NCBI GenBank assembly: GCA_027603945.1
Contig: JADIIU010000012.1
Span: 124,001 to 188,000, forward strand
Reading direction: 5' to 3'
Length of the DNA: 64,000 nt
Origin: Terramyces sp. JEL0728
Lineage: Eukaryota > Chytridiomycota > Chytridiomycetes > Rhizophydiales > Terramycetaceae
Notes under the pieces: generated by a model
What the model saw: only the letters and a program-made list of their open reading frames with translations
Databases searched by the model: none
Told to the model about the DNA's origin: nothing
Program-made: the position numbers and the translations under genes
Part shown: in pieces, positions 1 through 64,000 of the stretch
Layout of the letters: every line of letters begins with the position of its first letter
Numbering within the stretch: the stretch's first letter is position 1

Positions 1-84
1 AACATAGCCAAGCCACAATAGTGACTCAGAGGAGGAATAAAAAGCGCAAAAAAATCGAAAAATAAAAAACACGAGGATTATTTT

Positions 85-555
85 ATGCGACCAGCTAAAT
101 CCCACAAACGAATTGCAAGCTTCAAAAACGCTATTAAACGCAATGCTCGGTCAGCAAAGTATAGTGTTTCGCGGGACATTGACAATGATACCTGGGGGGA
201 AATCGAACCACTCCATCCGTCTCCACCATCTAAAATCCAGGTTGTAGATGCGCAGGAATTTTACAAGAGAAAAATCTCTGAAAATGATTTGCACAGTGCG
301 CTCCAAAACTACCACAGTAACGAAGGTTACTTTCCTGAAGATGTGTGTGGAGATTTATATGACTACCCGTCTCAAATACCAACTGATGAAGAGATGGACG
401 AAGATTTGGAATTGGCGCTAGACCTTTCTTATTTGGAACAAAAAGAAAGAGAGCTAGAATTTGCTCTACAAGTGTCTCTAGTAAAGCAACAATTGATTTG
501 TATGCAATTTGCCCAGCAAATGAACACTATAGAACCGGTAGACGTCGCTTTATGA
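85..555 (+). CDS. Small hypothetical protein with two UIM-like helices
   Basis: Single-exon 156-residue protein that I do not recognise as a named family. The N-terminus is basic (KSHKRIASFKNAIKRNAR) and could bind nucleic acid or act as a nuclear signal. Residues 101-118 (DEEMDEDLELALDLSYLE) fit the ubiquitin-interacting motif pattern: an acidic run, then L-x-x-A-L-x-L-S. A second copy follows at about 120-136 (RELEFALQVSLVKQQ). UIM helices bind ubiquitin in other proteins; binding here is inference. It is the first of three small head-to-tail genes (with 709-969 and 1180-1428) that share this acidic helical C-terminus. The start is the first ATG after an AT-rich leader, and no intron is needed. 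Confidence 0.65.
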   Translation: MRPAKSHKRIASFKNAIKRNARSAKYSVSRDIDNDTWGEIEPLHPSPPSKIQVVDAQEFYKRKISENDLHSALQNYHSNEGYFPEDVCGDLYDYPSQIPTDEEMDEDLELALDLSYLEQKERELEFALQVSLVKQQLICMQFAQQMNTIEPVDVAL

Positions 556-708
556 ATAATTATTTAATAATTATCATAATTTTAATAAACTTGATTTTAA
601 TGCTGTAATTTCGGTATGACTGGTCTTGTAAAATGTGGCTGTGCATCATGAGTCACTGAGTAGAGTCATTTTGAAAAGAGTATTTAAAACAGAGAAAGGA
701 AACAGAGT

Positions 709-969
709 ATGCCTTGCAAAGTCTATAATAAAGTCACCTATGATCTAGAAGAATTCCAGTTGGAAACAAAAAAGCAGCAAAAAGACACTCGCTTGAAATT
801 ATTGAAATTTGACGACTATGCAAAAACTCGCCAAAATTTAGGACTTGACCAAGATTTGCAATTCGAAAGGGAATTGAATGAAACCATCCAAGCATCTTTG
901 ATTGATCAGCGTATTTCACAATTGATTGTTGAATTGGAACTCGACTTTTTTGAAACTGATTCCTTCTAA
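709..969 (+). CDS. Small hypothetical protein with one UIM-like helix
   Basis: Single-exon 86-residue protein, same strand as its upstream neighbour with a 150-bp spacer. Most of it is charged and predicted helical. Residues 52-67 (FERELNETIQASLIDQ) resemble a ubiquitin-interacting motif, with acidic residues before A-S-L. It is shorter than the 85-555 product and lacks the basic N-terminus, but the C-terminal helix lines up with it. The simplest reading is a diverged small paralogue. Family and function are not recognised; existence as a gene rests on the ATG, the preserved motif and the local pattern of three similar genes. Confidence 0.5.
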   Translation: MPCKVYNKVTYDLEEFQLETKKQQKDTRLKLLKFDDYAKTRQNLGLDQDLQFERELNETIQASLIDQRISQLIVELELDFFETDSF

Positions 970-1179
970 CCATATCTGCATTTGTATTTAAAAACCAATA
1001 AAACCCATATTTATTTCTTGAAGCAACTTGCATTCAGAGCAGCGAACCGAACTGCCGGGAATTGGTAATTCAATTGTAATTCATGCATCGCACTATCAAT
1101 AATCTATCAGGTGGTTTGACATCTCTATTTCATCTGAGTCACCACACAAACAAAAAGCCAAATGGAAAGCTAATGGAAA

Positions 1180-1428
1180 ATGAAAAAAACTGTAAAGTCA
1201 GAAATAGCCAAGAGAAAGAGAGTTAGATGGGGAGTCGTTGTAACAGAAATATTTGAAGAAATCCATCCTATCCAATTCGCGGACAAACCAGAACCAAACA
1301 CAAATAGTATTTTCCCCTTTGAGCCAGATTATTTTGCCCTCGACGACTCCAACGAAGATTACCTTCAGGTTTCCTATTTACTGCTCTCGCTGTCTAAAAA
1401 AGGTTTGTTGAAAAATTGTAACATTTAA
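1180..1428 (+). CDS. Small hypothetical protein with RVxF-like motif
   Basis: Single-exon 82-residue protein, third of the small-gene series. Residues 13-17 (KRVRW) match the RVxF docking pattern for protein phosphatase 1, and the hydrophobic stretch after it (GVVVTEIFEEI) continues as in many such regulators. The C-terminus (SNEDYLQVSYLLLSLSKK) is an acidic then hydrophobic helix comparable with the UIM-like tails of the two upstream proteins. It converges with UBC9, whose stop codon lies only 8 bp after this stop. Function is unknown; PP1 or ubiquitin binding are hypotheses from short motifs. Confidence 0.45.
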   Translation: MKKTVKSEIAKRKRVRWGVVVTEIFEEIHPIQFADKPEPNTNSIFPFEPDYFALDDSNEDYLQVSYLLLSLSKKGLLKNCNI

Positions 1429-1436
1429 TAAAGTAT

Positions 1437-1996
1437 CTATTCAATAGGACGGTTCATTCTCGCTTGTTCCTTGATCCTTCTGTCATACGCTACTCGATCC
1501 TTTTTGAATAAAGTGTATGCATCGCTGTGGGCCGGAGATAGAGCTGGATTAATTAATAGTACGATTAGGTTCATTCAACAAATCCTGAATTCCCAATAAA
1601 ATCTGTTTAACTGTGATGGCTGGCTTCCAGTCTTGCTCCTCATTTACAATTGATAAACAAACAGTTCCGGATGGATAAATATTGGGGCTGATTAGCAACT
1701 TATTACTGGAATAAAGGTGGAGTGAAAACACACTTTGGAGGTTTTTGCTGCATATTAGCAATAACTTACTGGATATTCATCTGGAAAGATCATCTTTAAT
1801 CTGTATACTCCTCCATCCCAATCAGTTCCTTGTTTTCCTGGGATTCCCACTTGCCAAATCTTTAAATTTATCGTATTATTTTCCTTTTCCGGCCTTGCCC
1901 AAAATCCGAATGCTACGTTACTATGGTATTACGGTGATCTTTTCTCCACTGTTTTCTTTCTTCTGTTAGCCGTTGAACACAAATCGAAACTGACAT
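1437..1996 (-). CDS. UBC9: SUMO-conjugating enzyme E2 (UBC9)
   Basis: Exons on the minus strand: 1933-1996, 1770-1912, 1707-1747, 1563-1687, 1437-1543; introns of 20, 22, 19 and 19 nt. The joined frame is 480 nt, 159 residues, against 158 in human UBC9. Ubc9 takes SUMO from the E1 enzyme and passes it to lysines of target proteins, mostly in the nucleus. The start [20 protein letters not shown] and the core [14 protein letters not shown] are diagnostic; the catalytic cysteine falls at residue 93, as in human. The C-terminus keeps the two closing helices. All five exons are needed to restore the alignment, which makes this one of the best tests of the tiny-intron rule in this window. Confidence 0.97.
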
Positions 1997-2238
1997 GGAT
2001 TTTGAAAAGGCAAAAAAATATTACAGAAAAAAATATTCTATTATAGAAATAACGGGAGGTAATAGAATTTAGACTGCAACCATTTGTTTTACTCGCGAGT
2101 CTGGAAAGATTACTGCTGGTATGAAGCGAACCTGGCCAGTGTATTTCAAACATGAATGACTGATTTCCAGAGACGTTGATTAAATACAACTGTAAATTAC
2201 AAATGATCGCCTGACCATCCAAAAAAAGTTGCAAAATT

Positions 2239-3089
2239 ATGTTCAGAATCAAATTCAACAGAATTCATTCCAGATCTCTATCCACTCACGAATGCATTCT
2301 TGAACACTTGAAAGGCGACGAGGCTGGGATAGTTAAACTTACTCTGTACCGTCCAAAAGCAAAGAATGCGTTGGGATCGAATTTGTTGAATCAGTTCCAA
2401 AGTCATCTAAAAGCTCTGAGAACCGACTCCAGTGCTAGAGTAGTTATTATCAACAGCGCAGTGGAAGGTGTGTTTTGCGCTGGTGCGGATTTGAAGGAAA
2501 GGGCAACAATGACACCAGAACAAGTATCTGCTTTCGTGCACTCACTACGAGCCTCATTTACAGAATTTGAAGTAGTTTTTAGCTAATCTAGGAACTGCCT
2601 ATGCCGACAATCGCTGCGATTGATGGATTTGCGCTAGGCGGTGGTGGTGAATTGTCTTTGGCAGCGGATATCAGAATTGCTGGTTCGCAAGCAAAGATTG
2701 GCTTCCCTGAGACCAACCTTGCTATCATCCCTGGTGCTGGTGGTACCCAAAGATTGCCTAGATTAATTGGAATCCCAAAAGCCAAAGAATTGATTTTCAC
2801 TGGCGCAATTCTTGATTCAGAAAAAGCCTTAAAGGTTGGTTTGGTAAACAAAGCAGTCGAAGGTTCTGCTCTTCCAGCTAGTATTGAATTCGCAAAGAGC
2901 TTGTTAAACAAAGGCCCTATTGCCCTTCAAATGGCAAAGTTGGCAATTAACCACGGTTCCCAGCTGGACTTGGCAAATGGAATGGTATTCGAAAAGGCTT
3001 GTTACGCGCAGGTGATTCCAACACAAGATCGTTTGGAAGGATTGCAGGCATTCAAGGAAAAGAGAGCTCCGATCTACAAAGGCAAATAA
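2239..3089 (+). CDS. AUH: Enoyl-CoA hydratase, methylglutaconyl-CoA hydratase type (AUH-like)
   Basis: Exons 2239-2571 and 2592-3089, separated by a 20-nt intron; 276 residues. It belongs to the crotonase family and is closest in my memory to AUH, which hydrates 3-methylglutaconyl-CoA in leucine breakdown. Visible features are an N-terminal Arg/Ser-rich mitochondrial-type presequence ([16 protein letters not shown]), the oxyanion-hole motif [11 protein letters not shown] near residue 80, the [20 protein letters not shown] block, and the C-terminal [17 protein letters not shown] typical of AUH. Splicing joins FTEFE to [12 protein letters not shown] without a gap against the family. General short-chain enoyl-CoA hydratase activity is the alternative. 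Confidence 0.93.
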
Positions 3090-3103
3090 ACATATTATAT
3101 TCT

Positions 3104-3686
3104 TTATCTCCAAATATCTTCAAACTGCTCAAACAGAGGACGGAGCAAATCTGCTTCCTTCCCCATATCTTCAAATGATCGAGCAGCCCTTAGTGCATCA
3201 GGGACAATCTTTTTAAGTGGTTTTTGTCCAGAATCTTTGGATATCGCCGTTCCCAACTCTGCTTCTTTGCGATCAATTTCCGGATATATCTCATCATTAT
3301 CCATCCAATCTCCTTTATGCCTCGGAATCAAGTGAATGTGCACGTGCGGTACTGACTGTCCTGCTGCTTCACCATCCTTGTTTAGTTTCTTTATACTTGA
3401 ATTGTTATTGTCATTGAATCAGCATTGTGAACCCTTTCCAGCTGTTTTGCGATTGTCTGCGCCGATTGAAACATATCTGATACCTCGTCGTTGGACAGTT
3501 GATTGAATCTGGTAACTACTCGTCTGCTAATCACTAGAACATCTACATTAAATCGAGTTACGTCCAGGAACGACTGGTTTCAGATTCACCAAACCAAATG
3601 AAAGGTTTGAATTGAAGAATCTAGATTAATCCTTATTACATTTCACTCGAATTTATTTGCCACGGACCAAAGTGAAATTTCTTCAT
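3104..3686 (-). CDS. FHIT: FHIT-type diadenosine triphosphate hydrolase
   Basis: Exons 3640-3686, 3564-3620, 3397-3544, 3104-3376; introns of 19, 19 and 20 nt; 174 residues. It is a histidine-triad nucleotide hydrolase of the Fhit/Hnt2 branch, which cleaves Ap3A and Ap4A to AMP plus ADP or ATP. The start MKKFHFGPWQI parallels human MSFRFGQHLI. Further matches are FGLVNLKPVVPGHVLV, the helix RFNQLSNDEVSDMF, and the triad QSVPHVHIHLIPR with histidines at about 95, 97 and 99. The C-terminal EADLLRPLFEQ matches the usual Fhit end. It converges with AUH with only 14 bp between stop codons. Confidence 0.95.
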
Positions 3687-3720
3687 TTGCAGATTAAAAT
3701 TCAAACTCGAAAAATACCAA

Positions 3721-5919
3721 TTAAATATATTTCTTTTTCATGTTGTCGACTGTGTTTTTCTTGAATGAATCCCACTTTAATTTTTGCAAATATCCTTCTT
3801 GAACTTGCCTCACAGAAACATCATAGAGATTCTTTTGTTGAATTGTTTCGACAAGCATGTCTGGTGTTGCAAATCTCATGTAGTCCGATCTGGCAATGCA
3901 AGCAACTTCAATTCTTGAACTGGCAGCAACTGAAAATTCCAGAATGGTTGTATCGAAATCTGTTTCACTGGTCATTGCTGCCCGTTCAATATCTACTTGG
4001 TTGAGTTTCTTTGTTTCCGGATTTATTCCTGGAAAGTGATCTGAAGTCTCCAGCTCCTGAATCGTAAATGTGTGCTCAATAATCTCCTCATTTGGTCCAA
4101 CAGTCATATTCTGCTCATATATGCCCATATCCTTGCCTGCGCTTCCTTTCTTTTGAATAAATGGAACTTTTTTTGCGCACTTGCAATTTCCCTCCAGTAT
4201 AAAGTAGATTTTGGATTCTGTCTGTCCTTCAGTCAAAATGACATCGCCCATTGAATATACAAGGACCTCAAACAGCGAATTAGTTTTTAATAAAAACTCT
4301 TTGTGCTTTGTAAAGTGCGGCAGTCGCGACAAGGAATCCAGTTGGTCGTCCAGCTCTTCTTTTGTAAGCAGTTGTGACATCTATATAAGAATTCAAATAC
4401 ATCTGAGAATTCACCTACGTAAAAGCATTTAATTACGCTTGTCAATAATCAAGAACTCTGTAGGCGCTAAAGTAGCTACCGACGCCATTCTAATATCATT
4501 AATCAGCTGGATTCTCCCAACACTTTCTCCAGCATTCATCACGTTCATCTACATTATAATAGATTCACCCTATTCCGTTCCCCATTTTTCATTGCGAATA
4601 TTTCTATTTTGCCGCTTAGGATAAAATAGTAGTTTTGTGCTTTTTGTCCTTCTTTGCATATCAGTCGTGCGTCTGGATGCGATTCATACTATGATTTATT
4701 CAAAATTACCTGCATCACTTTGCACAATTTCATTCTCCTGTCTAAACTAAACATGGAATAGCTTTTTAATCTGTACTTGAGGAGCTGATCCAGCGTATTT
4801 ATAATTTCTCTGTTGCGGTTGATACTCGGATCTAAGAAATGTGTCAGCTAGCTTAGAAATCAGTCACCTTTTTGGAAAATGCAGGATCAGGCGTCGTTTT
4901 AAACATTTGCATGATAAATGCCATCTGCCCAATGTTATTGAGAGGTAAACCTAGAATCTTTTGCATTGATTGGAAGTGTATAGAGTATGATTTGATTAGT
5001 TTCACTGCAATTTTGGCATATGCCAATACTATCCTCCATTTCGGATACATTTTTCCCTCCAAAAAAGCTCCTGGGCTCCTTGCTTTTCCAGAAGACTTTT
5101 CTATTAGTAAAAGTTCCTTTTGCTTGTCAGCCGCTGCTGGCTTCACTGGTGTTGCACGCACAGTTTTTTTAGAGGTAATGGCACTTTCTTGGCGTCCAGA
5201 GGTTTCTTCCCGATTTCCCAATGCTTTTAACGCTTTTGTAGTCATTCTGCCAACACCTCCAGAAGCAGCCTGTTTTCTAGTTGAACTCCTATTAATTATT
5301 TCGTCTAAAATCGAATCCTCGTCCTCCCTTCGTGGTATATTGGAATGTCTCCTCTGAGTTTCTAATACTGGCTCTGCAAGAGTAGTTTTTTCTGCCCGTT
5401 TTGTTCGGAGAGTCAGCCCGTCTGCTGTACTAGGTTTTGAGAGAATATCTGCCAGTCCCTTTTTCTTCCTGGAAACTTCATCGTCATTTTCATCGTCATT
5501 AATCACAATTTTTGGTTGTATTTTTGACCTCACTGGTAAATCTGGTGTTTTCTTCAAAAACGACTCTCCTTTTGCAAGCTTAGGGACTTCTCTCTTTGAA
5601 ATAGCTGAATCTCCATCAACTCCTTTTTTTGATATTTGCGGGAGAGGATTCAAATGCGTATCATCCGACTCTACCAAATCGGTTACCTTTTGCCCTCTTG
5701 TCTTTTGCTTTTGAGCTAGAATTAGGTCTACTAACCTAATAATGAATCGTTTCCATCTTTATTTCGAGTTCCAGCTTCCAATTCCCCACTATTTTGTGGA
5801 GCTTCCAATGTTGGAAATTCAGTGCGTGGTCTTTCCTTTTTGCGAACATGCTGCTCTTTATCTCCTCCTTTGGCTGCTGGTTTTCGTAGTGAAGGAGCGT
5901 CTGGGTCGAATTGGCTCAT
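3721..5919 (-). CDS. Cyclic-nucleotide-binding-domain protein with long disordered N-terminus
   Basis: Exons 5736-5919, 4868-5715, 4710-4847, 4569-4688, 4437-4548, 4401-4414, 3721-4380; introns 20-22 nt; 691 residues. The first 270 residues are Lys/Ser/Glu-rich and probably disordered. A predicted helical block follows (KMYPKWRIVLAYAKIAVKLI), then a cyclic nucleotide-binding domain from about residue 365 (QNYYFILSGKIEIF, then GESVGRIQLINDIRMASVAT). A second, weaker CNBD-like segment follows (VYSMGDVILTEGQTESKIYFIL). The helix-then-CNBD order recalls CNBD2-like proteins of flagellated cells, but the assignment is tentative. cAMP or cGMP binding is inferred; the phosphate-binding cassette is only partly canonical. 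One exon is just 14 nt. Confidence 0.8.
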
Positions 5920-5975
5920 TGAAATCTAAATATTTTGGAGTGACGTTTAGACACCTGGATAGATAACACATTTTA

Positions 5976-7450
5976 TTATTTCTTTACTTGATTTGGAGAA
6001 TCGACAATAAACCCTTGGAAAGCCTTATTCATCTCTACCAATCCAGCTTTTAATTGGCCTGCTATTTGTTCTGCCGTTTGCGCTATCGGCAATTTAAGCG
6101 TGGTTGAATCACTTTTTTTCATAGTAGGATCTAAATACAAGTTGAGGTTCTGCAAGGCTGTCTGCATTTCAGATTGAATTGATTTAACTTTTACCATTAA
6201 TGATGGCCCTGTGTATGATCCCTGCTCTACAGCTTCAATTACTGATATAACTCGAACGGCGCTTTCTTTTAGGTGACTGAGAGCTTCCAAAGTTAGTTTA
6301 TCGTCCGGGTTCATAGAGTTTTCAATCATTTTGATGGAGTTACTAGAAATGTGCTCCTGATACTTGGCTCGAAGGGCAGACGCAAATGAAAGTTGACCAG
6401 GAATACTCTGTTGGGGCGGAGTAAACTTCATCAATTTCTGCATTAGCAGGCTATAGTCGGAAGATAATACTAGTTTAGAGATTTTTTACACTCTGTACGC
6501 GAATTGATCAGCATAGAAACTGCAAACCACTCTGCAAATGCCAGACTGCCATCTGCAAGCAATCCATCCCATATTTGTAATACAGAGTCAAGTTCAAACT
6601 CTCTACAAAACAACAATCTAAACCAGCGACTAATATTAGCAAGCAATACATTCCAAATAGTTGTGGTTCTACTTCCAATAAAGTTATATGCCGGTATAAT
6701 TCATAATCTAGTATCTTCAGGTACTCCATAACATTGCGGCATGTCTGCATTATAGGCATAATAGGCTGCTCTTTGCTTGGAGGGGATACATCGTACCAAT
6801 TCTTGAAATTTCTCATCAAGTTGAAAAATAGAATTGATATATCCGCTTCGATAAATTTGCTATCAAAGCACTCTCCTAGTTCGGAATACAGGGTGGCATC
6901 TCTTTCTACAACTAGAAAAATGATGGCTACCAGTTCATGCATCCCCTGTCTGTATGAAATATTGGGATTCATCTTGCACCAAACAAACAGCACATTTTCC
7001 AATATCGAGCGGACATATGGATCGTGAAACCGAAGATTTTCTGGGAATCTCTGTTAATATATTCGTACGTTCTACACACGTCTTGCCAAATTGTTGTTTT
7101 GAGATCACTGTCTGCAAAAGATTGTTTCCATACATTCTAATATTAACAGCAAATACCTCTTCATCCTCTGAAAGCGGGTTGTTCAGCTCGAGGTTATCTT
7201 TTACATTACGCGGATCGAATATAAACTTTTCTTTCAGCTCGGCGTAGCATTGGCGCTCCTCATCGAGAATATTCTTTATACCATCTATATCTGTTGTATT
7301 TGGGACGACATCGAGATAGAACTTGAGTTAATTTCAAACAACTTTCCAATACAAACTCCTAAATTCTCTGATCTTGCCTTCCATTGCATCATTTTTCTTT
7401 TCCAAAGGAGAACACTCCAGCAAAGCCTTAAACTTTTCCTCAACTGACAT
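5976..7450 (-). CDS. TBC-domain Rab GTPase-activating protein (TBC1D5-like)
   Basis: Exons 7343-7450, 7157-7321, 7069-7136, 6650-7048, 6490-6629, 5976-6469; introns 20-21 nt; 457 residues. TBC proteins speed GTP hydrolysis by Rab GTPases in membrane traffic. The first catalytic motif is present as TIWQDVCRTFPE (arginine finger in DVCRT) and the second as YRQGMHEL (glutamine finger). The later LFGIRWFRLLFCREFE and LQIWDGLLADGS blocks follow family order. The spacing and the N-terminal block NPLSEDEENVWKQSF point to the TBC1D5 group, which acts on Rab7 at endosomes; this sub-assignment is from memory. The last 155 residues have no domain I recognise. Confidence 0.92.
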
Positions 7451-7633
7451 TTGTGATTTCAAACTCGAGAGAAAACTGGAAATGAATGGGAGAACTTTTC
7501 AGCCATCGATTCCGCTATTGATTTTTAAACGCGAAGGCATTAAAGGGGTAGCAAATATCAAACTACTACCAACAGGAAATAAAAAAATATGATATGCCAA
7601 TTCTTTTTCTACTTTTCAAAATCTTTTTTATAA

Positions 7634-8011
7634 ATGGCAGATATTGTACCAGCAGATAGAGACAGGAGAAAGTTGCGGGCATGTATGCTCTGCTCACTAG
7701 TAAAGTCGTTTGACCAATTTCGAAGAGATGGATGTGAAAACTGTGAAGACGTTTTCAATATGAAAGATGATAGCGATAGAGTGATGGATTGCACATCAGC
7801 TACATTTGAAGGCGCAATAGCTGTAATGAAACCGGAGGGTTCCTGGGTTGCTAAATGGTATTTTAAAATTCATGTTAGGCAGCGTATCGATAAATTTAGG
7901 AAAGGAATCTATGCTGTGCAAGTTGTAGGAAAGTTGCCCATGGATATACAAGAGCAGCTCCTAGATAAAGGTATCAAGTACTATCCGAGAGACGGAACCT
8001 CACAGGATTAA
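7634..8011 (+). CDS. SPT4: Transcription elongation factor Spt4
   Basis: Intronless, 125 residues, the usual Spt4 size. Spt4 pairs with Spt5 (DSIF) and keeps RNA polymerase II and I processive. The zinc ribbon is visible as CMLC near residue 17 and CENC near residue 34. The core MDCTSATFEGAIAVMKPEGSW followed by VAKW is the family signature. The C-terminus GIYAVQVVGKLPMDI and YYPRDGTSQD also matches. Relative to yeast and human there is a short insert (YFKIHVRQRIDKFRK) before the last strand. It is divergently placed from the TBC gene, with 183 bp between start codons. Confidence 0.96.
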   Translation: MADIVPADRDRRKLRACMLCSLVKSFDQFRRDGCENCEDVFNMKDDSDRVMDCTSATFEGAIAVMKPEGSWVAKWYFKIHVRQRIDKFRKGIYAVQVVGKLPMDIQEQLLDKGIKYYPRDGTSQD

Positions 8012-8213
8012 AATTAATATATGAATTTTGTAAATGTTGGCGACCTCATCCTTTGGACTGCACAATTTCCCCTGATTAACTCCGACTGAGAAACTGAGAG
8101 CACCCTCCACGTAGTCCCTTGCTCACATGTTTGTTCGGTTACTGTTCTCTCCGCATGGGCAAGATTGTGGCGTCCGAGCAATTACTGATTTTTTCTTCAA
8201 GCTTCTACACAAA

Positions 8214-9344
8214 ATGAATTTCAATCAGGCAAATGACTGGTGGACTTTAATCCAAAACACAACCACACAATATCCACCAGTACCGATAGTTCAATATCCA
8301 TTATCTCCCAACACAACAAATAGCTCTGATTCCGAAGAAGAGAAAATTAAAGTAAAAATTGAAAATCTACCAGCCCTTGCAAAGAAACCTTCAGCAGCTC
8401 AGCCAGTATTATCTGCTGCTGATAAACGCCAGCAAAGATTAATCAAGAATCGCCAAGCAGCAGATGCTTCGAGAAAGAGAAAAAGGGAACATGTGGAAGC
8501 ACTGGAAACAAGAAACAAAAAATTGGAAGAAGAAAACTTTCAATTGTTGGAATTAGTTTCAAAACTGCAAGAAGCAAACAGCAAACTATTAAAAGAGAAT
8601 GAGGAACTAAAGCAGTTTGCAAACATCAAAAAACAAGATGAAACTCTATTTTCGTTACAGCAAACTGATTCAATTATGGATTTAAATTGCAGGAATGAAA
8701 TTGAAAATGATTTGTTCAACGACTTTGTAAATTTAGAACCTATGGGCAAGGAACCAGCTGCATATGGCATGGAATCCAATTATAAACTGGGAACTGTGTT
8801 TACGGTAATCAAACGTTTAACGTAGATATTTTTATTCTCTATTGCTTCATTCTTGTTACCTTCAACTTCTGTATCTACTTCGCAGGAACTTGGATTCCTT
8901 GCATCTCATGTCCCACAAATCATCTCAAATGCCGACCTAACTCCCCAGCTTTTGCCTCAGGCTTCGTTAGCACTATGGGATACCTCTTCCAAAGCAATCA
9001 CTCCTTTGTCCCTGGATAGAGAAGATTTTATGTTGTCTCTAAATACTCTTGCAAATATTAACCCACCGAATGCCGTAATGTCAATAGAATCTTTGTTTAC
9101 CAGCAAAGACAATTCTTTGGATGTTAAATTGGCTGTAGTTCCAAATTCTATCAGGAGAGAAGACCCTTTGATTATGCTATCACCATCAATTCGCATAATC
9201 CCATATGACCAGCATTCGCTCCCTACCGATCCATTACGATTGTCACTGCTCGCAAATATTCCTTCTTCTGGTCTTGGAGTAAGCGGAGAAGGTGGAATCC
9301 TGCGATTGGATATGGAAGTATTCCGTGCAACTTGGTTAAACTAA
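8214..9344 (+). CDS. Membrane-anchored bZIP transcription factor, ATF6-like
   Basis: Exons 8214-8804 and 8826-9344 with a 21-nt intron; 369 residues. The basic region KRQQRLIKNRQAADASRKRK near residues 71-90 closely resembles the ATF6 basic region, followed by a leucine zipper to about 135. The intron joins the bZIP half to a hydrophobic stretch (VFTIFLFSIASFLLP, about 195-210), which I read as a single transmembrane segment. About 160 residues follow, which would be luminal. That is the layout of ATF6/CREB3 factors, which sit in the ER and are released by proteolysis under stress. Proteolytic activation here is inference. An upstream in-frame ATG at 8127 would add 29 residues; I prefer MNFNQANDWW. 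Confidence 0.82.
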
Positions 9345-11042
9345 TAAATATTTTAAATCAATTCATTCCATCAGTGTTGTTTGATCATATACTTGGGACT
9401 CGTTTCCCTGGGGCTAAATAATATGAGGTAATAATTCTTAGCTATCTCTTCCGAAAGATTAATCGGTTACATTAATGCTGAGCAGTCTACGTGTTAAGAA
9501 CTAGAAGTGAGTTGCCCTGAAAGAATTATAAATTTAAAAGCATCTCAAAATGTCATCCAAACTTGAAAGAAATCCTACATACATTGCGAATTGCTGAAAA
9601 CATACATATATGTAGTGGCATTTACTTTTAAATTACAATTCAAATGTTTTAAATTTTATCCTGAAAAAACTGCTTAACTGAGACTTGATCATATTCTGTC
9701 TTCCAAGACATAGGCTTATTGGCGTGGAAAGTTTTTAATTAAAAGTATAATAAACACTCTCTTTGTTAAAGTGGTTTAATTAGAAATAATGCTGCATCGA
9801 CAGACTATTTATTTTCATTTCGAAAATTACAATTTGCAAACACTATTTAAAATCTGTTAAGAGTTTGCTAGTGTAATACTCTCTAGGTATCACGCAAGTA
9901 GAATGCATACCTGATAGTCTCCAAAGTATATAATTATATCTGGGCCAATATTCAGAACTGAAAATTTAATCAATAAATTATAATACGATGAGCGAAAGTA
10001 CCAAATAGACCAAAATCAACTTGGGAGGTTATAGTTATACAGATTTAAAGTTTAGTATAATTTTAACCAGAGAGTGGGGCCATTGCTTGGTCTCCTTTCG
10101 AAATTTGAAGCATTATCCAAAACACGATGTTTCTAACAGAGAAGAATTCTGCAACCTGGATTCAAACATTTAAATTCAGAGTAGAAGGTTAGAGAAACAT
10201 AAGTTGATGACATCTAATGTGCAATTCCATTTAACATGCTGACAACGTATGGGATAGCAACACACAGGCTATTCCTTTGGTTTGTCATATGAGATTACCA
10301 CATTCTGCTTTAGAATATATAAATCTCGACTTTAAATCTTTACCAGATGAAATAGCTCAAACATCAGCTGACAACTTCTAGCAACATCCCACCTCTGGAC
10401 TGACCTTGTTTTTCATCAACATCAGTTTCACATTTTATCACTCAATTATTTAAAACAGCAACCATAAACATTAACCACACAGCCTTGTTGAAGAAGGACA
10501 ATCTCTGCTGAGCGCAACAGTATGGAAAGAGCCTTAACCTGAGAATACATCTGTTATAATAAAACGTTTAATCTAAATATCAGGTTAAAAATCCCAAGTT
10601 CACCTTTTAAAACGATTATAATTTTCAAATTGCAAATTACTATATTTTCTAACACTATATACGTGGTTACTTTGTTGTCCGCGCTTATGTATTTATTCCA
10701 ATTGAGAACTGTAACAGTGCTATTGTAGAAATTAGTTGACTGTTGGTAATTAAATGTAGATTAACTTATTTTGGGATCTTTGCGATCTATTTTCCAGTGG
10801 AACGCTCAGATACGAAGCGATTGTGTAAATAAATATCTATTAAATTTGCAATGTCAACCTATCCTCAACAAAGTTGGAAAATTGAATTCCTTGGTGAACA
10901 ATTGTCATGCTCTAGCCACCAGTTACCCAGAGTTAGCTTATCCAATTTTGTTTGCGTCTCCTCCATTCAATGCACAATACGATCTTGACTATCCAGTCTT
11001 CAACTGGCAGAATTATTATATAAATTTTAAATTATGTTTATA
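9345..11042. other. Gene-poor AT-rich stretch
   Basis: About 1.7 kb without a supportable gene, in a window where spacers are usually below 250 bp. All frames carry dense stops, and I could not build a chain of coding exons with the 20-nt intron pattern. I see no tRNA, rRNA or spliceosomal RNA, no long inverted repeat and no transposase remnant. One open frame at about 10771-11046 is protein-like (SYPELAYPILFASPPFNAQ) but has no ATG and no clear splice acceptor; it may be a relic. A possible box C/D RNA near 10196-10252 is described under findings. Confidence 0.6.
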
Positions 11043-12431
11043 TTAGTTGCTAGTGTGAGACAATCTTTCTAATCGTACTCTTCGAACGAATTCATTTAAA
11101 TCTGCACACGACATTCCAACAGTTTGTATCACGAATTCGTCAATTTGCAAAGTAGATATTTCCAATTTCTCTTGATTAAACAATATACATAAAATCTCTT
11201 TACGATCAAATTCGTTTGGATAATCCACATGAATTAGTCTGTCAATTCGCCCTAATATTAGCAGAATATACCTGGTCGTATAAGTGATGGAGCGATTATT
11301 TCCATATGGTTTGTAGCAGCCAGGACCGAAACCAATTCGTTTTGATTTAAATGATCAATTTCTGAAACTAATTGTGAATATAGCTAGCATTTAACAGTAT
11401 GTACTTTGTTTGATAAATCATCACGAGTTCGGTCTGTAAAGAAGGCATCAACTTCATCAAAAAATATAATGCTTGGTGCGGTACTTCTTGCTTCTTCAAA
11501 AAGGGTTTGGATGGCTTTTTCTGATTCTCCTACTTCTCCTTTAATTATCCTCGAAATTGACACAGCAATAAAATTAGTTCCAGCTTCCCCAGCCAGACAC
11601 TTTGCAAACAATGTTTTTCCGTTTCCTGGTGGGCCGTACAATAGTGTCCCTTTTGAAGAAAGGATTCCTAAATTTCTGAATTTATCGGGATGTTTGAATT
11701 TCCAAATGATACCTCGCTCCAACTCGTTCTTGACATTCTTGTAGCCACCGATATCATTCCAGCTTTTTATTTCCAGGTCTATTATTGTATTCCTTTTTAA
11801 GTATCGTAAAATGATTTCATCGTTATCAAACAGCGGTTTATTGCTATTTATTTCCAACTCGTCGATTAGCCTTTTAAAATCATAGTGATTGAAACCTTTG
11901 CAGTTTGATTTTAGCAATTCATATTGAGTCGAGTTTAGTGTATTCTTCAGCTCTTCTTTGTGATGTTCAAATATATTACCGATATTGACTGAAATGATAT
12001 GCTTCGTTATCCTCTAGACTACCTTGAACCAGGATTTCATGACAGGTGATAGCCTTTCTGCGTTGCGAGTTTCGGCTATTACGATAGAATTTTCGTTGGA
12101 TAACACTGACAAGACCATTGCAGAATATAAGTCTTCTTTTAAACATTTCCCTTCATGAATAAAATCTAGACTTTCAATATGGACTATGTGAGACTTGTGT
12201 TACTTATGGAATTTTTTGCATTACTTATAGCTGAGAAAATAGCATTTGCATGGTATAGGGATTCGTCTGTTAATATCCTCCTGGCATTGACGGGTATTAT
12301 GTCAATTTTGTATTCTTTTGCTAGTTGGTAGATTCGGGATGATTTGCCTGGATTAATGTCGATCTACCAGAACCTTCTTTTCCACTAAATAGAATTGGGG
12401 ATAATTCTTTTAATTCTGCATGGAATCGCAT
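11043..12431 (-). CDS. Short AFG2/SPATA5-like type II AAA ATPase
   Basis: Exons 12368-12431, 12204-12347, 12023-12183, 11405-12001, 11272-11383, 11043-11251; introns 20-21 nt; 428 residues. It has two AAA modules. The first is reduced: a P-loop GKEGSGKSS near residue 17 and a degenerate Walker B (IHIESLDF). The second is complete: DIGGYKNVKNEL, P-loop GPPGNGKT, Walker B IIFFDEVDA, and an arginine-finger segment ending LIRPGRIDR. The linker and second module resemble AFG2 (SPATA5/SPATA5L1), which act in 60S ribosome maturation. Family members are usually 750 residues or more, with an N-domain that is absent here. An upstream exon was sought and not found. Confidence 0.85.
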
Positions 12432-12685
12432 TTCAAAAAAGTGAAAAAAAAGACAACTTTGGAGAATATTAGATAGATATTTAGATACAAAGAGCCAATG
12501 TTCAACCTATCTCTTCAGTTCCTCAACGGAATTCATCGTATTTGATTTGTGTACTTCTTAAGGTACAGGTGCACACTAGATCTGTCGATTACAGAGTACC
12601 AGTACGAAATTATCCCTATACTATCTTTTAATTCTAATTTTCTCCATTTTTCTGTCTGCAAAAAGTTTGCAGATTTCAAATTTAA

Positions 12686-13530
12686 ATGGAAGCAAGAGAA
12701 AGAATCCCAAAATCACCAGCTCGGTCTCGATCATATTCTCCAAGCAGATCAAGGTCACCAAGACGAGCCTATTCTCCAAAAGGGGGATACGAAGGAGGAT
12801 ATTATCGTGAACAATATCCTAGAGGTCCACCTAGAAGAGCTGGTTATGAAAGAGATGGATACGAGAGGGATTACGGAGGCTATTCCAACTACGACAGAGG
12901 ATACAGTGGCGGACATCCTGGACACAGAGGTCCTCCTAGGCCTAAACGAGAAGTGATAAAGTAAACGTTGATTAAAGCGCAGAGGTGACGAAAATGAAAG
13001 AAATACTTCAAAATGTTTGTATGTTGGAAATTTACCTTATCATTTCAAAGAAGACGATGGTTAATTAATATTAATTTCAGTGAAGGAGCTGTTCAGCAGC
13101 TTTGGAAGAATTGCGTCGATTTCCGTCCCTATTGACAGATATACAGGAAGAAACAAAGGGTTGCCTCGGTTTAATCTAGATTTGCATTTACAGCTTTTGA
13201 AGATCGAGAAGAAGCGCAAACCGTGAAAGATAAATTTGACGGCTATTCGATTGATGGAAGAAGACTTCGTATTGACTGGGACATTGGAAGGGAAAAGAAA
13301 GAAAGTATTCGTCCAAGATATGATCATCCTCCTCCAGCTGAGGACCGCAAAGAAGAGTACAGGGATATGAGACCCTATAAAGAAGAGAAAGATTTTCGAG
13401 AGCCAAGATATTACAATGATGAAGTCCGTTCGAGATATTCAAATGCGCCTCCAAGAGAGTACTATCCGAAAGAGAGTAAGTGTAACTAACTGCAGGGTAT
13501 GGCGGAAACGAACCTCCTCATCACTATTAA
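12686..13530 (+). CDS. RS/RGG-rich RNA-binding protein with one RRM
   Basis: Exons 12686-12960, 12983-13059, 13081-13159, 13180-13475, 13496-13530; introns 22, 21, 20 and 20 nt; 253 residues. The first 90 residues hold Arg-Ser repeats (SRSRSPRR) and Arg/Gly/Tyr-rich segments. One RRM follows at about 97-175, with RNP2 as CLYVGNLP and RNP1 as KGFAFTAF. The tail is acidic and Tyr/Arg-rich. It could be an SR-like splicing factor or a cold-inducible-type RNA-binding protein; the single RRM between low-complexity arms fits either. All four introns are needed to keep the RRM in frame. Confidence 0.9.
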
Positions 13531-13738
13531 TATTAATCTAATAGGAGTAGATTTTAATAAAATGGATGGATTTCTTTATAAATATTGCTAGATGGTGTTG
13601 GAACTCTTAAGATCTGGAAATAAGACGACTCAAGGAGCGAATACCCTTGAGCAATTTTAGCTGGCTAATAAAATGAACTGCTTGTGAAGAGTCGCTGTTT
13701 GTTTTTTCGTGCTTAATCCAACAATCCGCAATCAAAAC

Positions 13739-14896
13739 ATGAGTTGGAAAGGGTTTGTGAAATCGGTAAATAGATTACCAGCGCGATTAACCAGAATGGG
13801 AGAGACGACAGTGGATGAAGACTATAATGTGATGGAAGAGCAGTTCAAGAACTTGGAAATTTTCGCTGGGAAACTCGCAGAGAATACAAAGACTTTTAAG
13901 GATTCCTTGTCGCTAATGTTGGCACATCAAGCGTCTCTTGCCGACAAGTTTTGTGAAGTCTACAACCCTATTACTTCGGTAGATGTTGAATAACTCTAGG
14001 ACGGCTCAACAAACCTGATTGAACATACACCAACAAATGAATTTGCTCTCGCAATGAAGAACGCTAGAGACACTCTACAAACCGAATTAGGAGAGTTGGA
14101 GCGACAAGTCGTGTTACCAACCGGAGAATATATTTCTTTGATTAAGCACATAAAGAAGCTCATGGAAAAAAGACAGCGCAAATTGCTCGATTACGACCGA
14201 CACCAAGAATCTTTAAAGAAATTGAGGGAAAAGCAGGGAAGAACGGTTGCAGACGAAAAAAAGCTATCGCAGTTGGAAACGACGTTTGATCAAGCTTCAA
14301 GAGATTTCAACTCCATTAACAATCAACTGAAGCAAGATTTAGCAATATTCTTGTCGCTACGAAAGGATTTCATTGATCCGTGTTTATTAATATTCTACAA
14401 TTATCAGGTCCGCGTTTATCAGACGTTATATACGATTTTTTACCAAGTGGGTAACGCTCAGTTTGATTTATCAACCACCCCACTCTCTGGATACCAGGAT
14501 GTTGCTGATGAAGTAGCAGTTATGCTCAGTCAACTTACAATAACAAAAGCTCTCGCGCGAAGAGACTCCACTTCATTAGACATTGCTCCTCCCCCTCCGT
14601 ACAAAGACACTCCTGTTGTTAGGGCTTCATACGACGGTCCTGAAAGAACAAATACAGCCAACGTAGCGCCGAGACTTTCGTTGGATGCACCAAGACCAGA
14701 ACTAGGTATTATTGCGCACACAGATTATGTAATTGCATTGTACGATTTTGAAGCTCAAGCGCCTGGCGATTTAAGCTTCAAGAAGGATGATAAAATTGAG
14801 GTGTTGGATCGAAAAGAAGATGCAAATGATTGGTGGGTCGGAAAACTGAACAATCGTACTGGCCAATTCCCAGGAAATTATGTCGCTGATTTATAA
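13739..14896 (+). CDS. BAR-SH3 protein, Rvs167/Hob1/amphiphysin type
   Basis: Exons 13739-13978 and 14000-14896, with a 21-nt intron; 378 residues. An N-terminal BAR domain covers about residues 1-240 (MSWKGFVKSVNRLPARL, EYISLIKHIKKLMEKRQRKL, LRKDFIDPCLLIFYNYQVRV). A proline-containing linker follows (APPPPYKDTPV), then a C-terminal SH3 domain from about 322 (IALYDFEAQAPGDLSFKK, WWVG, GQFPGNYV). This is the plan of Rvs167 and Hob1, which shape membranes at endocytic sites and interact with the actin machinery through SH3 ligands. The first in-frame ATG begins MSWKGF, the usual start in this family. Confidence 0.94.
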
Positions 14897-14934
14897 TAAA
14901 GAAATGAAGTTTCATTCAAATTTATAATTTCCCG

Positions 14935-15793
14935 TTACGCCTTTGGCCCAATAATATTCATAAACTGATTAAATTCAACTTTGATCATTTCGTTGCCCAT
15001 CAAATCGGCCAAATCTTTTGCAACTTTAGCGTATCCCTTCATTAGTTCAGACTACCTTTTCGTTAAAGTGTTTTTGATCCTGGTGGTAGAGAAACTTTCC
15101 TTTGTATTCAAAATTGAATCCGTCAATCGACAAATGATTCGGCAATGCTTTGATAAAGTCATTCCTGGTGACGTTATCTCCGTATAAATCATACACTAAA
15201 TATTCATGGACTGCAGGGATCGTACAAATATAGGGTTTAATATTCAGCATTCCGAGTTCCTTCAGTATCACTTGAATGTTCTCGATAGTTTCTTCCGGTT
15301 TAATACCATTTTGATTTCTTTTTAATTTGCAACTACCTTCCATCATTGAAACCTAGAAAAACAAAGGCAAACTTGGCATCTGCATGTTTCCTTATGCTTT
15401 CGAATGGCTTTCCTCCAGGCAGCCAATCTCTGCTGGTGGTATTATCAATCCCTAAATTATAAAATCTCCAGGTTTGCTTGATCGTCAAGTTTTTCTGAAC
15501 TGCAGCAGTGAAATATCTTGCGATTCCTGTTATTAGTAGTACAAACCGTGTATCTGCCCCAAAGCAAACTTGTCAGCTGTGCCTGCTGCTGTATCATCTC
15601 CGATTATCAATATTTTATTGCTGAATCTTGGCCCTCTGTTTATACTAACGAAATTGGGAACGATAAAATTGTGGAATTTCAAGAATAACCACGTAAGGAA
15701 CAATTTGTAACACTCTAATATCGCATCAACATACGGATGAACTCTGACTTTTGATGGGACAGTGATTTCAAGTGGTTCCTTTTTTTCAACCAT
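14935..15793 (-). CDS. SGNH/GDSL-hydrolase-fold protein lacking the catalytic serine
   Basis: Exons 15547-15793, 15337-15526, 15056-15317, 14935-15036; introns 20, 19 and 19 nt; 266 residues. The fold is suggested by block I ILIIGDDTAAGTAD at about 61-74, a GQIHGIARYFTAAV helix, FYNLGIDNTTSRDWLP, and FVFLGFNDGRNQNGIKPEET, which matches the block III Gly-x-Asn motif. The residue that is serine in SGNH enzymes (GDS) is aspartate here (GDD, residues 65-67). The C-terminal Asp-x-x-His block reads SIDGFNFEYKG, so the histidine is also missing. A hydrophobic helix near 25-40 (ECYKLFLTWLFLKF) may anchor it to a membrane. It is probably not a functional hydrolase. Confidence 0.7.
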
Positions 15794-15838
15794 TGTTTTT
15801 CAAAAGGAAAAAATACAGCTGCTGAAATTACAAATTAT

Positions 15839-16288
15839 TTATTTCTTTGGACCTCTTGCAGGAAGTGGTTGGCCAATGTCCTTACCACGCAATTTCACCC
15901 CCAACACACGCTCCATCTTTGCCAATATTTGTTGGTTAGGAGTTGCTTTTCCGCTTTCATATTCATTTACCACTTGTGGTTTCTCGTTGATTTTCGTAGC
16001 GAGGTCCTTTTGTGTCATTTCCTTTGCCCGTCTGCCATCTGAGATAGCTTTGGAAACTGAAACTGACACTTTAACCACTTCAAAAATCCCTTCATCTGTC
16101 TTGCGGTCAACCGATGCAATTTTAGAACCTTCAGTCGACTTTTTCACATTTAATCCGCTTTTCTTTTCTGATATAATCGATCCACCACTTCTTTGCGCAC
16201 TATTTAATGCCGACGATGTTTTCAATGATTTGGAGTTACCGTGATTGCGGTTTCCAATAATAGTTACTGTTTCATCATATTGACTCAT
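15839..16288 (-). CDS. MBF1: Multiprotein bridging factor 1
   Basis: Intronless, 149 residues from [17 protein letters not shown]1 links bZIP-type activators to TBP and also guards reading frame on collided ribosomes. The N-terminal MBF1 domain ([17 protein letters not shown], then [10 protein letters not shown]) leads into a C-terminal Cro-type helix-turn-helix: [20 protein letters not shown] followed by [12 protein letters not shown]. The end [10 protein letters not shown] is a family hallmark. The frame stays open upstream to an ATG at 16378, adding 30 mostly basic residues ([13 protein letters not shown]...). I prefer the inner start because family members begin there. Confidence 0.95.
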
Positions 16289-16443
16289 TTTCCTTTTGGT
16301 TTTTGATATTTTTTTCCTTTCGTTTTGTGCTGCTGTGGCGCATTTTTCTGCTGGCTTCGTTTGTGTTGGATGATTCATTTTGTAAACTAGGCAAAGGGGA
16401 ACTTGACTTTTAAACAGTAAATATTTATTAGATAATTTAAATA

Positions 16444-17817
16444 TTATTGAATATCCAAGTTGCAGATATCGAATGGGATTGACTGGTCCAATTTCCCGAT
16501 ATTTCCTACTTGGAGCAATGTTCTTTTCAGGCGCTTTCCGTTGTTGGGCAGAAATGAATGTGAGCAGAGATAGTGGAATATCTCTACTTTCAACTCATAG
16601 GGCAGATCCAGCATTGGTATCGCCCTAGAAGATTCAAATAATTTAATATGCGAATCATTGTGCAGCTTCTTGTTTCTTGCCAAAACTTGCAACTGATTCG
16701 GAGATAGAAATCCATCCCCAAATTGAGTCAAAAAAAGGTTGCTGGACAAGTCGACATCGATTGAATCTTCGTTAGAGAACACGAGTGAGCGTAAACGCGT
16801 CTCGCTTGCTAATTCTACTATGGAGTGAATTGGAGGTGTGGTAGATGATTGAAAATTCAATGACTTTAAATTAAGGGGAATTGATTTTGCAAAAACCTCG
16901 TATTGATATGGTCTGAAATTGGTTGAATCGATATAAAGCTCAGATAACTGTAGATTATTTGAAAGCGACGAACAAAATAAATCAAATCCGTTTGAAACAA
17001 ATTCTGAACATATCCTTAGGGTTGTAATTGAGTGTGAGTTCTTTAGTAATTCCGCAAAGTATGGCCACGGAGATACTTTTGATTTGCAGCATAATATTTC
17101 CAGGCTTTTTACTTTAGATTTTGCAACTCCAAGTAAAATCGGTTTCAAATAATCATCTTCCGATCTAATCAAGAACAATGAAAGGGCTTTCAAGTTCGAG
17201 TTACTTAACGCTGGTCCCAGTGCCTCTCCAAAATAATCATTGATTTCAACCTGCTCCAAACTCAGGATTTGAATGTTGTAAAATGTAATCGCAGCACTAA
17301 AATTGGATACGAAATTATCTTGTATGCTTGTTGAATATTTTAATGATAGTTTTTTGACAGATGAGAGAGTGCCCAAACGCGTCAAGGGTGGATTGTCCGC
17401 AAATGGCCGTGAATCGTCTAAATTAGTGTTTTCCATACCAATGATATCCAACTGATTTACGGTTTCAACCGAGTTGGTTAATTTTTCGATCCATCCCATA
17501 TTCTCGTTTGTAAGGACACTTTGGGTGATGATTAGGAGGTCAATGACTTTCAGACCAAAAAACTTTAAGCACAGCAATGGTATTTCAGCGGAATCTTTGA
17601 GAAGAATTACCGCCCCTTTTGGATTGTTCTGCATGATATTACTGCGGATTGAGTGAAACGTTTTCATATCTGAATAGAATTTAAGGAAAGCACTGGGATC
17701 TAATCCGTGTTTCTTTCCGTAGTTTGCCAAGTAGTCGTCGAATTCCAGGAATAAATCGCAAAACAGTTTGTAATTCATATTTTTCGTGAAATTCACGAAT
17801 TCCTTACAGAAAGTCAT
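16444..17817 (-). CDS. Leucine-rich-repeat protein with C-terminal F-box-like motif (paralogue of 43047-44457)
   Basis: Intronless, 457 residues. An N-terminal helical region (about 1-60) leads into irregular leucine-rich repeats from about 90 to 390 (for example [20 protein letters not shown] and [18 protein letters not shown]). Near the C-terminus [20 protein letters not shown] reads like an F-box core (LPxELxxxIFxYL). The gene at 43047-44457 has the same size, plan and end, so they are paralogues. F-box proteins normally carry the F-box N-terminally, and an SCF role is only a hypothesis. I do not recognise a named family. Confidence 0.75.
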
Positions 17818-17842
17818 GCATCAATTTACATGAAAATTTATA

Positions 17843-18574
17843 TTAGTGAGAAATCAAACTAGTTTCTGAAGTGAAAGATGACTTTGAAAGACGATTTGGG
17901 CGAGTAATTCTTTGATGAGAAATACCAATTGTTGAGTCCATGTGCTGCAATTCAAATGAATTGTTGCTTTGCGTTCCAAAATTGTCGGAAGCAGACCGAT
18001 GTCTGAAATGTCCTTTTATACTCTTCAGATATTCAGCCGTAAAATACGAAGAAGCAGAAGCCATCGCTAAAAAGTAGGAATATATCAATACGATCAACAC
18101 GGTAGCTATAGCGGTGGCAGTAGAGCAGTCCGGATTAGTAGGACCTAATTCTGGGTTATTAGCGACCCATTTATTGCAAAATATCAGTGCATTCTGTCGG
18201 TAAATGATAAGTGAAAGCGAGGCAACAACCAATTGACTTATTGAGGCAATAGACATTCCATTTAACGCAACTCCAAACCGACTTATCAACTGGGGATTGT
18301 CCTGAATTAGTGTGCATCACCTTGTAAACCGCATAAATTCCATATGCAGAAGCCAATGAGGCTAATATGTAATATACTACAGAGGCGGATTTCCCTAACG
18401 AACCAGTCATTGAATAACGGTCCCCTAGCTTAATTAAAAAGTACAGTTATTTGCCAGCCCCAAAAGCCCAACCACTGGCAGCGAATTGCTAATCAACAGT
18501 ACCGTCAGCATAACAATTGTTTTCTTTTTTATTGGTATCCTTGATATTTTCAACAAAATAGTTCTTGGATTCAT
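17843..18574 (-). CDS. Four-transmembrane protein of unknown function
   Basis: Exons 18445-18574, 18321-18424, 17843-18301; introns 20 and 19 nt; 230 residues. There are four hydrophobic segments: IVMLTVLLISNSLPVVGLLG, VVYYILASLASAYGIYAVY, SIASISQLVVASLSLIIY and IATVLIVLIYSYFLAMASAS. The loop between helices 3 and 4 holds two cysteines (FCNKWV, NPDCST). The hydrophilic tail of about 75 residues is Ser/Arg-rich. The layout is tetraspan or MARVEL-like, but no signature residue settles the family. The start codon lies 9 bp from that of NUBPL on the other strand; a later ATG (MLTVLLISN) is possible and would enlarge the spacer. Confidence 0.7.
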
Positions 18575-18583
18575 TTCAGGAAA

Positions 18584-19465
18584 ATGAAAATTTTCAATAG
18601 ACTGTTTTCTGCTGGAATATCACTGCTGCATGAAAACCCATTAGGAATCCCGAATAAATTGCCTGTTAGAAATGTGGAGCGGATGCAGAGAGGATTGCCA
18701 AAGAAGAGAAAGATCCCCGGAATCCAAGACGTTATTCTAGTTTCCTCTGCAAAAGGAGGAGTAGGAAAATCTACAACAGCAGTAAATCTAGCAGTATCAC
18801 TGTCTAATATTGGATTGAAGGTTGGACTATTGGATGCGGATGTGTTTGGGCCATCAATTCCCAAAATGATGAATCTGGAGGGGTGTGAACCACTTTTATC
18901 GGAAGAAAACAAACTCATTCCGTTGAATAATCATGGAATATCATGCATGAGCATTGGGTTTTTGGTAAAGGAGGACGCACCTGTCGTCTGGAGAGGAATG
19001 ATGGTAATGAAATCAATACAGCAACTGCTGTGGGATGTAGATTGGAACAATCTGGATTTATTGGTGATCGATCTTCCACCTGGGACTGGTGACGTGCAAC
19101 TAACAATTCAACAGCAAATTGAAATATCTGGAGCGGTAATTGTTTCAACACCGCAAGACATAGCACTTGTCGATGCTGTCAAAGGGATTAACATGTTTAA
19201 AAAGATGGACACAAAGATACTCGGAATAGTGCAAAATATGAGCTACTTTCAATGTACGCAGTGTAACCATCAAACTCACGTTTTTGGCGATGGACTCTCT
19301 AAAAAAGCCAAGGAAATGGAGATCGATATGCTGGGAAGTATTCCTTTGAATGCCAGCATATGCCAGAGTGGAGATGAGGGGAAGCCGATTGCTTTGGCAG
19401 ATGAGGTATGCAAATCTGCATACAAGGGCATTGCTGAGAATATCCTCGCTCGATTGAAGAAATAA
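18584..19465 (+). CDS. IND1: Mitochondrial P-loop Fe-S assembly factor NUBPL/Ind1
   Basis: Intronless, 293 residues. NUBPL (Ind1) places 4Fe-4S clusters into respiratory complex I. Family marks are MQRGLPKKRKIPGIQDVI before the P-loop SSAKGGVGKSTTAVNLA, the conserved VWRGMMVMKSIQQLL, DLPPGTGDVQLTIQQ, ISGAVIVSTPQDIALVDA, and the C-terminal cluster-binding CTQC (in SYFQCTQCNHQTHVFG). Residues 1-30 are basic and hydrophobic and fit a presequence. The close match to NUBPL, rather than to cytosolic Nbp35/Cfd1, rests on the MQRGLPK and VWRG blocks. Its presence argues that this organism retains complex I. Confidence 0.95.
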   Translation: MKIFNRLFSAGISLLHENPLGIPNKLPVRNVERMQRGLPKKRKIPGIQDVILVSSAKGGVGKSTTAVNLAVSLSNIGLKVGLLDADVFGPSIPKMMNLEGCEPLLSEENKLIPLNNHGISCMSIGFLVKEDAPVVWRGMMVMKSIQQLLWDVDWNNLDLLVIDLPPGTGDVQLTIQQQIEISGAVIVSTPQDIALVDAVKGINMFKKMDTKILGIVQNMSYFQCTQCNHQTHVFGDGLSKKAKEMEIDMLGSIPLNASICQSGDEGKPIALADEVCKSAYKGIAENILARLKK

Positions 19466-19561
19466 AGCCATTACTGTATTTCATTCTTGCTGAGAAAATG
19501 TCTCACCTGAACCTGACTCACCAATTTATTCCCCTTGAATTTGAACAGACTTTTCCCTCAA

Positions 19562-20188
19562 ATGACCATCCTAGAAACCAAAGACGCTGCATATAGCGGA
19601 GCTTACAGCTTGTTTCCAGTAAAAGAATTGATTGGAAACCGACTGCGATTAACCCCAGTAAATTTAACCACCGATGCACAACGCTTGTTTGATATCCAAA
19701 ACGACAACCCAAAATTGTTTGAATTCATGCCTTTTGGCCATTTTGATGATATCAACAAATTTAAAGCTTTTCTTCAATCCATTCTTGACAAACCATCCGG
19801 CTTATTGTATGTGATGCGGCAAATTGATACTGGCTTGATTGTTGGCATGGAGGGCTATTTGAATATTGTTCCGGAACACAAAGTAATGGAAGTTGGCTAC
19901 ATTTTTGTCGATCCTGCTTTCCAAGGAAAAGGGTATGGCTTGGAAGCTTCAATGTTGCTAATTGACCACGCCTTTGCTCTTGGCCAGTACCGAGTGGAAT
20001 GGAAGACTCACCATTTGAATCTCCCTAGCCAGCAGTTGGCCCTGAAACTAGGATATACTCACGAAGGTATTTTCAGAAACCACATGTTTGTCAAAGGAAT
20101 CCACCGAAATTCTTACTACTACTCTATAATTTATCAAGAGTATCCTGCAGTCAAAGAAAAGTACATTGCAATGTTGAATAAACATTAA
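19562..20188 (+). CDS. GNAT-family N-acetyltransferase (RimJ/RimL type)
   Basis: Intronless, 208 residues from MTILETKDAAYSG. The acetyl-CoA site is visible as VDPAFQGKGYGLEASMLL at about 122-140 (the Q/R-x-x-G-x-G/A motif). The N-terminal GNRLRLTPVNLTTDAQRLF and the C-terminal QLALKLGYTHEGIFRNH follow the Acetyltransf_3 plan used for N-terminal and small-molecule amine acetylation. The substrate is unknown. Similar proteins in fungi are annotated only as GNAT domain. It is unidirectional with NUBPL, with 96 bp between genes. Confidence 0.85.
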   Translation: MTILETKDAAYSGAYSLFPVKELIGNRLRLTPVNLTTDAQRLFDIQNDNPKLFEFMPFGHFDDINKFKAFLQSILDKPSGLLYVMRQIDTGLIVGMEGYLNIVPEHKVMEVGYIFVDPAFQGKGYGLEASMLLIDHAFALGQYRVEWKTHHLNLPSQQLALKLGYTHEGIFRNHMFVKGIHRNSYYYSIIYQEYPAVKEKYIAMLNKH

Positions 20189-20279
20189 TTTGAAGCGTAA
20201 ACAAACCAGACTCCATTGTCTGCATAATGCAAACATAAACAAACCATTCATATAAATAGGGCTGAAAATATTTACACTA

Positions 20280-21711
20280 ATGATCTCTGCATTATTATTT
20301 GCCGTGCAAGTACTGTCCGTGCAGGTATCGTCGCAAACTTGCTCCAATCCAGTAAAACACGTCGAATGGAGAGAATTAACAAGTCAGCAACAAACCAATT
20401 ACGCGAATGCGATCAATTGCCTGTTGGGAAAGCCATCGAAAATGTCGAGATTGCTTCGTATTAACAGCGCGTTGGAAGATTTGGCGTATGTCCACAACTA
20501 CGATGCTGCCAACATCCACAATACTGTAAGAGCGTTTAATATTAGGCTCAATTCTTTGCTTGGCACAGAGCATTGGTGGCAATTCTTGCTTACACTCTAA
20601 ACGATAGATGTGGGTACACTGATCCAATTCCATTCTGGGACTGGAGTGCGGATTCGCAAGCTCCTGACGCATCTTCAATCTGGAACACTTTCGGAAAGGC
20701 TTCCAACTATAACGGGAATTGCTTTGCTGATGGCGCTTTCGCAAACCTAATTGTTCAGTTTGGCGGTCAGCATTGTGTTACTAGAGGCTTTGTAAGCGCT
20801 GCTCAGTCAACGTCTGGAATGGGAGTAACCTCAGGGGCCATCTACGGTGCTATGTATTCGCCAGAACAGCTTGCACCAATTATGAACTACCCTGATTTTG
20901 GGTCATTCCACGGATGGATGGAAGGGCTTCCTCACAACAATATTCAGTATATTTCTTTAACCATAGTATGGGTATCGGCGGTGAAATGGGCAACCCTTCA
21001 ATATCCCCTAACGATCCAATATTCTACATGCACCATGGTAATCTAGACAGACTGTACTATCAATGGCAAAATATGGATCCCCCAAACAGAATGTTCCAAT
21101 ATTCCGGAAACAATGGACCATCATATCCAAATAACCCAGTTGCAAGCACCAGTGATACTATGTTCTTTTACGGTTTAATCCCAGATTGCTACGTGCTTGA
21201 TTTCATGGATCTTTCTCTAGGAGGAGCCGGTGGATTAGGGTGTGCAACGTATTCCAACTCGATCACGGTAGCCCAAGCAAGTACCAGCAGCGGCGTGAGC
21301 AAAAGAGGAACGTATGGAGAGTCTAAAGTCACTGACAAATACACGCCAGATTCCTTTGACCGCACTCACGCTTACAATATCAGATATCCAAACCGGCTTT
21401 CTGATGAATTCTTGCGAAAATGGATGTATTCTGAGGATGATATCAAGCGTGTTCATGATATGGAAGACTACATTAGAAACTATACGGATCACCTCAATAG
21501 TCTGCCTTTGGAATTCCCAAGTCGCCTGGGTAGGACAAAGAAGGTAACTATGGACGGGGATAAGGTGATTGTCAAGGATGTGAAGTGGCAATCAAAGTCA
21601 AAGGCTGAATACAAAAGTGAACAAACACTATTGAACACACTTGCCAAATCATACAAGAAAACGCCTCCAACCGCACAAACTTACTACCGAAAGCATTACC
21701 ACCATCATTGA
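20280..21711 (+). CDS. Secreted tyrosinase (type-3 copper enzyme)
   Basis: Exons 20280-20525, 20546-20946, 20967-21711; introns of 20 nt; 463 residues. Tyrosinases oxidise phenols to quinones in melanin formation or wall cross-linking. A signal peptide is clear (MISALLFAVQVLSVQVSS). The CuA site reads YVHNYDAANIHNTAQFFAWH; the CuB site reads PHNNIHMGIGGEM, then NDPIFYMHHGNLDRLYYQWQ. Intron 1 cuts CuA and intron 2 cuts CuB, and both must be spliced to make an active protein. PIPFWDWSADS is also typical. The last 170 residues are hydrophilic, with a possible processing site (VSKRGTYGE), and the protein ends in three histidines. It lies 41 bp from the convergent surface-protein gene. Confidence 0.93.
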
Positions 21712-21752
21712 AATAAATTCTGTCCATTTGAATTGCGGTAATCGATATTTAT

Positions 21753-22310
21753 TTAAACGTTCCACAAACAAATAAAGACAAGGGCGGACACCGTTAGTTG
21801 TGACCCACTGTTGATTTTAGGATAGGTTCCAGTGGTCGCAGCACTTCCATTTGAACCGCTGCTTGATCCAGAACCGCTGCTTGATCCTGAACTACCGGAG
21901 CTTGAAGAGCTACTGGAAGACCCAGGGTTGACGTTAGAGATAAAAGTAGTAGCTTGTGGTACAATTGCTCGAGTGGTTTGAGGGGTGAATTGCTGTTGAG
22001 CAATACAGTATTGAGTAGACATGGCTTGGTATGCGTTAGCTGCAGGATCGCTGGGACAGAATGTTTTGTAGCAACCCAAGCCGCCTTGAGACATTTTGCA
22101 CATACATGTATAGTAAACTAATTGTGACTGGGTTGCCAACAACGGTGCACATGCTCCTGGGACATCGGCGATTCCAGACAATGCCTGGCCAGTCGGTGAA
22201 ACCAATGTATTTGTCAAGCAGTTTTGAATCTGAGTTTGGGAAACGAGGTCATCGCAAAGACCGTTAGTTGCTGAAGCTGAAGCTTGTTGTAATAAGAGAG
22301 CCAAAATCAT
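21753..22310 (-). CDS. Cysteine-rich secreted protein, probably GPI-anchored (paralogue of 36705-37223)
   Basis: Intronless, 185 residues. A signal peptide (MILALLLQQASASA) precedes a domain with eight cysteines in the order CDD, QNCL, GAC, YYTCMC, LGCYKTFC, QYC. A Ser/Gly stalk follows (runs of SSSGSSGSS), and a hydrophobic tail (LTVSALVFICLWNV) fits a GPI-attachment signal. The Cys spacing and the phrase CYKxFCP recur in the 36705-37223 protein. CFEM domains also have eight cysteines, but the spacing here does not convincingly match. Function is unknown; a cell-surface role is inferred. Confidence 0.85.
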   Translation of the reverse strand: MILALLLQQASASATNGLCDDLVSQTQIQNCLTNTLVSPTGQALSGIADVPGACAPLLATQSQLVYYTCMCKMSQGGLGCYKTFCPSDPAANAYQAMSTQYCIAQQQFTPQTTRAIVPQATTFISNVNPGSSSSSSSSGSSGSSSGSGSSSGSNGSAATTGTYPKINSGSQLTVSALVFICLWNV

Positions 22311-22403
22311 TTCGGTTTCATATTTACTTTGTAGTTTATATGCAAATGATTTTGTTTGTTTACAAATAAACCCTCCCCTCCTATTGATTTCAATGCTATA
22401 ATA

Positions 22404-22571
22404 ATGCTCTGGCAACAGAACATTTCCAAATACCCTGGCAACCGCAAATTATCTGAGCTGCTGCTCATGAATGCTGCTAGAAAGCCATTGGATACAGATT
22501 CAAACGAAATGAAAAGCAGGGTTTACACACTGTTTATTCAGAGCAAAATAGAAGACTTGACTACCCGGTAA
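22404..22571 (+). CDS. Small hypothetical protein (55 residues)
   Basis: Short single-exon frame beginning MLWQQNISKYPGNRKLSELL and ending in SKIEDLTTR. It is hydrophilic, with no transmembrane segment and no cysteine pattern. It lies 93 bp from the divergent surface-protein start and 70 bp before thiolase, so a small gene would fit the local spacing. The frame could continue through an intron after its end, but I found no convincing acceptor. I cannot name a family. It could be a small mitochondrial or complex-subunit protein, or not a gene at all. Confidence 0.35.
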   Translation: MLWQQNISKYPGNRKLSELLLMNAARKPLDTDSNEMKSRVYTLFIQSKIEDLTTR

Positions 22572-22641
22572 ACGTAGCAGCAAATATATAAAAAGTTCCA
22601 TGACTTCCATTAAATGATAATTTAATTTTTCTATTTTTGAA

Positions 22642-23960
<1,319 letters not shown>

Positions 23961-24035
23961 ATAAATCGTTCATATGAGCCTTTTGTTTATTACTCTTTAA
24001 TCATGCTACAATTAGTCTATTTATTTAGTTTGGCG

Positions 24036-25836
24036 TTAGCAGGTAAAGATCTTCTGGATTTTGTGCCTGGTTTTACTAGCATTAATAAGCAATTTACCTT
24101 CTTTCGCCAGCTCCAACAGCATCGACTTTCTCCTCTTATTCTTCTTTTTTCCAGCAATCCTAATCTTGGATTTTCCATTATCAGATTCGCTGGACGAATC
24201 AGAGTCGCCTCCAGATTCCCCGCTTGAAGATTCCTCGGCAGAGACTATTGGTTTCTGGCTTGATCTAGTTTGTACAACCTCTGCGGTAATCTGGGACAGC
24301 GATCTGAATTTTTGGCCTTGCTTCATACTGGAAAATGGATTCACAATTTCAGATTTTGTCTTTTTCGAAATTGCCAACGAACTTATCCTCACTGATTTAG
24401 TACTTTTTGGTTTTTCTGGAATGGAAGGCTGAGAATTAAATATTGAACTTCCAGGAACTGATTCAAGGTCGGGCAATACTTTTGCTGATTGTTTTGACGG
24501 AGGAAGGGTGATATCCAAAATATGATCCTGGCCTTCAAATAGCCCTCCGATTTTTAAATCAATCGGGCTTGTTTGAGTCAACCCTTCTTGAGTGGGAGTG
24601 TCTTCCATATTTACAGATTTGATTCTGAATTCTTCGCTGCTTTCCATCTCATGGCAGAGTCCCATTTCAAAAATATGTGGGATATCGTCGCCAAATAGTT
24701 TTAACGGCTTGGATTTCCCCAGAGAAATTGTGTTGACTTTTGGACTAATTTTAGAATTGCTGGTTAAGACTGGACTGACGATGGGATTTCCAAGCACCTC
24801 AGACATCTGTGATGCTTCTTCGTCTCTTTTCTGCGAATTTGATTCCAGATTTTTCAATAATTCTCTCTTTCTCGCTCTCCTTCCTTTTTTCTTTTCTGGT
24901 TCTGTCCCTTCCGTAGGAGTCTTTGCCCTTGGGGTTGGCGCCAGATTAATGTCCCTTATCAAAAAGTCCACCTCTTCATCTATGTTAAATATTTTATACC
25001 CAGCTCTTCTTTTTCAGAATTTTCCTTTTCCACATTTTCAAATGGCTGGGAAAGTATTTCTTTAATTTCATTTTCTGCTGGTGAAGGCACACTGTTTTGA
25101 TCTTCCTGTGTAGTAACTGCCCCTCCACTTGAAAGTTCTTTGCTTTGAGTGTCGAGATCAGCAATTTCAACGTCACCCACTCGTCCCTTGGCTTTTTCTT
25201 CATCGCTAAACGTTTCGATTTCATCCACTATCTGAACTTCAGAAGTTTTGGTTTGGTCGGTTTCGCTGAGATCTTCGTCTGACTTGTATCCGGATATTTT
25301 GGAAGCAGTGGAGGCTGAATCATTACCACTTTCAAATATCTGTTCAATCAGCAAAGTTTCTTTTTCGTTGGCTTTGATTTTGTCCAGTAATAAGGTATTT
25401 AAATCATTGGGAATTCCATTTTTAATTTTTGGGCAAAGTCGAGCTTGACTATCTGGGATTATCTGATCAGTATTTAACCGCTTCTTTGGAGCTAAATCGT
25501 CCGACAATTTCCTTTTCACTTTGTCCATTGGCAGGGCAATACATTCAATGCAGTCATTAGAATCAAAACAATCCTTGACTTGCAGCATCTCCGGAACTAC
25601 CGCTCCAAACTTGTTTTTGAAAATCATTCTATTCGAGATTCTACATTAGTATATGAGTACTGTTTGTGATTTGCTGACAAGTAGAAATTAATGGTTTCAA
25701 AAGTTTCTTTGGTATTGTCCCTCAATTGGGATATCAGGGTTGTTTCTGGTACCACTACTAGTAGTTTGTGCTGGCTGATAGCTTCTATGGCGGAAAACGA
25801 GTTGGAAATCGTCAAATCCACATTTAACCTTATCAT
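24036..25836 (-). CDS. Large disordered nuclear-type protein, possibly coilin-like
   Basis: Exons 25661-25836, 25000-25640, 24036-24979; introns of 20 nt; 586 residues. The first 95 residues look folded (MIRLNVDLTISNSFSAIEAI, LRDNTKETFETINFYL, FGAVVPEMLQVKDCFDSNDC). The pattern resembles the ubiquitin-like N-terminal domain of coilin, where a similar 'gall-LP..-....-DND' segment occurs. The rest is acidic and Ser-rich, with basic patches (KKKGRRARKREL, KKKNKRRKS). Coilin organises Cajal bodies, and fungal relatives such as Mug174 are very divergent. The link is a weak resemblance from memory. A nucleolar or chromatin-associated scaffold is equally possible. Confidence 0.7.
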
Positions 25837-25867
25837 TTTTGAGAAAAAAAAATTAAATCAGGGCAAT

Positions 25868-26983
25868 TTATTCTTCGATTATTCTCGTTAGGGCCTGTAA
25901 TAGTGCGACCATAATACTTCCGACCACTCTTACTCTTAATCCTCTATACAGCTCCCTGATTCCGCCCTCTTCGTTTGATATGCGGTAAAATGTGTCCAGA
26001 ACACCAGTGTAGGGAAATCTACTCAGTGAAACGCAACTGATGAATTCCCGATCATCCTTCTCTGTCTTTGGAGCTTTTCTAATCACCTGGCATTGCAGCC
26101 TCCTTCGTATTGTTTCAATCGGAAGCATAATCAGTGCTTCCAAGACATTGACGGCCAATTCTACGTTAAAAGTTAAATACCAGTAGCAGTGAATATTAGC
26201 GACGAAGATGAGCCAAATATCCGATCTACTATTAGAGGGGTGCAGTTTTGAAATACGGGCGATAATGAATGATATAATAAGGTTGGAATAAATAAGTGCG
26301 GAGTGAAATAAATGCCAAAAAATGAATCTGGGTATTCTTCAGTTATAATCGTGCCGAGTGCATGCAACGTGGTTCTATATTTTCTATAATGTTTTTTAGA
26401 TGTCTGTACTATTTGTCTTGTTAAACCAGCTGTACCTTGATTGAACCAACTCCAATGGCGACAAGATTATACCAGTGAGGGTATGACTTGCCAATAACGA
26501 AATAAATTGATATCCAGGATGCATGGTATGCGCGAGCGGTATGTGGTTAGTGGTAAACATCCTCAAAATTGATGATTGTATGAATGATCCTGTCCACCGT
26601 CTCCAGAAATACGTCTGGTGTCCTGCAGTTTAATGATAGGTACCTTTCCACAGAGATGCGAGCCCCTCGTCTTTTGAATTAACAATATTCCCAAATATTG
26701 TCCATGTAGTGGATAAATTTTTAATTTGAAATTGATTCAATTCGCCTGCAGGAACAAGATACCCATCCACATCCACAATTTGCTCCTGCTCTTCTGTTTT
26801 CCCTTTGAATTGCATCTGCTTGAGTACCAGTGCATTCTCGAATGGTGTTGTCATTAAAATGGAGGTGTATCTTGCTCCAATGTATATCAAATGATAATAT
26901 AAAGGGGTCGGCTTGTTTGAAAATTGATTCCCTAGCTTAACAACCTGTGGCCAGTCGTCCGGATCAGTGATAAACTCTTCCAT
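25868..26983 (-). CDS. UGO1: Ugo1/SLC25A46-like mitochondrial outer-membrane carrier
   Basis: Exons 26644-26983, 26436-26622, 26181-26416, 25868-26160; introns 21, 19 and 20 nt; 351 residues. It has the mitochondrial carrier fold with altered repeat motifs: TTPFENALVLKQMQ, LSPLELVQSRQIVQT and LPIETIRRRLQCQV replace the usual Px[DE]xx[KR]. The opening DPDDWP recalls fungal Ugo1, which links Fzo1 and Mgm1 in mitochondrial fusion. Helices such as LASHTLTGIILSPLELV are visible. An upstream TTG-initiated extension is open, but the first ATG (MEEFITDPDDW) is preferred. The call as Ugo1 rather than a transporting carrier rests on the P-[FLI]-E-x motifs and the N-terminus. Confidence 0.78.
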
Positions 26984-27086
26984 TGTCCTGTTGAAATGAG
27001 ATGAGTGGGAATTTTCCACCAGCCACCTTTCTCGAATACAGCCATCTGCCCAACCCTTCAATTTTTCTTTCGATCTGTGATCTACA

Positions 27087-28934
27087 ATGAGTCAAAATAA
27101 CGCTTTAGCTATTGGAGGATCAAGAGTTTCTGGACAAGAAATTAGAAACCAAAATGGTACTTTAATTTAACGACAGTGATGGCAGTTCAGTCTGTAGCTA
27201 ATATTGTAAAAAGTTCGCTTGGTCCAGTTGGTTTGGATAAGATGATCGTCGATGATATTGGGGTAGATTATATTAACAATAGGATGTAACCATTTCCAAC
27301 GATGGGGCAACTATCTTGAAATTACTTGAAGTTGAACACCCTGCTGCAAAAGTACTTGTGGAACTAGCAGAACAACAAGACAAGGAAGTGGGTGATGGTA
27401 CCACCTCCGTGGTATTGATTGCTTCAGAATTACTAAGAAGAGCCAACGAGTTGGTCAAAAACAAGATTCATCCAACCACTGTCATTTCAGGATATAGAAT
27501 GGCGTCCAAAGAAGCTGTCAAGTTTATTGTAGATCAAATGACTACTAAAGTTGACAAGCTTGGTAGAGAATGCTTGATTAATGTTGCAAAGACTTCCATG
27601 TCTTCCAAGATTATTGGATCGTAAGTACGCCAGATCAATGGTACAAACTGGCTGTTGACTAGTTTTGTATTGTAGTGGGCAGCAGTAAAGAGATCATGAT
27701 CAGATCTATCCATTTTTGAGCGATCTAACAGTAGAGATGACGAGTTCTTTTCAAACATGGTTGTTGATGCAATTACGGCCGTTAAATCAACCAACAACAG
27801 GGGAGAAGTAAAATATCCAATCAAAGCTATTAATATTTTAAAAGCTCACGGAAAGGGTGTAAAGGAATCCATTTTAGTTAAAGGCTATGCGCTCAACTGC
27901 ACAGTTGCTTCACAGGCAATGAAAACCAAAGTAACCGGTGCCAAAATTGCCTGTCTTGATATCAACCTTCAAAAAGCGCGCATGCACTTGGGTGTAAACA
28001 TTGTTATCGACGATCCTGATAAATTAGAAGCAATTAGAAGACGTGAAATTGAAATTACAACTGAAAGAATCCAAAAGATATTAGCCACCGGGGCAAACGT
28101 TATCCTTACAACCAAGGGGATTGATGACATGTGCTTGAAATTGTTTGTTGAAGCAGGAGCAATGGCTGTGAGAAGATGTAAAAAAGAAGACTTGAAGCGT
28201 ATTGCAAAAGCTACTGGAGGTAATTTTCCATTAAAATAGCCACTTTTGTTTCCACTTTGGCTGATATGGAAGGCGAAGAGACTTTCGAAGCATCTGCTTT
28301 AGGTTACGCAGAAGAGGTTGTCCAAGAAAGAATTTCTGATGACGAATGTATCCTTGTTAAAGGCACAAAAGTGCATTCTTCTGCATCTTTGATCTTGCGT
28401 GGAGCCAATGACTTTATGTTGGAAGAAATGGAAAGATCAATCCACGATTGTCTCTGTGCTGTCAAGCGCACTCTCGAATCAAACGCAGTTGTTCCTGGAG
28501 GGGGTTGTGTTGAAGCTGCACTTTCAATTTACCTCGAAAACTATGCTACCACTGTAGCTTCCCGTGAACAGCTTGCGATTGCGGAATATGCTCAATCGCT
28601 ATTGACTATCCCAAAGATATTGGCAGTCAACGCTGCTAAAGATTCAACCGATCTAGTCGCCAAATTGAGAGCTTACCACAATGCTGCTCAAGAACCTGAT
28701 GCTTCCGAAGCAAAGAAGGCTCTAAAGTTCACCGGGATGGACCTGGTTAAAGGTGTTGTTCGTGATAACTTAAATGCTGGTGTACTTGAACCAGCAATGT
28801 CCAAACTCAAAAGTTTGAAAGCTGCAACTGAAGCTGCGATCGCCATGTTGCGTATTGAGTAAGCTGTTTTTAACGTTAGCGATATGATTAAAATCCATCC
28901 TGAACCGGAAAGAGAAGATCCTCACGGACATTAG
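27087..28934 (+). CDS. CCT1: CCT/TRiC chaperonin subunit alpha (TCP-1)
   Basis: Exons 27087-27156, 27177-27262, 27283-27620, 27735-28219, 28240-28858, 28880-28934; introns 20, 20, 114, 20 and 21 nt; 550 residues. TCP-1 alpha is one of eight subunits of the cytosolic chaperonin that folds actin and tubulin. [20 protein letters not shown] is followed by the ATP motif [37 protein letters not shown] is alpha-type, and [14 protein letters not shown] is typical of CCT subunits. The last exon restores the alpha-type end ([13 protein letters not shown]). The third intron is an outlier at 114 nt; all others are 20-21 nt. Confidence 0.97.
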
Positions 28935-29015
28935 TTGGCTTCAATAATAAATTTTGATGTTTTTAATGGGATTAATTGACTGGTATTTTTTTCGTTTGCA
29001 AAACAGAAAATCCTC

Positions 29016-30414
29016 ATGGTAAATACAACACAGTGGCCTCCACCAATAGACTCCTACAAATCAAATCTTTCACATTCTAAAGAAAGGATCGCTTATCTGC
29101 ACTGCAACGAGGTTGGAACTTTTCATTATGGCGATGGCCACCCAATGAAGCCTGCTCGACTTGCTTTAACTCACAACCTAGTTGTAGGCTATGGCCTTCA
29201 TAAAAAAATGAGTATGTATGCACCTCGCAAAGCAACTGATGAAGAAATAGCAGAATTTCACAGCGAAGATTATGTGGAGTTTATCAAACGAGTATCGCCT
29301 TCCAACTATCCCAACTACCAAAAATTCCAGTCTAGATTTAATATTGGAGTGGATGACTGTCCGGTTTTTGATGGGCTATATGATTTCTGTGCGATATCTG
29401 CTGGAAGCTCGATCGAAGGTGCAAGAAAGATCAACAGTGGAGTAGCTGATATAGCTATTAACTGGTCTGGCGGGTTACATCACGCCAAGAAAGTTGAAGC
29501 ATCTGGGTTTTGTTATATAAATGATATTGTGCTAGGGATAATGGAACTCTTGCGGTATTCCTTGCTAATGCAGATTTCACCCCAGGGTTTTGTATATTGA
29601 TATAGATGTTCATCATGGTGATGGTGTGCAGGAGGCATTCTATTTGTCTGATAGAGTTATGACTGCCTCTTTCCACAGATATGATGGCCAGTTCTTTCCA
29701 GGCACTGGCGCAGTTGATGAAATTGGATCGCAGGACGGAAAATACTATTCGATCAACGTTCCGTTGCATGAGCACATTGATGACGCATCCTACCAGTATA
29801 TCTTTCAAAAGACTATGCAAGGAATTATGCAAAGTTTCAGACCGTCGGCTGTAGTTTTACAATGCGGTGCTGATTCTTTGGCTGGAGATCGACTGGGAAG
29901 TTTCAATCTGTCGATAAAGGGCCATGGAGAATGTGTTAATTATATGAAATCCTTCAAGGTGCCGCTGTTGGTTTTGGGAGGTGGAGGGTACACGATTAGG
30001 AATGTAGCTAGATGCTGGACCTATGAAACATCAGTGTTGACAGAAACCGCACTATCCAACGAACTGCCTTACAACGAGTATCTATCGCATTACGGCCCAG
30101 ATTACAAACTACATCCTCCAATCGTGGATCCTACATTAGACAATGCAAACTCCAAAGGATATTTGAATAATATTCTGCAAAAAGTCAATGATTATTTGAA
30201 ATTCCTTGATGGTGCCCCATCTGTACAAATGCAACAAATCCCACCATCCTTTTCTGCAGTCGACAATGATAATGATGTATTGGTGAATTAACTGTAGATG
30301 TACGACGAAGAAGATCAATATCCAGAGAGGAAAAAGCTGCTTTCAAGGAAGCAGGATGTAGGGGAATATTATGAAGATGACCAAGACCAAGACGAAGAAA
30401 TGGATAATGAATAA
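29016..30414 (+). CDS. RPD3: Class I histone deacetylase (RPD3/HDAC1 type)
   Basis: Exons 29016-29554, 29574-30276, 30298-30414; introns 19 and 21 nt; 452 residues. The enzyme removes acetyl groups from histone tails within Sin3 or NuRD-like complexes. Zinc and charge-relay residues are visible in [20 protein letters not shown], the metal-binding [17 protein letters not shown], and [28 protein letters not shown] and the [18 protein letters not shown] segment are class I marks. Splicing the last intron gives an acidic tail ([10 protein letters not shown]), which is usual in Rpd3 and HDAC1/2. Without it the frame would stop 39 residues earlier. Confidence 0.97.
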
Positions 30415-30457
30415 CTTAATATAATGCCGTAATTGCTATTTGTTATATTACATAGTA

Positions 30458-30627
30458 TCAAGAGTTGGACACTTTCCGCACCGCCATCATCCCAACAGCA
30501 ATTCCCAGAAAAGCGAGAAGTTTGAACACTGCTGCGTTGCTGATGTCTTTAGTCTCTTCAAACGATCTAGGTTGGCTTGCAATTACCTGAAATCCTTGAA
30601 TATTTTCTTAAAATCCGGAACTGGCAT
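30458..30627 (-). CDS. Tiny single-pass membrane protein (49 residues)
   Basis: Exons 30587-30627 and 30458-30566 with a 20-nt intron; 49 residues. It reads MPVPDFKKIFKDF, then RSFEETKDISNAAVFKL, then a hydrophobic stretch LLAFLGIAVGMMAVRKV. The intron has standard ends and a CCTAG end, the frame is closed by TGA, and it fits neatly between HDAC and RPB4. It is too short for a confident family. Small ER or mitochondrial membrane factors (Vma21-like, SPC or COX assembly proteins) have similar size, but no motif decides. Support is the splice pattern, the ATG and the plausible membrane helix. Confidence 0.5.
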
Positions 30628-30665
30628 GCAGGTAAATTTTTCAAACTTTTTTCAATTGCAAATCT

Positions 30666-31118
30666 ATGAGTGTGAGACATCGTCAAATAGTGGAAGAGGA
30701 AAACGCAAATAATTGCGAATTTGGTTCAGAATTTCAAAATGTTCAATGTCTATTAATTTCTGAAGTTAAAGTATTGCTGGAAATGAACAAGGAAAGAAAA
30801 AAGCAGCAGTCAGGAGACGATTCAATTTCAGAGTAATTAAATATTTACCCAGAATGATGCAGAAGACTATAGATTACTGCCAGAAATTCTCGAGGTTCAA
30901 AAACAAGCAAACAGTAAAGCAGATCCGATCACTATTCCCAGACGACCAATACCACGAATTCGAGATGGCACAATTGGCTAATCTTGCATGCGAAAGCGCC
31001 GAAGAAGCAGTGACGTTGATTCCAAGGTGATTTGTGCTAATATAGCTTGGAACGAATCCCGGAAGACGAGTTGCAGTTAAAATTAAACGAATTGTCAGAT
31101 ATGCGCAAATATCAGTAA
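30666..31118 (+). CDS. RPB4: RNA polymerase II subunit Rpb4
   Basis: Exons 30666-30832, 30853-31026, 31046-31118; introns 20 and 19 nt; 137 residues. Rpb4 forms the stalk of RNA polymerase II with Rpb7 and acts in initiation and mRNA export. Diagnostic segments are QTVKQIRSLFPDDQYHEFE, then AQLANLACESAEEAVTLIPS and the closing LERIPEDELQLKLNELSD. The final intron falls inside the LIPSLE signature, so the family alignment proves it. It is divergent from the 49-residue gene (38 bp between starts) and convergent with the next gene (11 bp between stops). Confidence 0.95.
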
Positions 31119-31129
31119 TAAATAGCGAT

Positions 31130-31820
31130 TTATTTCTTTTTGGACAGTTGGAATGATACGGAGGTTGGAACTGTTTTTGAATCCAGAATTTTAAAATTCT
31201 TTAGCACTAAATTAAAAGGGAATTACCAGGTGCTCTCTTTACGGATTCACGATATAAGTGATTGTTTCTGAACTCTAGTAAATTTGGATCAATTGGGTTT
31301 GATATTCTGTTCTTTGCAACTGTGACAGTGATATTACCATGCTGAGCGCTATTTAGCTTCTGTTCTAGTCTCACATGAGAGTTTTTGATTTTGGGCTGTT
31401 CCGCGGCGATTTCTTCCTCTTCCTCCTGTGCTGCTTCTATAATTTCTTGTGGTAATAATCTGGCCCTTTTCTGCTGCTGCTGGAGCGAATTTTTCAAATC
31501 CCGTTCCCTTCTCTTTTGCTTTAATTGCTTTTGAGATCTGGATTAATTCATCAATACTCTAATTTCTTTAATTTTTCTTTGTTTTGTAAATACAGAGCAT
31601 TTTCCTTTGACTTGACAGTGGAAATTTCCTCTGGCTCTTCTTCACTGTCGCTATCCTGCTGTTCAAGTTCGCCTTCAGCTTCATCCTGAGATTCTTCCTT
31701 TTCTTCATCGGATTCTATCTCAGAGTAAACTTGTTCATCTGAATTCCATTCATCTTCCCCACTCTCTTTCTTTGCTGAGTCTGCCTTTCTTTTTTGAGAC
31801 TTGGTGATACTCTTGGCCAT
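31130..31820 (-). CDS. Acidic/basic coiled-coil nuclear protein, possibly Utp16/Bud21-like
   Basis: Exons 31558-31820, 31227-31537, 31130-31206; introns of 20 nt; 216 residues. The N-terminus is basic (MAKSITKSQKRKADSAKK), then a long Glu/Ser/Asp run, then a basic coiled coil (LRSQKQLKQKRRERDLKN). The C-terminal part contains NPIDPNLLEFRNNHLYRESV and ends in lysines. The acidic-basic layout and the conserved-looking C-terminal block resemble the small U3 snoRNA-associated family (Utp16/Bud21), which acts in early 18S rRNA processing. That link is from memory and uncertain. A general nucleolar protein is the safe reading. Confidence 0.6.
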
Positions 31821-31862
31821 TATTTTTTGAGAAAAAAAGAAAAAATATTGAGTTATACAAAT

Positions 31863-34503
31863 TTATTTGGAGTAATCGTAAAGGTCCAAGAATGAATCTG
31901 TCACCGAGTTAGCTGGAGGTTTCTCAGTCCCATTAATGTTGTCCAGCACCTCAGCAAAACTAGTCCCAAAGTTGTCCAGTGAAATGCTAAGTTCCTTTTG
32001 CAGTTCTCTTTGAGCATTATTTTGTGATAGTAACAATGCTTGGATTTTTGAGTTTGTATTTGCTGGCTGGGCTGATTGCATTTGGGGAATGTATGGCGAT
32101 AAGGAGACTGGAGTTGCAGTTAGTGGAGCTGGTGTTTGCGGGATCTGTTCTGTTTGGATTTTGAGCCCGGTGTTGATAGGGTTCAGCAGTTTCTCTGCTA
32201 CTGTATTGTCCAGAAGCTTTGCTATCGTGATTTTTATGAATGGATTTACGTATGAGTGGCCAAGCTTATGTTAATGTGTCGTACCTTTTGAATAAATAGT
32301 CGCAAAATGATTCTGGCAGCAGCAAACCTGATTTCCCGTCGCTCGTGATACAAGCCAAACGAAAAGGGTAGACAGGAGCCATCAGACGACGTTAGATAGG
32401 AGAGAATTTCAACAAGTTGTGCATCTGAAGCTTCTTGGACTATTTGATCCAATACCAGAAACGTTTTCATGAACTTATCAGAGTTGGAGGCGGAGGGAAA
32501 TTGCAAGTCATGAATCAGCGCTTGAACGTCTATATAGTAAAACAAAGACTTTCTGAATCTCATGCCGCGCTATCGTTAGCATAAAGTACCTGTTTCAAGT
32601 AATTATAGGAGTTTGTGCGGAACCACCCTTCAGCCCTATTTGACCAAACAGGCTGCAATTCATTTAATTTGGTATTGAGGGAATATCTTCCCACCATTTC
32701 TACAAATCGCTCCACGTACTGATAAAGAATTTGGCGGATATGATTTTCTTCAACATGTCTCTTTAAACCATCGAATATCTAGCATCAACCAAAATTACTG
32801 ATTGGACTAATTGCTCGTCTTCTAGACAAAATGGAGCGGTATCCCCTGATAACTCCTTTGTTGAGTCAGTCAGCGCTTGTTTAATTAACATTGGGCTGAT
32901 TGTCATTTTACCGCTGTTCAAATTTATGCATAGATCCCACCATGCGGTCTGCTCTTCGAATACAGGGTTAGTAACGCCGGCAATAAAGCCAGGTTTCGAC
33001 AATAGTATTTCGATATTTGCTAAACTGGCGTACGGATAACACCTATTTACAGCACCAGGCAGCAAATCACCGCCTGATGCTAATGCGATACACGAGAGTA
33101 CACAATTACTTACTTCTTTGCAAGGCTTTCCATGGCCTACAAATATAATTCTCTTTTCAGAGATCAACGCGAAAATAAGCATCAATAAGGGATGTGTTGT
33201 TGGACCAACGTCCAAGTGTGGATGCCAACAGAACGGGACATTGTTTTTGGTTCTAACTCCTTGATTTACGTTTGTAATTTGCAAGTTGCTAATCAGATTC
33301 ATCAACGAAACCATTGAAAACTAATTTAGGTAACTTTTACATCCCCAATTTCGCTTTCGTACGCTACCATTGGTAACTTTAATGGCAAAGTTACTCCGCT
33401 ATATTTGATTGGCAGTTCAAATTCCAATTGCGTATCAGTGAGTTTAAGGGGCAGATCTGGGTTAGTTTAAAGCACCTTCAGGGTCGTAATAATCTAAGTT
33501 TGCCAACACTTTGCTGAAATCGTTATCCAAGTGAGCAACTTTGTTTCTGAGGAACGATCTTATTGTCTTTCGCTCTGAAAAGGCCAACATTGGCAATCTC
33601 TGCAACTCAAACGACTGCAGAGCCTCGTAAACCTCCTTTAATATTTCTATAGACGGGTTGTTGAAAAATTTATCCAATGCCAACAATATTACTGGCTAGA
33701 GTTAACTGCGATTACTCTAAAAACGTGGACCCAGGGTTTTCTGAATGCAATCGCTATAGATTTAAGTCTCGCCCCTCTTCTCGCCCCTGCGATTTGCCTT
33801 GTGCCAACAATATTAAGCACATAGAGCAATGGCGGTGCGGTACAATATACGTGGGCCAGTTTTTCCAATTCTTGGTTATCCAATACGTACCTCTTGGAAA
33901 AGTTTCATTTACTTTTTCAATCTTTGCAAATAGAGTGAGGAATTCTGTGCAATAAACTCTGTCGTCAACATTCCGGAATCGCATCGCTCCAATTAGTAAC
34001 GTGTACCGATTTGGGGCTTCAATAGTGGAAATAATAATAAATTTGTATCCGCATAATGGCACACTTGATTTGCAATCTGCCATGTTTGCTGCAACTCCCC
34101 TTTAACATACAATTTTAGCTGTGTGCTTGTAAATTCGATAATTTGGTCTTCGTCCTCCGAAACAGCCTCCCACGCTTGTATTACTTGGTTATTACCTCCG
34201 TTATTGCTGAATACTGTTGCTGCAATCGATAGTTTCAACTGTTTATTGTCAATCAGTATAGAATTTGAACGCTTCACTGAGTCCTCGTTAATATAAAGTA
34301 CTTTTTTGCGGTTTAGAATGAAGAATGAATAATCCTCTTGGTGTAAATGAGAACCCTCTGGGATCATCAATTCTGCAAGCAACCTAAAATTAAATTTCGG
34401 TTAACCCATAATCCTCAGTCGGTATATTTTCTGGATACTGAAATGAAAAACTGGATCCTTTATCGATGTCAAATTCTGCTGCCAGTATGTATTCGATAGA
34501 CAT
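31863..34503 (-). CDS. AFI1: Afi1/MesA-like DENN-SPA polarity protein
   Basis: Ten exons from 34406-34503 down to 31863-32264; introns at 34384, 33987, 33893, 33696, 33457, 33321, 32779, 32570 and 32265, each 19-22 nt; 819 residues. Fungal Afi1/MesA proteins hold polarity sites at the cortex and bind Arf3-type GTPases. The Afi1 docking domain begins at once (AAEFDIDKGSSFSFQYPENI, then LLAELMIPEGSHLHQED). The SPA domain follows with CYPYASLANIEILLSKPGFI, AGVTNPVFEEQTAWWDLC and a DENN-like SEKRIIFVGHGKPCKEVSNC. The C-terminal 300 residues are mostly helical, then low complexity. Its start is 44 bp from the divergent ATG7 start. Confidence 0.93.
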
Positions 34504-34547
34504 GGAATTTTTGGGAAAAGCCTGTTTTTGCTGTTGCCTCCTTTCAA

Positions 34548-36636
34548 ATGTCAATCTTGCAGTTTGAACCCTTCAGCTCTCAGATAGATGGAACCTTTTG
34601 GGAAAAATTAGGAAAACTTAAAATTGATTTGTATCGTTTGGATGATAGCGACAAAGAGATCTTTGGATATTACAGAGGTGGAGAAAGAGCTAACGATTCC
34701 GTATCTGCACTTCCAGCCAGATTATTCGTATCATCCGGATCATTTGACAAGGAACAAGTAGCATTCGCTGTAAACAGTCCAGGAACGCTGAAAAATACTA
34801 ATACTCTCAATGAATTCAAGGATCTGGACAAAAATGCATTTCTCAAGCAAGTTGCTTCGCAAATCTGGGACGCAATCAAAACCCGGTCTGTAATAGACAA
34901 TCCGCAGTTGCTAGTTCAATTTGGATTGATTACTTTTGCAGATCTAAAGAAATACAAGTTTTACTATTGGTTCAACTTTCCTTGCTTGTTTCCAAAGAAG
35001 CCATTTCAATATACAAAAACCCAATATCTAGGTGAAGTCTATGACAATAATGAAATGGAAGCAATCAAACAATCTTTCCATGACTTTTATGACCGCACTC
35101 CAAACTGTAATTTCTTTTTGTATAAATCTGATGGACACAAATTCGGGAAACTGAGTGAATGGGAAACATTTTGGGGCAACTCAGCGAAAGATCAAGTAAT
35201 TGGTATTAATGAAGATCACTATTGGCTTTATCGACCCTTCAGCATCCGATAATCCTGGATGGCCGCTTCGCAACCTTTTGATTGCAGTCCAACAGATCTA
35301 CAAGTTACAGCAAGTCAGGGTATTGTGTTATAGAGAATCTCTCAAATCTCAATCTATCAATGCAAGTTTATTAGTCAATGTGACTTTGCCTGATGAAGTT
35401 ATAGGTATTCATTGGTTTACAAAAGAATCGTTACCAGAGCATATTGGATGGGAAAAGGGACCAAAGGGCCAGCCTACCCCAAGAGTAGCAAATCTGGCTC
35501 CGCTGATGGACCCGAAGCAGTACTCTTTTTTTAATGGTAGATTAGCTGACACTGCAGTAGATCTAAATTTAAAGTTGATGCGATGGAGAATCCTACCGTC
35601 ATTAAATTTGGAAAGCATATCGTCGAAAAAGTGTTTGCTATTGGGTGCAGGCACTTTGGGATGCTATGTTGGAAGATTATTGATGGTAATAGTTGGTTGA
35701 CAAAGGCATGGGGTGTAAGACATATTACCTTTGTGGATAATGGAAAAGTTTCGTTTTCAAATCCTGTGAGACAACCTTTGTTTACGTTTGATGACTGTCT
35801 AGATGGCGGAGTGCCAAAAGCAAAAGCTGCAGCAAAAGGGTTGTCTCTTGTTTTCCCAGGTGTCAACGCGAAAGGTATAGATCTAAGTATACCAATGCCT
35901 GGACACTTGATTGATGCCGAAAATGTCACTAGGGATAGGATAGTTCAGTTGGAAACGCTCATTTCTGAACACGATGCAATATTTTTGCTGACTGATTCCA
36001 GAGAAAGTAGATGGTTGCCTACAGTTCTTGGGGCAAAACTACAAAAGATTGTCATCAATACAGCCTTAGGATTTGATTCTTTTCTGGTGATGAGGCACGG
36101 AATGAGGGAAGTTGGTAAGGATGCCGATCAAAGATTGGGATGCTATTTCTGCAATGATGTTGTTGCGCCTGTTGACGTAAAATAACCTAACAATAGTCTC
36201 TCTCTGATCGTACGCTTGATCAGCAATGCACTGTGACCCGCCCTGGTTTGTCAGCATTAGCTGGAGGGCTGGCTGTCGAATTACTTGCTTCCATCTGCAA
36301 TCATCCGCTAGGGTATTTATGATCTAAGTTAGACCCTGGGCTCCTGCAGATCAAAATGTTGGACTGTCAGACAGCGCAGACAGCACTCCATTGGGAATTC
36401 TTCCCCATCAAATCAGGGGGTTTCTTGCTCACTACCAAAACCTAATTCTGGTTGGATCTGGATATAACAAATGCTCTGCTTGCTCCGATCCGGTTTTGAA
36501 ACAATATGATCTCGATGGCATCAAGTTCTTGATGAGAGCGATGGCTGATTCACAGTATCTAGAACAGGTAGCCGGATTAGACCAGATGAAATTGGAAAGT
36601 GACGATATTGATGTAGATTGGGATGAAGATATGTAA
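34548..36636 (+). CDS. ATG7: Autophagy E1-like enzyme Atg7
   Basis: Exons 34548-35195, 35215-35519, 35541-35685, 35706-36176, 36197-36312, 36333-36636; introns 19-21 nt; 662 residues. Atg7 activates Atg8 and Atg12 for autophagosome growth. The N-terminal domain is intact ([26 protein letters not shown]-like [11 protein letters not shown]). The adenylation domain shows [32 protein letters not shown] and the catalytic cysteine in [16 protein letters not shown]. The acidic C-terminus ([11 protein letters not shown]) resembles the Atg8-binding tail of yeast Atg7. All five introns sit inside conserved blocks, so the model is well supported. Confidence 0.97.
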
Positions 36637-36704
36637 TAAATCGAGCTGTGTTTTCCATTGTTCCCCAGCATATTACTTTTTTCGTATCCAGATTTTTCCA
36701 CCAA

Positions 36705-37223
36705 ATGAAATTTTTAGTGATAACTGCAGCAGTTACTGCACAAATATGTGGATCATCAATAGCAGATCAAACATTAAGCGAGTGTCTTCGTAATTTCATC
36801 ACCACACCTTCAGGCCAAGTTGGACCAGCTGATGTTCAAAATGCCTGTTACACTCTTGTTCCTGGAACCACACAGTATTACAAATGCACATGTAGTCTGG
36901 CAACCAAAGCTACCTATTGTTACAAATCTTTCTGTCCCGGGACGCTATTGGCGAACTCTGGAGTTGGGTTGACGGTCCAGCAGGACTGCCCAGCTTATAC
37001 TTCCATGATTTCGGCAAAAACAGCTATACCGCCAGCAGCACCTACAACCGTAGCACCATCTCCTTCAACAACCGGATCTGGGTCAAACAACCAAGTTGTC
37101 GGATCATCTAACAATGGCACAAACGCAGGTGGGGATACATCGTATCCCACAATGCAATCGTCCGCACTACATGCATCCACTTCTGTTATACTTTTAGCAA
37201 TACTAGCTTTCTTTTTGCAATAA
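36705..37223 (+). CDS. Cysteine-rich secreted protein, probably GPI-anchored (paralogue of 21753-22310)
   Basis: Intronless, 172 residues. There is a signal peptide (MKFLVITAAVTAQICGSSIA), a domain with cysteines in SECL, NACY, YYKCTC, TYCYKSFCPG and QDCPAY, a Pro/Ser/Thr/Asn-rich stalk, and a hydrophobic end (STSVILLAILAFFLQ) suited to GPI attachment. It shares CYKxFCP and the preceding PSGQ...YYxCxC spacing with the tyrosinase-adjacent protein, which carries one more cysteine near its start. Both are likely wall or plasma-membrane surface proteins. Function is unknown. Confidence 0.85.
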   Translation: MKFLVITAAVTAQICGSSIADQTLSECLRNFITTPSGQVGPADVQNACYTLVPGTTQYYKCTCSLATKATYCYKSFCPGTLLANSGVGLTVQQDCPAYTSMISAKTAIPPAAPTTVAPSPSTTGSGSNNQVVGSSNNGTNAGGDTSYPTMQSSALHASTSVILLAILAFFLQ

Positions 37224-37382
37224 TATTTTAATAAATGGTTATTTTTGGAAATACTTTTAATTTACCGAGTCGAGTGAATCCAACTTGATGGAGTTGGCCA
37301 TCGTTCGTACCCCAAATGCAGCTGAGTGAACCACAACTGCACTGCTAAAGGTAATGCACGATAAATCTTTACTTTTGCTTTA

Positions 37383-39641
37383 TTACGCTTTCAGCTTTTC
37401 CAAGTTATTTAGTAATCGTTGACGTCGATCAACTGAATCCAAGTTGATCCCAATATCATTCCATTTTATCGCGCTTGGAGTTTGCATGACAAATAAGTTG
37501 GGCAAAAGGGATTTGTTGGGAGTCGATGGGTCTGTTAGGTCTTCATCATCTTCTGTATAATCAATGGTCGGGTATGGGGAAGGTTTCGGAGAGGGCTTTT
37601 CGCCCAGCGAGATGTTTGAAATGGTGCTCTGTCCAAAAGAGAAGGATTCTGCTTCAACTACACAATGTGATGTTTGAGGTGAAAATTTTGCAGGGTCAAC
37701 CACTTCTTTTGTCAATCTCCCTTTTGCCTCGTCAATGCTTGGTATGCTAAGTTAACTTTACATTACGTGAATATTTGGGTCAAGTCTTTCATGATGGGGG
37801 AAAACAACTGAGACTTGGTACTCTTTGAATCATAAAGTTCCAAGTATGTAAGGGCACTAGATGAATATTCTTGCGAGTAGTAAATATGCAAGTCGTGGTA
37901 GAACATTCCTAAATATCCGTACATTGCACATCTATCGTTACCTCTTATTTCATTTAACAATGGGGGGAATGTTTTGACGTTAAACAAGCTCTTGTACATT
38001 TCACAGCTAGGTATATATGATGTGTATGTGGCAACAACATATCTCCAAAACTCGGTAGCTCTAGTAGTTGGCTCCCAAGTGGTTTTCAGCGATCCCAGCA
38101 GTAATTGAGAAAGGTTTTCCGGACCAAATTCCTTTATAGTAGTAGCTTGCTTTTCTAGTAACAGCAAAATGAAAAAGGACTCTAAATCTGCAATAGATAC
38201 AGTCTTTTTCATGTCAACTTGGTTCTTTCTTGGAGAATTAGGTTGGTATCGCAATGGTATGTTTGGAAACAGCTTTCGAAGCCATTTTTTAAAATTCCCA
38301 TTCACAAAATTGAAAAATGCAACCGCGACAATGTCTTTCAGCGACCAGGGAGTGGACAGCAAATACTCTTGCACGACATTGAAATAATTGTACTTTTGAA
38401 TCAATTCTGAAATATCATTTGAAACTTTTGGGTCCCATTTGCAAGTAGCGATTCCAGCTTTGATGTCATATTTTAACTTTTCATTATAGACAAGCTCATT
38501 TTTGAATATCATTTCAGAATCCACTGCCGATAATAGATAATATAGAATATGGGTGCAATCGACAATACGGTAGTCATAGTTCAAAGGCTTATCTGTTGTT
38601 AATTGATTTGTACAGTCAATACTGAGCGAAAGCGATTCAATTGCAATCTTGATTTCAGCAGCAGTGTTAATTCCAGCTTGAATGCGGTGCTGCGCTTTAA
38701 ATAATTCCAACTTGGCAGTCATTTCTTGTCGGACTTGTAGTAATTCATGCAAATTTCCCAAAATATCGAGCAAAGAAATGTCAAGTTCGAATTCTTTGAT
38801 GGCATCTACCACAAACCTGGAATTAATTCAAAAATCACCATTTTTCTCTTATGGCAATTCGTGTCAAATGAGCTTTAATCGTCAATGACAATATCTGTGC
38901 CTGGCTATTCGATTTGATCAAAGTATATGCACTTTTGAGCCATTCCTTGTAATCGCAGAATATTGGGACGTTGTCAGTAATATATTCAACCAATTGTTCG
39001 TTCTTTAAAAGTTTCATGTAGTTCAAATGTAGTTTTGGACATCGATAACTCTCTTTCTGTTTAGAAACTAAAGTAAACTCGGCAATAATATTGCCTGCAA
39101 GCACAGTACTTGTGCACACCTCCACTCCCATTAATCTAGTTTGCATCTCGTAATATTTTGCGTTTCGTCTGGTGAGTTTTGAAATTCCTATTATTGCCAG
39201 GATTAGATTTGACATATCCAAATATCCAGATGGTATATGATATATCTCTGCAGATTTGCAAAGAATTTCGGCTAATTGAAGTTCCAATGAAATGTCTTTA
39301 TTCACTGCATACAATCTACATTACTATTATTTACTGTTTCTGGATAGCGATTGCTTTTTCGATTGTTTCCCCGGTGGTGCTTGAACCTGGGCTGGAATAC
39401 ACTTCCAATAACAACGATTTTGCTTGATAGTTGTCGGGAAAGTGCTTTAAATATTCAGTAAAGTGATTTTCTGCCTGCTGGTAATTCTTTTGGTTGAATT
39501 CTTTGATCCCATGAGATAAAAGCAACCCAGGTATCTTGGATTAATCCTCCTTACCAGTAATGGTTTTTTCCTTATTTGATCTGGAGTATGTAGAATTTTT
39601 GGTTTTGGTTTTGGGGAAACGAGATTGCTGAACATGGACAT
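37383..39641 (-). CDS. TPR protein resembling the N-terminal domain of Nup358/RanBP2
   Basis: Exons 39555-39641, 39335-39534, 38839-39315, 37767-38816, 37383-37746; introns 20, 19, 22 and 20 nt; 725 residues. A TPR-like helix pair comes first (GIKEFNQKNYQQAENHFTEY). Later blocks recall the vertebrate Nup358 N-terminus in order: SLELQLAEILCKSAEI compared with its IAELLCKN segment, FKKWLRKLFPNIPLR compared with RKWLKQLFHHLP, then DLESFFILLLLEKQ compared with DLEVFLLGVVY. Ran-binding, zinc-finger and cyclophilin domains are all absent. The tail is Ser/Pro-rich. Similarity is judged from memory, so treat the name as a hypothesis; a TPR scaffold is the fallback. Confidence 0.7.
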
Positions 39642-39746
39642 TTGGGAAAATATCCAGCGACTCAAAAAACAAATAATCAATTCCAATTCTCGGTAAATAT
39701 ATTGGTGAATCCTGTATTAATCAGTGCTTTATTCAGTACAAAACGC

Positions 39747-40170
39747 TTATTCATTTTCAGCAGTGCGGACACGTCCACCTGCATTAATGACTTTAATATC
39801 AAGTTGTCTGGCACGTTCAATGATAGCAATACGGTTCTTTGAAGATACATTGTGAGCGATTTCAGCAGAGTAGACACGGTTGTGCATCAACAATAATTCC
39901 AATTCATTCTTGTTTCTAATCAAGAATTTCTTGAATCCATCTGGCAAAACATGGCGGGTCTTTGAATTTGATCCATAACCAATTTTTGGCATGGCAATTT
40001 GTCCCTTGAAACGACGACGAACTCTGTTATCAATACCCTTTGGTTTTCTCCATGAAGCCTATTTGTTATTTTAAATTTACATCAAGCTTAGCATATCTGT
40101 CGCTTTGATGGCGAGTGAACTTCTTGGTTCTCTTTTTGATAATGTCGACTTTCTTTAATGGAGCTGGCAT
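39747..40170 (-). CDS. RPL32: 60S ribosomal protein L32 (eL32)
   Basis: Exons 40081-40170 and 39747-40058 with a 22-nt intron; 133 residues, near the usual 130-135. The start [20 protein letters not shown] is followed by [40 protein letters not shown] and [20 protein letters not shown]. The intron lies after the SDRYAKLD segment and is required to join it to the SWRKPKG block. It sits downstream of CysRS on the same strand, with 239 bp between the CysRS stop and this start. Confidence 0.97.
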
Positions 40171-40409
40171 CTGGTTGAAAGGTGAAGAGTGTTTTTGAAA
40201 AAAAATCAAATACTGCCACACGGAAAATTTTCAGCCAATTAGGTGCGACTGTTCTGCGCGGTTTTTGCGGACGTTTCAAGTAAATGCTGAATGTCCAGTA
40301 AGCTATCAACAGTGTGTCCAGCAAGCCATCAATAGTCGGATCCCCATTTCCTTGTGGATAGAAAGTCAAAATTAACTCAACGAAATTAATTGAAGTAATA
40401 CCGCAAGGT

Positions 40410-42746
40410 TTATTTTTCAACAGAGGCCAAATATTCTTCGTGCAGTTTAGCTTGTTTATCGAATTCCTTCTTTAAAGTTTTCTTTTTTGATTTGGAAACC
40501 TCGGCTCCTTCCTTGTCTTTTGTTGGTAGACCTTGCTCATCCCATTCAGAATACTCTGGAGTTTTAAACAGCTCTGATGGTGGTGTTTTGCCCTTTGCTA
40601 ATCTTTCAGCTTGACGTGCAGCTTCAGCAGCGACTCTATCTTGCTTTTCCCTTTGCTTCTGGGCTTCCTTTTCCAACTTTTCATTTCTCTGTTGCAGAAG
40701 AATGTTCTTGTCTACCAATTTGATCAGGGCTTTGCCATCTTCTCTGTCTTCCAACGAGATGCCATGCTCAGCCAACTCTTCATCGCGGAGTTTATCACAG
40801 AATGCCAAAATATCTTTAGGATCAGCTTTTTCCTGCGCCAGCTTACGAACATTATCTCTAAACGTCGACATTGTTTGGAGCACAGGCAGTAATATTTCAT
40901 CGCGCTAAAATTAATCCATCCTTACATTTGATGATGATTTTGTTGAACCAAATGAGCCAATCGACGGATTAGAATCCTCAAACACACCAAGAGTAGTCAT
41001 TAACTGTGTGATGTAAGTGGCAACTTTGTTCAGGACCGTTGCATTTGGCTTAAGCTTGCTCTTTTGTTTTTCATTGTAGTAGGTATTTCCTTGAGTAACC
41101 AACGCTCTGATTTCAGCCATTGCGCCTGGAGTATTGAACGAGTCTGCCAAAGCTGCGCGGACTGCATTTTGCCTTTCCGATAGCACTTTCAACAGAGCCG
41201 CTTCGGAAGAACCAAAATTGTGCTTGCCAGTTGATTCTCTTGATTCAAACTTTTGCTCTTGCACAACTGCTTTGACGGTTGCTAAAAAGTTTTGGATGGC
41301 ATTTTCTACTGTTTTCGCTTCGTTCAACGAGCCGTTGCTATAATCTAGAACAGCATTCCATTGATGCAGCAAGAACATGATACGAATTTGAGCAGCAGAG
41401 TTGGTTTGCAGTGCTTCCTTGATGGTGATAAAGTTCTTTAAACTCTTGGACATTTTCAAATTCTCAATGTGCAAATGGCCGGCATGCAAAAAGTAGTTTA
41501 CCCATTGCTTGCAGTTATAATGAGCCTGATTAAATTGAGACTACCTCAGCTTGGGCCAGCTCGTTATCATGGTGAGGGAATGCCAAATCAATTCCACCCG
41601 TGTGAATATCCATCTTATCGCCCAAGACTTCACTCGCCATTACGGAACATTCAATATGCCAACCAGGACGGCCCTACCATTAATAATCAATTACTTTTCC
41701 CCACGGAGAATTCCAGGAAGGCTCGCCTGGTTTAGAATTCTTCCATAAGGCAAAATCAAATGGAGTTCTCTTTCCAGTACTATCTGCTAGTTCGCCCTCT
41801 TCGTCTTCAATCAGCTTGGCATTGTTAGCAGACCACGGTTGCAATTTTGCATAAGCATGCCCTTCTGCTTTAGCAAACTTGGCAGTGTCAAAATACACTG
41901 ATCCTTTGGCTTCATAAGCATATCCGTTGGCGATAATTTTTTCAACATATGTAACAATTTCCGGCACATATTCACTGACTCGAACAAGCACGTCTGGTCT
42001 TTTTACATTCAAACTATCCATGTCATTGAAATAATCTTCTTCCCAGTAAGCTGCGAAATCTCTAAAAGTCTGTGGATCAGTAACAGTATTTGAAAATTGA
42101 GAATCCAGCCACAATGACAATACATCTTGAGTGCTGTTGTAAATCTTTTCAATATTTGAATTGCCTTCTTTGATTTCTTTCAAAGCTTCAAGAGCAGATT
42201 GCGCGGTTTTCAAATACAGCCCAAACTTTGGGTTTTCGGCTGCTTCCTTTGATTTTGGTGCTTCTGCTACAAACATACTCCAGTTTCCTAGTGGATTTTG
42301 CCCGTCCTTTCCAAATCTCTTGTTCACATAAAATTCCAACGCTTCGTTGAGCTTTTTCAATAGCTCATTGTTCAACGTAGGATGCTCCTTTTTGAATTTG
42401 CTGAACAAATAATGTTGGCGGGCATTGACAATAATCTGATTAATTACAAGCTACTTTATCATCAATATCTGTAATGTTCAGCACATACAAAACATCAAAT
42501 TTGAAGAAATCTTCCATGATTCTACGGATAATATCAAAAGTAATGTAATTTCTAATTAGCGGTTAAATACCTGGCATGACCCAAGTGAGAATTGTTGTAC
42601 ACAGTAGGACCACAGCTGTACCATCCAACCTGATTACCGGTTTCAGGAATAAACTCTTCCTTTTTTCTTGTCATTGAGTTGTATACATGTAATTTAGGAA
42701 CTGGAGTTCCTTGCGGTTTGAACCAGTGCGGTTGTTTGGTCGACAT
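40410..42746 (-). CDS. CARS: Cysteinyl-tRNA synthetase
   Basis: Exons 42571-42746, 42455-42551, 41695-42435, 41545-41673, 40926-41525, 40410-40904; introns 19-21 nt; 745 residues. It charges tRNA-Cys. Zinc and active-site elements are visible: [17 protein letters not shown] (HIGH-type motif), [36 protein letters not shown], and [12 protein letters not shown] (KMSKS). The insert between the two halves of the catalytic domain and the long charged C-terminal extension ([20 protein letters not shown]) are of the eukaryotic cytosolic type. No second CysRS is present in the window. The in-frame region upstream of this ATG is open and is treated under findings. Confidence 0.97.
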
Positions 42747-42813
42747 TGGCCTTTGTAGTAGCTTTCGAAGGACTTTCAGTTTTTTGTAGGAAGTGCAAAG
42801 CCACACTTTGGAT

Positions 42814-42937
42814 GATTCAGTCGAATGTGAATGATATGAGAATTGCCGCTAGATTCAGTCGAATGTGAATGGTACGAGAATTGCCGCTTGATTCAGTCGA
42901 GTGTGAATGATACGAGAATTGCCGCTAGATTCAGTCG
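42814..42937. repeat. 38-bp direct tandem repeat, 3.3 copies, upstream of CysRS
   Basis: A unit beginning gattcagtcg starts at 42814, 42852, 42890 and (partial) 42928, so the period is exactly 38 bp. Copies differ by a few bases. Each holds the sequence gagaattgccgct near its end and a small inverted pair, attca and tgaat. The array lies 67-191 bp upstream of the CysRS start codon and downstream of the second LRR gene. It is non-coding on either strand by any model I can build. A cluster of regulatory-protein sites is a reasonable hypothesis; slippage alone is the plain alternative. Confidence 0.92.
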
Positions 42938-43046
42938 GAGCAAGTAAAAGAGATCCAATTGATCAACCAATAATTTTGAATGCTTTTCAAAGAAATGGAC
43001 GAATCTTTACAGGTTAGTCTAATTAGATCTCAAATTGGAGATGCTA

Positions 43047-44457
43047 TCAAAGTTGAAGTTTATTTAGATGATTGACGGTTGCATGAACATTGAATTCCTC
43101 CATATCTGCCATGGCACCCAGTGTTCGCATGTCAAACAGTCCCATCAATGAATTAATAAATCTAATTGGCACCAATAAATTCAGACACAGTTGATAGAAA
43201 ATCATCCGCTTCAATTCAAGCGGGACATTTAACAAAGTAATATTTCTGCTTGCCAAGAAAAGCTGAGCCAGATCGCATTTTTGTTTCTTTAGATTTCTAG
43301 TAACCAGCTCTTCAATCTGCTTTCCAGGTTGGAATACTCCGAGAGTAGTGATTCGATAATTTGTCCTGAGCGCTTGATGTATTTTGCTCATTTCCGTACT
43401 TTCAGAGGAAAACGAACATGAGGATAATGAATGATTATTTGTAATCAAATCACTCATCATGTCGTAGAATCCAACTGTGCTTACATGATAGATTTCCAGT
43501 TCTTGTAAGAAATAGTTTTCCTTTAACGACTGCATAATGTACCGCATTCCCTCAAGAGTAAATTGACAGTAAGAAATAGAGAAATACAGCAAGCTTTGAT
43601 TTTTCTGTAGTCCAACTGCAAATTTCATCAAGCCTTGGATATCCAAAACCATATAGTCCATTACCAATCTTTCAATAGATTTTGAGGACTGTAAGAATAT
43701 ACCCATCAATTCCAATCCCTTGTCGCCGATTTGATTCTTTGAGATATCCAAATTCTTTATATTCTTGTTGAATTTGATTCCATTTAGAATCAGCTCCAAG
43801 CTTTTTGAGTCTAGCCGTGTTTTCACAAGAGATAGTTCAGAGATATGCAGATTAGTGGCAATGGTATCAGATAAATTCTTTGCGCAATCTTGATCAATGA
43901 TGAGGTTGTGTAATTTGATTGTACCAATACTGTTGTTGTATTTTAACGCAGTGCAAAGATTGGTAAAGCTGCTCCTTTCAAATATACAATTGGCAATCGA
44001 TATATTCTTAATTTGCGAGTGCGGTTTGATTAACTTTGTGAAAAAATGGGTATCTTCAATAACGATATCTGTGTTAGAAAATTGTACCTGTCAAATGCAC
44101 TGCTTCAATATTACTGTTCTCAATCAGAGCTTCGGCGAATATTTCGATATTAGTTTGACGGATACAGTCGTTGTTTAACATAACGCTCTTCACAGAACTG
44201 GTTTTCTTCAAGATCAAGGCTACAAACCCAAAGGCGTTTCCCTCGTTTCCATCATGTTCAATAGCATTTTCTTTGGTAATCAACTTTTTTAACTCTTGCA
44301 TGTGCTTGTAGAAATCATTGAGATTTTGTATTCCGATATTCCGCTTGCTCGACTGCTGGGCAATAAATTGCTCTAAATCCTGGTAGAAATTAATCAGCTC
44401 GGTTTCCTTTTCAGAATAGAGTGCGGCCATCTTTTCGCAGTGATCATAGTAGAGCAT
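43047..44457 (-). CDS. Leucine-rich-repeat protein with C-terminal F-box-like motif (paralogue of 16444-17817)
   Basis: Exons 44088-44457 and 43047-44068 with a 19-nt intron; 463 residues, against 457 in the paralogue. An N-terminal helical region (LINFYQDLEQFIAQQ) precedes irregular LRRs such as NIKNLDISKNQIGDKGLELM, a ribonuclease-inhibitor-like repeat. The end carries NVPLELKRMIFYQLCLNLLV, aligned with [14 protein letters not shown] in the paralogue and reminiscent of an F-box. The paralogue is intronless, so an intron was gained or lost after duplication. Function is unknown; an adaptor role is inferred from LRRs. Confidence 0.75.
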
Positions 44458-44555
44458 TTATGGAAGATTTTCTCACCTTGAATCACCATCCACCCCCACA
44501 AAATATGAAACTAAATACTTTATTATGCAAACATTGACTAGTACTACTAATTGTT

Positions 44556-47500
44556 TCAATCTTTTTTAGTTGAATCTGGTTCTTTTTCTCCAGCTGTCGG
44601 GATTTCAGTGTCTTCTGGTGGAAACATGTCAAGCTGGCTAAGTTCAGGAGGAGGGAGATCTATTTTCAGCTGTGGAGCCTGGGATAGTTCAGCTCGATGA
44701 TCATGAGGTTGGATACTGAGCGAAGGGGTCAGCGAAGTGGACAAAAGATGAGCCTCACTGTCTGGTCCAGCGAACTTTGTGGAATTTTGCGTTTGGCCTT
44801 GGGAACTGTTTTCTATATGATTACTTGGTGGAGAGGTCACTTGGATTATAAGTTCTGGATTCTCCGGGCTGTGGCCATCTTTCTTTGCCTTCTTATGGAT
44901 AGAGCCTGCTGAACCATGATGTTTCTTTACTCCATGGCCATGGTGTGTATGGAGACCTCTTGGTTCTGCGTGCAACTCTCCATGTTCTCTACTTGGGATT
45001 CTGAAAGCTTGCTTAAACCCAGAGAGGAAGTTGTCAGATCTGGAATTAGGCATTGCAGGTGCAGCATTCGCTGGCGGAGAATCTCCAAGGTGGTCCGTCG
45101 ACGGAGGAACCGAGGAAGATTCCTTAGTGGTTCCGTCAGGTTGATTTTGATCTTCAGGGGGGACTTGGTCTCCTGTATAATTAGCAGAATTATGCGGCGT
45201 TGAAGTTGGTTTGACGATAACTTGTATTCCGAAAACCGTCTGGAAAGATCTGGAAAGGTTCCTTAGCTTTGGCACCAATGACGGCTGGCGCTTTTTCATC
45301 TTCGGAACGGCGTTCTCCTCTATGACGTCCAGAACGGCGCGCCTTGGTGTGATAATGTCCTGCATCCCTTCATCTTGAGAAAAACAAAACCCGCTATTTG
45401 CCACTTCCTTTGAATTTGTTCCCATATAAACTAAACTGCCTGCTCGATGCGGTTTATGTTTCGAGTCCAAATGCGGTATATGCTTATTAAAGTACTGACT
45501 TGCTCTCTGCACTTTATGTTTAAAATCTGAAGATTTGTGGATTGTTTTCTTTGAAGCTGAAAGTGTTTTATGTCTCGGTAGTCCGTCTTCATTTGTTGGG
45601 GTTGCAAAGCCATCTGTTGGATGCTCTTCTTTTTCAACCACTATGGCAGGAAGGTTTTCGTGGGACCTTGTAACATGATCTTTGTCTATCATATCTTGAA
45701 CTGGGAGTTTAATAGCCTGAGGGCTGAGCGCTCCAATTTCTTGCATTGTTGATTTGATGTATTGTGTTTCTTGCAGCAAATCTGTATCTGATGGGAAGAG
45801 CAGTTGCTGGACGTATTTGATGACAGCTCTGGGTAGCAAGCTGGTGCAAACAACCAATAGCATCGTTGCCCAGAAGCCTAATGTCGAAACAAACATGGGG
45901 AAAATTCCATAAATTGGAGAGTCGACAGATAATGAATACAATACCAAGTAAAGCGTCCAAGCTGCGATTGAAAAGAACAGAGAGAAATGGGTGAGCCAGG
46001 ACCAACTATACCAATTGGCAGAGCCAAAGATATTTATGACTAGGATTGCCGAACACGCCATCAAAGTGCCAACATTTGCATCTCCCTCTGCAAATCCTCT
46101 TGGAATGAGAGTGGTATCGCCAATAGCGAATATCACTCCAAAATAGCATACAATGGACTGGAAAATAGCATGGAAACAGTAAATCCAAAATCTTTCGGCA
46201 GTGTACAATTCTTGCCGAATGCCTTTCAGGTAAATTTCGGGAATGAGCATTGAAATGGTTGCATTGATATCCTGATCAAACATCCCGATAAAAATAGTTG
46301 GTAAAAACGTGAAAATTGTGTTGAAATACATTGTATACGTTACATCCATTGCCAAGCCAGAAGAGAAGCTACATTAAAGTTGATTTACGCGCAATAAAAC
46401 TGATCCCAGAACAGAATAAACAGCCAAATAATATTCTTGTAGAAATAGTTCAATGCCAACTCTGCGCATCTCATATATGCCCATCTGCCATGCACCAACA
46501 GTAACTTTGTCAGAAAGCGGAATTGCGATATAGCATAGTCGCTAGCCATCACTGCTTGCAGCCCTTCCTTTCCACTGATTCCAATTCCGATATTGGCTTC
46601 TTGGATCATTGAAACATCATTTGCTCCATCGCCGATAGCCAAGCACATGGCCCCCTATCATTAGTATGAAATACCAATCCTTCTCTGACCAATTTGACGA
46701 CCATTGCTTTCTGCAAAGGACTGACTCTGCAACACAGCACAGCTTTGCATCTGCAGCCTAGTTCCAAGAAAAGTTCTTTGCAAGGAGATTCTAGTGCAAA
46801 TTTTAAAGAATTGCCATCGATAACAGTTGCCATACCGGTTGTATTTTTGTATTCTCCTGTAAGTTTTGGGTTCCCCTTTTCATCCCAAAATCTTTTCAGA
46901 GCTTCCTTTAGCTGCTCATATGTATCATTTGAGCTTGTAGATTGAATAACGATTAGTATCATTGATTTTTGTAATAAATTGCATGAAAATCCAATATTGA
47001 TGGCTGTTTCGACTTTATCGCCCTGTTATTAAAGTAATATTACAGTCAACACCCATAGTTTGATTCCAGCTTTGGCCAGTGTTGCTATTGCATCAGGCAC
47101 CCCGTCTTGGAGCTTATCTTCAATAGCAGTAGCCCCCATTAACACCAAATTCTGCTCGATTCGATTTGCAATCATGTCACACTCTGTTTCCCGATTTTCA
47201 ATTAAGGCTTGAGCAACTCGATACTTGTCGTTCCATTCATTATAGTCATCCTCTGATATAACTCTATATGCTAGGCACAATGTGCGCAGACCTAAAGTTA
47301 CATCCACTTACCACTATTTGCAAATGCAGCCAAATGTTGACTGGTAGCATCCAGCAACACAGGCGAGTTGCTTTTATCCAAGCGTTCGTAAATTACACTG
47401 TCAGCCCCTTTGCAGAATAACAAAATTTCTCCTTCCGGCCGTCGAAGTATAATACTCATTCTTTTTCGATCTGAATTGAACTCAAGGATATTCATTATTG

Positions 47501-49461
47501 TGTATGTCCTGTTAACTCCTAATATATCCACTTCCACCTTGTTGTCTGTTCGGTTTAGACACGCAAACCCTGCATTTTTCGCTGCTGAGACTAGGGCAGC
47601 TTCATCAGGGGACTGTGCTCGGTACAATATTACATTGGTTTCGTCCTCAGGCTTTTCAACCAAAACTGTATGGCATATTGCCAAGCAAGCAAAGAATTCT
47701 CTAATCTTTTTTCCCTGCCCTTGCTTATCCTCTAGATGTAAAGGCAGCCTTGAATCAATAAATCCTGGGTCTGGATCAATGTATTTTGTGTTTAGCCCTT
47801 TGTATCTTGCAAGCATCAACTCCTTTTCTTCTTTGAGTTTCTTGTTGAATGAAACCGGATCGGTAGAGTTTTCGAGTACCATTCCATATTGTTGGCCGTT
47901 TATTGATGCTTTCTTGAATTCCATCACATTGCTCGTCAGAGTCCCTGTTTTATCTGAAAATATATATTCAATCTGTCCCAAGTCGTCACATAAATTCCAA
48001 GATTTTGGCTGTGCCGATTTTTCTACTGCCTCATCATACATATCTATATCCAGACTAATGAAATAAGACTTTTGTTAACTGGGATTTACCATCACTGTCT
48101 TTGTCACGTCTAAAGATATATACAATGCAATCGGGATAATATTCTGGAAAATAATCAGGCACTGAAAGAAAGTAATAAAGCCAACCGTGTATGGATTATC
48201 TGTGTATCCCAAATATGCGAAATTTTCGAATTGAGCCGACCCAGCATAAAGGCCAGAGATAATTGCGCAAATCCCACATAATGTAATCAATACCACAACA
48301 TTTAAAATGATTTGCGGGTTTATCTGTCTATCTACTTGACTTCTTTTTGACGGGGTTGGTCCGGAATTCAGCATAATCTTTGTGTCTCCACCAGTATAAA
48401 TTGCAATCCCGATTAACCACGAAGTGTTCCTCAAAACACACCCACGCAAGACAATACTGCTTGGTCCAAGAGGTACAATTGTGTTACTGTAGGGATCGGC
48501 CTCGGATTCTGACGGAATCATAATCGATCCGTTGAATGTATATAGATTTGCGTTTGGAATTTCAGCCTCTATAGTAAATTTTACCTTTTTGCAATCCTCT
48601 GGTGTTTTAATGTGGGATAGTTGAGCTATGCCTCTCTTGATTTTTAAATTTGTTTCGCCATCAAGATTCTTGGTTTCAACAAAGCAGGTATATTCAGGCT
48701 CGCTGGACGCAACAATCATCAAATCTGCAGGGATTTTATCATTATTTCTCAGCAATATAAAGTCACCAACTTGGTTAATCATGATTACCGCTGATATTTT
48801 TCCATTGCGCTTTTCTCCACACTTCGGTTTTAACAGATTGTGGGATATCGATGGCGCTTGATCGTTTGATGTAGTCATTAACGTTAAGAATCTCTGGTAT
48901 TTTATCCTCCTTTGAGTTGCTATTTTTTGAGATTTTGTTGACAAAGGAATGATAAAAGCTCTTCAATAATCTGAAGCTCTTTTTCTTTAACGATTTAATC
49001 GTTTGCGAAATTGAAAATTTGGATCTGTTAGAGTTTCCATAGTTCAAGTTGTCCCAGTTATCCAAAAGGAACGCATGGGCATTGTTGACGCTGTCATCCG
49101 CCATATGCCTCTTCAAATCCTCCAATCCGTCCTAGAGTTAATGAAAAAGTACTTTTATCGCGGTTGTGACTATGATGATGATGATTGGCAGCGCTGTAAT
49201 GACGATTCCGACCACTTCGAATAATGGAAACACTTGCAAAATTACAAGCCCTAAAAAATAAAAGTTTGCTAGTCCATGAAACTGCTCGAATAGATTTTTA
49301 GGCAGAAAAGTAATTATTGAATATTTGCTTGTTTGAACGCGATTTGGTGGAAAGTGACATGCGGGTCTGTCTTTGGGAGGTTGGGAATTAACGTAGATTT
49401 TCCTCGCAGTGCGTTTCCTTTGCGAATACCTTTTTTGAAGCTTCTCCTCCTCGTTGGGCAT
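44556..49461 (-). CDS. P4-type ATPase phospholipid flippase, copy 1
   Basis: Exons 49153-49461, 48789-49131, 48090-48769, 47312-48068, 47046-47291, 46675-47024, 46389-46654, 44556-46368; introns 19-21 nt; 1587 residues. P4-ATPases move phospholipids to the cytosolic leaflet. Visible marks are [31 protein letters not shown], the actuator [14 protein letters not shown], the phosphorylation site [27 protein letters not shown], and the helix-4 [15 protein letters not shown]. The plan is Dnf-like. The C-terminal 450 residues are cytosolic and disordered, with a segment ([26 protein letters not shown]) conserved in copy 2. The gene is directly downstream of copy 2 on the same strand. Confidence 0.95.
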
Positions 49462-49515
49462 TGTGTTTGAAGTCAAATTTTTCGTGTTTTAAAAAAGAGC
49501 TAAAAAATAGATACA

Positions 49516-52500
49516 TTATTTATTACGGTTATCATTTAGTTTACTTTTTGATTTCGCTTTCTTCTGGTTGCTGATATTGGCCGCATTTCTCGGTCCAAAC
49601 CGCGATGTGTTTGAAATATCAGAATAAGTGGTGGACACGCTTGAATTTCGGTTTAGACTTCCATCGAAACCAAAGACGGATTGGATTGATTTTGAGAACT
49701 CTCTAAATCTATTTCCTGAAGGTATGCTTCTCGGCTTTCTCGAGTCCCCAATTTCTTCGATCGTATCCAAATCAGAAGTGTGATTGAATCGCTTGGGCGT
49801 GATAATCTCCTCCATGCCAGAGTCGTGAGAAAATGCATATCCAGTATTTGGAACCGATTCCAAATTGGAATTTCCCATATACATCAAACTTCCCGCCCTT
49901 GTGGCTCTCATTTTTGGAGCTGAAAGTAGAAATGCTGCATTTTCATCCTGTCCGATTTGCTTGATAAATTCAGTTGCTTTTTGGATTTTGGTTTTAATGG
50001 CCAGCGAAATGGAAGACATTGACGATGTTCGGCTTCTGTCGTCAGCTTTCAATGGTCTGGGTTTAGCACTGGGGGCAATTCTTTCAGGGCTTATGCCAAA
50101 GCCATCTGCTTGTACTACTATCTTTGGAAGATGCTTCTCTGTTGCTCTGGCTGATAAAGATTCCACTATAATTACTTCCTTTTCGGGCAAAATTGCTTCT
50201 TCGGCATACACATCTCTCATCTTGAACTTTTGAATTTCTTGAATCAGATCTGTATCGGTGGGGTATAGTTGCTGTTGTGTGTATTTAATCACGACGTTGG
50301 GTATCAAACAAACTGTTACTATTAGAGCAATCAATCCAAGGATATTCCCTAGTGCAAGAATGTTGGAGATGAACCCGTAGACTGGTGATGTCCAATCCAT
50401 TGCGTATAGTATCACGTACGTTAGCCAAGCTCCTATTGTCGCTAAAAATGAAGCTATAGTTATCCAGTTCCAAGTGAACCAATTGCAAGTTTGGAATATA
50501 TTCACTACAAAGATTGCAGCAAAAGCAATTACTGTGCCAAATGATGCACCATCAAAATCATACCCGTCAGGACTGATGACGGTATCATATTGAAAATATA
50601 CCACTGCAAAATAGCAGATGATTGACTGATACAAGCCATAGGCTAGGTACAGCCAGAACCGTTGCGATGTAAATAGCTCTTGCTGTATGCCTTTCAGGTA
50701 CAACTGAGGAGTTTTCATGGAGAGATTAGAATTTATATCTTGATCAAATGTGCCAACTACTACTGTTGGTAGTACTGAAAAAATGGTATTGAAAAACATT
50801 GAATACGTAAAGTCGATGACCAAATCAGCCGAAAACCTCGCATTAAAATCAGATTACCCGCAATAGAATTGATGCCAGAATAAAATAAACAGCCAAAATA
50901 CGTTTTTGTAGAAAAAGTTTAAAGACTCTTCAGAAGCTCGAACATAAGCCCATCTTCCATGCACAAGAAGCAGCTTTGCAACGAATCTGAATTGGGAGAT
51001 TGCATAGTCGCTCGCCATCACTGCTTGCAGCCCTTCTTTTCCACTTATCCCTACTCCAATATTTGCCTCTTGGATCATTGATACGTCATTTGCTCCATCT
51101 CCAATAGCCAAGCACATTGCACCCTATCATTAATATAAAGCACCAGCCCATCGCGAACCAACTTGACGACTAAAGCTTTCTGCAGTGGACTGACTCTGCA
51201 ACACAGCACAGCTTTGCATCTGCAGCCTAGTTCAAGCAGAATCGGACTGCAGGCCGTTTCCAGCGCGAATTTCAATGAATTTCCATCGATTACCAAAGCA
51301 AATTGATTTTCTCCTTTAGGAGTAGTAACAGGATTTCCGTTGGCATCCCAAAATCTTTTTAAAGCGTTTAACAATTGGCTTTTGGTGTCTTCTACATTTT
51401 TGGATTGAATGACGATCAACATCATCGACTCCTTTAGTAAATTACAAGAAAATCCAATGTTGATCGCAGTTTCAACTTTGTCTCCCTTATTGTTAACCTG
51501 ATATTACAGTCAATACCCACAGTTTAATTCCGGCTTTGCCCAGAATTTCAATAGCTGCTGGAACTCCTTCCTGCAGTTTATCTTCGATCGCAGTAGCTCC
51601 CATCAAATTCAAATTCCTTTCAATCAAATCCGCGACCTTTTCTGACTCTATCTCTCTGTCAACCAAGAGGTTTTGCGCTTTTCTATACATATCGTTCCAG
51701 TCTCTGTACTCGTTCTCTGAAATGAACTTGTAAGCCAGGCACAAAGTTCGCAATCCTTCATTTGCAAAAACCTCCAAATGTATTGATGTTTGTTCTTTTA
51801 AAATTCCATTTTCGTCTGTATCCAGCCGGTCGTATATCACACTATCTGCACCTTTGCAAAGCAGGATCAGATCGCCTTCTGGTCTCCTTGCAATCACGCT
51901 CATCCTTTTTCTATCGCTGTTAAATTCTATAATATTCATTATGGTATAAACACGGGAATTTCCCATGATATCCACTTCTACTTTGTTGTCCGTTCTATTA
52001 AGGCAAACAAATCCAGTGTTTTTTGCTGCTGAAACCAGTGCCGCTTCGTCCGGCGATTGTGCACGATAGGCGATACTGTTTTCTTTGGAGTCATTATCCT
52101 TTTCAACCAATACAGTGTGGCAAACAGCGAGTAATGTAAAAAATTCTCTGATCTTTATGCCCTGAATGGAATTTTCGCCCAGGTGCAGCGGTATTTTTGA
52201 ATCTACAAAGCTCGGATTCCTGTCCATATACTTGCAATTATACAAAGTGTCGTATCGAGACAGCATGACTTTTTTATCAGCTTCCACCAAATGGTGCTCG
52301 CCAGTCATGCCATAGTTCTGCCCATTTATCGAAGCTTTCTTAAACTCCATCACGTTACTAGTTAGAGTGCCGGTCTTGTCTGAAAATATATATTCAATCT
52401 GCCCTAAATCGTCACACAGATTCCAGGACTTTGGTAATGCAGACTGCCCAGATTCTTCATCATACATTTCCAGATCCTGGTTGATCAAATAAGACTGTGT

Positions 52501-53851
52501 TAATAAGCCCTTACTTGAATCGTTTTGGAAATTTCCATGGAGATGTATAAAGCGATGGGTATAATGTTTTGGAAAATGATCAATGTTTCAAAAAAGCAAA
52601 AGAGTCCAAATGAAAAAGCTCCTTCGATCTGTGAAAAGTCAATTCCGAGGTAACTTGGTATAATAAATAGATACGTTCCCTGGTATATCCCGGCTATCAC
52701 TGCGCATATCAAACATAGCATGAGCAAAAGCGCAACGTTTAGTAAAATCTTTTTTTAGCGAGAGTATTACTAGAGGATTCATTTGTCTATCAATATGGCT
52801 TCTTTTTGAAGGGGTTGGCCCAGAATTAAGCATGATTTTTGTATCAGGGCCGGTGTATACAGCCAATCCAATCAGCCAATTGGTGTTCCTCAAAATACAT
52901 CCTCTTAAAAGCAATCCACTAGTCCCGATTGGCAAGTAATGTGGCTCTCCATTTGCTTGAATAACAGTAATCGATCCATTAAAAGTGTACAAGTTTGGGT
53001 TTGGCACCTCTGCATCCACTCTGAATTTTAAATTCTTGCAATCCTCAGGAGTTTTAATGTGGTCGAAATCTGAAACCCCTTTTTTGATCTTCAAATTAGT
53101 CTCTCCGTCCAAGTTCTTTGTCTCTACAAAACATGTTGAATCTGGCTCGCTGGTGGAAATAATCATGATATCTGCGGGTATGTTGTCGTTGTTTTGCAGA
53201 AACACAAAGTCTCCAACTTTGATGTCTTTCCATTTGCATATTTTCCAGCTGTGATCTACATGTCCTGGCTTGATTTCATGGGGGATATAATTACTTTTCA
53301 AATAATCGTTGGAATTCAACACTGGCGGCAATTTCGTTTCTGCATTGGGAGAAAATATTGATTTGATTGGCGCAAACAGCCATTTGACTAAATTTTTGTA
53401 GATCTTTCTAACCCTCATCAATCCACCACTTGAATTTGAAAATTCTCTGATATTGTAGTTGTGCCAATCGTTTAACGTGTATACCGGCAAATGATTAACC
53501 ATGTTGTCCGATACATGCCGTTTGTAATCTTCAAATGCATCCTGGATTAATAATGTTTACTTTTATTCCTGTCGAAACCACAATAATTAAAATCGGCATC
53601 ACTGCTATGACCATATTTATCTCGGCAAACAACGGAAGCGCTTGTAGTATAACTAATCCTAGAAAGTAGAAATTTGCTAGTCCGTGAAATTGCTCAAATA
53701 TATTCTTTGGTAAAAATGAGAGCAAACTGTATTTGCTGGTTTGAACTTTGTTTGGTCTAAACTGTAGGGCAGGTTTATCTAATGGTGTATTGACAAATAT
53801 ATATCTATGTTTTATCTGGCTTGGAAGCTTCCTTCCGTTTGAAGTATTCAT
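49516..53851 (-). CDS. P4-type ATPase phospholipid flippase, copy 2
   Basis: Exons 53561-53851, 52771-53541, 52515-52748, 51508-52494, 51144-51485, 50858-51123, 49516-50836; introns 19-22 nt; 1403 residues. It has the same domain order as copy 1: [76 protein letters not shown]. Most introns sit at the same places as in copy 1, so the two arose by tandem duplication. They differ in the N-terminal linker and in the shorter C-tail (about 300 residues), which keeps [12 protein letters not shown] and [12 protein letters not shown]. There is 54 bp between the copies. The lipid substrate cannot be read from sequence. Confidence 0.95.
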
Positions 53852-53911
53852 GTTAGGAACGCGGTGTTTTTGAAAAATAAAACAAACGCGATTGATTAAA
53901 ATTATCTACAC

Positions 53912-55088
53912 TCAATTTACATTTTTATTAAATTCAAATGGTATTTTAAAGTATCCGCACACTGGCTTATGATCTGAGCTGGTGCTGTCCATGATGGAGC
54001 TATAAGCAACACATTTTACCACATTGTTATTGCCTGACTTGAAGAAAGTAAAGGGCTCCCTGTGCTTGTAAAGAATCCGATCAGTCCAGCTTGGCACACG
54101 CTGTTTCTTTTTGTCAAAAACGTCAACTTCATCAACTTCATACTTGAATGAAGGAGGAAAAGCTATCTGGTGCTCCTTGAATCCTTTTAAAATCGTCCCT
54201 TTTGCTCTCTCGACGTTTAATTCATCCGATTCAAGAACCAACTTTGTTAATTTCAGTGTTACTTCAATCTTGTTCTCTTTAAGCAAGCGTTCCACAATTC
54301 CCCGATTCATTTTCACTCTGTAATTCAAATCTCCAAAGAAAAAAGTGTAATCGTATCGATCAAACGCGTGCATCTTGCGATTGTCTCTGTCATTCAAGCC
54401 ATAAAGGGGGAGTTGAGAGTTAATCCGATGAAATTCCTTGTTCCTAGCTAATACTTTTCCCTCGTGTGCTGTATTAACCTCGTCGTACCTGCCATATGCG
54501 CATTTACCAACAAAATTGAAGTTTTCCCAAACTGAATTCCCATTCCAACAGCTCCTTTATTTCCCACAACGTTTCCGATTCCAGTAGCCAGCTTTCCTGT
54601 TTGTAGTTGACCGACATAGCTCATGAATTGCTTCCTTACATACACGACCAAGTGCAACTGCAACAGCGTTTCTGCTTGTAATTTTATATACTCTTTTTCC
54701 AAGTATGAATCGATAATCTGTTCCCACTGCTGCTTGTAGGAATACATTTTTTCGCACTCCTGAGTCCCAATTACAACCAGATGGGACGATGAGTATTTCT
54801 TGAAATTTACCAATTCTCCAAATAACAAGCCGAAATTATCTGCCGGCAACTAGCATTATTTAAAATAACCTTTCCATTCATGTTGAATGTGATAATGTAG
54901 ATTCCCAAGTACTCTTGACCGAGGTGTCCGACAGATTTGCTTGCCAGCATTCCAGTACTCTGTTTGAATTTTTTGAAACGCTCTGTCAAAGTGAGGTTTC
55001 TGGATAGCTTTGCTTCTATCAACGGCTCTACCTCCTTTTCAGGGTGTATTCTTCTATAGTCCCTCCTTCGTGGGCAGCAGCAGGACAT
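53912..55088 (-). CDS. Inositol polyphosphate 5-phosphatase, short form
   Basis: Exons 54870-55088, 54489-54849, 53912-54468; introns of 20 nt; 378 residues. It removes the 5-phosphate from phosphoinositides or soluble inositol phosphates. Motifs are IYIITFNMNGK, VVIGTQECE, VNAHMAAHEGKVLARNKEF, FFFGDLNYRV, VPSWTDRILYKH and SSDHKPVCGYFKI, with the catalytic Asp/His/Asn in place. Unlike Inp51-54 it has no Sac1 or other extra domain. The N-terminus MSCCCPRRR is a cysteine cluster followed by basic residues, which suggests palmitoylation and membrane binding. It lies just upstream, on the same strand, of the two flippases. Confidence 0.94.
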
Positions 55089-55180
55089 TTTTGACACGAA
55101 AAACTCAATCCAACACACTGAACTTTGAGAATCACAATCGAAAGAAATGAAATGAAATGGTGCTTTAATTAATAAATGGA

Positions 55181-56683
55181 CTATTTTGAAGAACGAGAGA
55201 CTTTGTATCCGCCGCTAAATTTCCTTGGTGCTTGCTTTGAAATTTCTGTTGCAGCGATTTTATATCCGTGGTTGGATTTCCCCCGCTCTTGGTTTCCTCT
55301 AGTCTTTGCAATTTCCACCAATTTTTTCAGCTCATTAATCTTGATTTCCACCAATTCTCTTTCAATTCCTTTTCCTTCGGGTTTCAAATTATCAACCATA
55401 TTAATTTGCACTTGTATTTTAAAAATACGCTTGGTAATGTATTCTTCTAGATCCTTTCGTAACCTGTCTAGTAGCCCATCATCAATCAACTTTTTGTAGC
55501 TTGATTTTGTGTTTTTTAGAATAAGGAAATAGTTGTACATATCCTTGATATCCAAGTCTTTGTCATATAATGAATGCGCGTATTCAAGATAGTCTTTGTT
55601 TCCATCTTTAGTTGCATCAGCACAGAGTCTTATTCCCAAACTAGCATTATTGGTTTTTTGAATAATTTCAAAGGCTGAAGGATACAGTTTTGATTGAATG
55701 TAGAGACTTGCAAGCGCACTTGTGGTAACAGAATCCGCCAAATCCTTGTGCTTTTCATACCATTTCTGTCCCAAGGCCGGATACTTGATTGCAGATGCAT
55801 AATACATTAGCTGTGTTAGGGATTCCGTAGTTAATTTGAATTGTCCCCTCCTTTCTCCCAGCCCGTAGTTGTTTTCAATTGCTCCAAGAGCGGAATGCAT
55901 TTTTAGCTTGGTTGCTAGCTGAACATACGCAATAAATGTTTTTTCGTCAGGTTTAGCCATTTTGTACAATGCCATTGCCAATTCAATCGATTCTTTGGTG
56001 GATTTCTTTATGCATGTGCGCATAAGTAAGCTGACAGTGGTTGAATCCAGCTGCTTTGGCGTCTTTTTCTTGTCTCCTTCATTTTTCGTCATATCTTGGT
56101 ATAAATTCATTGCCATGTCGTAACCCGAACTTTTTCCAAACCGCAAACAATATTTCAGCATCACATTGTACTGAATATCGCTCTTTTCCGTGTCTTCAAA
56201 CAGACTGAAGGCTTTTTTCAAGCCGTTTTCGTTTCCTATTACTGCGTATGAATTAATCAAGCTGGTAAAGCCCTTTTCAGTAAGTTTAATCTTTCGCTTT
56301 TCCATAACTTCATATAAGTCTAGTACTAATTGGTGGTGGTTATTCCTTGACAGCTCGGCAAATGCAGTCCCAAACACCTCTGCGTTAGAAGCGCCAGTAT
56401 GGTTTTTGATTAGATTTACAATTAATTGTTCATCGTTACTTTTTGCTTTGATAGCTTCGCTGAGCTGAAATGGATCGCTGTACCAATACTGCCTTGTAGT
56501 CTTGGGCTGTATATCACTAGCATGCATTTCCTCTTTCGGTGCTGCAATATTCTGCGCTGATGGTAATTCCGTTGCTTTGGAGTACTTGGCTTTAATCGCT
56601 TCAACATCCACATCCACTTTCTTTTCATAAATCCGATTCAGCTTCTGTCTCTTTGTAACAATAGTTCTAAATATCCTTTTCAT
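55181..56683 (-). CDS. Pentatricopeptide-repeat protein, probably mitochondrial
   Basis: Intronless, 500 residues. The N-terminus is strongly basic (MKRIFRTIVTKRQKLNRIYE), fitting a mitochondrial presequence. Helical repeats of about 35 residues follow, for example ITEKGFTSLINSYAVIGNEN-like units (LTEKGFTSLINSYAVIG) and STTVSLLMRTCIKKSTKESI, which match PPR spacing. The last 80 residues are basic with RKFSGGYKVSRSSK. Fungal PPR proteins stabilise or translate mitochondrial mRNAs. The specific target is unknown and the repeats are degenerate. This is among the longest intron-free frames here. Confidence 0.75.
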   Translation of the reverse strand: MKRIFRTIVTKRQKLNRIYEKKVDVDVEAIKAKYSKATELPSAQNIAAPKEEMHASDIQPKTTRQYWYSDPFQLSEAIKAKSNDEQLIVNLIKNHTGASNAEVFGTAFAELSRNNHHQLVLDLYEVMEKRKIKLTEKGFTSLINSYAVIGNENGLKKAFSLFEDTEKSDIQYNVMLKYCLRFGKSSGYDMAMNLYQDMTKNEGDKKKTPKQLDSTTVSLLMRTCIKKSTKESIELAMALYKMAKPDEKTFIAYVQLATKLKMHSALGAIENNYGLGERRGQFKLTTESLTQLMYYASAIKYPALGQKWYEKHKDLADSVTTSALASLYIQSKLYPSAFEIIQKTNNASLGIRLCADATKDGNKDYLEYAHSLYDKDLDIKDMYNYFLILKNTKSSYKKLIDDGLLDRLRKDLEEYITKRIFKIQVQINMVDNLKPEGKGIERELVEIKINELKKLVEIAKTRGNQERGKSNHGYKIAATEISKQAPRKFSGGYKVSRSSK

Positions 56684-56698
56684 GTGCAAAAAAATATT

Positions 56699-57110
56699 TT
56701 ATTTAGAGAGAAAATGGAGTCCGAAATTAATTGTAACCGCTATAAAAACAATAAATACCATCAAGAGAGCTCCAATCATATCCTCATACGACACACCTTT
56801 TTCCTTTCTTTCCAGCAAATCAGCTCTGATGTGATACTGCACGAGTGCATAAAACTGTATTAGCAAACATTACCATGAATCCTACTGCGACAACTACAAA
56901 AACAAGACCGGAAATCTGTGCAAATGTGTCTCCAAAGTTGACTAGCCCAATCCCTAATGAACCAAGGACTAAAATTAAATTCAACCAGTGTAAAAATGTC
57001 CGTTCGTTTGCAAAGAATCCTTTTGGATTTGGAGGAATAGCATGTGTTTTTGGAGCTGATTTCCAGAAATTAAATATTGATCGCTGTTCTCCTACTTGCA
57101 GTCTTGACAT
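56699..57110 (-). CDS. VTC1: Vtc1-like DUF202 membrane protein (polyphosphate polymerase subunit)
   Basis: Exons 56874-57110 and 56699-56854 with a 19-nt intron; 130 residues against 129 in yeast Vtc1. Vtc1 is the small membrane subunit of the vacuolar transporter chaperone, which makes and moves polyphosphate across the vacuolar membrane. PKGFFANERTFLHWLNLILV is the family signature, followed by VLGSLGIGLVNFGDTFAQIS, a second helix (LVFVVVAVGFMMF) and a third (GALLMVFIVFIAVTINFG). The loop DLLERKEKGVSYEDM matches the Vtc1 loop position. The intron splits helix 2. Confidence 0.9.
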
Positions 57111-57401
57111 TTCTGTGAAACTTTTTCACACCACGAAAACGTTTTCGCCAAATTAGAGATTTGATTGAATTAAATCGGATGGTGTTGAATACAATATTAG
57201 GCTATACCTTTTAATATTCAGTAAGAACCAATTGTCAAATTATGCAAGGCAGAATTGAAGATGGCGCGATGGTGGAGCTCAATCCGCTTAATAATAGCAC
57301 GCATAGTAATCCGATCGTGCAATTCTCCAGTTGCTCGATTCAGATTCAAACAATGCGATTGGGGGTAATGCAAGCCCACCAGCCACGATGTATAAATATG
57401 A

Positions 57402-58053
57402 ATGGACAATACCGATTGCTCAATGAATTTTTTATCAGACCTCAAAAAAATCAATCCAAAGCTACAAAAGACAACCAACACATTGCGGTTTGTTACAATC
57501 GAACCAACCGCTGGTGATTGGATAATGGTCTGTTTCATTATCGCTGCAGGTATTCCGCTATCTTGGTATACAACGTATTCAGTGCACTATTATTTCGTAG
57601 TCCTGTCCGTCTATTTTCTCCTTGCGTATTCATTAGTGGACGATAAATTCGAAACAATAATTGACAAGAAAAAGAATTCGATAGTGGTAACTAAAACCAA
57701 GCTAGGAAGGAAAAAATGGGAAAGAGCATCCGTTGCGGATGAGTTGATCCAAGTACCTGTTCTTAATCTAGGCTGAAGTTGTACATTTGAAACAAAAAGG
57801 AATTGATACATACATTCTCGAGCTGGAATTCATGTCCGAGTTTGGCTACTACAGATTACAGACTTCAGAAACTGCAGTAGTGGGAGAGTACAACAAGAAT
57901 CAGCTGGAGATGTTGGCCAAGGAAATTCGTAAATTTATGGATTTGAAACCAATGCCAGATTGGATGAAGGAAGAAAACCTCAAAAAGACTTTTCCAAATA
58001 CTCACCCTGCCAATCTAACAAAGAGAGAACGAGATACTTTGAGGAGACAATAA
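57402..58053 (+). CDS. Unknown membrane protein with possible PH-like domain
   Basis: Exons 57402-57752 and 57772-58053 with a 19-nt intron; 210 residues. Two hydrophobic segments (WIMVCFIIAAGIPLSWYTT and YYFVVLSVYFLLAYSLV) are followed by a beta-rich stretch (DKFETIIDKKKNSIVVTKTK, YILELEFMSEFGYYRLQ) and a helix (NQLEMLAKEIRKFMDL). This layout of two helices plus a small beta domain resembles bacterial-type PH membrane proteins, but I cannot name a family. An in-frame ATG at 57402 begins MDNTDCSMNFL. An upstream exon is possible and was not found. Confidence 0.6.
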
Positions 58054-58061
58054 ATAATTTA

Positions 58062-59240
58062 TTATTCCTTTTGAACCAGGAACATGAACACAAAGTAATG
58101 AAAGTAAGCAAAACCTAGATTAGAAGAACTTACTCGTATAAGTAACTGGCACGTATTGACATCCTCTTCTTATGAAAAACATTGCCCATTTAGCAGCAAC
58201 CGTTCCAGAAATGACTGCAGCACCCATCTTGGAATCAAACGCAGATGGGACTATATGCCTGTACAATATATCTGGAGCATCATAATACTTTCTAGCGTGT
58301 CTCATAAAAGCACACTTTGAATCTTTGTAAATCTGAAGATCCTTGATACCCCAAGCAGGATGAAATTCTGAGTAAACAATTGGCTACCTATCTCTGAACC
58401 TACAGCCCAGACTTCTGGCGGGACGAGCGGTCTCTGTTCTTTTTTGACTTTCCTAAACCTTTCAATCATTGCAACAAATGACTCGCAGTTTGCTTTCATT
58501 GCGTCTTTAACTTTTGATCCATGGGCTAGTACAAGCACATCTGCTTCTTTGAATAGTTTGTCCAATTTGGAATAATCCTCGTATGTCCAGTCTGCTCCAA
58601 AGTGCACTCCACGCACAGCTGTAGCTTCCTTTTCCAGCAATTTAATCATTGGTCCACCAAACGCTCCAGATGCCCCAGTCACCAACACTTTTCTACCCTT
58701 CAGCGAGAAACTTGCCCCAATTATCCAATCGAATAGCTTTATCATAGATCCATAATATGCCTCCGGATATACATGGTGCAAGGCGTGGTATTCTAATGTA
58801 ACAAATAGTGGAACTCGATCAATTCCCAGCTGACTGACGGGGACATGGTTGGTATCTTCTCCACCAGACAAGATCACTACACCAGTTCTGATAGCTGAGA
58901 TTGCAAATAGAACCCAAATGGTTTCCAATCGAATCTCCTTTTGAAAATACTGGTACATTCCATAAAATCCAATTGATTGGCAGGCCAATTCCAAAGGCAG
59001 TTCACACACAACATTCAACAACCGATAGCTATTATTAAATTTGAGCTTTCTATTGTAGAAATAGTGGTGAATCATATGTGGATATGCAATTGCTCGCAAT
59101 AATTTACTTTTCGAATTCTGGAAGACATGGAGGATGTAGTGGATCCCATCGAATACCATGGATCCTGCAATGTATGTCGACAGTCCCCAGCCAGCTTGGC
59201 GGAGGACGAAATACGGATCAATGTCTTTTAGGAAATCCAT
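58062..59240 (-). CDS. Fatty-acid hydroxylase / short-chain dehydrogenase fusion
   Basis: Exons 58388-59240, 58134-58367, 58062-58114; introns 20 and 19 nt; 379 residues. The N-terminal half has membrane helices and di-iron histidine boxes (HMIHH near 54, LEYHALHHVYPEAYYG near 148), as in the fatty-acid hydroxylase and sterol desaturase superfamily. From about 180 an NAD(P)-binding SDR part follows (KGRKVLVTGASGAFGGPMIK, then VLVLAHGS). The usual Tyr-x-x-x-Lys is present as IYKDSKCAFMRH-like DLQIYKDSK. Similar bifunctional proteins are annotated in cyanobacteria and algae, from memory. The substrate is unknown. It ends 8 bp from the convergent neighbour. Confidence 0.88.
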
Positions 59241-59559
59241 TTGTTAAACTTTTGGATCAAGTTGAGAAATTTTATAGTTGGGTCCAAGCGAAACATCTTG
59301 CATCAGCCAACACTCGAGATTATATTATTCACCCCAGCAATTCTACGAGTAGATGGTGCTCATCATCGGTACAGATTTGTGCGACAGCGGCTCAAATGTA
59401 AATATTGGGCATAGGACTTTCCTCCCATCCTAAATAACAGCCCTCCAATCGAAATGTAAACTATATTTAGATAGGCTCAGGGCCAAACAGTGTCTTGTAT
59501 CACGTGTTTCCTTGAAAGAAACGCAACGATATTAAACTTCTTTGCCAGTAGATCACTTT
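59241..59559. other. Intergenic spacer between divergent genes
   Basis: About 320 bp between the divergent starts of the hydroxylase fusion and the Mub1-like gene. It is long for this window. No frame is coding-like. On the minus strand a TATA-like stretch (ctaaatatag) precedes a GC-richer section holding gggaggaaagtcc at 59414-59426, which resembles the CR-I core of RNase P/MRP RNAs. I could not find the matching distal strand. It may simply be a shared promoter region. Confidence 0.5.
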
Positions 59560-60470
59560 ATGTTGCAAAATCATTCCCCAGGACTTGACGGTTCTGCTTT
59601 GATTACCATAACACCGACACATTACGACAAGCGGGGACTGATGGTAACCGATCCTGTCACTTTGACTATATCACTATCTAATCTATACTATTTATCATCA
59701 ACCTACCCCACGAAGCTCTCGCACTCGATATCCGAACATGGCGGGTTGGAACTGCTGGTACATAGACTAACTAAACTATCCTCTAAAAGCGATCAACGAT
59801 CAACGCTGTCATTTTCACTTGGACTAGGCACTCTTGGTAATTTGGCGGCTTGTGGAAATTCAAAAATAAGATTTCAAATGGTAAGAGCAGGTATTATTCC
59901 GTTACTGCTCCCGACACTGGAGAAAGCTTGTTCACTGCTGATTACAATCAATCACACCCCGCACTACAGCACACGAAATTGTCAACAGCAGTCAAATTGG
60001 ACAGTGCAAGACTTGGAACCGGAATCGCCTATATCTTCCGAATTCTCTTTTCAATTTCAACCATCGGATATTAACGGCGATATCAAATCCCACGATCTAT
60101 TGATGATTTCAAAGATTGTCGCATATATATCAAAGTACGATGAAACCAGGATGGTGCTCCACCATTATCCTATCTATAAATTATTAGAGCAACTGACTGT
60201 TGGTCAAGTCGTGCCGGAAATTAGGAAATGGAGTGTAACCTGTGTTAGGAACGCTTACAAGCGCAATAACCTAACAACTGCCCCGCTGATTTGCGGATAC
60301 ACATCGTGCGCGAAGCGTATGGTGAATGGATCTATTAGCTGCTGCAAATGTAAATGTGTATTCTATTGCAGGTAATCGTTTGTTAAGTCAGCAAAACTTG
60401 TCAAATAGTGGCTAGCAGATTCCATCAAAATTGGTGTAGACCTCCAAAGGAACAAACGATTAATAAATAA
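59560..60470 (+). CDS. MUB1: Mub1/SamB-like MYND zinc-finger protein
   Basis: Exons 59560-60371 and 60392-60470 with a 20-nt intron; 296 residues. Mub1 works with the Ubr2 E3 ligase to degrade Rpn4, and its Aspergillus relative SamB controls growth polarity. An armadillo-like N-terminal part starts ALITITPTHYDKRGLMVTDP and includes SLGLGTLGNLAACGNSKIRF. The C-terminal MYND finger reads CGYTSC, CCKCKC and VFYCSKTCQ with H and C ligands (FHQNWC). Splicing is needed to complete the finger. It is shorter than yeast Mub1 (about 620 residues), mainly by lacking long tails. Confidence 0.88.
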
Positions 60471-60626
60471 TGTATCTATCTATCTCGGTTTTGCTCGAGA
60501 ATATGTGAAATTCACTATAATCTGACGGAACCACTTCATAGCTCTAATTAGTCAACCACACAATGAAGGCATGTCCATAAATTCACTCGAGATTTCAAAA
60601 ATTAATTCAAATCCAATCTCAAAATC

Positions 60627-61769
60627 ATGGAAGCGATTTTCTTCAACATGGAAGGAGGCTTCTTGGAAGCCATGGTAAGAGGATTCAAAGCAGGAATCCT
60701 CTCCACATCAAACTACATTAATTTAACACAGTGTGAAACTCTCGAAGGTACATCAAACTGACACAGATTTCAAACTACAATTAGCTGCAACTGATTACGG
60801 AAATTTTCTGCAAAACGAACCATCTCCATTAGCTACAACTACGATTGCCGAAAAAGCTAGAGATAAGCTGGTTCAAGATTTTAAATATTTGCGAACTAAC
60901 GCGCACCAACCGCTTGCTGGATTTCTAGACTACCTCACGTACATTTGAACTTGACATAGATATGCGTACATGATTGATAATGTCATTTTGTTGATTACCG
61001 GCACTTTGCATGAGCGTGATACTCACGAATTGTTGGAGCGTTGTCATCCTCTGGGAATGTTTGATTCAATCGGTGCTTTATGTGTAGCCAATAATGTTCA
61101 GGATTTATATAACACTGTCCTTGTTGACTCTCCAATCGGTAGCTTCTGCATAACAATAGCTGCTTATTTCGAAAAATGCCTTAACGCTCATGATTTGGAT
61201 GAAATGAATATTGAGATTATCCGCAACACATTGTACAAAACCTATTTGGAAGATTTTTATGAATTCTGTACCAGCTTGTCTGACCCTACTGCTGACGTTA
61301 TGGGAGAATTATTAAGAGTAGCGACCATACTAATGTAGTTTGAAGCTGACAGAAGAGTAATTAATATCACTATCAATTCCTTCAATACTGAATTGTCCAA
61401 AGATGATCGTGCTAAATTGTATCCTACTATTGGTAAGCTTTTTCCAGATGGAATTGCGAGATTAGCGCGCACCGATGACCCAGATCAAGTAAGGGCAATT
61501 ATCGATCAATATCCAGTAATTCGTTGTAACTGTAGGAGTACCGCTCCTTCTTTGATATACCAGTAGGCTCCGATAAATCATTAGAAGACAAATTCTTTGA
61601 ATATGAGGTCCATCTAAACAAGAAAGCTTTTAACCAGCAATTCCACTATGGTGTCTTTTACTCGTTCTTGCGACTAAAAGAACAAGAAATTCGTAATATT
61701 GTTTGGATCGCCGAATGTATTGCTCAACACCAAAAAGAAAGAATTGGAAACTACATTCCCATCTTTTAA
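60627..61769 (+). CDS. VMA6: V-type ATPase subunit d (Vma6)
   Basis: Exons 60627-60747, 60767-60938, 60960-61317, 61339-61515, 61536-61769; introns 19, 21, 21 and 20 nt; 353 residues, the normal length. Subunit d couples the V1 stalk to the proteolipid ring of the vacuolar proton pump. Diagnostic blocks are [73 protein letters not shown] and the C-terminal [11 protein letters not shown]. All four introns fall in conserved regions and the joined frame has no gap against human and yeast. Confidence 0.98.
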
Positions 61770-61804
61770 TAAATTCTTTTCGTTTATTCGACTTGCTTTT
61801 ACCG

Positions 61805-63679
61805 CTAATAGTCAAAATCGATATTTTCTGCTTGTTCGCGTTCTTCAATATAATCTTGGCGCTTTCGTTAACAAAGTGTACCTTTTCGCTCAGGTCTAGC
61901 CCAAATATAATGCCCCCAAGTATTATACATACGCTGCTCAACACGATGATAATGGCATTGGTAGTAGATGACGGGTTCATGTACAGTTCCAATTTCCATT
62001 CATCAGGTCCTTCCTTGGTTTCTTCATACGGCCCTATAACAATGCCGCTATTAGGAATGAGCCCTTGGTACGACCTATAATGTACATTTTCATTCCTACT
62101 AACACCTACAAACAAGTGGTCAATATAATTGTTTGTCCTCCCCAGTCCTATCACGTTATTGGCTACTTGTAGAGACATATAGGATTGCTGCGGCAGCTGA
62201 CATGATTGCGTAACTCTGGTCTTGCCATTTGTGTCGATAACAGTGTGCTTGAACGATGCGCCGGCATAGTTAACCCCGTACGGTTTGACGGTATCACAAG
62301 TAAGACACAAAGAGTTCAAGACAAGTGGTTTAAAGAACAATGCATCCTTGTATATGTTGTTGATGAATATACTTGTTTTTGTTTTATCGTCCTTCTTGTA
62401 GGATACAAACACATCAAGCGAGCCGTCGTTGTCCATGTCCATCATCGCACCGTGGATAACAGAGTTTATAGAGTAGAGTTGGTCGACCCCTGTCGTAACC
62501 AGTTTGAACGATCGTCTATTTTTTTGCATTGCTCGGGTTCCACAGGTAAAGTCGCACTCTACACTCTCTAATAACCTATTCTTAGCAAATGGTTACCTGG
62601 ATTAAACAAAAGTACCTTATATACTTGCTATACTTGTCATATTTACTATTAACGACAACCAACAAATCTGGAAACCCATCGTTATTATAGTCACCAAGCT
62701 TGATTGACTGCAGCTGATAATCTGGTATAATATTATTCAGTGGTAAACTAACATACGAACTGGAGGATTTTTGGTCAAAAGTGAATGGCGATGCAGCACA
62801 TAAATCATCCAATTGTCTACAATTCAATGCATCACCTTGGCAAATAGGTAGCTGGATATTATACAGAATATTGATGAAGCATTCGGTTTTGCAGACTGGA
62901 AATAGGATATCGATTGTGCCATCAGCATCAAAATCTCCAAATAGTATTTGTCCGGTATTGTCTGGTAGACGTGCAGAGTACTTTTTCTCAAATTCAGGTG
63001 TAGTGTAAATCTCCATTCCCAATTTACCATCACTATTACACGTCAAAAACAAATCTCTTTAGTAGGATTGTACCTGCCATACAGTCACCATCCATATCTA
63101 CAAACCCATTCGAGTGCGGATCACTAATCTTGCAAAACCCATCCAATTTTTCTTTATAAAAACTTCCATTGTAATTCCACATAACTAGCTGATCATTCTC
63201 GCTGTACAGAATGCTTGGCTTTAGTGATCTTGTCATGTCAGCAATGAATGGCTGCGGTCCACTGTACTTGAAATTCAATATATCTGTCCAGTCGGATTTA
63301 TAACTATAGACAAATACTGTATCCTGAGTTGTTAGTAATAAATCCAAATATCCGTCCTGGTTGAAATCACTCGCTATTACGTTAATCACTGCTAATTTGT
63401 TTATGAAGGAATGGAAAACGTAATTGTCGTTGGAATACAAGTGAATGGAAATTCCACTGCTGTTTTGCAGAATTAAATCAATGTTCAAGTCATTGTTGAA
63501 ATCGCCGAAACCTTTGGATTAGCAATTATTTGCCTGTAATTAACACGGGTTACCTAGGTATTAGATATTTCTACCTGCTATTAATGAAAACCGACCTGCA
63601 AATAAGCTAGTTGTTACCTGTAATAAGTAAAAAATAACCTAATAGTAAAACGCAAAGAACCAACTAGAAAATCATTCAT
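61805..63679 (-). CDS. ITFG1: FG-GAP beta-propeller membrane protein, ITFG1/TIP-like
   Basis: Model exons 63661-63679, 63074-63511, 62616-63054, 61882-62575, 61805-61861; 548 residues. The propeller shows repeated D-x-D-x-D-G loops (GDFNNDLNIDL, SDFNQDGYLDLLL, VDMDGDCMAD, GDYNNDGFPDLLVV, MDMDNDGSLDVFV), which bind calcium in related proteins. One TM helix (NAIIIVLSSVCIILGGIIFG) and a short tail (EKRQDYIEEREQ, ending NIDFDY) match human ITFG1. The gap at 62576-62615 is two adjacent introns (19 plus 21 nt). The region 63512-63660 is a run of seven intron-like units (22, 21, 22, 21, 21, 20, 22 nt). Keeping the 21-nt unit 2 as exon would give a signal-peptide-like start (MNDFLVGYFLLITG). The 5' exon structure is therefore uncertain. 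Confidence 0.85.
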
Positions 63680-63754
63680 TGCCAGATAGTGATGCAGCCC
63701 AGAAGTAACATAATTAATATTTGCCAAAACGAAATTCACTAAAAAAATCATAAA

Positions 63755-64000
63755 ATGCAGGAAGCAGATTTCACCTATTGCCTCACTTCGGAACTCTCGC
63801 TCTCGCTCAAATTCAAAATAATCGAACTTAAAGGTAATATTAGGATACCAGAATTGCAGTTGCTTGACAATGTATTTTATCAGAATTTGAAACAGAAATA
63901 TTATATTAGTTGCCAGCCGTTTTCACTGGAGAAGCCGATTTGTCTGCCTTGCTTTACTTGCGGATCTGACAATAGGATATGGAATGAGTGGTAAATGCCG
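63755..64000 (+). CDS. Unidentified protein, partial (runs off window)
   Basis: Frame from an ATG 75 bp away from the divergent ITFG1 start. The first 79 residues begin MQEADFTYCLTSELSLSLKF and include a Cys pair (CLPCFTCGSDNRIW). The frame meets TAA right after a GT (tggtaaatgccg at the window end), so this is most likely the start of an intron and the gene continues outside. No family is recognised. The alternating hydrophobic pattern (LSLKFKIIELKG) hints at beta strands, such as a C2-like domain. Confidence 0.55.

Follow-up and report, generated by a model that had tools for sequence, protein, structure and literature searches.

The window analysed here, a 64,000-nt stretch of the genome of the chytrid Terramyces sp. 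JEL0728 (assembly of 15.0 Mb in 231 contigs), carries on its minus strand an ITFG1-like gene with two arrays of directly abutting intron-like units. The predicted layout of the gene is as follows, with the scores of the seven-unit array given as percentiles of 382 reference introns.

63661..63751, minus strand: exon 1, in-frame ATG at 63751, signal-peptide-like start followed by SGLHHYLAMNDFLV (alignment of chytrid ITFG1 N-termini; gene model)
63639..63660, minus strand: array unit 1, 22 nt, GTTCTTTGCGTTTTACTATTAG (exact split; 6th percentile)
63618..63638, minus strand: array unit 2, 21 nt, GTTATTTTTTACTTATTACAG, frame open when retained (exact split; 38th percentile)
63596..63617, minus strand: array unit 3, 22 nt, GTAACAACTAGCTTATTTGCAG (exact split; 9th percentile)
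63575..63595, minus strand: array unit 4, 21 nt, GTCGGTTTTCATTAATAGCAG, frame open when retained, coding in the ab initio model (6th percentile)
63554..63574, minus strand: array unit 5, 21 nt, GTAGAAATATCTAATACCTAG (exact split; 7th percentile)
63534..63553, minus strand: array unit 6, 20 nt, GTAACCCGTGTTAATTACAG (exact split; 80th percentile)
63512..63533, minus strand: array unit 7, 22 nt, GC donor, GCAAATAATTGCTAATCCAAAG (below every reference intron, percentile 0)
63074..63511, minus strand: exon 2, with the FGDFNND motif at its start (split, homologue alignment, gene model)
63055..63073, minus strand: single intron, 19 nt, GTACAATCCTACTAAAGAG (removal gives DCMADLFLTC, matching Boothiomyces P0002 and P0004)
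62616..63054, minus strand: exon 3 (homologue alignment, gene model)
62597..62615, minus strand: tandem pair unit 1, 19 nt, GTACTTTTGTTTAATCCAG (removal with unit 2 gives KYIRLLESVEC)
62576..62596, minus strand: tandem pair unit 2, 21 nt, GTAACCATTTGCTAAGAATAG, preceded by a zero-length exon (homologues, gene model)
61882..62575, minus strand: exon 4 (gene model)
61862..61881, minus strand: single intron, 20 nt (removal gives the C-terminus EKRQDYIEEREQAENIDFDY of P0001)
61805..61861, minus strand: last coding exon and stop (gene model)

The spliced product has the FG-GAP propeller and C2_ITFG1 domain of ITFG1 (PF23122, 108.7 bits; PF13517, 74.6 bits); its best protein match is a Terramyces sp. 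JEL0728 entry (99% identity over 78% of the query), and the next matches are three Boothiomyces entries (78-87%). The public Terramyces model, P0001, starts MTRSL and lacks the N-terminus, and at the 19-nt intron it has Y in place of CMAD. Head to head with this gene, a PI3-kinase-like gene (named by eye) starts on the plus strand and has, just behind the start codon, its own array of approximately six or seven units, of ambiguous parse (63984-64000 and on, beyond the window, to approximately C12:188150).

The seven-unit array in the ITFG1-like gene

On the minus strand, the 149 nt from 63660 to 63512 divide with zero remainder into seven abutting units of 22, 21, 22, 21, 21, 20, and 22 nt, reproducing exactly the division given in a preliminary description of this DNA; its account of the unit ends, with GT at the start of six units, GC at the start of the seventh, and AG at the end of all seven, was confirmed as well. 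The units have the GT or GC donor, the branch adenosine near the 3' end, and the AG acceptor of U2-type introns, with weaker branch sites in the first units. Five of the seven score in the lowest tenth relative to the 382 reference introns, and unit 7 lies below every one of these, but so does the 19-nt intron at 63073, which is demanded by protein alignment. Comparison of the seven units with one another shows no clear similarity. When intervals of 19-23 nt of the form GT/GC...AG are chained on both strands of 264 kb (the window plus 200 kb of contig C1), the seven-unit chain is the sole chain longer than three, and the runner-up has three. In five shuffles of the 264 kb the longest chain has at most four units. 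When the window was shuffled 120 times with its dinucleotides preserved, the maximum was two units in 16 shuffles, three in 98, four in 5, and five in 1.

Among the 128 ways of keeping or dropping individual units, four preserve the reading frame and avoid a stop: those that keep no unit, unit 2 alone, unit 4 alone, or both of these. The proposal that removal of all units joins the flanking exons in frame stands, but the 19-nt first exon that went with it does not, since the frame has an ATG at 63751, a further 72 nt upstream. This ATG opens MIFLVNFVLANINYVTSGLHHYLAMNDFLV, which aligns with homologues, and the frame continues via GLHHYLAMNDFLV up to the array. By eye, exon 1 already begins with a signal-peptide-like stretch, and there is no need to keep unit 2, as had been suggested, to obtain a hydrophobic start.

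Alignment with seven more distant chytrid homologues shows no insertion before FGDF, or its counterpart, in any homologue that covers this point. Because these homologues have no extra residues there, we take the ITFG1 array to be intronic in full, and for the same reason we set aside the ab initio gene model, which retains unit 4 as coding. Boothiomyces P0002 and P0003 have extra residues exactly at the array position. Back-translation by eye suggests that V-FILLLR-LLKFNP-G of P0002 could correspond to two translated 20-nt units, that KFNPG in the same protein looks like TTTAATCCAG|G, and that GKYLKANE-G of P0003 could correspond to one translated 24-nt unit. In the second array of the gene (62615-62576, 19+21 nt), both units must go to give the KYIRLLESVEC of P0001 and P0004.

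Intron lengths and arrays across the genome

A home-made gene finder, run in a first pass on introns with a flat length prior of 15-300 nt, returned a sharp peak of intron lengths at 19-22 nt. A second run on the 264 kb, trained on the introns of the flat run and restricted to 18-25 nt, returned 455 predicted introns in 121 gene models, all 19-24 nt in length (19 nt, n = 89; 20 nt, n = 188; 21 nt, n = 123; 22 nt, n = 41; 23 nt, n = 10; 24 nt, n = 4). The donor consensus is GTAATT-like, with position +5 being G in 68 and T in 156 of 338 introns of the 264-kb sample, and a U2 snRNA gene is present at C70:14443-14635 (140 bits). As a search for longer introns, the flat run was repeated with 11 other dinucleotide pairs as control. 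In the range 18-23 nt, GT-AG gives 53 introns versus 1-11 for the other pairs; in no bin from 24 to 150 nt is there an excess of GT-AG; and in the range 151-300 nt, GT-AG gives 40 versus 15-37. The unrestricted finder also returned 36 GT-AG candidates in the range 24-160 nt. None parses into several units, and one 24-nt entry parses as a single unit; we treat these candidates as noise because other pairs equal or exceed them at 24-150 nt. A class of long introns is thus not detectable up to 150 nt, although rare long introns may occur.

Three successive AGGT motifs at a spacing of 19-23 nt occur 179 times in the genome (109+70), versus 40 times (13+27) at a spacing of 24-28 nt, and the pattern read backwards shows no spacing effect (368 versus 345). 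The backwards control outnumbers the AGGT pattern (194 and 174 versus 109 and 70); because backwards reading turns AGGT into TGGA, spacings were compared instead of raw counts. For the T-led AGGT pattern, the one leading-base form to which this spacing control was applied, the counts at the two spacings are 95 versus 6, and backwards 108 versus 84. The pattern GTAA...YAGGTAA...YAG, with 30 and 16 matches versus 15 and 18 backwards, is by itself weak evidence.

Array assembly drew on those 134 of the 179 rows whose leading base is T or C, excluding the 45 with A or G, and yielded 217 distinct units in 81 arrays. A TRAY motif near the 3' end is present in 150 of the 217 array units and 309 of the 382 single introns, as compared to 2 of 58 control units, which were drawn from 29 of the 40 rows with 24-28-nt spacing after exclusion by eye of 11 apparent near-duplicates, and 561 of 4340 shuffled units. 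A branch filter requiring TRAY in half of an array's units was passed by 63 arrays and failed by 18. Forty of the 63 have two units, 10 have three, 5 have four, 5 have five, and 3 have six, these being sizes as seen by the AGGT pattern, which misses end units (in ITFG1 it counts 4 of 7). Position +3 is A in 48 of the 63 first units and 83 of the 110 later units (131 of 173 overall), versus 331 of the 382 single introns; array units are somewhat poorer in both TRAY and +3 A than single introns. The total lengths of the 63 arrays leave remainders of 0, 1, and 2 on division by three in 21, 15, and 27 cases, a spread unlike that of coding repeats. Successive introns abut as AG|GT with no exon between them, which is the configuration of recursive splicing. 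In the modelled 264 kb there are 448 intron positions, of which 5 are runs. ITFG1 accounts for three of these runs, two of which are a single array interrupted by the retained unit 4; among the internal exons of the 121 gene models, seven have zero length (five in ITFG1) and none has 1-6 nt. Arrays thus make up a small fraction of all intron positions.

Several further observations concern the distribution of such repeats. A 21-nt AGGT repeat at C25:18171-18280, in five copies and without branch sites, is perhaps a coding repeat. A candidate two-unit array of 22+20 nt at 60350-60391 on the plus strand of the window has strong splice signals and a weak gene model. The number of arrays per Mb rises from 2.1 in contigs C1-C10 to 7.0 in C151-C231, a rough estimate for which most contig sizes were interpolated.

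Seventeen array loci (L022-L034 and L036-L039) were taken for closer analysis, of which 16 were modelled and one (L029) was aligned only. The target array lies wholly or partly within the gene model in 14 loci, and does not in L023 (C79) and L039 (C91). Reading through the array brings a stop into frame for 15 of 15 arrays in ten gene models, a count to be read with the preference of the gene finder for removing such stretches. Pfam domains were found in seven of eight spliced proteins tested, including ITFG1; a Pfam domain search of the L025 product found none. For L038, which has five units, the matches shown against solved structures span the ankyrin part and do not cover the array.

Conserved genes and duplicated units

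The gene for PSMA6 (proteasome alpha-6) has a four-unit array of 21, 20, 20, and 20 nt between GRSQ and VQRA, the last three units being identical, and with the array removed its product aligns without a gap at this point to proteasome alpha type-6 chains of known structure (353 bits). The gene for TOP2 is present in two copies on contig C27, identical at 1739 of 1762 aligned bases, with a two-unit array whose unit 2 differs in length between the copies (19 versus 20 nt), both of which have an intact frame; with the array removed, the protein is gapless across it (VNAADNK|VRDP) relative to DNA topoisomerase 2-alpha (PDB 9bq6). As we read the alignment, the modelled coding part of the two copies differs in length by this single nucleotide and nowhere else. 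Since the gain or loss of one base would disrupt coding sequence, either this unit is spliced or one of the copies is dead.

In 20 of 110 pairs of adjacent units, similarity lies above the 99.5th percentile of that between arrays, versus 0.55 pairs expected. Related neighbours occur in 13 of the 63 arrays, and ten of the 110 adjacent pairs are identical; the remaining 90 pairs show no clear similarity. In the HOOK gene on contig C128, GTAAAACAAGACTAACTCAG is present in five identical 20-nt copies. The gene model has here a seven-unit array of 148 nt after codon 7, and the protein matches HOOK_N from residue 5; by eye, positions 2181-2345 of this locus (L022) can be read as eight units, where the gene model instead keeps a 4-nt exon and one 20-nt copy. 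Upstream of HOOK, on the opposite strand (L022 1219-1340, minus; approximately C128:21718-21791), are three identical 23-nt units and more intron-like units.

In the near-identical gene copies on C37 and C56, the arrays differ by exactly one 21-nt unit, a difference that alone does not prove splicing, because 21 is a multiple of three. Duplicate loci in the assembly comprise C27:90556/117269, C37/C56, C18:70840/132614, C26:84405/130539, and C100:38509/45968; these loci, some of them within one contig, may be either segmental duplications or uncollapsed haplotypes.

Interpretation and comparison with known systems

We consider it likely that the arrays are whole micro-introns in tandem, removed unit by unit. 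According to this hypothesis, the ITFG1-like gene of a chytrid with introns of approximately 20 nt would contain seven complete U2-type micro-introns in tandem; each inner AG|GT (AG|GC for the last) would close one unit as acceptor and open the following one as donor, with zero-length exons between; and the units would leave singly, in any order. Full removal of the array is well supported by homology at the protein level, and the mature mRNA would accordingly lack it; that the units are excised one by one we infer from the splice signals and from intron length. Removal one at a time appears most likely because the spliceosome here seems limited to introns of approximately 19-24 nt. The serial gain at one place and the splicing across zero-length exons envisaged in the preliminary description gain support from the intronic status of the array by homology and from the recurrence of this architecture genome-wide; perfect tandem copies point to duplication of whole introns. 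The arrays would originate by tandem duplications that happen to copy exactly one whole intron, after which the units would drift but would have to retain donor, branch site, and acceptor. The ITFG1 array probably arose by duplication like the recent arrays, a point on which we are less certain than on splicing. Duplication of unit length would be neutral where every copy is a complete intron, and an array may therefore grow and shrink like a minisatellite with the mRNA unchanged.

Removal as a single long intron, bounded by the first GT and the last AG, with the inner motifs as unused relics of duplication, would yield the identical mRNA, and the removal of the 40-nt pair in public model P0001 would be explained equally well by a single intron; the 36 GT-AG candidates of 24-160 nt and the count of 40 versus 15-37 at 151-300 nt would also allow rare long introns. 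However, GT-AG does not rise above the other pairs at lengths of 24 to 150 nt, and inner splice signals have been kept. In 50 diverged arrays, TRAY is present in 64 of the 80 units that precede the last and in 45 of the 50 last units after the branch filter, which favours this outcome; over all 81 arrays, without the filter, 93 of the 136 units that precede the last have it; +3 A, likewise, is kept in later units as in first units. We favour splicing one by one because there is no long-intron class and because TRAY in non-last units and +3 A in later units have been kept, and we regard single-step excision as improbable. Still less probable is that some units are optional in-frame micro-exons, which would place 7 or 14 extra residues ahead of the first FG-GAP motif. 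Two 21-nt units, 2 and 4, are open in frame, as the earlier suggestion of such micro-exons would require, and unit 4 is coding in the ab initio model, but none of the more distant chytrid homologues in the alignment has residues there, and the lengths of the 63 arrays do not favour multiples of three as coding sequence would.

Chance alignment, or a coding tandem repeat mimicking introns, has next to nothing to recommend it: some AGGT repeats do lack branch sites, as in the repeat on C25 and the 18 of 81 arrays that fail the filter, but the seven-unit chain exceeds the longest chain in every shuffle, the arrays read through run into in-frame stops (with the gene-finder preference noted above), and PSMA6 and TOP2 are gapless relative to their homologues after removal. 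A further alternative concerns origin only and is compatible with splicing of units: repeated insertion at AG|GT, introner-like or by reverse splicing. The lack of detectable similarity among the ITFG1 units and in 90 of 110 adjacent pairs elsewhere is as insertion would predict, and an AG|GT remaining from one intron might offer a target to another. Related neighbours and identical pairs, however, would not be favoured by insertion from elsewhere, whereas duplication followed by drift accounts for both similar and dissimilar pairs, and we hold an insertion origin to be unlikely, though less so than the other alternatives. Returning to duplication of whole micro-introns, we lean, with some reserve, toward the broader proposal that a strict spliceosome ruler of approximately 20 nt has made introns into minisatellites, which multiply by unit-length duplication, diverge, and form arrays of seven or perhaps eight. 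A lengthened intron would then survive only as an exact number of complete introns, each unit would have to be spliced separately, and intron number at one site would vary like a repeat count between gene copies.

How introns are gained has long been an unanswered question, and few cases have been caught. Given identical copies and gene copies that differ by one unit, gain and loss could be traced here at single-unit resolution, and the arrays provide a natural test of the smallest spliceable intron and of splicing order where no exon intervenes. A gene finder built for longer introns misreads genes of this kind; the public Terramyces ITFG1 model, which lacks the N-terminus, is an example.

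In Drosophila ratchet points, a juxtaposed AG|GT serves as acceptor and then as donor and leaves no exon; recursive splicing with zero-nucleotide exons, reportedly described by Duff et al. in 2015, is said to subdivide very long Drosophila introns. The Terramyces arrays share with ratchet points an AG|GT that would be first acceptor, then donor; unlike the subdivisions of very long introns, the Terramyces units appear to be complete introns of approximately 20 nt, stacked up to seven at one site in ITFG1. Introns of approximately 15-22 nt occur in Stentor and in the Bigelowiella nucleomorph, and we know of no description of tandem arrays in either. In the literature, for which coverage of subscription journals was thin, we found no report of tandem, genome-wide arrays of whole introns.

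In human UBC and VCX3A, AGGT works as both 5' and 3' splice site in tandem repeats, and in VCX3A an extra intron copy is polymorphic and splicing lessens the harm of repeat expansion (PMC10809524). The repeat in those genes is coding, with a variable number of monomers in isoforms (PMC10809524), whereas the Terramyces units appear to be non-coding, fully removed, and present in many genes. Units of the UBC type encode protein; in Terramyces, in-frame stops are present in all 15 arrays, and full removal restores conserved PSMA6 and TOP2 protein. Stwintrons of Hypoxylaceae are two introns spliced consecutively at one site (PMC8469720), and they are nested, one intron interrupting a splice signal of another, whereas the Terramyces units are whole and side by side; none of the seven ITFG1 units has an interrupted splice signal. 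With respect to introners, the similarity between introns that we detect is between neighbouring units. Finally, PMC4974935 describes tandem duplication of a segment with AGGT that creates splice sites and leaves the peptide unchanged, and cites a 24-bp repeat in fission yeasts that is spliced across several copies. In the case described there, an exonic segment has turned into an intron; in Terramyces, existing whole introns would multiply.
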